The notes under the pieces: model-generated
What the model was told of the DNA's origin: nothing
Databases searched by the model: none
What the model saw: only the letters and a program-made list of their open reading frames with translations
Part shown: in pieces, positions 1 through 34,542 of the stretch
Position numbering within the stretch: the stretch's first letter is position 1
Layout of the letters: every line of letters starts with the position of its first letter
Made by a program: the position numbers and the translations under genes
NCBI GenBank assembly: GCA_024711005.1
Contig: JANJTQ010000155.1
Location: 1-34,542, forward strand
Source of the DNA: Opitutaceae bacterium
Lineage (GTDB): Bacteria > Verrucomicrobiota > Verrucomicrobiia > Opitutales > Opitutaceae
Length of the DNA stretch: 34,542 nucleotides
Direction of reading: 5' to 3'

Positions 1-1521
1 ACCGCGCTCGGTTCCATGCCCGGCAATCTGGATCTCTTCAAGATGCTCCCCATGATCGACGAACGCTGTGCGTTGCTCATGGAGGAGTTCGCCGAAGAAT
101 TCCTCACCCACGTCAACCCCTACACCGGCCTCGCCTATGGCAACGACCCCCAGGTGATCTCGTTGGAGTTCATGAACGAGCACTCCTCCGAATACGCCAT
201 CGTCGCGGGCAACAAATTTCAAAGCACCTCGTATCCGGCGGTCTCCTACTGGACCACCGCCCTGCAAAACCAGTGGAACGCCTATGCCACCGCGCATGGC
301 GTTGCGACCTGCGACATCTATGCCCCGTCCACCACGGCGCAGAAGCTCGCGCGCGGCGATTTTCTGCGCGGCCTCGATGCGGCGTATTTCAACCGCATGA
401 AAAGCCACGTGAACGGACTCAGCTGCCAGAAACCCGTCATGCTCTCCAATCTCTGGCGCGGAGAAGCCTTTCAAAAACAGCAGGAGCAGCTCTCCGACCT
501 CATCGAAGACCACTCTTACGGCGACCCGTTTGTCCCTCGGGCCGCGGATGATATCTTCAACATGACCAGCCGCTCCACCCCGACGGGCAAGCCTTACATT
601 ATCGGCGAACTGAATCAGTCCACCAACACGTCATCCATCACCGCCAACTCCCGCTACCGGACCACGCTTCCGGTGGCGGCGGCCGTTTATGGGACCTTCA
701 ACGACTGGAGCGGAGTCGTTTGGTACGCCTGGTCGCATGGCGACTCCAAAACCGGCTCCGACGGCTGGGCGACCGTCGAAGAACGCACGCCCGCCTCCAC
801 CTCCGACCGCATCGGCCAGATCCAATGCGACGGCATGATGCTCGATCACATGCGCACCACCGGAATCATTTTTCGCCGCGGCCTCGTCATTCCCAGTTAC
901 TCCCCGAAAACCCTTTACGCCGACGATCCCCTGGGCACCACCGGCTACACCGGCCTGATGTCGCCCAAATACCAGTTCGTGCCCGGCTGGCAGTCGGTTC
1001 ACGCGATCCGCCGCGCCTTCGGCACCGTGCCCTCATCGCAGCCGACCGCCTTTTGGATGACCACCACTCCGGTCAGCCCGCTCGTCTCGGACACCGGTCA
1101 GATCAGCAAGGACACCGTGCGTCAGCAGCTCACGCTCAGCACCGCGCATGCCGAGGCCTTCAGCGGAAACGTCGACACGCTCGCACCGGCCGGCCTGACC
1201 CGCATCGGCTTGGTGAGCACCAGCGGTTTCGCCACCGTCGTGCTCACGGCCGACGACGGAAAGCCTCTTTCGTCCAGCGCGGAGCTCGTCATCAGCCGCA
1301 CCTACCTCGACAGCTCCGGAGTCGAACGCGTCAATCAGTCGACCACGGTCGCCGGTCTGAAGGCTCCGGCTTACAACTTTGTGTGGCACTTCAAGACGAC
1401 CCGTCCCCGCGGTGGCCCCGGCACCTATCAAGTCCTCACCCCCTCCGGCGGCGTGCTCACGCTCCCCTCGACCGATTGGCACGAGGGCGAACTCAAATAC
1501 GCGCAACTTGGAACGCTCTGA
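1..1521 (+). CDS. Secreted clan GH-A (GH5-like) glycosidase, 5'-truncated by the window
   Basis: The reading frame is open from base 1, so the N-terminus and any signal peptide lie outside the window; 506 residues are visible. The protein is a clear paralogue of the complete enzyme at 4076-6052: both share the stretches INxMLPxIDER-like, LTHVNP.TGL, DPQVIS and HMRTTG.IFRRGL. The probable acid/base glutamate is in MNEH (visible residue 60) and the probable nucleophile in IGELNQ (visible residue 203), the two-glutamate arrangement expected for retaining clan GH-A glycosidases. After the barrel there is a C-terminal beta-rich part ending in TRPRGGPGTY and WHEGEL, matching the paralogue. Substrate is not readable from the sequence. 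It is the only rightward gene in the first 8 kb and ends next to palindromes. Exact GH family is an inference; a GH39-like or unclassified 'cellulase family' assignment is also possible. Confidence 0.82.
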   Translation, partial: TALGSMPGNLDLFKMLPMIDERCALLMEEFAEEFLTHVNPYTGLAYGNDPQVISLEFMNEHSSEYAIVAGNKFQSTSYPAVSYWTTALQNQWNAYATAHGVATCDIYAPSTTAQKLARGDFLRGLDAAYFNRMKSHVNGLSCQKPVMLSNLWRGEAFQKQQEQLSDLIEDHSYGDPFVPRAADDIFNMTSRSTPTGKPYIIGELNQSTNTSSITANSRYRTTLPVAAAVYGTFNDWSGVVWYAWSHGDSKTGSDGWATVEERTPASTSDRIGQIQCDGMMLDHMRTTGIIFRRGLVIPSYSPKTLYADDPLGTTGYTGLMSPKYQFVPGWQSVHAIRRAFGTVPSSQPTAFWMTTTPVSPLVSDTGQISKDTVRQQLTLSTAHAEAFSGNVDTLAPAGLTRIGLVSTSGFATVVLTADDGKPLSSSAELVISRTYLDSSGVERVNQSTTVAGLKAPAYNFVWHFKTTRPRGGPGTYQVLTPSGGVLTLPSTDWHEGELKYAQLGTL

Positions 1522-1576
1522 CGACCACCCCAACCGTCGAAAGCCTCGAATCGATCCTCCGTAAAATTCCGCATTC

Positions 1577-1616
1577 GGTGCACAAGTATGTTCCGGCCGG
1601 AACACACTTGTGCACC
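1577..1616. repeat. 40-bp palindrome, copy 1
   Basis: Two 20-bp arms meet without a loop at a GGCC centre (core GTTCCGGCCGGAAC). The arms match at 19 of 20 positions. The outer arm reads GGTGCACAAGTATGTTCCGG. It lies 55 bp past the stop of the glycosidase gene. No T-run follows on either strand, so it is not a canonical intrinsic terminator. Confidence 0.9.
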
Positions 1617-1754
1617 AGCTCGATCAACGTACACGCCTGAAATCGGCGAAAGTTCTCCAAACGATCACTCGGTCGCCCTCGGTTCGGAACGGCGGAAGAT
1701 CGTGCAACGCCTCCACTCGGCACGTGGCATCAATTCCCTACGTTAAATCGCGGC

Positions 1755-1798
1755 GTGATGCACAACTATGTTCCGGCCGGAACATAGTTGTGCATCAC
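1755..1798. repeat. 44-bp perfect palindrome, copy 2
   Basis: All 22 bases of one arm pair with the other. Compared with the other copies, the outer AAGTATG is changed to AACTATG and the opposite arm carries the complementary change (CATAGTT), so the dyad is preserved. It begins 5 bp beyond the stop codon of the leftward PaaX-like gene. It could be an operator, a cruciform-forming site or a transcript-end hairpin; no T-run follows. Confidence 0.93.
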
Positions 1799-1803
1799 CC
1801 GAA

Positions 1804-2595
1804 TCACTGCGTCCGTCTCAGGTCGGCGGCCAGCGTGCACAGCAGGTCGATGCGCTGAGACCAGCATTTTCGCCCTGCGTAGCCGGCCGGCAGCAATGGC
1901 TCCGGCAAAAACGGATCGGCCTCCACCGCAGAAGCCCAGGCCAAACGCTCGCGCTGCGCCCAATGCCTCACCGCCTTCCATGTCGTCTCGCCTCCCGACC
2001 GAATACGTGGAGCCTGTCCCGCCACCTTTGCCCAGGCATCGTAGCGTTGCTGCACCGCGCCGAAGGCCCACGCTCCGCTCACCAGGTCCTGATCCGACTC
2101 GCCTCCCGCCGGTCTACCCTCAAAGAGCGTCAACGACTCAACGTCGACGCGTGCCCCGGCAAACTTCCCTGCGTGAACATCAAACGAGTCAGGCGATAAC
2201 CATACACTGTTCTGGAGGTAACCGAATTTCAGGTCCTTGAGCACCCGCCTTAGTTTCACCCGTTGCCTGTTCAGGTTCTCCGGCAGGTCAAACATCACCA
2301 ACCGCCACCGCCCGTCCCAAGGACGCCCCCACGCCGCCACCGGATCAACGCCGCCCAGCGCGACAATCCTGCCGGTTTCCGTGAGCTTGCAGACACGTTC
2401 GTCCGGGGCCGTTTCCTTATCGGCCGCCTGCCTTTCGAGAAACTGTTCGCGCTCCAGAATCTGCAGACGGCGCCCCAAGCCGTTCCGAAACGCCCATTGC
2501 TCGAACGAGCCGGTCATGTTGCTCAACGTGGGACGCATCAGCGTGTCCGCGCTCCACATCAAAAAATAGAGAAACTCCTCCGTGCTGGCTTTCAT
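1804..2595 (-). CDS. PaaX-like transcriptional regulator
   Basis: A 263-residue protein matching the PaaX layout. An N-terminal winged helix (about residues 10-70) is followed by a Cas2-like central domain with WRLVMFDLPE, a run of R..RV.LRRVLK and the signature FGYLQNSVWLSP, then a C-terminal PaaX_C-like part with DPFLPEPLLPAGYAG. The known PaaX represses phenylacetate catabolism genes and is released by phenylacetyl-CoA, but many distant family members have no known ligand, and no phenylacetate genes are visible here. The start at MKASTEEF is chosen because upstream in-frame codons run through the palindrome at 2626-2669 and because the same MKAST start is conserved in the duplicated fragment at 2858. 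Palindromes of one family flank both ends of the gene, suggesting autoregulation or a DNA-level role. No good ribosome binding site is seen. Confidence 0.85.
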   Translation of the reverse strand: MKASTEEFLYFLMWSADTLMRPTLSNMTGSFEQWAFRNGLGRRLQILEREQFLERQAADKETAPDERVCKLTETGRIVALGGVDPVAAWGRPWDGRWRLVMFDLPENLNRQRVKLRRVLKDLKFGYLQNSVWLSPDSFDVHAGKFAGARVDVESLTLFEGRPAGGESDQDLVSGAWAFGAVQQRYDAWAKVAGQAPRIRSGGETTWKAVRHWAQRERLAWASAVEADPFLPEPLLPAGYAGRKCWSQRIDLLCTLAADLRRTQ

Positions 2596-2799
2596 GCGCC
2601 AAACCTGCCCTTCACCCAAAATGTGTCGATGCACAAGTATGTTCCGACCGGAACACACTTGTGCATCGAAATGGACGGATCGCAGATCGGTTCCAGCCCG
2701 ACGCTTTTGGTCCACGGCCGCCACCCCGCCTTCGCGCGCAGCGCCCAGCGGGTCGGACTCGGTTCTTCCTCAAGCGTGAAGGGTATTTCGCAGGAATGG
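2537..2799. repeat. Tandem duplication, unit A (263 bp)
   Basis: Approximate limits. This unit contains, on the minus strand, a relic of the 3' end of the oxidoreductase gene (bases about 2700-2790, reading LEEEPSPTRWALRAKAG), the palindrome at 2626-2669 and the real start of the PaaX-like gene. Its partner unit follows directly. Matching landmarks (CAT of the MKAST start at 2593 and 2856; GTCGATGCACAAG at 2625 and 2887) are 262-263 bp apart. Confidence 0.85.
2626..2669. repeat. 44-bp imperfect palindrome, copy 3
   Basis: Two 22-bp arms (TCGATGCACAAGTATGTTCC-type) pair at 20 of 22 positions. It lies 31-74 bp upstream of the PaaX-like start codon, where an operator or promoter element would be expected. 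Confidence 0.9.
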
Positions 2800-3062
2800 A
2801 TCAGTTTGTCCGCGCCCCACCTCAGGAAATAGACGAACTTCCCTGTGCTGGCTTTCATGTGCCAAGCCTGCCCTCCACCGAAATCTGTCGATGCACAAGT
2901 GTGTTCCGACCGGAACACTCTTGTGCATCGACGGGATGGATCCCAGATCGGGGCCGTCCCGACGCTTTTAGTCCACGACCGCCACACCCGCCTTTGCGCG
3001 CAGCGCCCAGCGGGTCGGACTCAGCTCTTCCTCCAACGAGAGGGGCATTTCGACCGAACCGG
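2800..3062. repeat. Tandem duplication, unit B (263 bp)
   Basis: Approximate limits. It contains the functional 3' end of the oxidoreductase gene (LSLEEELSPTRWALRAKAG), the palindrome at 2888-2931 and a dead copy of the PaaX-like start (minus strand from 2858, reading MKASTGKFVYFLRWGADKL) that runs directly into unit A's oxidoreductase relic. The copies have diverged to roughly three-quarters identity by eye, so the event is not recent. Confidence 0.85.
2888..2931. repeat. 44-bp imperfect palindrome, copy 4
   Basis: Arms pair at 20 of 22 positions around CCGACCGG. It stands between the oxidoreductase stop (2968, minus strand) and the dead PaaX-like start copy at 2858, the same relative position as copy 3 in unit A. 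Confidence 0.9.
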
Positions 3063-3984
3063 TCAGCAGTCCTAAATACGCATCCAAATAAGCGATACCG
3101 GGACCGTTCGGGATCAGTGGTCCGTGGTCGGTCCCTCCGATCGCGAGCCGCGTATGCGCGCCGCCTTGCGTCGATTCCACCATGCCGCGCTCACCCAGGA
3201 TTCGCAGCGTCTCGTAGCCCCACACGCCCGTGCCACCTGGGTTCAGATAGTTGGCGGTGATCGACGCAAGTCCACCGCCTTCAAGTTCCATCATCAGGCA
3301 GGCCGCCATTCGCAATCCACCGTCGCCCGACGGGTTGCCCGCCGTGGTTTCCAGGGCCCGCACCGAGCATATCCGCACGTCGGCGACATGCTCGACGAAC
3401 CGCACCGCATGCACCCCGCATTGCAGGAGAAGCCCGCCGTCCACCTCCTCGTCGCGCGGGCGCCAGTTTTTAAACGGATAAGATTTTTCCGCGATAACCT
3501 GCACCACCCGGCCGATTTTCCCCGAGCGCACCACCTCGCGCATCGTAAAATAGGGTTGTTCAAAAGCCGTCCCCGCCATCTCTCGGAAATGGCGGCCGGT
3601 CTCCCTGGCAACGGCCAGAATTTCGTCCAACTCGACCTCGCTCAACGCACACGGCTTCTCCGCATACACATGCCGCCCGGCCCGCAACGCGCGAATCGCA
3701 TGCGCAGCCTGCTCGCGACGCCGCGGCGAACACAACACCACCAAATCGACACGCGGGTCCCGCAGCAACGTAGTGAGATCCGAATACTCCTTCACCTCGG
3801 AGCAGCCGCGCAGCGGAAGCGGCAGCTTGCCACGCGGAAACTCCGCGATAGCAACCAGGCGCGCCAGCGGGTGATCCACCAGACACTCGTGAACCTGATG
3901 CCCGTTGTCGCCATACAGGGCGACGCCGAGACGGCGTTTCGTGGCGATATGAGTGCCGTCCGGCGGCGAGCTAAGGTCGGTCAT
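2968..3984 (-). CDS. Gfo/Idh/MocA-family oxidoreductase
   Basis: The 338-residue length is typical of this NAD(P)-dependent sugar/inositol dehydrogenase family. An N-terminal Rossmann region (GVALYGDNGHQ, then ARLVAIAEF) lacks the classic GxGxxG spacing, which is unusual. VDLVVLCSP and HVYAEKPCALS follow; EKP carries the conserved lysine. The second alpha/beta domain has GKIGRVVQV and GLLLQCGVHAVRF, a variant of the G.l.D.G.H motif. The substrate is unknown, probably a sugar or polyol released by neighbouring glycosidases. The start ATG has only A-rich sequence ahead of it. The last 25 codons are partly repeated downstream in the 263-bp duplication. It is leftward, 91 bp after the glycosidase gene and separated from it by a REP-like element. 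Confidence 0.88.
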   Translation of the reverse strand: MTDLSSPPDGTHIATKRRLGVALYGDNGHQVHECLVDHPLARLVAIAEFPRGKLPLPLRGCSEVKEYSDLTTLLRDPRVDLVVLCSPRRREQAAHAIRALRAGRHVYAEKPCALSEVELDEILAVARETGRHFREMAGTAFEQPYFTMREVVRSGKIGRVVQVIAEKSYPFKNWRPRDEEVDGGLLLQCGVHAVRFVEHVADVRICSVRALETTAGNPSGDGGLRMAACLMMELEGGGLASITANYLNPGGTGVWGYETLRILGERGMVESTQGGAHTRLAIGGTDHGPLIPNGPGIAYLDAYLGLLTGSVEMPLSLEEELSPTRWALRAKAGVAVVD

Positions 3985-3998
3985 TTTTTGGTCAACGT

Positions 3999-4071
3999 GG
4001 TCCGGAGCTTCAGCCTGGACCGTGAAACGTCCACGATCGCAAGACTCCGATTCGGGCTAAAGCTCCGAACT
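3999..4071. repeat. REP-like inverted-repeat element, copy A
   Basis: Two arms, GGTCCGGAGCTTCAGCCTGG (3999-4018) and TTCGGGCTAAAGCTCCGAAC (4051-4070), face each other across a 32-bp middle. A second copy occurs at 12375-12452. It fills the gap between the stop of the glycosidase gene (4076) and the start of the oxidoreductase (3984). I see no transposase in the window; such elements are usually spread by a REP-associated tyrosine transposase elsewhere. Confidence 0.85.
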
Positions 4072-4075
4072 GCTC

Positions 4076-6052
4076 TCAGAGTTTTTGCACGCTCAGTTCA
4101 CCCTCGTGCCAACCGCCTGCTGGCAATGTCAGACGTCCGCCTTCGGCTGCCGTGACCGGAAGCTTTTTGCCGGCGTCGGCGCGGGGGCGCGTGATGGTGA
4201 ACGTCCACCCCTTTCCTTCGGGCGCGGGCGCGAGTCCTTGCAAGGTGATCCGCGAGGCGTCGGTCTCCTTGCCCGCCGCGTCCAACGCCGTACGGCTGAG
4301 AATAAGCCGTTCGGTTTGATCGAGTTCTTTTCCGTCATCCGTCACCGCGATCACGGTGGCGAATGCTGCTTCGCTCACGCCGAGGTGCTTTAAGCCGGCC
4401 GGAGCCTTGTCGTCGAGGAAGCCACTGAAGGCCTCGGTTTGCGGCGCGGTCACGGTGAGTTGGCGGCGTTCGACATCTTTCACGATTTCACCCGTGTCGG
4501 AAACGATCGGCGAGGGGGCCGGCGCGGTCATCCACGGCGCGGTCGCTTGATCGGCGGGCACCGAGCCATAGGAACGGCGAATCGCATGGACATTCACCCA
4601 GCCGGGCTGGGCGTCATATTTGCCACGCATGAGCGGATGGTAACCGGCGACTGCAAACGGCTCATCGGTCCAGACCGTCACGGGAGCCTTGCTCCGAGCC
4701 ACCAAACCGCGGCGAAAAATCATCCCGGTGGTGCGCATGTGATCGATCATCATGCCGTCGGAAACCATGCCGCCGATGTTGGAGGTGCGGCGCTCATAAC
4801 GAGCCCAGCCGTCTTCTCCCGTGCCGACGTCTTCGCCGTGCATCCAGGCAAACCACACGAGGCCGGTCCAGTTGTTGAACGAGCCGTAAGCGGCCGATGC
4901 GAGGGGCAACATCGTGCGGTGCGGCGACTGCTTGGCGATGTTATCACCGCCCTCGGACTGGTTGAGTTCGCCAATGAAAAAGGGTTTGTCCACGAGCGCG
5001 GTCCGGCCGGCCTTGGCCAGTCCATCCGCGACGCCGCGGGCGACGAGCGGGTCGATGTAGGCGTGATTTTCGATGAAGTCGGCCTGGCGCTCGTGCATCG
5101 CGAGGGTGTCGTCGCCTTGCCAGAGATTGGAGAACGTCATCGGCGCCTGACTGCCGGCGGCGCGGACCGCCGCTTTGATGCGTTTGAAGTAAGCCTCGTC
5201 CAACTCGGTGAGGAACTTCGCGCGCAACGCGATCACTTCGGGCGTGGACGGTTTGTAGAGATCGCCGGGTCCGATGGCGACCGAGGCGGCGGCGGCGTAA
5301 TCGTGCCAGCGTTTCTCGAAGCGGCTCTGCCAATAGTCGGGCAGGCGGTGCATGCAAATGATCGAGTATTGGAGGGCGTGCTCATTGACAACTTCCATGC
5401 TGATAACCTGCGGGTCCTCGGCGTAGGAGAGGCCGGTGTGCGGATTGACGTGCGTGAGGAGCTTGTGGACGAATTCCTCGTTCAAGAGCGCGGCACGTTC
5501 GTCGATCACCGGGAGAAGTTTCCGGATGTCGAAGCTCTTCTTCCAATGCCAGGTGTTGAGTTCGGCGACGGCGGCGGCCCAGCCCTCGTTGTCGGCCGCA
5601 TCAACCTTCAAGATGTCAGCGTCACCGGGTCGATAGGCGCGGGTGAAATGGGCGGAGAGCGCGAGATAGATACCGTGCTTGCGCAAAGCGGCGTTGAGGT
5701 AGTCGAAACGATCAAGCGCGACCGGGTCGAACTCGCGCGAGGTGCCCTCGTAGGTCACCAACGCACCACTGACCATGTTGGGATTCCAGTCCTTGCTCGG
5801 ACGCAGGTTGTGATGCGGACGCACCAGATTGACGCCGAGGTCGGCGAGATTTTTCGCATAGGCGTCGGCGCGACCGTGATCCGGATAACTGGCGACCATG
5901 TTGACGCCCCAGAAGCGCACCGGTTTGCCGTCGGGCGCATGGTAGTCGGCTCCCTTGATCGTCAGCGGCACGATGGGATCGGACGCGCCGGGTGCGGCGG
6001 AAAGAGAGAGTGCGGAAACCGCGAAAAGGGCGAAAGAGACGACGCGAGACAT
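4076..6052 (-). CDS. Secreted clan GH-A (GH5-like) glycosidase
   Basis: A protein of 658 residues with a signal peptide (VVSFALFAVSALSLSAAPG), so probably exported. The (beta/alpha)8 domain starts with KPVRFWGVNMV and has NLADLGVNLVRPHHN, both typical of GH5/GH-A enzymes. Probable acid/base is E224 in VVNEH and probable nucleophile E362 in FIGELNQ; HAY (before the second glutamate) may form part of the active site. A beta-rich C-terminal region ends with ITRPRADAG and WHEGELS. It is a paralogue of the partial gene at 1-1521. The start was placed at MSRVVSF; an in-frame ATG at 6082 adds ten residues (PPLPTRFAP) and cannot be excluded. It lies 101 bp after the CBM-like gene and may be co-transcribed with it. 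Substrate not determined. Confidence 0.88.
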   Translation of the reverse strand: MSRVVSFALFAVSALSLSAAPGASDPIVPLTIKGADYHAPDGKPVRFWGVNMVASYPDHGRADAYAKNLADLGVNLVRPHHNLRPSKDWNPNMVSGALVTYEGTSREFDPVALDRFDYLNAALRKHGIYLALSAHFTRAYRPGDADILKVDAADNEGWAAAVAELNTWHWKKSFDIRKLLPVIDERAALLNEEFVHKLLTHVNPHTGLSYAEDPQVISMEVVNEHALQYSIICMHRLPDYWQSRFEKRWHDYAAAASVAIGPGDLYKPSTPEVIALRAKFLTELDEAYFKRIKAAVRAAGSQAPMTFSNLWQGDDTLAMHERQADFIENHAYIDPLVARGVADGLAKAGRTALVDKPFFIGELNQSEGGDNIAKQSPHRTMLPLASAAYGSFNNWTGLVWFAWMHGEDVGTGEDGWARYERRTSNIGGMVSDGMMIDHMRTTGMIFRRGLVARSKAPVTVWTDEPFAVAGYHPLMRGKYDAQPGWVNVHAIRRSYGSVPADQATAPWMTAPAPSPIVSDTGEIVKDVERRQLTVTAPQTEAFSGFLDDKAPAGLKHLGVSEAAFATVIAVTDDGKELDQTERLILSRTALDAAGKETDASRITLQGLAPAPEGKGWTFTITRPRADAGKKLPVTAAEGGRLTLPAGGWHEGELSVQKL

Positions 6053-6153
6053 GGGGGCGAAACGGGTTGGAAGTGGAGGCATCGGGGCACGAAACGAGAA
6101 CGCGGTCGTGTTTCCACGACCGCGAACGCGGATTCGGACCTGTTTGGCTGGAA

Positions 6154-6744
6154 TTACTTTCCGGCAGGAGCCGCGGTTTCAGCGTCGATGGTCGCGACGG
6201 AGAATACCTCGACGTTGTAGACGCCGGGCTGACGGCCTTCGGTCTGCCAGCTGCCGAGGCCCTTCTCAAAGCGGCCATCGGCAAGGAGGTTGTCCTTGGG
6301 ACGATCACGGCCGGCGAGTTGGATGGCGGCGTCGGCGATGTAGATCTTCACGGCGTCCGCATTGCCAAAGCCGAAGGTCAGCCGCGACTTGTTGGGAATG
6401 GCCTTGGCCCCGCTGAACGGGAGCTGGTAGCGCTGCCACTGGGGGCCGATTTCGATGTTTTCGCGCAGGCCGAAAAACGCCCAGGGCGGCGCACCGTTTT
6501 TGGTCGAGATCGAGAGCCGGGTTGGCGCGGAGGCCTTGGCCCAGAACGTGACGATGTAGTTTTCGGTGGGATCGACGTTGACGTCGTTCTGGTAGAGCTG
6601 GTGCTTCCAAGGCTTCTCGGGTTCCTCGATCTGACGATCGAGACGCGCGGCATTGCCGGTCGGAGCGGTCTGGGCGAACGCGCCCGTCGCGGCGAACAGC
6701 GCCACGGATACCGAAAGGAGAAAAGGACGGAGTAGTTTATTCAT
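6154..6744 (-). CDS. Secreted CBM4/9-like carbohydrate-binding protein
   Basis: A 196-residue protein with a signal peptide (PFLLSVSVALFAATGAFAQ, cleavage likely after AFA). The mature part looks like a single jelly-roll of the CenC/CBM4-9 type: YIVTFWAKASAPTRLSIS, then WQRYQLPFSG and RLTFGFGNADAVKIYIADAAIQL, followed by NLLADGRFEKGLGSWQTEG, the usual opening of a second such module, which is cut short. No catalytic domain is present. It is expected to bind sugars or cell-surface glycans outside the cytoplasm. It sits between the PEP-CTERM protein (24 bp upstream) and the glycosidase, so a joint secreted module is likely. Family assignment rests on pattern, not on conserved catalytic residues. 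Confidence 0.7.
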   Translation of the reverse strand: MNKLLRPFLLSVSVALFAATGAFAQTAPTGNAARLDRQIEEPEKPWKHQLYQNDVNVDPTENYIVTFWAKASAPTRLSISTKNGAPPWAFFGLRENIEIGPQWQRYQLPFSGAKAIPNKSRLTFGFGNADAVKIYIADAAIQLAGRDRPKDNLLADGRFEKGLGSWQTEGRQPGVYNVEVFSVATIDAETAAPAGK

Positions 6745-6768
6745 AGGGACGAAAGTGCGAGTGACGGC

Positions 6769-7524
6769 TCAGGCAGAGCGACGGCGGCGGAGTACCGCGG
6801 CGAGGCCGACGGAGAAGGCACCGAGGAAAAACGCATACGTGCTGGGCTCGGGGATGGAAGCGACGTAATCGATCGTCAGCTTGGGCGTCTGCAGATTCGT
6901 GCGCAGTGGATTGTGGACGGCGGAGATGAAGGAATTGCTTCCGGAATCAGCGTAGACCGCGAAGCCGTAGCTGGTAGACGAACCATTCACCCAAGATTGA
7001 ACGATGCCGGTGACATCAAATGAAATGGTCGCCGATTGGGCGATGGTCGAACTCCAGCTCGTGCTGGTGGCCACCCCGGTATTGATCGCGGGCAGCGCCG
7101 TGAAAGTGCCGGTCGTCGCGGCCGAGGTCCACTCCTCGGTGATCGGCGCAACATACAAGGTCCCCGTCGTCGAGGATGCCTGGGCCAAGGTAAGCGTCAG
7201 AGTCGCGCTGCTGACGATGGAGCTCGATGAAATATATCCGACGCCAAGTGAAACGTCGGCGTCGTCGGCGAACCGGAACAAATCCGTGACGTTGTAGCCG
7301 GAAGCGGTGCTGTCACCCAGCCGGAAGGATGTGGCAGTACCGTTCCAGTTGGCGGTCGTGCCCGTCGTGCCACCGATACCGCCGACGGAGGCGTTGTAGC
7401 CGGCGTTGTTGTTTTGCAGCACCATGGTGTCAGCCTGCATGCTTGCGGGCAGCAACAGAGCGGCGATGGAGTACAGCGAGCAGAGTACAATGGCCCTGCG
7501 TAGGGAGGTGGTATTGGTCTTCAT
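6769..7524 (-). CDS. PEP-CTERM-sorted DNRLRE-type surface protein
   Basis: A 251-residue protein with an N-terminal signal peptide (ending LLLPASMQAD) and a C-terminal PEP-CTERM tail: PEPSTYAFFLGAFSVGLAAV followed by four arginines. Such tails are recognised and cut by exosortase, which is not in this window. The middle resembles DNRLRE domains: LFRFADD, SATLTLTL, TLYVAPITEEWTS, SFDVTGIVQSWVNG and LTIDYV. Known proteins of this type are secreted, glycosylated or matrix-bound; a specific role cannot be read. It lies 45 bp downstream of the GntR/LacI regulator and leads a leftward series with the CBM-like and glycosidase genes. Confidence 0.85.
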   Translation of the reverse strand: MKTNTTSLRRAIVLCSLYSIAALLLPASMQADTMVLQNNNAGYNASVGGIGGTTGTTANWNGTATSFRLGDSTASGYNVTDLFRFADDADVSLGVGYISSSSIVSSATLTLTLAQASSTTGTLYVAPITEEWTSAATTGTFTALPAINTGVATSTSWSSTIAQSATISFDVTGIVQSWVNGSSTSYGFAVYADSGSNSFISAVHNPLRTNLQTPKLTIDYVASIPEPSTYAFFLGAFSVGLAAVLRRRRSA

Positions 7525-7569
7525 ACAGATGTGGGGTCGATTGTTTAGGGAAGGGAAAGAATGGACGGC

Positions 7570-8691
7570 TCAGACGCCGCAGGATTTGCGGACGATCAGC
7601 CGGCAGGGCAGGCGCACGTGGAGTTCGTCGAGCGTCTCGTCCTTCAGACGACGCACCAGCATCTCCACCGCGCGGCGGCCCATTTCCATCAATGGCTGGT
7701 GCACCGTTGTCAGCGGTGGCTGGCTGATGGCGGAGGCCGGCAGGTCGTCAAAGCCGACAATCGCCACGTCTCCGGGCACGTTCCAGCCGCGTTCCTCGCA
7801 GCGTCGCAGTGCATTCAGCGCGATAAGATCGTGGAGGCAGATCACCGCCTGCGGAGGCGTGCGCATCGCCATCAGCACATCCATTTCCTGGATACCTTGG
7901 CGGGACGGATCACGGCTGCCGACTTCCAGGAAATATTCGGGCGGCACCGCCAGCCCGTGCTCCTTCATCGCTTCGAGAAAACCTTCTTCACGTTCCCGCA
8001 CCGCCTCGATGCGGGCGCTCGTTAGGAAGGCGATGCGACTATACCCCCTGGCAATCAAGTGCCCGGTCAACTCGTGCATCGCCTCCCGGTTCTGACTGCA
8101 CACGCTCGGCACGTTCTCGTCGTCGGAAAATTCGTCCACCATGACGACCTGTTGGCCCGCCTGCCGCAGCGCATGAACCACCCGCGCATTCGTCGCGTCG
8201 GGCAACGGGGTCTGCAGCGGAACCAAAATGGTGCCGGCCACCTTGTGTTCGTTAAGGCTCACCGCCTGGGCGAGCGCGGCCCCGGCGTCGTTGTGGGAAT
8301 TCGCCAGGATCAACTGATACCCGAGTTCCCCCGCCATGTCCTGCGCACCGCGGATCAAGACCTCATAGGCGCCGGCCACGTTGCTGTGCTGCGTCACCAG
8401 CAGCGCGAGCAGTTTCTTTTGCACCGGCGAACGATCAAAGTTCACGAACGTTCCGCGACCGCGAAACCGCACCAGGAGTCCTTCCTTCACCAGATCGGCA
8501 ATCGCCTTGCGCACCGTGGTGCGCGACAGATTGGTGATGCGACAGAGCTCCAACTCCGTCTGCAACTGCTCCCCGTGCCCCACCTCGCCGCTCAGCACCT
8601 TGTGCCGAAGAAGCTCTTTGGCTGCGCGATAACGCGTCGTTTCGTCGAGATTCCGGGGATCAAGCGTCGAGGTCATGCGCAAGGAATACAT
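7570..8691 (-). CDS. GntR/LacI hybrid transcriptional regulator
   Basis: A 373-residue protein with a GntR winged helix (residues about 15-85: LQTELELCRITNLSRTTVRK, then EGLLVRFRGRGTFV) joined to a LacI-type periplasmic-binding-like domain (LLALLVTQHSNVAGAYEVLI, GTILVPLQ, HLIARGYSRIAFLT, VAIVGFDDLPAS, PPLTTVHQPLMEMGRRAVEML). This arrangement is that of AraR-like sugar-responsive repressors. The likely ligand is a mono- or disaccharide from the local pathway. Start ATG at 8691 has AAGAA eight bases upstream; ATG 8676 is an alternative. A dyad overlaps the start and a perfect one lies near the divergent mannosidase gene, so it probably represses itself and that gene. Confidence 0.9.
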   Translation of the reverse strand: MYSLRMTSTLDPRNLDETTRYRAAKELLRHKVLSGEVGHGEQLQTELELCRITNLSRTTVRKAIADLVKEGLLVRFRGRGTFVNFDRSPVQKKLLALLVTQHSNVAGAYEVLIRGAQDMAGELGYQLILANSHNDAGAALAQAVSLNEHKVAGTILVPLQTPLPDATNARVVHALRQAGQQVVMVDEFSDDENVPSVCSQNREAMHELTGHLIARGYSRIAFLTSARIEAVREREEGFLEAMKEHGLAVPPEYFLEVGSRDPSRQGIQEMDVLMAMRTPPQAVICLHDLIALNALRRCEERGWNVPGDVAIVGFDDLPASAISQPPLTTVHQPLMEMGRRAVEMLVRRLKDETLDELHVRLPCRLIVRKSCGV

Positions 8692-8700
8692 CGTTGTATT
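8685..8700. promoter_or_regulatory. Operator candidate overlapping regulator start
   Basis: The dyad AATACA-N4-TGTATT covers the start codon of the GntR/LacI gene. Its half-sites reappear in the perfect dyad at 8846-8868, consistent with one protein binding both. Confidence 0.5.
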
Positions 8701-8845
8701 TCTTAAAAACAAACCCTTATCGACCACTCGACCCAGCGCGCACACAACACGGCATCGAAGCCGGCCGGCGAATGATCAATCGACAGTGGTTAATCATGGG
8801 GTGGATACGAGGGAGATAGCACCCGGAATCAAGGTGGTCACCCAG

Positions 8846-8868
8846 AAATGTATTTTAAAAATACATTT
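8846..8868. promoter_or_regulatory. Operator candidate: perfect 23-bp dyad
   Basis: AAATGTATTTT and its exact complement flank one central A. It is 122 bp ahead of the alpha-mannosidase start and about 155 bp from the divergent GntR/LacI start. AT-rich symmetric sites of this length are usual for GntR/AraR-type repressors. Confidence 0.6.
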
Positions 8869-8989
8869 GTCGACAAAAATCGAAATCCTCTTCTTAGTTT
8901 CACTCATCTTCGGCGCCCCTTCTCTCGGGTTCTCCGTGAAATGCGGCGCCGCCCTCCATTCCTCCTTTCTCTCAACGCTCAATCCACGA

Positions 8990-11455
8990 ATGCGCTTTCA
9001 TCTCATCGGTAACTCACATCTCGATCCGGTCTGGCTCTGGGACTGGCGCGAAGGCCTGAATGAAGGCATCACCACCTGCCAGACGATCGTGCGTCTCATG
9101 GACGAGTATCCGGCTCTCACCTACATCCGCGGCGAAACCTCCCTTTACCGCCACATTCAGGAGCATGACCGGCCGACTTTTAATCGCATTCGCGAGCTGA
9201 TCGACGCCGGACGTTGGGATGTCATCGGAGGCACGTTTTGCCAGCCCGACACCAACCTTCCGGCGACGGAAGTCCTCAATCGTCACTTCACGTCCGGCAT
9301 CAACTACATGCAGCGCGAGCTCGGGGTGCGCCCGCGCGTCGCCTGGGCGGCCGACTCGTTCGGACACAGCTTTGGCTGGCCCGAAATTTATGCCGCCGCG
9401 GGCATGGATTACTTTGCATTCTCCCGCCCCTTCGAGGCCGATTGCCCGCTACCCTCGCCCGCCTTCTGGTGGGAGGGCGCCGGCAGACGCCGCGTACTGA
9501 GCTGGCGCATTCCCGTCGGCTGGTATGGCAGCGAGCGCAACGACGTCGCACGCCGACTCGACGAATATCGCGAGAAAGCCTCGGCCTGGGGACTCGACAA
9601 CGTCGCGATCACCTTCGGCCTCGGCAATCACGGCGGCGGCCCGACCTCGGAACAGATTCGCGCCATCCTCGCGTGGTGCGATGCCAACAAGGATGTGAAC
9701 GCCGAGTTCTCCACGTTCCACCGGTTCTTCGACGCGCTCTCGAAGGAAAAGAAGGACCACCCGGTCGTGAAGAAGGAGCTCAACTTCACGCTTCGCGGCT
9801 GCTACGCAAGCGCCTTCCGGTACAAGAAAGCCTACCGCCGCACCGAGAACCTCCTGCTCACCGCCGAACGCACGACGAGCGTTTTGTCCGCCGCGCTCGA
9901 CCGTCCGGCGCCCGACCTGAACGCGGCGTGGGATTCGGTGCTGTTCAACACCTTTCACGACATCCTCCCGGGCACCTCCATCGAGTCCACCTACGAGGAT
10001 CAACACGCCTGGCTGGGCGTGGCCTATCACGACGCACGCCGGCACGAACTGGCCGCCCTCAACGCGCTTGCCGCCGAATGCGACACCCATGTGCCCACGC
10101 CCGCGGAAAACATGCCATCGGCGGTCCCGGTCGTGCTGTTCAACCCGCACCCCGCCCCGTTGTCCACGCTGGCCGAATTCGAGGCGTGCATGGAATACCG
10201 TCCGATCCGCGCGTACGACAAGCGGGCTGACGCGCTCCCCGTCGAAGTGATCGACCACCGCGGCAAGCCGGTCCCCTTCCAACTGCTCTCCGTGGACAAC
10301 CAGTTCGCGACGGAACAACCCTGGCGCAAACGCTTCCTCTTCCCCGCCACGCTGCCGGCCTGCGGCTATCAAGTCGTGCGCGTGGCGTGGAACGAAACCC
10401 CGCGCCTCGCCCCGCCGCTCAAGACCCGGGTTCGCACCCGCGGCGACACGTTCGTCGCCAACGAAGCGCTTACCGTGTCGACGAAGGCCGGCGCCGCCGG
10501 CATCGACATCACCCTCGACGGCAAAAAACTCTTCGGCCGCGACGGCCTGCGCGTGGCAACCTTTGACGACCCGTTCGGATCCTGGGGCAACCACGACGGC
10601 GATCACCACGGCGACGACATTTCAACCGTTCTCGCCACCTGGCGGGTCACGCAAACCAAGGTCCTGGAAAAAGGCCCGCTGCGGGCCGTTCTCTGGGTGA
10701 TGCTGACATCCAACTCCTCCCGACTGGAACTGAGTTTCTCGGTCGACGAAGGCGCCCGTCATGTCGCGATCTCGGCCCGGCTGCATTGGAACGAACGCTC
10801 CGCCCGCTTGAAACTGCTGATGCCCGGCGCCGGTGACACGGCGGTCTTCGAAGTGCCCGGCGGCGAAGTCACCCGTGGTTCGCTCGGCGAGGTCCCCGGC
10901 GGACGCTGGATTCGCGCCGATGCCGGACGCCAGCCGTTTATCTTCGCGAGCGATGCACTCTACAATTTCGATCTCGCGAAAGGCGCGCTTCGCGCGACCG
11001 TCGTACGCTCGACGCGTTACGCACGCAACAGTTCGGCCTCGGCCACCGAGGAGCCATGGCGTCCGCATCAGGACATGGGAGAACACTGCTTCAAATTCGC
11101 GATCGGCGCGGGCGACATCGATGCATGGACGCTGGCCGACGGTCTGGAGCATCCGATCGCCGTTCTGCGCACGGCGCCCCACCCCGGCGCCCGCGGACGC
11201 AGCGGCTCGTTTGCCTCGCTGAGCGCCGGAGCACGGTTGCTCGCAATCAAGCCCGCGGCGAACGGCAAGGACTGGATTGTGCGTATTCAAGGAATACCTA
11301 CGAAACCCGCCTCATGCGCCCTCACCTGGCTCGGACAACGAATCGCGTTGGGCCGAATCACGCCGCACGAGATCGCCTCGTTCCGACTGACGTCCGGTCG
11401 CAAGGGCTGGATGGCTGAACGCGTCACAACGGCGGAAGAACGACCTCGTTCATAA
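8990..11455 (+). CDS. GH38 alpha-mannosidase (short form)
   Basis: An 821-residue cytoplasmic enzyme with no signal peptide. The start is placed where the family sequence begins (MRFHLIGNSHLDPVW); the long open frame upstream is untranslated regulatory DNA containing a dyad. H10 and D12 of HLD, nucleophile D122 in WAADSFGHS and H214 in GNHGGGPT are the zinc and catalytic positions of GH38. NTFHDILPGTSIESTY marks the middle domain, followed by a long beta-sandwich C-terminal region. It would cleave alpha-mannosyl residues from oligosaccharides with retention. It lacks the extra N-terminal region of the 1011-residue enzyme at 18096. It is divergent from a GntR/LacI regulator and convergent with an isomerase gene. 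Which linkage it prefers cannot be told. Confidence 0.92.
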   Translation: MRFHLIGNSHLDPVWLWDWREGLNEGITTCQTIVRLMDEYPALTYIRGETSLYRHIQEHDRPTFNRIRELIDAGRWDVIGGTFCQPDTNLPATEVLNRHFTSGINYMQRELGVRPRVAWAADSFGHSFGWPEIYAAAGMDYFAFSRPFEADCPLPSPAFWWEGAGRRRVLSWRIPVGWYGSERNDVARRLDEYREKASAWGLDNVAITFGLGNHGGGPTSEQIRAILAWCDANKDVNAEFSTFHRFFDALSKEKKDHPVVKKELNFTLRGCYASAFRYKKAYRRTENLLLTAERTTSVLSAALDRPAPDLNAAWDSVLFNTFHDILPGTSIESTYEDQHAWLGVAYHDARRHELAALNALAAECDTHVPTPAENMPSAVPVVLFNPHPAPLSTLAEFEACMEYRPIRAYDKRADALPVEVIDHRGKPVPFQLLSVDNQFATEQPWRKRFLFPATLPACGYQVVRVAWNETPRLAPPLKTRVRTRGDTFVANEALTVSTKAGAAGIDITLDGKKLFGRDGLRVATFDDPFGSWGNHDGDHHGDDISTVLATWRVTQTKVLEKGPLRAVLWVMLTSNSSRLELSFSVDEGARHVAISARLHWNERSARLKLLMPGAGDTAVFEVPGGEVTRGSLGEVPGGRWIRADAGRQPFIFASDALYNFDLAKGALRATVVRSTRYARNSSASATEEPWRPHQDMGEHCFKFAIGAGDIDAWTLADGLEHPIAVLRTAPHPGARGRSGSFASLSAGARLLAIKPAANGKDWIVRIQGIPTKPASCALTWLGQRIALGRITPHEIASFRLTSGRKGWMAERVTTAEERPRS

Positions 11456-11493
11456 CAATGTGTGGTCTCGCTGGAGCGTTTTACCGAGGAGAT

Positions 11494-12339
11494 CTAATCG
11501 ACGAGATGCGAGCCCAGCGTCTTGCGCAGGAACTCCAGACTTCGCGCCGCCTCGTCGATTTTACCGCATTCGACCGATAGAAAAATCTCCCGGTCCAGCG
11601 GCTGCAGAATCCTCACAACACGCTCCCAATCCACCACGCCTTCGCCGCACGCGCAGCCCACGGGAGTGCCGGTCACCTTGCCGCGTTCGCTCGCGCCGTG
11701 CTGCATGGAAATATCTTTTGCATGCACGTGTCGTACGAGGTCGCGCACCTTCTCGAGCCCGTCGTACGGGTCTTCAAGCCCAGCCAAGTAGGAGTTGCCC
11801 GTGTCCCAATTGACACCGATCCACGGCGACGGCATGAGGCGCACGATTTTCAACAACCCGTCGGCCGTCTTCGTGTAGACTCCGTGCGGCTCGATGCAGA
11901 GATGCACCCGATGGCGCGCCGCAACCATCGCGGCCTTGGTCAGCGTATAACGCATGGTCTCGTGCGCGAACGCGTCGCTCATCCAGTCCGGCTTCACCAT
12001 CTCATCGGTGTTGACGAACGGTGCCTCCAGCGCATCGGCAAACAGAATCGCCCGCGTCAATCGCGGCACTGCCGCCTCCGGTTTCATCAACGGACTATGC
12101 CCGCTGAAGCTGCTGACCTTGAGGCCGTGGCGGTCGCAGATTTCCTTCATCAGCAGCGGATCCTCTTCCATCGAAAAAGAGTGAAAGTAATGCACCTCGC
12201 TGAGCAGTTCCCAGCCGGTGTGCACCATGGGTTCGATGTAGCGATAGCCGAGTTCGGCCGCGATCTTCGCGCCGGCTTCGAAGCTTTTGTCGGCGCTTCG
12301 ACAGAACTCCATGTTGAGGGTGATTTTGAATTTGGCCAT
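11494..12339 (-). CDS. Sugar-phosphate isomerase/epimerase-like TIM-barrel protein
   Basis: A 281-residue protein of the xylose-isomerase-like (AP endonuclease 2 fold) family. Seen features are IAAELGYRYIEPM, LKVSSFSGHSPL, HRVHLCIEPHG, IGVNWDTGNSYLAG, VRHVHAKDI and LSVECG; the E, D, H and E residues in these segments are the usual metal ligands. Members isomerise or epimerise keto-sugars or act in inositol catabolism; this substrate is unknown. It is the last gene of a leftward trio with the PmoA-like and Gfo/Idh/MocA genes, a common grouping in Verrucomicrobiota and Planctomycetota. A REP-like element fills the gap before it. Confidence 0.87.
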   Translation of the reverse strand: MAKFKITLNMEFCRSADKSFEAGAKIAAELGYRYIEPMVHTGWELLSEVHYFHSFSMEEDPLLMKEICDRHGLKVSSFSGHSPLMKPEAAVPRLTRAILFADALEAPFVNTDEMVKPDWMSDAFAHETMRYTLTKAAMVAARHRVHLCIEPHGVYTKTADGLLKIVRLMPSPWIGVNWDTGNSYLAGLEDPYDGLEKVRDLVRHVHAKDISMQHGASERGKVTGTPVGCACGEGVVDWERVVRILQPLDREIFLSVECGKIDEAARSLEFLRKTLGSHLVD

Positions 12340-12374
12340 GTGGTGTAGGCGTCGGTGTGTGAAGGTTGTTTTTC

Positions 12375-12452
12375 GTAGTCCGGAGCTTTAGCCCGGATGA
12401 TGGTTTTAGATGTCGCGAGGGTGAACGATTCGGGCTAAAGCTCCGAACTACC
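12375..12452. repeat. REP-like inverted-repeat element, copy B
   Basis: Arms GTAGTCCGGAGCTTTAGCCC (12375-12394) and GGGCTAAAGCTCCGAACTAC (12433-12452) are nearly complementary. The element supplies the TAG stop codon of the PmoA-like gene, whose stop is 12448-12450. A related copy is at 3999-4071 in the same position relative to two leftward genes. Confidence 0.88.
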
Positions 12453-13275
12453 GGCAAACCGACGAAGCGTCCGCCACGGTAAAAGTGTAGGTTTCCTCCC
12501 AGGTTTGACCGCGGGCCCAGCGAACGGGCGCGGCGTTGGAGGGGCCGACCGACAGCCAAGCGAAGGGATTCTCGACGATGAAAAGCGCGCCTCCACGAGT
12601 CTGCTCCAGCGTGAGCGAGATTCGGCGAATGGGGCGCGTTTCGTCGATGCGTCCGGTAAATCCGAGTCGGACGGGCGTCGCGCCGAGCGCGTCGGCGAAC
12701 GTCGTGGGGGTTCCGTCCAAAACGAGTTCATTGCCACCGGTGCCGCTGAAATCGCGCCGCAGTCGAAAACCAAAACCGTCATAGTTGACCTTGCGACCGT
12801 CGCGACGCGCCATGCTCCACACACTCATGGCAAGCTCCACGTCACGCAGCGGTTCCAACGAGGTTTTCCACTGCCAGCGGAAGCCGGTCCCGGTGTCCTC
12901 GCAGCTGATGGTCCGCTTCTCTCGGAAGGTCGGCAGCGAGCCGTCCTCCGCCGACCAGAGTAGATCCTGTTCGAAGCTCGCGGTCGCACCCCACGCGGAG
13001 ATAACGCGCAACGCCTGCGACGCCTGCACACCGGTCGGAGTCGGGAGCCCTTCGCTGGCGCATTCCTCCCAGAAATTCAGGTCGGTGGTGCGCAGGCCAA
13101 ACTGGGCGCCTTTGTGATGCGGATGATCGTGCGGCTGACAGACCACGAGGTCGTAACCCGCCGGTGAGCGAAGCTTGCTGAGGTGCGGTTTGTGCGAGTC
13201 GTCGGCTCGATAGACGCCGGCCAACCGGTCGCCCGACCAGATTTCCAACACGCCGCCTTTTTCGATGAGTCTCAT
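12448..13275 (-). CDS. PmoA-family (DUF6807) protein
   Basis: A 275-residue protein with no signal peptide. The diagnostic block HDHPHHKGAQFGLR, followed by NFWEE, fits the DUF6807/PmoA-named family; despite the name, members near oxidoreductases are thought to act on sugars, not methane. The rest is beta-rich (FRWQWKTSLEPL, RISLTLEQTRGG, WETYTFTV-like ending), resembling galactose-mutarotase-like folds. The histidines could bind a metal. It sits 15 bp after the Gfo/Idh/MocA gene, so they are probably co-transcribed. Its stop codon lies in a REP-like element. Function in a sugar 3-keto pathway is inference. Confidence 0.82.
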   Translation of the reverse strand: MRLIEKGGVLEIWSGDRLAGVYRADDSHKPHLSKLRSPAGYDLVVCQPHDHPHHKGAQFGLRTTDLNFWEECASEGLPTPTGVQASQALRVISAWGATASFEQDLLWSAEDGSLPTFREKRTISCEDTGTGFRWQWKTSLEPLRDVELAMSVWSMARRDGRKVNYDGFGFRLRRDFSGTGGNELVLDGTPTTFADALGATPVRLGFTGRIDETRPIRRISLTLEQTRGGALFIVENPFAWLSVGPSNAAPVRWARGQTWEETYTFTVADASSVCR

Positions 13276-13290
13276 GGTGAAGCGTCCGGG

Positions 13291-14382
13291 TCAGAGGTTT
13301 TTCAAATCGATCCAGGTGCCCGTCTTGGCGGATTGGTAGATACCTTCGATCAGGCGCATGGTCCCGAGGTTGTCGCGACCGCTGCTGAGCGGTTCGGCGC
13401 CGGTGTGACAGCAGTCCGCGAAATGCAGCATCTGGTTGACGAAGCTGTTGTCGGAGGGGAGTCCATCGGTGTCGGGCGGCACGGGCTGAAATCCGCGAAA
13501 TTGGGCGAGCCAGTTGTTCTCGTCCTTCACGCCGGGGTGCTGCTTCGACGCGTAGACCGCGGGCGCTTGGTATTCGCCGTTATTGGGCGAGGCATGAATC
13601 GCGCCGTCCTGGCCGAAAATCATGAGTCCCTCGCTGTAAGGCATCCGGAAGCCCGAGTAGGTACCGAACATCTCTCCGAGCGCACCGCTTTCGAACTCGA
13701 ACAACGCCGCCGCAAAATCCTCGGCTCCGTTGATGTAGCCGGGGTCCAGCGTGCGGGTGACGGCGGAGACCCGACGGACCTCGCCGAGGCAGAAACGCAC
13801 CAAATCGAGACGATGCACGCAGACGGAAATGACAATGCCGCCGCCGGCCTTGCTCCCGTCGGCCAGCCAATGCCCCGCCGGCAGAATGCCGTTGCTGAAC
13901 AGCCCCTGCATCGAATCGAAACGCACGGCCTGCACCCGGCCAATCTCTCCCGACTCGATAAGGCGTTTCGCTCCGCGGTAACTGCGATCATAGCGCTGGC
14001 ATTGTCCGATCATAAGCCGCACGCCGGCTTTGTCCGCGGCGTCCGCCATGGACCGCGCCTCGGCGAGGCTGCACGCCATGGGCTTCTCGACCAACACATG
14101 CCGGCCCGAGACGATCGCCGCGTGCGCCAGAGCCGCGTGCTCGGCGTGCACCGTCAAGATGAGCACGGCGTCGATCTCGGCATCGCGCAGCATCGTTGCA
14201 GGGTCGGCATAGACCTTCGCACCCGGGAATTCATCCGCCGCTTTTTGCGCCGCGGCGGGATTGATATCCATCACGGCGGCGAGACGCACACTTTCGGGAA
14301 ATTGCTGGAACGCGACCTTGTGGGCATTCCAGATGTTGCCGGCGCCGATCAGTCCGATGCGAAGAGGAGAAGGAGGCTTCAT
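13291..14382 (-). CDS. Gfo/Idh/MocA-family oxidoreductase
   Basis: A 363-residue protein with the full family signature: Rossmann motif IGLIGAGNIWNAH near the N-terminus, AVMDINPA after strand two, VLILTVHAEH, and HVLVEKPMACS with the conserved lysine. The catalytic domain has GEIGRVQAV and GGGIVISVCVHRLDL, carrying a catalytic-histidine-like position. It would oxidise or reduce a sugar or polyol with NAD(P). It is the first gene of the leftward trio (then PmoA-like, isomerase-like) and is divergent from an AraC regulator that probably controls the unit. It is a different subfamily from the oxidoreductase at 2968. Confidence 0.92.
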   Translation of the reverse strand: MKPPSPLRIGLIGAGNIWNAHKVAFQQFPESVRLAAVMDINPAAAQKAADEFPGAKVYADPATMLRDAEIDAVLILTVHAEHAALAHAAIVSGRHVLVEKPMACSLAEARSMADAADKAGVRLMIGQCQRYDRSYRGAKRLIESGEIGRVQAVRFDSMQGLFSNGILPAGHWLADGSKAGGGIVISVCVHRLDLVRFCLGEVRRVSAVTRTLDPGYINGAEDFAAALFEFESGALGEMFGTYSGFRMPYSEGLMIFGQDGAIHASPNNGEYQAPAVYASKQHPGVKDENNWLAQFRGFQPVPPDTDGLPSDNSFVNQMLHFADCCHTGAEPLSSGRDNLGTMRLIEGIYQSAKTGTWIDLKNL

Positions 14383-14409
14383 GCGGGCACCATCATCGCA
14401 GAAACACGC

Positions 14410-14432
14410 GGGTTTTCGCTTTCTTGAAACCC
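14410..14432. promoter_or_regulatory. Dyad in the divergent promoter region
   Basis: GGGTTT and AAACCC flank an 11-bp spacer in the 81-bp gap between the oxidoreductase and AraC starts. It is a possible regulator site; the arms are short. Confidence 0.35.
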
Positions 14433-14463
14433 TCTAAAATGTATAAAAAACAACTGTCACAAT

Positions 14464-15306
14464 ATGGCAATTTTTCGCCCCCACTCCGTGCTGGCTGGCT
14501 TCCATGCGGATCTTCCGGACCCCGCGCTTCCGGAACTCACCCACATCGGCGAAGAGTGGATTCCCACGGATTTCCGCATCCCTGATCACGTCCATGATGT
14601 GTGGGAATTCTATTTCCAGATCGATGGACGAACGGAATGGAACGTGAACGGCAGTCCGGTCACGCTGAATGCGGGCGCTTTGCTCGGAGTGGCTCCCGGC
14701 GTTCTTCACCGGCTGATTTCACCGACGAAGTCCGCCCATCATTTTTTCTTCGCCGGAATCGACCTCGGCACGGTGCTGGCGACCATGCCCTCCGCCCTGG
14801 TCATCTGGCGGCGAGAACGTTCTTTTTTTGTCCGGAACGCACCGGAGATCGCACCGGCGTTTCGCCTGCTCGTCCGTGAAGTGACACTCAAAGCTCCCTT
14901 CCGGGGCGAAGCCCTGAGGTTGTCGCTTCGACTGTTGATGCTGGAACTGACCCGGGCGCTGCAAGCCTCGCCGAGAGCGCGATCACTGGCCCCGCAACAC
15001 CCGGCCGTCCTGAGAGCGCGCGAGCTGATCGATCACCAACCCGCCCGGGCGTGGACGGTACAAACGCTGGCGGTCATGGCGGGCCTCTCGGCAAGCCGAC
15101 TTTCCGCCTGCTTCAAGACGGAGGTGGGAATGACGCTTCATCAATATCTGATGCGCGCCCGCATCGAGGCCGCCAAAACGCTCCTAAAAGACACCGAGCT
15201 GCCGATCACAGGGATCGCGTTGGAACTCGGCTACGCGTCGAGCCAGCACTTTTCCTCGGCCTTCCGGGCCGCGACCGGCCACAGCCCCAGCGCCTTCCGA
15301 AAGTAA
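14464..15306 (+). CDS. AraC-family transcriptional regulator
   Basis: A 280-residue protein. The N-terminal cupin-like sensor has HVHDVWEFYFQIDG and LGVAPGVLHRL, as in sugar-sensing AraC proteins. The C-terminal pair of helix-turn-helix motifs (about residues 180-280) shows WTVQTLAVMAGLSASRLSA and, in the second, ITGIALELGYASSQHFSSAF, ending GHSPSAFRK. It is divergent from the oxidoreductase/PmoA/isomerase unit 81 bp away and is the likely activator of that unit. No ribosome binding site is clear before the ATG. Confidence 0.92.
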   Translation: MAIFRPHSVLAGFHADLPDPALPELTHIGEEWIPTDFRIPDHVHDVWEFYFQIDGRTEWNVNGSPVTLNAGALLGVAPGVLHRLISPTKSAHHFFFAGIDLGTVLATMPSALVIWRRERSFFVRNAPEIAPAFRLLVREVTLKAPFRGEALRLSLRLLMLELTRALQASPRARSLAPQHPAVLRARELIDHQPARAWTVQTLAVMAGLSASRLSACFKTEVGMTLHQYLMRARIEAAKTLLKDTELPITGIALELGYASSQHFSSAFRAATGHSPSAFRK

Positions 15307-15424
15307 TCAATCACCGGCCCTCCAGCAGGATTCGGCCGCATCGATGTGAGTTGGGCAAAACCGCTCCGAATCGGAGTCATACACGGCCATCACCGTGAGC
15401 GCTGTCCGATTCCAAAAGGAGTAT

Positions 15425-16570
15425 TCAAACCGCCCCGTTTCGTGAGATCGCATCGGCCAAGGGCAGCACGGTGACGTGCTCGCTTAACGAATACGTGCGC
15501 GTGCCGGGGTAAACCACCCACAATTCGTCCAAGCCCAGATCGGTTCGGGCGATGTGCATGGAACGGGTAAAAACAGGCGCATCGGCTCGCTTCACCTCGA
15601 CACCAATGCGTCGACCACCGCGAATGAGCATCAGGTCAAGTTCGCTGCCGCTATGTACGGCGTAGAAATAAGCTTCGTCAGGCCGCAATGCCCGCAACAA
15701 CTCCTCGATCACGAATCCTTCCCAAGACGCACCCAATTTGGGATGCGTATGTAATTCGGAAGCGTTGCGTACACCGAGCAAGGTGTGCAGCAGACCGGAA
15801 TCACGCAGATATATCTTGGGACTTTTCACCACACGTTTGCCCAAGTTGGCATGCCACGGCAACAGACGGCGGACCATGTAGGTTTGCTCCAAGGCATCGA
15901 GGTAGGCGCGCACGGTGTTGGGGGCCACACCCAGTGAGGCGGCCAGTTCGCTGCCGTTCCAAATCTGGCCATGATAGTGCGCGAGCATCGTCCACAATCG
16001 TCCCATGAGCGTCGGCGAAAGACCAAACCCGAGAAGGGCGAGGTCGCGCTCCAGGAAGGTGCGGGTGAAATTCTTGCGCCAAGCCACGCTGTCCTCGTCG
16101 TCAACGGCCAAAAACGATCGAGGAAACCCGCCGCGCAGCCAGAGACGATCTTGGGCATCGGTGGAAACCTCCCCTAGATCGAGTCCGCGCATTTCGATAA
16201 TCTCGACGCGGCCGGCGAGTGATTCCGCCGCTTGCCGGGAAAGTTCAGGCGAGGCACTTCCCAACAGAAGAAAGGTCGCCGGATGATCGGCGCGGTCCGC
16301 CAGCACGCGCAGCACCGGGAACAAGCCAGGCTGGCGCTGGGCCTCGTCGATGACGACCAGTCCACGCAAGTCACGCAATGCGGTGGCGGGATTTTCCAGC
16401 AACGTTGCCACGGCCGGATCTTCAAGGTCGAAATACTGAGGATGATCGGCGCCGATGAATTGCCGCGCCAAGGTGGTTTTACCACACTGCCGGGGACCGA
16501 GCAACGACACCACGGGACTACGCTTCAAGGCGCGCTTGATTTCGGTAGAGTAGAGAAGGCGCGCAATCAC
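15425..16570 (-). CDS. AAA-type ATPase with DUF4143 domain
   Basis: A 381-residue protein. Walker A is GPRQCGKT (25-32) and Walker B LVVIDEAQ (71-78); LLLGSASPEL is the usual sensor strand. The C-terminal DUF4143 region has LRDSGLLHTLLG, WEGFVIEELL, and a nuclease-like SGSELDLMLIRGGRRIGVEVKRA, a restriction-endonuclease-fold pattern (E-x-D...E-x-K). Such proteins are common accessory genes, and function is unknown. It starts with GTG. It is leftward, convergent with the AraC gene, and unrelated to carbohydrate use, so probably a horizontally moving cargo gene. Confidence 0.9.
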   Translation of the reverse strand: MIARLLYSTEIKRALKRSPVVSLLGPRQCGKTTLARQFIGADHPQYFDLEDPAVATLLENPATALRDLRGLVVIDEAQRQPGLFPVLRVLADRADHPATFLLLGSASPELSRQAAESLAGRVEIIEMRGLDLGEVSTDAQDRLWLRGGFPRSFLAVDDEDSVAWRKNFTRTFLERDLALLGFGLSPTLMGRLWTMLAHYHGQIWNGSELAASLGVAPNTVRAYLDALEQTYMVRRLLPWHANLGKRVVKSPKIYLRDSGLLHTLLGVRNASELHTHPKLGASWEGFVIEELLRALRPDEAYFYAVHSGSELDLMLIRGGRRIGVEVKRADAPVFTRSMHIARTDLGLDELWVVYPGTRTYSLSEHVTVLPLADAISRNGAV

Positions 16571-16614
16571 ACATGAAATTCGGCAACGAAATTGCCAATT
16601 TTCAAGTTAATAAC

Positions 16615-16827
16615 TCAACCCCTTAAATACCAGCGTATAAAAATCCGAACTAATTCAACAATCGGCGGCTTGGACTCGTTTTGCCGCCTCACCACATGTG
16701 GCGCGGCCTTCAAGCGACAAGCAACGTCGGCCTCAGGGTAGCCGGTTGGCGCCCCGGGAGCCATCACTTCGTCCCAGAGATAAAATTGGAAATAGTCGGC
16801 GAAGAGATCGAAACACTGCGTTTGCAT
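16615..16827 (-). pseudogene. Truncated small protein with FADYFQFYL motif
   Basis: The first 45 residues (FDLFADYFQFYLWDEVM, then EADVACRLKAAP) resemble a family of small bacterial proteins, usually about 150 residues, that begin with FADYFQFY-QDE. Homology fades after residue 46 and the frame stops at 70, so the gene looks cut short. I know no function for the family. Confidence 0.5.
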
Positions 16828-17176
16828 GTTGGGTGTCGGTCGTCTCTTTGAAGTTCACGCAAGGGCCCTCAAGGCATCCCAGCCCGAGATGGCCGAATAA
16901 GGAAAACCTCACCCTCAGCGTGAATCGCGCTTCGCCTGATTCCGTCGCCCTTGTGCGGCTACAAAGGCATTGATCCGCGTGCTATTCCCCGCCGGATAAA
17001 CCCGACTGGTTTGCAGTTTCCCCGCCGGACGCCCGCTTGACCCATGACTTTGACGAGTGGCTTTGGCGGTATCGTGAACGGCTCTCTTTTCGCGTGCAGG
17101 CATCCCAAAACGGGTACCGATCCCCATCGCACGAGCAAATGATAAGGACGATCTCCGCGCCGGATTGCAGCCTCCG
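16828..17176. other. Gene-poor stretch
   Basis: About 350 bp with no convincing gene. A 70-codon minus-strand frame (16915-17127) has no recognised motif. No clear hairpin, tRNA or promoter is seen. Confidence 0.5.
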
Positions 17177-17746
17177 TTAACCTTTACGGCGGCACCCGAT
17201 CGGCTCTTTTGCCAGTCTGATCACTTGAGGCAACGGAACGCCGCCGAGCCATCTCCATAATGACAGCAGCGTTCCAGGGGGCCGACCGCGACGCAGCGCA
17301 CGAAAAAATGCCCCTTCAAGATGAGGAAGCGCACGACACAGCTCCGCAGGTAGCCGCCCGCCTTCGAATCTAACCGGCTTCGTCTTGGCCTCATACGCCA
17401 GAAACCCGTCCTGCTGATCACGGATCCACGGTATCGACCAAACAACAGAACCACATGCCGTCCTTGGACCCTCAGGGCTGATCCGCGTCACCACGAAGCC
17501 AAATGACAACGCCGGTTTTCGCATCGCATCGTCTTCTTCGCATCGCAGGCCGATGCACCCAAACACGTCACCATCCTCATTGATGCCAAAATTGCTCAGC
17601 GTGAAACGCCGTTGAGAGGCAACCGCGGCTTCCAAACGGTCGATCGAGGGAAAAATTTGATCACTGATATCCGCCGCGAGCATCTTCTTTCTGCCGGCCG
17701 ACGTGAGACAAAGGCCCATAGATGGGTCAAACCCCAATGCCTGCAA
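17177..17746 (-). CDS. Uncharacterised protein
   Basis: A 189-residue frame with protein-like composition, beginning with TTG; an ATG at 17719 or 17683 may be the true start. Sections such as ADISDQIFPSIDRLEAA, FTLSNFGINEDGDVFGCIGL and ALSFGFVVTRI read like a folded domain. The last 40 residues are arginine-rich and poor. There is no signal peptide, membrane helix or motif that I recognise. It lies between two gene-poor stretches and may be part of an accessory insertion. Confidence 0.5.
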   Translation of the reverse strand: MQALGFDPSMGLCLTSAGRKKMLAADISDQIFPSIDRLEAAVASQRRFTLSNFGINEDGDVFGCIGLRCEEDDAMRKPALSFGFVVTRISPEGPRTACGSVVWSIPWIRDQQDGFLAYEAKTKPVRFEGGRLPAELCRALPHLEGAFFRALRRGRPPGTLLSLWRWLGGVPLPQVIRLAKEPIGCRRKG

Positions 17747-17916
17747 TAGTGCGCCCCCTCGGATCTCGACCCTTTGGCAGGCGGATAACTGCTCCTGCCG
17801 CTTTAGACGACGGGGCCCGCCACTTCGCCCGCCAACCCGAACAACGACCCCGCATCAACACGACTCACCAGCCCCAATGGCCAACATCAAAGGCCTCGTG
17901 CCAAACCAAGGAGGGC

Positions 17917-18003
17917 GGGCCGACGGGTCGGCCCGTCGAAAGCGGCGAGAGCTCGCCGCACTCCCTATCGGAGCACCGCGTTTATGGGTTGCCGCGTTTA
18001 TGG
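17917..18003. repeat. Cluster of palindromes and a direct repeat
   Basis: GGGCCGAC-GG-GTCGGCCC (17917-17934) and GCGGCGAG-AG-CTCGCCGC (17942-17959) are perfect 18-bp palindromes eight bases apart. CCGCGTTTATGG occurs at 17977-17988 and again at 17992-18003, fifteen bases apart. This has the look of a dispersed intergenic repeat. Confidence 0.7.
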
Positions 18004-18049
18004 CTTCGGACGTCTCGGAGAGGTGTCCCCATCCTCAGCGGCGGCCCAA

Positions 18050-18082
18050 CGCACGCGCTCGATTAATCCGAGCGCGCGCGTG
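18050..18082 (-). terminator. Hairpin after the GH38 gene
   Basis: CGCACGCGCTCG and CGAGCGCGCGCGTG face each other across ATTAATC, 14 bp past the mannosidase stop. A strong stem but no T-run follows on the minus strand, so it may slow transcription or protect the transcript end instead of being a classical terminator. Confidence 0.5.
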
Positions 18083-18095
18083 AGGACTTATTTTA

Positions 18096-21000
18096 TCAAC
18101 GCACGAATTTCACCGAGCGCACTTGATAGGGAGTGATCGGCAGCACGACTTCACCGGTCGTCGGCTTCGCGCCTTCAATCGGTTGGCCGAGCATGTCCAC
18201 CGGCGCGCCTTTGGCATTTTCGGCCAGACCGATGCGCGCGTTTCCACGACGACCCAGCGTCTCGTGCAAACGCAGCACCCAGCCACCTTCGACCGGTTCC
18301 GCCCAGGCAGGCACCAGCGACGACAGGCCCGCTTGCGACTCGAGTCCCGCCGACACCGCTTCGCCCGCATAAGGCACGCAGGCCGTGAACAACGTGTCGG
18401 CCAGCGCGGCCGGTTGCTCCACCACCGGCAGGTCGGACGCATAACGTCCCAACGCCAGATCAATCGTATGGCGCCCCAAATCCGAATGCGTCGGGCGATT
18501 CGGCGTCGGGCGGATCTTGGGATGATCGTTGGCCTCAGTGACAAGCGCGCTGCGCAGCAAACTCACGCCCACCGTGCCCTCGCGCGTCGTAAAGCCGTAT
18601 TTCGCCTCGCTGATGATCGCGAGGCCTTCACTCTGCGCGTCGTCGCACACCACCATCCAGCGGCTGCCCGGCACTTCCCACTGCGCCTCTTCGCGCGGAT
18701 AACCCGGCCATTGTCCGCGCAACACACTGCCGAACGGCGCGCCATAGCGGGCTTTGCGTCCGCGATACTCGCTGGAAAAAATTCCCTTCAACCAGTGCAA
18801 CGGATCGTGCCAGTCGATCAGGTAGCGCATGCGCAGCACCGACTCTCCGGCACGCAACGAATAGATCACCGTCACCCGGCTCGCCTTGGCGATTTCGTAG
18901 TCGAACGCCACCGAAGCGATGAGGCCGTCGTTCGTAACGGTTGGCTTGCCGGTGAAGCGCGCAACATGGCCGTCCACGATGTTGGCGCGATCCACGTCCC
19001 AGGCGTCGAACGACGCCGGCTGATCGGGGTACGCGCAGAGCTTGTGACTCGTGACCGCCACGTCGTTGCCATCGATCACGAGCGCGGTGAGCGAGCCTTC
19101 GGCGTTAAATGTTGCTCGCACGCGATCGTTTTCGATCGAGCCTACGGACGCCTTCGGAGCCACCGCGGACTTCACCGTCAAGGCCGCGAGCGGACCACCG
19201 CTGAGCGGGGCCAGTTCGTAGCATACGCCGTTGTCGATCCACGTGCGGGGCAACGGAAGCGGGTTGAACCAGCCCGTGACGCCTTTCGGCGTGGAGGCTT
19301 CGGCCTCGCCGTTCAGCACACCCTCGGCCTCGGACAACGCCTTCGTGGCGAGCACCTGCAACTCCGGAATCGCCTCCGCGTAAACCTCCCAAATGGAGCT
19401 GCCGGGGATGTAGTCGTGGAAATGGGAAAAGCTCGCGCGCTTCCAATAGTGCCGGTCGATCGGGCCGAGCCCGCGCACGACATGCGCGGCCTCCAGCACC
19501 TGCAACGCGCGTTCGAGCGCGCGGAAGGCCGACTTGAGTTCGCAATGCGTGGTGAACACGCCGCGGTGCAACTCCAGCATGAGTTCGCCGGTGACGACCG
19601 GCAGCTCGGACTTCACCGTGTCGAGGCGGTCGAAGAACGGCTCGATGTTGCCCCACTCCACGCGCGGCATGCCGGCGAGATTCGATACGCGACGCGCGCG
19701 CTCAAGCATCTCTTCGGTCGGGCCGCCACCACCGTCACCATATCCGGTCGGCTGAAGAAACTCGGGGTGAACGGCCGCCTGCTGATGATGCAGAACGTCC
19801 TCGCGAAGGCGCTTCACGTCGACGTTCTCGTTGTAGTCGTGAATCAATACAACGTGCGCGTTGACTTCCGCTCCGTCCGGTCCCTGCCAGCGGAAACTGG
19901 AATGGGGGAAACGATTCACGGTGCTCCATGACAGCTTGCTCGTGAAGAATCCCTTTACGCCGACGCCGGCGAGCAGTTGCGGCATGCAGCCGCTGTAGCC
20001 GAACACATCGGGCAACCAGAACACATCGCTGATCTCGCCGCGCAACGCCTTGAACTCCTCCTGGCCGATTCGCAAGCAGCGCAGGATCGCTTCGCCGCAG
20101 GGCATCTGGGTATCCCCTTCGACATAGGCGGCGCCGATCGCATCCCATCGCTTGTCGCCGATCAGTCCGCGAACTTTGTCCAAGAGCTCGGGGGACCGTC
20201 GTCCGACCGCCTCGTAACTGGCGGGCTGCGAATAGCCGAATTTGAATTCCGGATACTCCTTCAAGAGGCGCGTCTGCGTGGACCAGGAATGCACGGCCTT
20301 GAACTCACCCACGCGCTCCGGCCAGAGCCACACCAGGTCGATGTGCGCGTGGCCGGTGAGCACCGCCTTGATCGCATCGGGCGAGGCGGGAAACCCGGCG
20401 TAGACTTTCTTCAGTTCCACCGCGAAGGCGGCGAGTCCGTCACGGTCGTAAACGTCGATCGCACGGTCGAGCCGGTCGCACAGGCGGCGGAAGAGCGGGC
20501 TCGCGCGAAAAGCGGCCTGGCTGTGCCGCACCGGGTCGGTGAACGGCTTCGGCAGGCCGGAATGCGCGGGCTGGTATTCGCGGTATTCGGCTTCGAGCAA
20601 TTCAAGCAGCACCTTGAGATCGTGGTAAACGGTCCACGCGGTGTCGTTGCGCGTAAAGAACCGCGGCGCCTGATACAGGCTGCCTTCCTCATCCATGCGC
20701 GCGGCTTCGCCGGCGAGCCAGATGGCGGAACGAATGCACACCGATTCGATCCACACTTCGCGCGTTCCCGCCGGCAACGGGACATACGGGTGGGCGATGT
20801 CGAGGCCGGAATAAGGCACGCCATCGATGTAGGCCGTCGCCTCGGCCTGATCTTCCCAACGCAGATAACGCGTCTCGGCTCCCGTCGCTTCAGGCAGCGT
20901 CACCCGGAACCAGCTCTGCGAATACTTCGGTCCCCAGTGAAAGGGCGTGGCCGGCACCGGCGAAAAGTCCCCGCCGGTGATTTCCTTCACCGTGCGGAAG

Positions 21001-21131
21001 ACAAGCGAGGGCGTCGTCTGCCCGACGGTCATGTCGCCGGGGAGCGGCTGCCAGATACGCGCATGCGCGCGGCGCATGGCTTCGGCAACACGGGCGGGAA
21101 TAAGCTGGGTAAGGAAAGTGCGTGGAAGCAT
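18096..21131 (-). CDS. GH38 alpha-mannosidase (long form)
   Basis: A 1011-residue cytoplasmic enzyme of the full-length bacterial/fungal GH38 type. Residues 1-250 form an N-terminal beta domain (YLRWEDQAEATAYIDGVPYS). The catalytic barrel has GHAHIDLVWLWP (H263, D265), nucleophile D375 in LPDVFGYSG, and GDGGGGPT. SFSHFHDYIPGSSIWEVY is the usual mid-domain block, followed by beta domains ending PITPYQVRSV. It would release alpha-linked mannose. It begins with ATG 49 bp after the stop of its GntR/LacI regulator; a dyad lies in that gap. It differs from the enzyme at 8990 in length and motif spacing, so they are separate lineages, not recent copies. Confidence 0.93.
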   Translation of the reverse strand: MLPRTFLTQLIPARVAEAMRRAHARIWQPLPGDMTVGQTTPSLVFRTVKEITGGDFSPVPATPFHWGPKYSQSWFRVTLPEATGAETRYLRWEDQAEATAYIDGVPYSGLDIAHPYVPLPAGTREVWIESVCIRSAIWLAGEAARMDEEGSLYQAPRFFTRNDTAWTVYHDLKVLLELLEAEYREYQPAHSGLPKPFTDPVRHSQAAFRASPLFRRLCDRLDRAIDVYDRDGLAAFAVELKKVYAGFPASPDAIKAVLTGHAHIDLVWLWPERVGEFKAVHSWSTQTRLLKEYPEFKFGYSQPASYEAVGRRSPELLDKVRGLIGDKRWDAIGAAYVEGDTQMPCGEAILRCLRIGQEEFKALRGEISDVFWLPDVFGYSGCMPQLLAGVGVKGFFTSKLSWSTVNRFPHSSFRWQGPDGAEVNAHVVLIHDYNENVDVKRLREDVLHHQQAAVHPEFLQPTGYGDGGGGPTEEMLERARRVSNLAGMPRVEWGNIEPFFDRLDTVKSELPVVTGELMLELHRGVFTTHCELKSAFRALERALQVLEAAHVVRGLGPIDRHYWKRASFSHFHDYIPGSSIWEVYAEAIPELQVLATKALSEAEGVLNGEAEASTPKGVTGWFNPLPLPRTWIDNGVCYELAPLSGGPLAALTVKSAVAPKASVGSIENDRVRATFNAEGSLTALVIDGNDVAVTSHKLCAYPDQPASFDAWDVDRANIVDGHVARFTGKPTVTNDGLIASVAFDYEIAKASRVTVIYSLRAGESVLRMRYLIDWHDPLHWLKGIFSSEYRGRKARYGAPFGSVLRGQWPGYPREEAQWEVPGSRWMVVCDDAQSEGLAIISEAKYGFTTREGTVGVSLLRSALVTEANDHPKIRPTPNRPTHSDLGRHTIDLALGRYASDLPVVEQPAALADTLFTACVPYAGEAVSAGLESQAGLSSLVPAWAEPVEGGWVLRLHETLGRRGNARIGLAENAKGAPVDMLGQPIEGAKPTTGEVVLPITPYQVRSVKFVR

Positions 21132-21139
21132 GGAAAATG

Positions 21140-21170
21140 TTTAGTTACCGTTTTTGGTAATTTAACTAAA
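21140..21170. promoter_or_regulatory. Operator candidate for the long GH38 gene
   Basis: Nested dyad: outer arms TTTAGTT and AACTAAA, inner arms TTACC and GGTAA. It is 8-39 bp upstream of the mannosidase ATG. The next gene upstream is a GntR/LacI regulator, its likely binder. Confidence 0.55.
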
Positions 21171-21179
21171 AGCTCAAGA

Positions 21180-22241
21180 TCATTTCGGAGCCGGTCCGGT
21201 GGACTCGCCGATAAACAGCGGAGCGTCCTTGGGTTGCTCGAGCGAAGGCACCGGCCATTGGGTCTTGCCGGTCATCCAACCCAGGGCTTTGCGCAGATAG
21301 CGGGCGCGGGGCGGAGTTTGCAGACTGGTGAGCGATGGGACGAGGTAGGGGCCGAGGCCCTCATCATTGACGGCACACACCGACACATCGCGGCCGATAC
21401 GCAGGCCCGCATCGTGCAGCGCTCGCATCGCGCCCACGGCGGCGTTCAGGGTGATGCCATAGAGCGCGGTCGAGACCGGCTTTCCCCCCTTGAGCCGGGA
21501 AGCGATCCACTTGAAAGCGGCGTCGAGTGTGCCGCCGCTTCGCTTGTCGAGCAATTCGCCGGACAGTCCGTGTCGCTCGATGAACTCCCGCCAGCCGGCG
21601 ATACGCGCCTCGACCACCGGATTATGGTCCTGCACATTGAGGCAATCGATGCGGGTGTGTCCGAGTTCCCGCAGGTGGTTGAGCAACTTGTCGCCGGAGG
21701 CGAAGGGGAAAACGATTACCGAACGAAGACCGAGGCCGGTCTCATCCTGGTCGAGCACCACCACGCGGGCATCAGGACCGGTCATTCGGCGAACAAGCGG
21801 CGGCGGCAGCGACTCGTCGGCCAGCGGCAGCAGGAACACGCCATCGAAGCCGTTCAATGCCCCGCTGATGACCGCATCCCCGTAATGCTCATAACCAATC
21901 GTACGAACGACTGCTCCGCATTCGTCGGCGGCGGTGTAAACACCGTCACGCCACAGCGCGTTTTCAGCCGTGATCCGGCCCGGATGAAGAAAGGCGATCA
22001 GCGGTTGCCGGTTTCGGCCCGACGCAGGGAGCATCACCTGGAGCCGGCCGGTGGGACCGCGCGTCAGCAATCCTTCCTCGCTGAGCAGCCCGAGCGCCTT
22101 GCGCACGGTCGGCCGGCTCAGCCCGAGATCGTTCGCAAGTTGGCGCTCGCCGGGCAAGCGAGAGGTCGAGTGATCGCCGTGCTGGAGTCGCTTGCGGATC
22201 ATCTCCACGGCAAGTTGGGTCTGGGTATCGGGACGAGCCAT
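21180..22241 (-). CDS. GntR/LacI hybrid transcriptional regulator
   Basis: A 353-residue protein with a GntR-type winged helix (about residues 10-75: LPGERQLANDLGLSRPTVRK, then EEGLLTRGPTGRLQV) and a LacI-like ligand domain (PLIAFLHPGR, GFDGVFLLPLA, HLRELGHTRIDCLNV, DVSVCAVNDEGLG, PSLTSLQTPP). ATG at 22241 is chosen because MARPDTQTQLAVEMIRKRL is the natural first helix; an ATG-type start 36 bp upstream is possible. It is upstream of, and in line with, the long GH38 gene and likely controls it in response to mannose-containing sugars. Confidence 0.9.
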   Translation of the reverse strand: MARPDTQTQLAVEMIRKRLQHGDHSTSRLPGERQLANDLGLSRPTVRKALGLLSEEGLLTRGPTGRLQVMLPASGRNRQPLIAFLHPGRITAENALWRDGVYTAADECGAVVRTIGYEHYGDAVISGALNGFDGVFLLPLADESLPPPLVRRMTGPDARVVVLDQDETGLGLRSVIVFPFASGDKLLNHLRELGHTRIDCLNVQDHNPVVEARIAGWREFIERHGLSGELLDKRSGGTLDAAFKWIASRLKGGKPVSTALYGITLNAAVGAMRALHDAGLRIGRDVSVCAVNDEGLGPYLVPSLTSLQTPPRARYLRKALGWMTGKTQWPVPSLEQPKDAPLFIGESTGPAPK

Positions 22242-22376
22242 GGCGTTCTTATGAATGGGGCGCGGGCGCAGGGGCAAGGCGTTCGCCCCTTCCGCGCGCC
22301 GCGGACACGCCCAAGGCTTTCAACCTGCGGTCCCAAGAAACGCGAACCAAGGTCCGCCGACGAATCTCAACGCGGC

Positions 22377-23195
22377 TCACTCGACGCATCTCCACGGGGT
22401 CCGGTCGGTAAGGTAGCTCGTTTCCGCCAGGGGCAACGCCGCGACCTGAAACAATGGCAGGATGATCTCCCCCTTCTTGTTCCGCGGATACGTTTCCCCC
22501 TGTTTTTCGTAAAGCAGGAGGGCGTTGAACACGCCGCCCGGACGCTCGCCGACAAGGATATCGATGTCGACGGGCTGGTCGGCGCGGAGCTCGACCCAGT
22601 CGCCGTAAATGGCGCCTGTATGGGCGGCGGGTTTCGGGCCTCGGTCGGCCGGCGGTTTCCAGTTGAGGAGCGGAAACTTGGTCGCGGGATGGTTGCCCAC
22701 GAGAACGACGCGACGGTTGATCGCCACGGCGAGCATGTCATCGGCCGCGCCCACAAAACGATAGGTGCCGTCCTCGGGCGGAGCGACCTGGCCCTTGTAA
22801 TGCACGACCCAGCAGCGGGGCTTCACCACGCCTTCGACGCCGAAGGCCTTGGGAGCGACATCGGCGTTGAGGCGGCCCGTCGCCACCTGGGTCGTATAAA
22901 GCGGAAGACCGGCGCGGAAAAACCGGTTGAACAACGCCTCGTCGAGACCCGAGACCAGAAACTCGTCGACCACCTTCGCGTAATCCTTCCCACCTCCCGG
23001 AGTCGGTTCGCGCTGCTGGGTTTGCTTCAAATCATAGAAGATCCCCACCAGCGCACCCGTGCCACGGGAGACGCTGCCGAAGGCGGCAGGCGCTTCGGCC
23101 TGCGCGGAATACGCCGCTCCCAATCCCAGTACAAGGCCGAGAACAAGTGACACTATGCCACCCGGCGCCGTGCGCCCAACGAGCCTGATTGGCAT
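22377..23195 (-). CDS. Secreted PA14-like domain protein
   Basis: A 272-residue protein with a signal peptide (GIVSLVLGLVLGLGAAYSAQA). The mature part shows GALVGIFYDLKQTQQ, then PRCWVVHYKGQVAPPEDGTYRFVGAADDMLAVAINRRVVLVG and DQPVDIDILVGERPGG, which is the strand order of PA14-like sugar-binding domains, about 140 residues. It ends without an anchor. Probably an extracellular glycan-binding protein. It follows a CBM-like gene by 15 bp, and both are leftward downstream of a GntR/LacI gene. Assignment to PA14 is by pattern. Confidence 0.7.
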   Translation of the reverse strand: MPIRLVGRTAPGGIVSLVLGLVLGLGAAYSAQAEAPAAFGSVSRGTGALVGIFYDLKQTQQREPTPGGGKDYAKVVDEFLVSGLDEALFNRFFRAGLPLYTTQVATGRLNADVAPKAFGVEGVVKPRCWVVHYKGQVAPPEDGTYRFVGAADDMLAVAINRRVVLVGNHPATKFPLLNWKPPADRGPKPAAHTGAIYGDWVELRADQPVDIDILVGERPGGVFNALLLYEKQGETYPRNKKGEIILPLFQVAALPLAETSYLTDRTPWRCVE

Positions 23196-23210
23196 CGGAA
23201 GCGGAATCGA

Positions 23211-23834
23211 TTACTTGGCCAAGGCGGAGGGGTCGATCGACGTGATGGTCACGTCATCAATGTCAAACGTGCCCGCTTCCACCTGCATCAGCACCGGCAT
23301 GAGTTCCAGGAACGCCGCTCCCTCCGGCACGGGAAAACGCACCGTGCGCTGAACCCAATCGCCGGTGTCTTTGCGCGTGGCGATGGCTTTGCCGTCCTTG
23401 AGCTTCTTGCCCTCCTGGTTCTTGAAACCGGTCATGATCCGGGCGTCGAACCACTGCTGGACACCGGGCACCAAGTCGGTCACCCGGATGCGCAGGGAAA
23501 TCTCCACGGCCTTCACATCGGGATAAAGGGGGACGAGGCGATGAACCAGAATCTGCTGGCCCGGCGCGGTCGCCTTCAACCGCATGAATCGTCCGCCATC
23601 CTCCGTCTCCCAAGAGGTCTCGCCCGCCTTTGGGCGCGACCACTCGGCCGGCCAGGTGCCGTCCGCGCCGGCGGTTTCAAAATCACCATTGGTCAACAAC
23701 GGGGCGGCGGTCACCTCCGCCTGGGCGGATGAGGCGAGGCAAAGGCACGCGATCAGCGCGATGCCGCCTTGGCCAAGAACGCGCAGGAAAGCGCCGGGAA
23801 ACGGGACGCGAAGCAATGTGGTATGGGTATTCAT
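23211..23834 (-). CDS. Secreted CBM-like protein
   Basis: A 207-residue protein. The start at MNTHTTLL begins a signal peptide (IALIACLCLASSAQA); an upstream in-frame extension is low-quality sequence. The mature domain has LLTNGDFETAG, SWETEDGGRFMRLKA, VKAVEISLRIRVTDLVPG and WFDARIMTGFKN, then FDIDDVTI. The same module occurs twice in the GH5 protein at 28808 (WFDARIMM, LDDIVLK), so this is a stand-alone copy of that binding module, related to CBM4/9-like domains. It probably binds the substrate of the GH5 enzymes. It is transcribed with the PA14-like gene. Confidence 0.78.
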   Translation of the reverse strand: MNTHTTLLRVPFPGAFLRVLGQGGIALIACLCLASSAQAEVTAAPLLTNGDFETAGADGTWPAEWSRPKAGETSWETEDGGRFMRLKATAPGQQILVHRLVPLYPDVKAVEISLRIRVTDLVPGVQQWFDARIMTGFKNQEGKKLKDGKAIATRKDTGDWVQRTVRFPVPEGAAFLELMPVLMQVEAGTFDIDDVTITSIDPSALAK

Positions 23835-23868
23835 AGGGGAAAGGGGTGTCGCCCGCGGCTCGATCGAA

Positions 23869-25077
23869 TCAAACGGAAGTCTCGATCGGCCGGGTGGCGG
23901 GAAGGGCCGGCTTCTCGGGAGACACCGGCGTTCCGGATCCTTCCGTCTCCAGGATAAAATCGAGATTCGGCAGTTTCGCCCGCAAGGTCTCGTCGATCCG
24001 CCCGCTACCTCCGCACGTGGAGCGCACCAGCAATTGGGGACGCGGCAACCGGGTCGACTGATCCATTTCACCGCGCGCAAGGCCCATGGCGCTCCTGAGC
24101 AGCCAGTGCCCGATGTAGTCGAAGTTCTGTCGAATGGTGCTCAGCGGCGGGTCGCTATACTCGCTCGCCTCGGTGTCGTTGTGACCGACAATCTGAAAAT
24201 CATCCGGCGCGCTCAGGCCGATCTTATGCATCGCCGTGATGAAACGCAGCGCATGTTCGTCGTCGTAGCTGATGATCGCCAAATCTCCGCGGAACTGCTT
24301 CCAGCGCTCGGCGAGTTGGTCCATCGCCGCCGCACCTGCACGGACAAGCCCGCAGAAATTGGGCAGGTTCTCACGCGACGTATAACAGACGTAGGCGCTG
24401 AGTTCCTTCTGCAACACGACGTCCATGGCGGAGTCCGGTCCCAGCAAGGCAATCCGACGATGCCCCAATTCATAAAAGTAACGGCACAACGCCTCGGTCG
24501 CCACCTGGAGGCTGCCGCCAAATATCTCCTGCTGTTCGAAGCTGTTTTTTTCCAGCCCGGGAATCACGATCGGCAAGCTCACCGGCAGGGAGCAGTTGCG
24601 CACAAACGTCCGCACCTCATCGGTGCGATCATGCGGAAACCACGGCAGGGTGATGGCCACGCACCCCTCTTGTTGAAGCAACTTGGCCTGCTTCAGACCA
24701 TCGTCGCAGAAATCCCGCACCCAGCTCGAACGAAGCTCCACCTTCTGTTCCAACCCCGCGTGGGCGATCGCCTGCAGCACGCGATACGCATACGCGTTGC
24801 CGCCTTGGCAAACCAAGACACCGATGCGGTTGGAAGCCCGACTTTCGCCACCCACCATGATGGGATGGCGCGCGATAAAGGTACCGCTGCCGATCCGCCG
24901 CACCACCGTCCCATCATCGACCAGCTCCTTCAACGCCCGACGCACGGTAAGGAAGTTGCAACCATAGTTGATCGCCAGACTCCGCTCCGCCGGCAGTCGC
25001 GCCCCCAAGGGCAACGTCTGCACCAACTGACGAATTTCCGCTTCTACCTGCTTATGTTTAAATTGGGGAACTTTCAC
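23869..25077 (-). CDS. GntR/LacI hybrid transcriptional regulator
   Basis: About 402 residues with a GTG start (VKVPQFKHKQ). A GntR winged helix (LPAERSLAINYGCNFLTVRR, DDGTVVRRIGSGTFI) precedes a LacI-like domain (IGVLVCQGGNAYAYRV, YFYELGHRRIALLGPD, DFQIVGHNDTEASEYSD, PPLSTIRQNFDYIG). An in-frame extension reaches 25191 from TTG but includes the dyad at 25152-25166, so it is unlikely to be translated. A long C-terminal tail (about 40 residues, rich in P and E) is unusual. It is 34 bp upstream of the CBM-like gene and divergent from the pseudopilin unit; either may be its target. Confidence 0.87.
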   Translation of the reverse strand: MKVPQFKHKQVEAEIRQLVQTLPLGARLPAERSLAINYGCNFLTVRRALKELVDDGTVVRRIGSGTFIARHPIMVGGESRASNRIGVLVCQGGNAYAYRVLQAIAHAGLEQKVELRSSWVRDFCDDGLKQAKLLQQEGCVAITLPWFPHDRTDEVRTFVRNCSLPVSLPIVIPGLEKNSFEQQEIFGGSLQVATEALCRYFYELGHRRIALLGPDSAMDVVLQKELSAYVCYTSRENLPNFCGLVRAGAAAMDQLAERWKQFRGDLAIISYDDEHALRFITAMHKIGLSAPDDFQIVGHNDTEASEYSDPPLSTIRQNFDYIGHWLLRSAMGLARGEMDQSTRLPRPQLLVRSTCGGSGRIDETLRAKLPNLDFILETEGSGTPVSPEKPALPATRPIETSV

Positions 25078-25151
25078 GGGGATGAATGCTTGAGCCGTCG
25101 AATCCGACCGAAGCAAGAACAATGATTTCCGCTCTCCGGCGCAATCAAAAT

Positions 25152-25166
25152 ATAGCACTATGCTAT
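25152..25166. promoter_or_regulatory. Operator candidate upstream of the regulator
   Basis: ATAGCA-CTA-TGCTAT, a perfect 15-bp dyad about 75 bp upstream of the GTG start at 25077, in an AT-rich gap. Confidence 0.5.
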
Positions 25167-25296
25167 GATTTCGAAAAACGCGACTAACCAACTCCTGTTT
25201 TCATTAACAATAAGCTCGTTACAAAGTTAATAGAACCCACTTACGTCGGTTTCAGAAAAAAAACCCACCCGATTTCCAACAATCAATAAAGTACTT

Positions 25297-25309
25297 GCAT
25301 AGTCATATA
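25297..25309. promoter_or_regulatory. Second site similar to the 25152 dyad
   Basis: GCATAGTCATATA matches 11 of 13 bases of GCATAGTGCTATA, the minus-strand reading of the first dyad. It is 80 bp before the pseudopilin start, so the same regulator may act on both promoters. The second half is degenerate. Confidence 0.35.
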
Positions 25310-25388
25310 GAATCTTCCAATAACTCATTCGCACAAGCGGTCGCCCTTTCTTTTTTTCGCCCCTTCGGAACCCCTCCCCTCTCCGGAA

Positions 25389-26048
25389 ATGAACTCAATA
25401 CCCCGCCCCCATGCCCCGACATACCGCCGCCTCGGAATTCGTCCGGAAAGCGGTTTCACCCTCGTGGAATTACTCACCGTGGTCGCCATCATCGGCGTGC
25501 TCGCGGCCATCATGATACCGGTGGTCGGCGGCGTGCGAGAACGCGTCAAGGCGTCCAACTGCGCCACCAACCTGCGCCAGACCGGACTCGCGATTCAGAC
25601 CTACATCAGCGACAACCAGGGATTCCTTCCGCCAGTCGGACACCTCGGCATTGCTCCGTATTTTAATCCGGATACGCGCAACTTTCAGCAAGCCTTGCTG
25701 CCCTACTTGAGCGTCGCAAAAAGCACATCATGGGCCGCGTCTGGAAAATCCTATTCACCCACGCTCGATTGCCCGGGCTACAAAGGGACCGTCGGCACTT
25801 CGTGTTTCAGTATCCGGGAAACGGTGACGACCGCCGACGGTGAATCCCTCATTCCCTGGGCACGCCTCTTCGACATCGGAGGCGGCCGGATCATCATGAC
25901 CCGCAAGCCCACCAAGCATTCACTCGTCCCGCCCAATGCCGTGGCGATCATCGATCGCAACCTTAGCGCCGCGGAACCCAACCACTCCGGTTTCCAAAAC
26001 GCCCTCCACTTCGACTGGCACGTCGGCCGCGTGCCCGCAGCCAATTGA
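25389..26048 (+). CDS. Type II secretion-like pseudopilin (prepilin N-terminal methylation domain)
   Basis: A 219-residue protein. The prepilin signal ESG|FTLVELLTVVAIIGVLAAIM has glycine before the cut and glutamate at position +5, followed by a hydrophobic helix. The rest is a globular head with paired cysteines and ends HSGFQNALHFDWHVGRV, a variant of the H-x-FxDGHV tail common in Verrucomicrobiota and Planctomycetota pseudopilins (W in place of G). It is usually present in many copies next to secreted polysaccharidases, and the role is unknown. It is 10 bp before the large repeat protein, so they are probably one transcript. Confidence 0.88.
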   Translation: MNSIPRPHAPTYRRLGIRPESGFTLVELLTVVAIIGVLAAIMIPVVGGVRERVKASNCATNLRQTGLAIQTYISDNQGFLPPVGHLGIAPYFNPDTRNFQQALLPYLSVAKSTSWAASGKSYSPTLDCPGYKGTVGTSCFSIRETVTTADGESLIPWARLFDIGGGRIIMTRKPTKHSLVPPNAVAIIDRNLSAAEPNHSGFQNALHFDWHVGRVPAAN

Positions 26049-26058
26049 TCTCCACCCC

Positions 26059-28695
26059 ATGAAAACCCTGCCCCCCTCCGCCTTCGCCCGCTTCGCCACG
26101 CTGGCCTTTGGAATCACTTTCCCCGCCTTCCTGGTTTCCTTGGCACAAGGCCAGACCACCGGTTTCAACCAGACCGCCTCCGGCACTTATATCTACGACG
26201 ACTCCGCCAACTGGGTGGATGGCGACATAAATGGTATTTGGGACCCGACACTCACCCTCGCCGGCAACCAAACACTGACCTTCGCCGCGAACACCTCGAT
26301 CTCCACCGACCTGTCCTTCCGCTATGCGGGAAACGCGGACACCACCTTCCGCGGCACCGGCGGGAATTTCACCCTCACGCTCCAAGGCGACATCCTTCAT
26401 CAGACCGCCGCTAACCGGACCATCACGATCGGCAGCACGTCGGCAAATCAGAACCTAAACGTCGACCTCGACGGCGCCGTGCGCACGTTCACCGTCTACG
26501 GCGGTGGCAACGGAGGTACCTTCGGGCGCACCCTTTCGTTTGTTAACAGTGTGTCGAATGGCGGCGTCATTGCCTCGGGCGGCGGATCCGGAGGCGGCTT
26601 GATTCGTTTCGCCGGCGCCTCCAACACCTTGGATTCCTTGAAGATCAGCGGAGCGGACGTCAGCGCTCACGGCGCCGCCAACACCGGCGTGAACACCGCC
26701 ACCACGATCACCGGCGCCCTCACCGCGGGAACAGGCACCGGCTCGGTCACACTTACCACCGCTGCCTTGCGCAATACGCTGGTTCAAGCAGGCACGTTTT
26801 CCCGCGAAGCCGGTTCAACCCTCCTCTTCCGCGGTACCAATCTGGGCGTCAACTCGATCGCCTCGGCCACCGCCAACAGCAGCAACGTTCAATTTCTTTC
26901 CGCGCCTTCGCTCCGCGGCTCCGGCCCCGCCGGCACTTCGACCGTCGGCATCCTTGCCGGAGCGTTCGGGGACACCAGCGCCACTGGTTCGGGTTTCGGC
27001 GCAACCGGAGGGCTCGTAACCTATGACGCCGACAAAGGCGTGCGACTCCTCGACGCGTCCGAATACACGTCCTCCATCACCGATGGCCAGACGCAGCTCG
27101 ACAACGTGAAGCTCGCCAACAGCTCCGGCACCGTCGCGACCACCACGCTGAGCACGACCACCACCATCAATTCGCTATCGATGGAGGTGACGGGCACCCC
27201 GGGCAACCAAGGCATCACCATCACCGAGAGCATGGCCTCGACGCTCAAAATCGACAGCGGCGTCATCTACGCCTACCAGAATGTCTCCTCGAACCCGACC
27301 TCCTCGGACGCGATGACCATCAGCGTGTCGACCTTGGACCTGAACGGCCAAGAGGGCATCATCCTCGCAAACACCCGAATGAACAGCTCCGGCGGCATCA
27401 GCAATGGAGGTCTGTTCATCAACTCGACCATCACCAACGCGAATGGCCTTACGATCGGCGACGGAATCGCCGGAAGCGCCAGCGGCTTTGTGCACTTGGG
27501 CGGTTCGGAAGCGAACACCTACACCGGACCCACCACCATCAACGGCGCGGCCGTTCGCCTGGGTAAGAGCGTGGCCAACACCTTCGGCGACATCGTGCTC
27601 AACCTGGGTGCCGTCATGAATTCGGGCAACCAGATCGCCGACTCCGCAAACCTCACCATCAACGGCGGCACCTTCTATCTCAACAGCACCAGTAACTCGG
27701 GCTCCGCCACCAGCGAGACGTTGAACAACCTGACCATGACCTACGGCACCGTCAGCGCCGGCTCCGGTCACAGCAACACCTTCAAGGTCAATGGCGATGC
27801 CAACCTCTCGGGCGGCTCAATCAACATGGCCCGCAACGCCAAGTTGGAAATTGCAGGCACGACGACGCTCTCCGGCGGCGTAATCTCGGTCGGCACCAAC
27901 GACAGCACCACCGTCTACAACTCCCGGACCACGCTCGGCACGGTTAACATCACCAACACAGCCAAAGGCACCTCGCCCTACACTCCGATCACCATCGCGG
28001 CGGGCAACGCCATCGACCGACTCGGCGGCCATCTTGAGCTCACCGGCGATCTCACCTTCGCGGGAAACCTGAACACCAACACCGTGACCATCGCCGCCCC
28101 GACCGGCAGCGGCCTTCAGGGCGTCATGGCGCTGCGCGGCACCCGCACGTTTGACATCGGCGATGGCGCCGCTTCTCACGACCTTACCATCGACGCCCCC
28201 TTGATCGACGGCTCGCTCGACGGCGACCCCGTCATCGGCGGTCTCACCAAAACCGGCGCGGGCACCCTCGCCCTCACTGGAGTCAACACCTACTCCGGCA
28301 ACACCACCGTCAGCGTCGGCGCGCTCACCCTCGCCGAAACCGGCTCCCTTACGTTCTACATCGGCGCCAACGGCGTGAACAACCGCGTCACCGGCTCCGG
28401 CACCGTCACGTTCAACGGCACCTTCAACTTCGACCTCTCCGGTGCCGACGCCACCGTGGGCAACAGCTGGACGATCGTCGACGTCAACACCTTGAACGAA
28501 AGCTTCACCGGCACGTTCATGGCCCAAGGATTCACCGAAAACAGCGGCGTATGGACGTTCGGCGACTACACCTTCAACGAATCCACCGGCCTCCTTACTT
28601 ACGGTGCCGTCCCCGAGCCCGCCACCTACGCATTGCTCGCCGGCGCCGGCCTCCTCGGCTTCGCCGTCCTCCGTCGCAAGCGCCGCGACTCCTGA
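26059..28695 (+). CDS. Beta-strand-repeat surface protein with PEP-CTERM tail
   Basis: An 878-residue protein starting at MKTLPPSAF with a signal peptide (ending SLAQGQ). The body is rich in G, T, S, N and has autotransporter-associated repeats: GGLTKTGAGTLALTGVNTYSGNTTV near residue 740 and SEANTYTGPTTINGAAVRLG earlier. A right-handed beta-helix is expected. It ends PEPATYALLAGAGLLGFAVL followed by RRKRRDS, the PEP-CTERM sorting signal cut by exosortase. There is no autotransporter barrel. It is likely a cell-surface or matrix protein. The pseudopilin is 10 bp upstream and a GH5 enzyme 112 bp downstream. Confidence 0.9.
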   Translation: MKTLPPSAFARFATLAFGITFPAFLVSLAQGQTTGFNQTASGTYIYDDSANWVDGDINGIWDPTLTLAGNQTLTFAANTSISTDLSFRYAGNADTTFRGTGGNFTLTLQGDILHQTAANRTITIGSTSANQNLNVDLDGAVRTFTVYGGGNGGTFGRTLSFVNSVSNGGVIASGGGSGGGLIRFAGASNTLDSLKISGADVSAHGAANTGVNTATTITGALTAGTGTGSVTLTTAALRNTLVQAGTFSREAGSTLLFRGTNLGVNSIASATANSSNVQFLSAPSLRGSGPAGTSTVGILAGAFGDTSATGSGFGATGGLVTYDADKGVRLLDASEYTSSITDGQTQLDNVKLANSSGTVATTTLSTTTTINSLSMEVTGTPGNQGITITESMASTLKIDSGVIYAYQNVSSNPTSSDAMTISVSTLDLNGQEGIILANTRMNSSGGISNGGLFINSTITNANGLTIGDGIAGSASGFVHLGGSEANTYTGPTTINGAAVRLGKSVANTFGDIVLNLGAVMNSGNQIADSANLTINGGTFYLNSTSNSGSATSETLNNLTMTYGTVSAGSGHSNTFKVNGDANLSGGSINMARNAKLEIAGTTTLSGGVISVGTNDSTTVYNSRTTLGTVNITNTAKGTSPYTPITIAAGNAIDRLGGHLELTGDLTFAGNLNTNTVTIAAPTGSGLQGVMALRGTRTFDIGDGAASHDLTIDAPLIDGSLDGDPVIGGLTKTGAGTLALTGVNTYSGNTTVSVGALTLAETGSLTFYIGANGVNNRVTGSGTVTFNGTFNFDLSGADATVGNSWTIVDVNTLNESFTGTFMAQGFTENSGVWTFGDYTFNESTGLLTYGAVPEPATYALLAGAGLLGFAVLRRKRRDS

Positions 28696-28807
28696 TCGTC
28701 GTCAGCCCAGCCGAGCTCCCTGCCTCCAACCCTGCTCGCCGCCTCGCAAGGGCGGCGAGTCTTGCGTGAGTCTCCAAGAGCCCTCCGGCCATCCCTTTCC
28801 TTTTTCC

Positions 28808-31093
28808 ATGCCAACCGTCCCTGCACTCCTTCCTCGCTGTCTCCTGCTAGCCGCAGGTCTGCTCTCCGCAGCCTTGCTCCCGCTTCGTGCGCAGGATGCC
28901 ACGCCCCCGGCCGAAGTAACCGCCGCGCCCGTCGCGGCATCCTCGATCATCGCGAACTCCAACATGGAGACCGATGCCGACGCCGATGGTTGGCCCGATG
29001 GCTGGCCCATGCTCAAGTCCGGCGGGGCATGGGTGAACGAGGAGGGTAACCGCTTTATCCGCATGACCAGCCCCGCTCCCGGAGCGATGGTTATGCTCTA
29101 CACCGAAGTCCCGATCCCCGAAGGCGTCGAAGCCCTTGAACTCACCTGGCGCCAGCGCGTCACCGGACTCAAGAGGGGCTCCAAATCCTGGTTCGATGCC
29201 CGCATCATGATGGAATTCATGGACGCCGCCCGCGAAAAGGTCGGCCCGTCCCCCAAACCCGCCGCCACCGGCAAGGACACCGATGGCTGGGTGGAGCGGT
29301 CCACTCAGTTTCTCGTTCCCGCGGAGGCACGCATCCTCAAGTTCATGCCCGCCCTCTTCAACGTCCAGGCCGGCACCTACGACCTCGATGACATCGTGCT
29401 GAAGCCCACCGATGCGGCTCCGATTCGCGCCGCCGCCGCCGAAGCCGCCGCCGCCCGCGCCGCGAAACTCGCGGCCGAATCCACCGCCCGCCAAGCCAAG
29501 GCCTCCGCCTCCTTCGCCGCCGGCAACCCCCTGGTCTCCAACGGCAATTTCGAAACGCCCGGCAAGGGCGGGACCTCGCCCGCAGACTGGTCCGTCCCCA
29601 AGGGCAACGGCAGCTGGGAAATCGAAGGCGAAAACCACTTCCTGCGCCTGACGAGCACCGAGCCCGGCAAGACGGTCCTGACGTTCCGTTCCATCACGCT
29701 CCCCGCCGATGCCAAAGCATTCGAACTCTCTCTTCGCTGGCGCATCACCGGCCTCAAACCCGGTCCGCAACCTTGGTTCGATGCCCGCATCATGATGGAC
29801 ATCAAAGATGCCGCCGGCAATAAGCTCAAACCCCAGCCTTCCCCGCTCTACACCCGCGGCAACACCAAGGACGGCGCCTGGGTCGAACGCTCCACGAGTT
29901 TCCTCGTTCCCGAAGGCGGAGTCACCCTCGACCTCATGCCTTCTCTCTTCAACGTGAAGTCCGGCACCCTCGACCTCGACGACATCGTCCTCAAGCCCAC
30001 CGACCCCGCCATCATCCTCGCCAAACAAAAGGAGCGCGAAGCCATCGCCGCCAAGTCCCGCGTCCCCGTCGAACAGGACAACAAGGCCAAATGGCCCGCC
30101 GAAATCCGCGCCCAAGGCAATCGCCTCGTCACGGTCGACGGCGGCAAGGAGGTCTGGCTCCAAGGCATGAACGTCGCCAGCCTCGAGTGGAGCGTCACCG
30201 GCGAGCAGGTTCACAAATCCGTCGTCGTCGGCATCGACGAATGGAAGGGCAACGTCATCCGCCTCCCCGTCAAACACGACTACTGGTTCGGCCGCAAAGG
30301 CCAGTCCGACGGCGGCGCCTCCTATCGCGCGGTGGTTGACCAGGCCATCACCCTCGCCGCCAACCGCGGCGCCTATCTCGTCCTCGACCTCCACACCTAC
30401 CGTGCGCCCAAGGACGAATACCTCGAGTTCTGGACCGACGCCGCCACCCGCTACAAAAACCACCCCGCCGTCATCTTCGATCTCATGAACGAACCCCACG
30501 GCATCACGTGGGAGGTATGGCGCGACGGCGGTTTCGTCGGCGAAAAGACGGACCGTGACGAAGCCACCTTCCTCACCCCCGAAGAACGCGCCAAGGCCCA
30601 GGGTTTCCAGTCCCCCGGCATGCAGAAGATGCTCGATACCGTTCGCGCCACCGGAGCAAAAAACATGGTCCTCGTCGGCGGCCTCGACTACGCCTACCGC
30701 CTCGACGGCATCGTCAACGGCTTCGGACTCAAAGACTCCACCGGCAACGGCATCATCTACGCCTGCCATATCTATCCGTGGAAGAGCCAATGGCAGAAGA
30801 TGCTTCTCGATGCCGCCGCCCTCCACCCGATCCTCCTCGGCGAGGTCGGTGCCGACGCCAAGAAAATGACCTTCATGCCCCTCGAGCAGCAGGAAGACTG
30901 GGAAACGTGGGTGCCCGCCATCCTCGGCCTCATCCAGCAGCACAAACTCAACTACACCGCCTGGTGCTTCCACCCCGGCGCCAGCCCGCGCATGCTTCTG
31001 GATTGGAACTACACGCCGACGCCGTTCTGGGGTCAACAGGTCAAGGATGCCCTTTCTGGCAAGCAGTTCCCGCCCCCCGACCGCCTCCGCTAA
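28808..31093 (+). CDS. Secreted GH5 glycosidase with two CBM-like modules
   Basis: A 761-residue protein with a signal peptide (LPRCLLLAAGLLSAALLPLRAQ). Two related binding modules (about residues 50-200 and 235-400) share a WFDARIMM core and LDDIVLKPTD end and are joined by an alanine-rich linker. The GH5 barrel starts near residue 430 (RLVTVDGGKEVWLQGMNV). Acid/base E562 is in MNEPHG and nucleophile E679 in LGEVGAD, with HIYPWKSQW as the usual active-site histidine strand. It is expected to hydrolyse a beta-linked polysaccharide such as glucan or mannan. The gene at 31216 is a tandem paralogue without the binding modules; the single module at 23211 is the same family. Confidence 0.92.
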   Translation: MPTVPALLPRCLLLAAGLLSAALLPLRAQDATPPAEVTAAPVAASSIIANSNMETDADADGWPDGWPMLKSGGAWVNEEGNRFIRMTSPAPGAMVMLYTEVPIPEGVEALELTWRQRVTGLKRGSKSWFDARIMMEFMDAAREKVGPSPKPAATGKDTDGWVERSTQFLVPAEARILKFMPALFNVQAGTYDLDDIVLKPTDAAPIRAAAAEAAAARAAKLAAESTARQAKASASFAAGNPLVSNGNFETPGKGGTSPADWSVPKGNGSWEIEGENHFLRLTSTEPGKTVLTFRSITLPADAKAFELSLRWRITGLKPGPQPWFDARIMMDIKDAAGNKLKPQPSPLYTRGNTKDGAWVERSTSFLVPEGGVTLDLMPSLFNVKSGTLDLDDIVLKPTDPAIILAKQKEREAIAAKSRVPVEQDNKAKWPAEIRAQGNRLVTVDGGKEVWLQGMNVASLEWSVTGEQVHKSVVVGIDEWKGNVIRLPVKHDYWFGRKGQSDGGASYRAVVDQAITLAANRGAYLVLDLHTYRAPKDEYLEFWTDAATRYKNHPAVIFDLMNEPHGITWEVWRDGGFVGEKTDRDEATFLTPEERAKAQGFQSPGMQKMLDTVRATGAKNMVLVGGLDYAYRLDGIVNGFGLKDSTGNGIIYACHIYPWKSQWQKMLLDAAALHPILLGEVGADAKKMTFMPLEQQEDWETWVPAILGLIQQHKLNYTAWCFHPGASPRMLLDWNYTPTPFWGQQVKDALSGKQFPPPDRLR

Positions 31094-31102
31094 CCTCCGC
31101 AT

Positions 31103-31192
31103 CGTTCTCTTACTCGTTCTCGTTCTCCTCCGAAACCTCGCCCCCTCGATCTCCATACCGAGAGAACGAGAACGAGTAGGAGAACGAGAACG
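31103..31192. repeat. Intergenic inverted repeat of GTTCTC units
   Basis: TACTCGTTCTCGTTCTC (31111-31127) is an exact complement of 31162-31178, with a 34-bp loop. Extra GTTCTC/GAGAAC units lie outside the arms. It stands 10 bp past a stop codon, so a hairpin in the transcript between the two GH5 genes is possible. Confidence 0.85.
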
Positions 31193-31215
31193 AACAAGGA
31201 ACCCCCTTCCCCTCC

Positions 31216-32463
31216 ATGCCTTCCTGCTCTCCTCACTGGTCATTGGACATTGGACATTGGTCATTCCTCCCTGGACATTGGTCATTCCGCGCCACCGCGG
31301 CCGCCTTCGCCCTCTCCATTGTCGCCCACGCCCAGGCCGCCGACACACCGGCCCCCGCCCCTGCGGTCGACCCTACTCGCACCCGCAGCCGCGCCTACCC
31401 CCAAGACCCGCCCGCCGAAACCCCCGATCCCGCCAGGTGGCCCAAGGAACTCAAGGTTTCCGGTAACCGTTTGGTGGATACGGACGGCAAGGAGGTCTGG
31501 CTCCAGGGCGTCGCCGTCCCCGGGCTCGAGATTCGTCCCGAAGGCCACGGCGCCGTCTTCTCCACGCTGGTCGCCATCGAGGACTGGAAGGCCAACTGCG
31601 TCCGTCTTGCCGTGAAGGACGACTACTGGTTCGGCAAGGGCAAGCCCGGCAAGGAAACCGTCGGCCAGTCCGATGGCGGCACCGCCTACCGCGCCCTGAT
31701 CGACAACGCCGTCAACGTTGCCGCCAATCGCGGCGCCTACCTCGTCATCGACCTCCACGTTTACCGCGCCATCCGCGACGAACACCTCGCATTCTGGACC
31801 GAAGTCGCCACCAAATACAAAAATCACCCCGCCGTCCTCTTCGACCTCATCAATGAACCGCACGGCATCAGCTGGGACGTGTGGCGCAACGGCGGTTTTG
31901 TCGCCGAGAAAAGCAAAAAGGTCGTCGATGAAACCGCCTTCCTGAGCGAAGCCGAAAAGAAAAAGAACGAGGGCTTCACCACCCCGGGCATGCAAAAAGC
32001 CGTCGAGCACATCCGCGCACTCGGCACCCGCAACGTCCTGATCGCCGGTGGCCTCGACTGGGCCTACGACCTTTCGGGAATTGTCGATGGCTACGAGCTC
32101 AAGGACACGCCTGAAGGCAACGGCATCATGTATTCGTCCCACATCTACCCCTGGAAGAGCGACTGGGCCGGAAAGGTTCTCCGCGCCGCCGAAAAACACC
32201 CGATCTTCCTCGGCGAGGTCGGTGTCGATAAGATCAAAATGGATTTCCTCCCCCTCGACCGCCAGGAGGACCCCGAAACGTGGGCGCCCGACATGCTCGG
32301 CCTCATTCAAAAATACCGCCTCAACTGGACCGGCTGGTCGTTCCACACCTGGGCCACCCCCGTGATGCTCGCCGACTGGAACTACACGCCCACTCCTTTC
32401 TGGGGCGCCCCTGCCAAAGCCGCGCTCTCCGGGCAGCAATTCGAACTGAAAAAAATGCGCTGA
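31216..32463 (+). CDS. Secreted GH5 glycosidase, no binding modules
   Basis: A 415-residue protein and tandem paralogue of the catalytic domain at 28808. It has KELKVSGNRLVDTDGKEVWLQG, acid/base E214 in INEPHG, HIYPWKSDW, nucleophile E334 in LGEVGVD and the shared ending DWNYTPTPFWG. The first 25 residues (PHWSLDIGHWSFLPGHWSF) come from a DNA repeat of TTGGACATTGG type; only FRATAAAFALSIVAHAQA resembles a signal peptide, with a poor positive end. A start inside the repeat, or a degraded one, is possible. It is followed by a repeat-like spacer and a GH125 relic. Confidence 0.9.
   Translation: MPSCSPHWSLDIGHWSFLPGHWSFRATAAAFALSIVAHAQAADTPAPAPAVDPTRTRSRAYPQDPPAETPDPARWPKELKVSGNRLVDTDGKEVWLQGVAVPGLEIRPEGHGAVFSTLVAIEDWKANCVRLAVKDDYWFGKGKPGKETVGQSDGGTAYRALIDNAVNVAANRGAYLVIDLHVYRAIRDEHLAFWTEVATKYKNHPAVLFDLINEPHGISWDVWRNGGFVAEKSKKVVDETAFLSEAEKKKNEGFTTPGMQKAVEHIRALGTRNVLIAGGLDWAYDLSGIVDGYELKDTPEGNGIMYSSHIYPWKSDWAGKVLRAAEKHPIFLGEVGVDKIKMDFLPLDRQEDPETWAPDMLGLIQKYRLNWTGWSFHTWATPVMLADWNYTPTPFWGAPAKAALSGQQFELKKMR
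31237..31288. repeat. TTGGACATTGG-type repeat at a gene start
   Basis: TGGACATTGGTCATTCC occurs at 31251-31267 and again at 31272-31288, 21 bp apart and in frame; a shorter unit precedes them. Translated copies give GHWSF. The repeat is inside the predicted signal peptide region of the GH5 gene. Confidence 0.85.
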
Positions 32464-32641
32464 ACCGTAGAGGCGGGGCTCGTCCACGCCCGCCACAGGC
32501 GTCCCCTCCCCGGTCCGCGCCCGCCTTTGTCCGCCAACGTCCGCCCGTCGCCGAGCGCCGCGACCAGTCCGCGGCGATCCTCGACGCGCTGGAGACGCCG
32601 TCGTCCACCACCCCGTGCACGGCGAAATCTGAGCGTATTAG
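32464..32641. other. Spacer between GH5 and GH125 relic
   Basis: About 180 bp without a supported gene. The first 40 bases (GTAGAGGCGGGGCTCG, then CACGCCCGCC) look like a dispersed GC-rich intergenic repeat. The rest shows no structure. Confidence 0.45.
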
Positions 32642-32842
32642 ACGTATCGATACGGCGACCATCACCTCATGCTCAAGTCCACCCACGCCGGCACCGGCTT
32701 CATGCACGAATCGTTCACCGCCGACGATTCCGCCAGGTTCAGCCGCCCCTGGTTCGCGTGGGCCGACAGCCTCTTCGGCGAACTGATCGTCACGCTCGCC
32801 CGCGAACGTCCGCACCTGCTCACACCTGCTCGTCGTGCTTGA
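32642..32842 (+). pseudogene. 3' relic of a GH125 exo-alpha-mannosidase gene
   Basis: The frame is open only after a TAG at 32639 and reads LMLKSTHAGTGFMHESFTAD, then SRFSRPWFAWADSLFGELI, and stops with TGA at 32840. This is the C-terminal signature of GH125 (metal-independent exo-alpha-1,6-mannosidases, normally about 430-480 residues). The N-terminal 85-90 percent is missing, so it is not functional. Its end overlaps the leftward AraC gene by 23 bases. The surviving text is well conserved, so the loss is recent or the segment was carried in. Confidence 0.85.
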
Positions 32843-33707
32843 AGGCCCGCGGCGACTGGCCGGCCTTTTGGCTGAACCAGCGCGAGAAGGCCGAGATCGA
32901 CTTGAAGCCCACCTCGAAGGCCACCTGCTTGATGGCCATCGGCGAGCTGCGGATCAGCGTCTTGGCGCGGGTGAGCTTCCGGCTCTCGAAATACTGGTGC
33001 GGCGTCATGCCGAACTGCCGGGTGAACAGACGGTTCAACTGGCTGACGCTGAGCCCGCTTTCGTCCAGCAGCTCCTTTTCCGTGAGCGCATGGTCCAGCG
33101 GCAACTCGTCGAGCCAGGCGACCACCTGCAGGATGCGCGGATCGACCCTGGCCAGCCGTGATGGCACCGCTCCCTGCCCGAGCATCGTCTCGACGTAGAC
33201 CGACAACCACGCGTCGAGCGCGCGTTGAAACCGAAAATGCGTCAGCAGGTCCGTCTTTCGCCATGGCATGTCGGCCCCCACCCCGGGGATCGCGCGGGAG
33301 ACGGTGCGGATGAGCGCGCGCGTCTGCCGCTCCAGCTTCTCCGCCTCGCCGGCCGGAATCACGGTGGCCACCGGCGCGTTGAACAACGGCTCGCCCCCCG
33401 GCCAATACAGCCGAAAGCGCACCGTCAGGATATGCAGTCCCGGTTCGGCCCGCAGCAGGCGCGGCCCCTGATGCGGCAGGAACCAATTGCCCGGCCCCGC
33501 CTTGATCCGACCGGCGTCGGTCTCCACCGACATCTCCCCCTTCAGGATCAGAAAGACCGACTGCCCCGGCGCCTGGTAGCGCTTGCTGCGTATCGGCGTT
33601 TCCATGACGGTCTCGTGCGCCCAGATCAGCTCGGACTGCAGATGCCCGAGCTCGGTGAAGCTCAGCTCCCAGTTGGGACGTTCCGTTTCGGCCTGTTCCG
33701 GAGGCAT
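32820..33707 (-). CDS. AraC-family transcriptional regulator
   Basis: A 295-residue protein starting at MPPEQAETERP. The N-terminal half is a cupin-like sensor (SVFLILKGEMSVETDAG, GNWFLPHQGPRLL). The C-terminal helix-turn-helix pair covers about residues 195-290: LTEKELLDESGLSVSQLNRLF, then IKQVAFEVGFKSISAFSRWF, ending GQSPRAFKHDEQV. An AGGAGG lies about 21 bases before the ATG, too far for an ideal site; an upstream in-frame extension to 33809 is less protein-like. It is divergent from a beta-strand-repeat gene 196 bp away and tail-overlaps the GH125 relic. Confidence 0.9.
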   Translation of the reverse strand: MPPEQAETERPNWELSFTELGHLQSELIWAHETVMETPIRSKRYQAPGQSVFLILKGEMSVETDAGRIKAGPGNWFLPHQGPRLLRAEPGLHILTVRFRLYWPGGEPLFNAPVATVIPAGEAEKLERQTRALIRTVSRAIPGVGADMPWRKTDLLTHFRFQRALDAWLSVYVETMLGQGAVPSRLARVDPRILQVVAWLDELPLDHALTEKELLDESGLSVSQLNRLFTRQFGMTPHQYFESRKLTRAKTLIRSSPMAIKQVAFEVGFKSISAFSRWFSQKAGQSPRAFKHDEQV

Positions 33708-33903
33708 GATCGACCGTCCACAAGAGGCCCTCCTTTGAATTTGGCAAGCGCCGAGCCTGCGCCGATGCGCCATTCGGTCAAATTTTGGGGCAAATCGGAC
33801 AACCCACAAAACTGGTCTGAACCGGTTGCTCCGATTTTATTCAAACGTGCACGCTTCGTGCCGCGCCCCAATCCCCGATCTCTTCTTTCAACCGCCCCCC
33901 ATC

Positions 33904-34542
33904 ATGATGATGAACAAACCCACCACCTCCCCGCTCCCGCGCACCGCGCGTTTCCGCCTGCCCGTTTTCGCCGGCGTCGCACTGCTGAGCACCGCTCTGC
34001 ATGGCGACACGATTTTCCAAACGATCGATCAAGCCAGCGGCGGCACCTCCACCAACTGGTCCGAAACTATCTGGGGCGACCCCGCCGCCTCCCCCACTTC
34101 CGGTAACGACTATGTCTCCGACGGCATGACATTGCGGACCAACAACAACAGTGGCACTACTACCTTCGCCGGTGATACACTGACGATGATCAACTCCACG
34201 TTGATCTTCCGTCGGTCCTCGCGCGCCAACTTCATCCTGGATGGTGCCACCTTCAGCGCAGTCACCAATGGCGCTATCGATGGCACCATGATCTTGGCTG
34301 CCGGGAAAACCGCGACGTTCGACACCAACACCCGCTCCCCTTCCCTCACCGCGACCCTCTCCGGCAGCGGCACGTTCACTAAGACGGGGGTCGGCACTCT
34401 CACCGTCACCAACGCCGCCAATACCTATACCGGCACGTGGGTCGTCACTCAAGACACCCTCACTTCTTCCACCGCCGGCTCCTTCGATACCGTCGGCACG
34501 TTTGATGTCTCCGGCGGTCTCCTCGACATCGGCTACGCCTTC
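33904..34542 (+). CDS. Beta-strand-repeat surface protein (3' end outside window)
   Basis: 213 residues are visible and the frame is open to the last base. MMMNKPTTSPLPRTARFRLP is followed by a hydrophobic stretch ending LHGD, a likely signal peptide. The mature start has STNWSETIWGDP, as in other proteins of this type. LSGSGTFTKTGVGTLTVTNA followed by NTYTGTWVV is an autotransporter-associated beta-strand repeat. It would probably be long and end in a PEP-CTERM or barrel domain. Divergent from the AraC regulator at 32820. Confidence 0.85.
   Translation, partial: MMMNKPTTSPLPRTARFRLPVFAGVALLSTALHGDTIFQTIDQASGGTSTNWSETIWGDPAASPTSGNDYVSDGMTLRTNNNSGTTTFAGDTLTMINSTLIFRRSSRANFILDGATFSAVTNGAIDGTMILAAGKTATFDTNTRSPSLTATLSGSGTFTKTGVGTLTVTNAANTYTGTWVVTQDTLTSSTAGSFDTVGTFDVSGGLLDIGYAF

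Follow-up and report, generated by a model that had tools for sequence, protein, structure and literature searches.

Dispersed palindromes cognate to PaaX-like genes in Verrucomicrobiota: a REPIN/RAYT-like arrangement with a putative Cas2-fold partner

PaaX-like genes of Verrucomicrobiota are each paired with a palindrome of their own, and these palindromes are dispersed as repeats; the repeats form a family of elements, one doublet of which has an empty site in congeners. The most convincing account, given a probability of about 0.55, is that they are REPIN/RAYT-like dispersed palindromes whose partner is a protein of the PaaX/Cas2 fold, not a tyrosine transposase, and that this protein is predicted to move the repeats. 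The proposed repeat-moving role is the best single account of the two-sided flanking of the gene, the private palindromes, the empty site, the REP-like placement and the retained Cas2-type site. Binding of the protein to its palindrome is strongly suggested; that it also cuts DNA or transfers strands through residue D103, and so spreads or homogenises the repeats, is put forward more tentatively.

The PaaX-like gene and its four palindromes

The window, i.e. the whole stretch of 34,542 nucleotides that was analysed, comes from an Opitutaceae MAG (G000; 5.0 Mb, 351 contigs) that shares its genus with the Rariglobus MAG G004. It holds four palindromes around one PaaX-like gene:

1577..1616, no strand: palindrome copy 1, two 20-bp arms (95% paired) around a GGCC centre; the outer of the two copies 3' of the PaaX-like gene
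1755..1798, no strand: palindrome copy 2, arms of 22, perfect over 44 bp without a loop; 3' flank, its end 5 bp from the PaaX-like stop codon
1804..2595, minus strand: PaaX-like protein, 263 aa; Pfam PaaX_M (E 1.7e-18) and PaaX_C (E 0.001)
2530..2804, no strand: duplication unit 1, with the paaX-like 5' end, a palindrome and the end of an oxidoreductase-like sequence (repeat families D2, D3 and D5)
2626..2669, no strand: palindrome copy 3, arms of 21-22, 95% paired, 2-nt centre; 5' flank of the PaaX-like gene
2793..3066, no strand: duplication unit 2, with the shortened 5' end of a PaaX-like gene (minus strand, ATG at 2858) and the genuine end of the oxidoreductase gene
2887..2932, no strand: palindrome copy 4, arms of 21-22, 95% paired, 2-nt centre; within the second unit of the 262-bp tandem duplication
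2968..3984, minus strand: Gfo/Idh/MocA-type oxidoreductase, adjoining the PaaX-like unit

A sequence-only reading of this DNA had described the four palindromes, and both their existence and their coordinates are right. It had seen no copies elsewhere in the window; the 36-bp pattern indeed matches only these four places across it, with 0 matches in shuffles. The compensated change described for the copy at 1755 (AAG to AAC in one arm, CTT to GTT in the other) is also real. All four copies are present, but those at 2626 and 2888 are not independent: both stem from a single 262-bp tandem duplication, which contains the oxidoreductase 3' end, a palindrome and the PaaX-like gene's initial codons. 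Copy 3 has its centre about 52 bp upstream of the PaaX-like ATG, the same position as in most homologous loci. As a result of the duplication (window 2530-3066), a shortened PaaX-like 5' end stands upstream of the PaaX-like gene itself.

The absence of T-runs had been taken to speak against plain terminators, and terminator-like sites (a GC-rich hairpin followed by a T run) are found at 0 of the 4. Rfam 15 structured RNAs give 0 matches at gathering score in the window. Intrinsic terminators and known RNA families are ruled out by these zero matches.

The oxidoreductase neighbours the PaaX-like gene in G004 too. In the congener G001, at the empty-site comparison for the PaaX-like unit, the oxidoreductase is present and the surrounding synteny absent. 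A related gene pair lies inverted, with one member on each side of the PaaX-like unit (16-1521, plus strand; 4076-6082, minus strand); the two are similar at 71% over 156 bp and 85% over 72 bp, and have no Pfam match.

Private palindromes at homologous loci

Nine of the 273 genomes searched across the order carry a PaaX-like gene, and most of the genes in these nine are flanked by palindromes unrelated in sequence. A wider search, with a peptide pattern requiring the LQ.S.W motif, gave 75 loci, all in MAGs or genomes that are unlabelled or bear the label Verrucomicrobiota or Kiritimatiellota. Among genes with enough flank, a palindrome of about 36 bp with at least 13 of 17 pairs lies upstream in 53 of 72 and downstream in 53 of 71; both sides are occupied in 42 of 71 and at least one side in 63 of 71. 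Such a palindrome occurs in only 0.8-1.0% of equally sized random windows, and palindrome density at the gene flanks is about 200 times that outside them. Whether copies adjoin PaaX-like genes in relatives had been proposed as a check; at homologous loci the link is strongly upheld (63/71 flanked).

Aligned by their centres, the palindromes have a common core, TGTYNCRNNYGNRACA, and outer arms that vary by clade. Each gene has a version of its own: over 36 bases, copies at one gene differ by 4.7 and those of different genes by 19.7, the distance between palindromes correlates with that between proteins (Mantel r 0.56, 0/2000 permutations), and paralogues within one genome have different palindromes each. 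Asymmetric centres are oppositely oriented on the two sides of several genes, not all (e.g. CACCTG upstream and CAGGTG downstream). Two loci, L057 (G064:C102) and L059 (G076:C238), hold truncated or broken PaaX-like copies, of which the G064 one has an upstream palindrome. No relatives of the gene were found in phages or viral contigs, and plasmids gave three remote PaaX matches.

Association at the genome level was assessed with a covariance model built from 33 palindromes. It matches in 14 of 18 genomes with the gene (the four gene-positive genomes with no match count against the repeat-moving role) and in 0 of 14 without it; the model was drawn partly from palindromes beside these genes, so that matches in carriers are partly circular while the zero in non-carriers is not. 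For the evenly drawn order set, matches occur in 4 of 9 gene-positive and 0 of 264 negative genomes (Fisher 5.6e-7, indicative only, as the genomes are not phylogenetically independent). Hundreds of copies unlinked to PaaX-like genes had been named as the outcome that would refute the association. This is not what is seen: copies were found only in gene-bearing genomes, though most of them do not adjoin the gene.

The main rival is pure autoregulation. On this view the PaaX-like protein would act as a repressor with the flanking palindromes as operators; the dispersed copies would be either regulon operators or inert sequences otherwise spread. The protein matches PaaX over its whole length, and PaaX represses its own promoter via a 39-bp inverted site; the site reported for E. 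coli PaaX, TGATTC(N27)GAATCA, has that span (PMC9493321). The upstream palindrome, too, is placed almost constantly: in many loci its centre stands 51-57 bp ahead of the start codon. A copy just past the stop codon is, however, as common as the upstream copy, and together with the evidence on dispersal given below this leaves autoregulation alone a possible but rather doubtful explanation. The earlier remark that these would be operators "much longer than usual" is itself questionable in view of the 39-bp span in E. coli (PMC9493321). Regulation of the PaaX-like gene through the upstream copy may well go on alongside the moving of repeats.

Dispersed copies and their genomic placement

G000 has a single PaaX-like gene and about 29 palindrome copies, of which only four adjoin the gene. 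This number is approximate because a repeat (C11, C12, C322) breaks the assembly: C11 and C12 begin with nearly the same ~400 bp (C11:1-400 and C12:1-400, near-identical, with two palindrome copies inside), and C322 ends in the same ~400 bp. Many copies are paired as doublets, their starts 66-81 bp apart, each of the two arm types occurring once, in order. The spacers of the G000 doublets have no common sequence, and these copies are therefore old, a point against the repeat-moving role.

The nearest carrier, the congener G004 (Rariglobus sp.), has 4 copies: a pair around its PaaX-like gene, a third inside rsmE and the fourth just past rsmE. Its gene lacks about 30 N-terminal residues, and a palindrome abuts the remainder. 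That the genome with this shortened gene has only 4 copies speaks for the repeat-moving role. With up to 3 mismatches allowed, the palindrome pattern gave 0 matches in 35 other relatives.

Insertion sites were compared in 12 congeners with flanking genes as anchors. At the C35 doublet of G000, a stretch of about 180 bp is precisely absent from G004, G009, G010 and G011. A possible short repeat, CACGTCTYC, stands at both ends of this insertion (L025 5290-5490) and is a weak hint of a target duplication; no clear case of target duplication was found at the palindrome elements. The single copy upstream of ribBA in G000 likewise lies in sequence that is extra relative to G004, with ends that are not sharply defined.

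The copy in rsmE is of another kind, and it counts against the repeat-moving role. It lies in frame inside the gene in two species (G000:C219:20685, L030 4686-4721; G004:C15:18294), and at this site relatives carry coding sequence that is homologous, equally long and in the same frame; the palindrome therefore replaced, or arose in, existing sequence. Simple insertion is ruled out here, there being no indel. In G000 the left arm is of one type and the right arm of the other, and in G004 both are of one type, which suggests that conversion between palindrome copies may have taken place. Also against the repeat-moving role, no transposition event was seen, and no second near-identical copy of the PaaX-like gene unit was found within any genome.

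Several other carriers have many copies as well. The elements are best seen as a family in G297, which has 74 palindrome copies and in which nearly all doublets are exactly 76 bp apart. Across 18 of these doublets the top base accounts for 93% in the palindromes, 64% in the 40-bp spacer (shuffled 40%) and 54% in the left 40 bp. The constant 76-bp spacing might recall a CRISPR-like repeat-spacer-repeat array; this is ruled out, since the spacers are related in sequence between copies. A second doublet type in G297 (L262, L267, L268) has centres 121 bp apart, and L268 has three palindromes (76 and 121 bp).

By rough gene calls, the elements of G297 and G292 lie between convergent genes in 17 cases, tandem genes in 20 and divergent genes in 5, a distribution that fits REP elements better than operators; G000 tilts the opposite way (1:4), in a sample too small to weigh. 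Autoregulation alone is at odds with this avoidance of divergent promoters and frequent siting between convergent genes. It is also at odds with doublets that form a sequence family with common spacers and flanks and have an empty site, and with a regulon that is not conserved, congeners lacking sites at orthologous loci.

Two further explanations concern the dispersed copies. They could be chromosome-organising sites of an architectural protein, in the manner of matS or parS, which would suit tens of mostly intergenic sites for one DNA-binding protein. This is highly unlikely for a gene so patchy (9 of 273 genomes of the order), with copy numbers of 29 versus 4 between congeners and paralogues in one cell that have different sites. 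Alternatively, they could be REP elements that Y1 (RAYT-like) transposases of the same genome move, with the PaaX-like gene as a passenger: G000 has two Y1_Tnp genes, the genomic context is of REP type, and O. terrae is reported to be rich in GTAG REPs (PMC3733652). No palindrome copy lies near either Y1_Tnp gene, however, which speaks against a Y1 transposase as partner; the palindromes have no GTAG tag, and matching sequence flanks the PaaX-like gene in other genomes, so that passenger status is very improbable.

The sequence-only reading had left a choice between an operator set and a mobile palindromic unit. Its link to the PaaX-like gene stands, and dispersal and the empty site favour the mobile option; its details on long operators and on symmetry fare less well.

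The PaaX-like protein and its predicted role

The protein comprises a winged helix (residues 1-82), a Cas2-like domain (95-173, with F102, D103 and R112) and a helical C-terminal part (PaaX_C), so that at the fold level all three components of the PaaX family are present. The nearest folds to its structure model (pLDDT 88) are 3kfw and E. coli PaaX 8a39 (Z about 13), followed by Cas2 (Z up to 9.7). It does not pass as a PaaX equivalog: NCBIfam TIGR02277 scores 46.9 against a cut-off of 264.55 bits. The search for domains gave only PaaX_M, PaaX_C and weak Cas2 matches, and no Y1_Tnp domain.

All 53 of the sequences compared have F102, D103 and R112, which correspond to the Cas2-type FD...R motif, i.e. 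an aspartate ending the first strand and an arginine after it. D103 is also kept in 12 sequences found without the peptide pattern; Q128 and S130 are invariant too, but form part of that pattern. The aspartate aligns with the region of the catalytic aspartate of Cas2, and Cas2 models match the family weakly (E 1e-4 to 1e-6) and none of three canonical PaaX. D103 is absent from the four canonical proteins checked (E. coli PaaX, Rv0674 and two Rhodococcus PaaX). Against the repeat-moving role, PaaX is not known to have nuclease or strand-transfer activity or to move DNA, and Cas2 itself is not a transposase.

Compared with the PaaX repressors (E. coli PaaX, Rv0674), the family has the same fold over nearly the whole chain, and the known case has a long inverted site; it differs in its equivalog score far under the cut-off, in the invariant D103, and in its flanks, the three canonical genes checked having no flanking palindromes. 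Like the Cas2/VapD nucleases, in which and in whose relatives the role of the aspartate has been described, it has a ferredoxin-like domain with equivalents of the catalytic aspartate and arginine (PMC9510766, PMC10491678). Unlike them, it has a winged helix before this domain and a helical C-terminal one after it, and no Cas1; the likeness is one of fold, and nuclease activity is putative.

The closest parallel in organisation is the REPIN/RAYT system (REPtron) of Pseudomonas and E. coli, in which dispersed intergenic palindromes and doublets go with a single-copy partner that has cognate flanks, each partner gene having a different palindrome family (PMC3116915, PMC3733652, PMC8266576). Short, dispersed intergenic palindromes, doublets, a partner gene flanked by the cognate palindrome and a private family per gene recur here. 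The present system is not a REPIN/RAYT member, because its partner belongs to the PaaX family, has a Cas2-like domain and is not an HuH/Y1 transposase. Its palindromes are also longer (36-48 bp), without a loop or GTAG tag, and a doublet consists of two complete palindromes 66-82 bp apart.

The arms show how the site might be read. Among 26 distinct copies from G000 and G004, two-sided changes occur in 15 cells versus 7.2+-2.9 in shuffles, a modest excess; under another orientation rule, G000 alone gives 13 versus 10.6+-2.2, and the 36 distinct copies of G297 show no excess (20 versus 21.2+-3.0). Across genomes, two-sided changes occur at 15 of 16 pairs, a count that is not telling because the palindromes had been chosen for symmetry and any dimer site would show the same. 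The earlier claim that symmetry itself is kept thus has the compensated change at 1755 on its side but is weak within genomes and does not generalise well. Recognition of a single-stranded hairpin is not supported, as there is no consistent within-genome excess of compensated changes, and the pair counts, weak or negative, speak against strong hairpin selection. The arms appear to vary largely as independent half-sites, which fits double-stranded DNA with two half-sites read independently better than it fits selection for hairpin folding. Such variation is also what autoregulation, as double-stranded binding, predicts; the weak compensation does not favour cleavage of a folded single-stranded palindrome, the RAYT feature.

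For the repeat-moving role, the following steps are proposed. A dimer of the PaaX-like protein would use its winged helices to recognise two inverted half-sites, which adjoin at a core TGTYNCR-NN-YGNRACA and reach about 36 bp. The gene lies between two such sites (palindrome-gene-palindrome), and non-autonomous doublets (palindrome, about 30-45 bp, palindrome, short flanks) would spread to intergenic sites. D103, as a Cas2-type aspartate, might perform the cut or strand transfer by which repeats are spread or homogenised. A bolder version, possible though doubtful, is that a PaaX-derived protein with a working Cas2-type site cuts or joins DNA at its own long palindromes and so copies short palindromic elements through Verrucomicrobiota genomes; the Cas2 fold would then carry a transposition or repeat-writing chemistry that falls outside every known transposase class. 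No paper linking PaaX to dispersed palindromes was found in the open-access literature searched.

Were the protein to disperse the repeats, the Cas2 fold would gain a second repeat-writing role next to its part in CRISPR adaptation, and REP-like elements would have come about with two partner proteins unrelated to each other. Should it do no more than bind, a target site would still be assigned to a widespread unnamed protein family, and the many proteins, each with a private 36-bp site, would form a data set for the evolution of winged-helix specificity.
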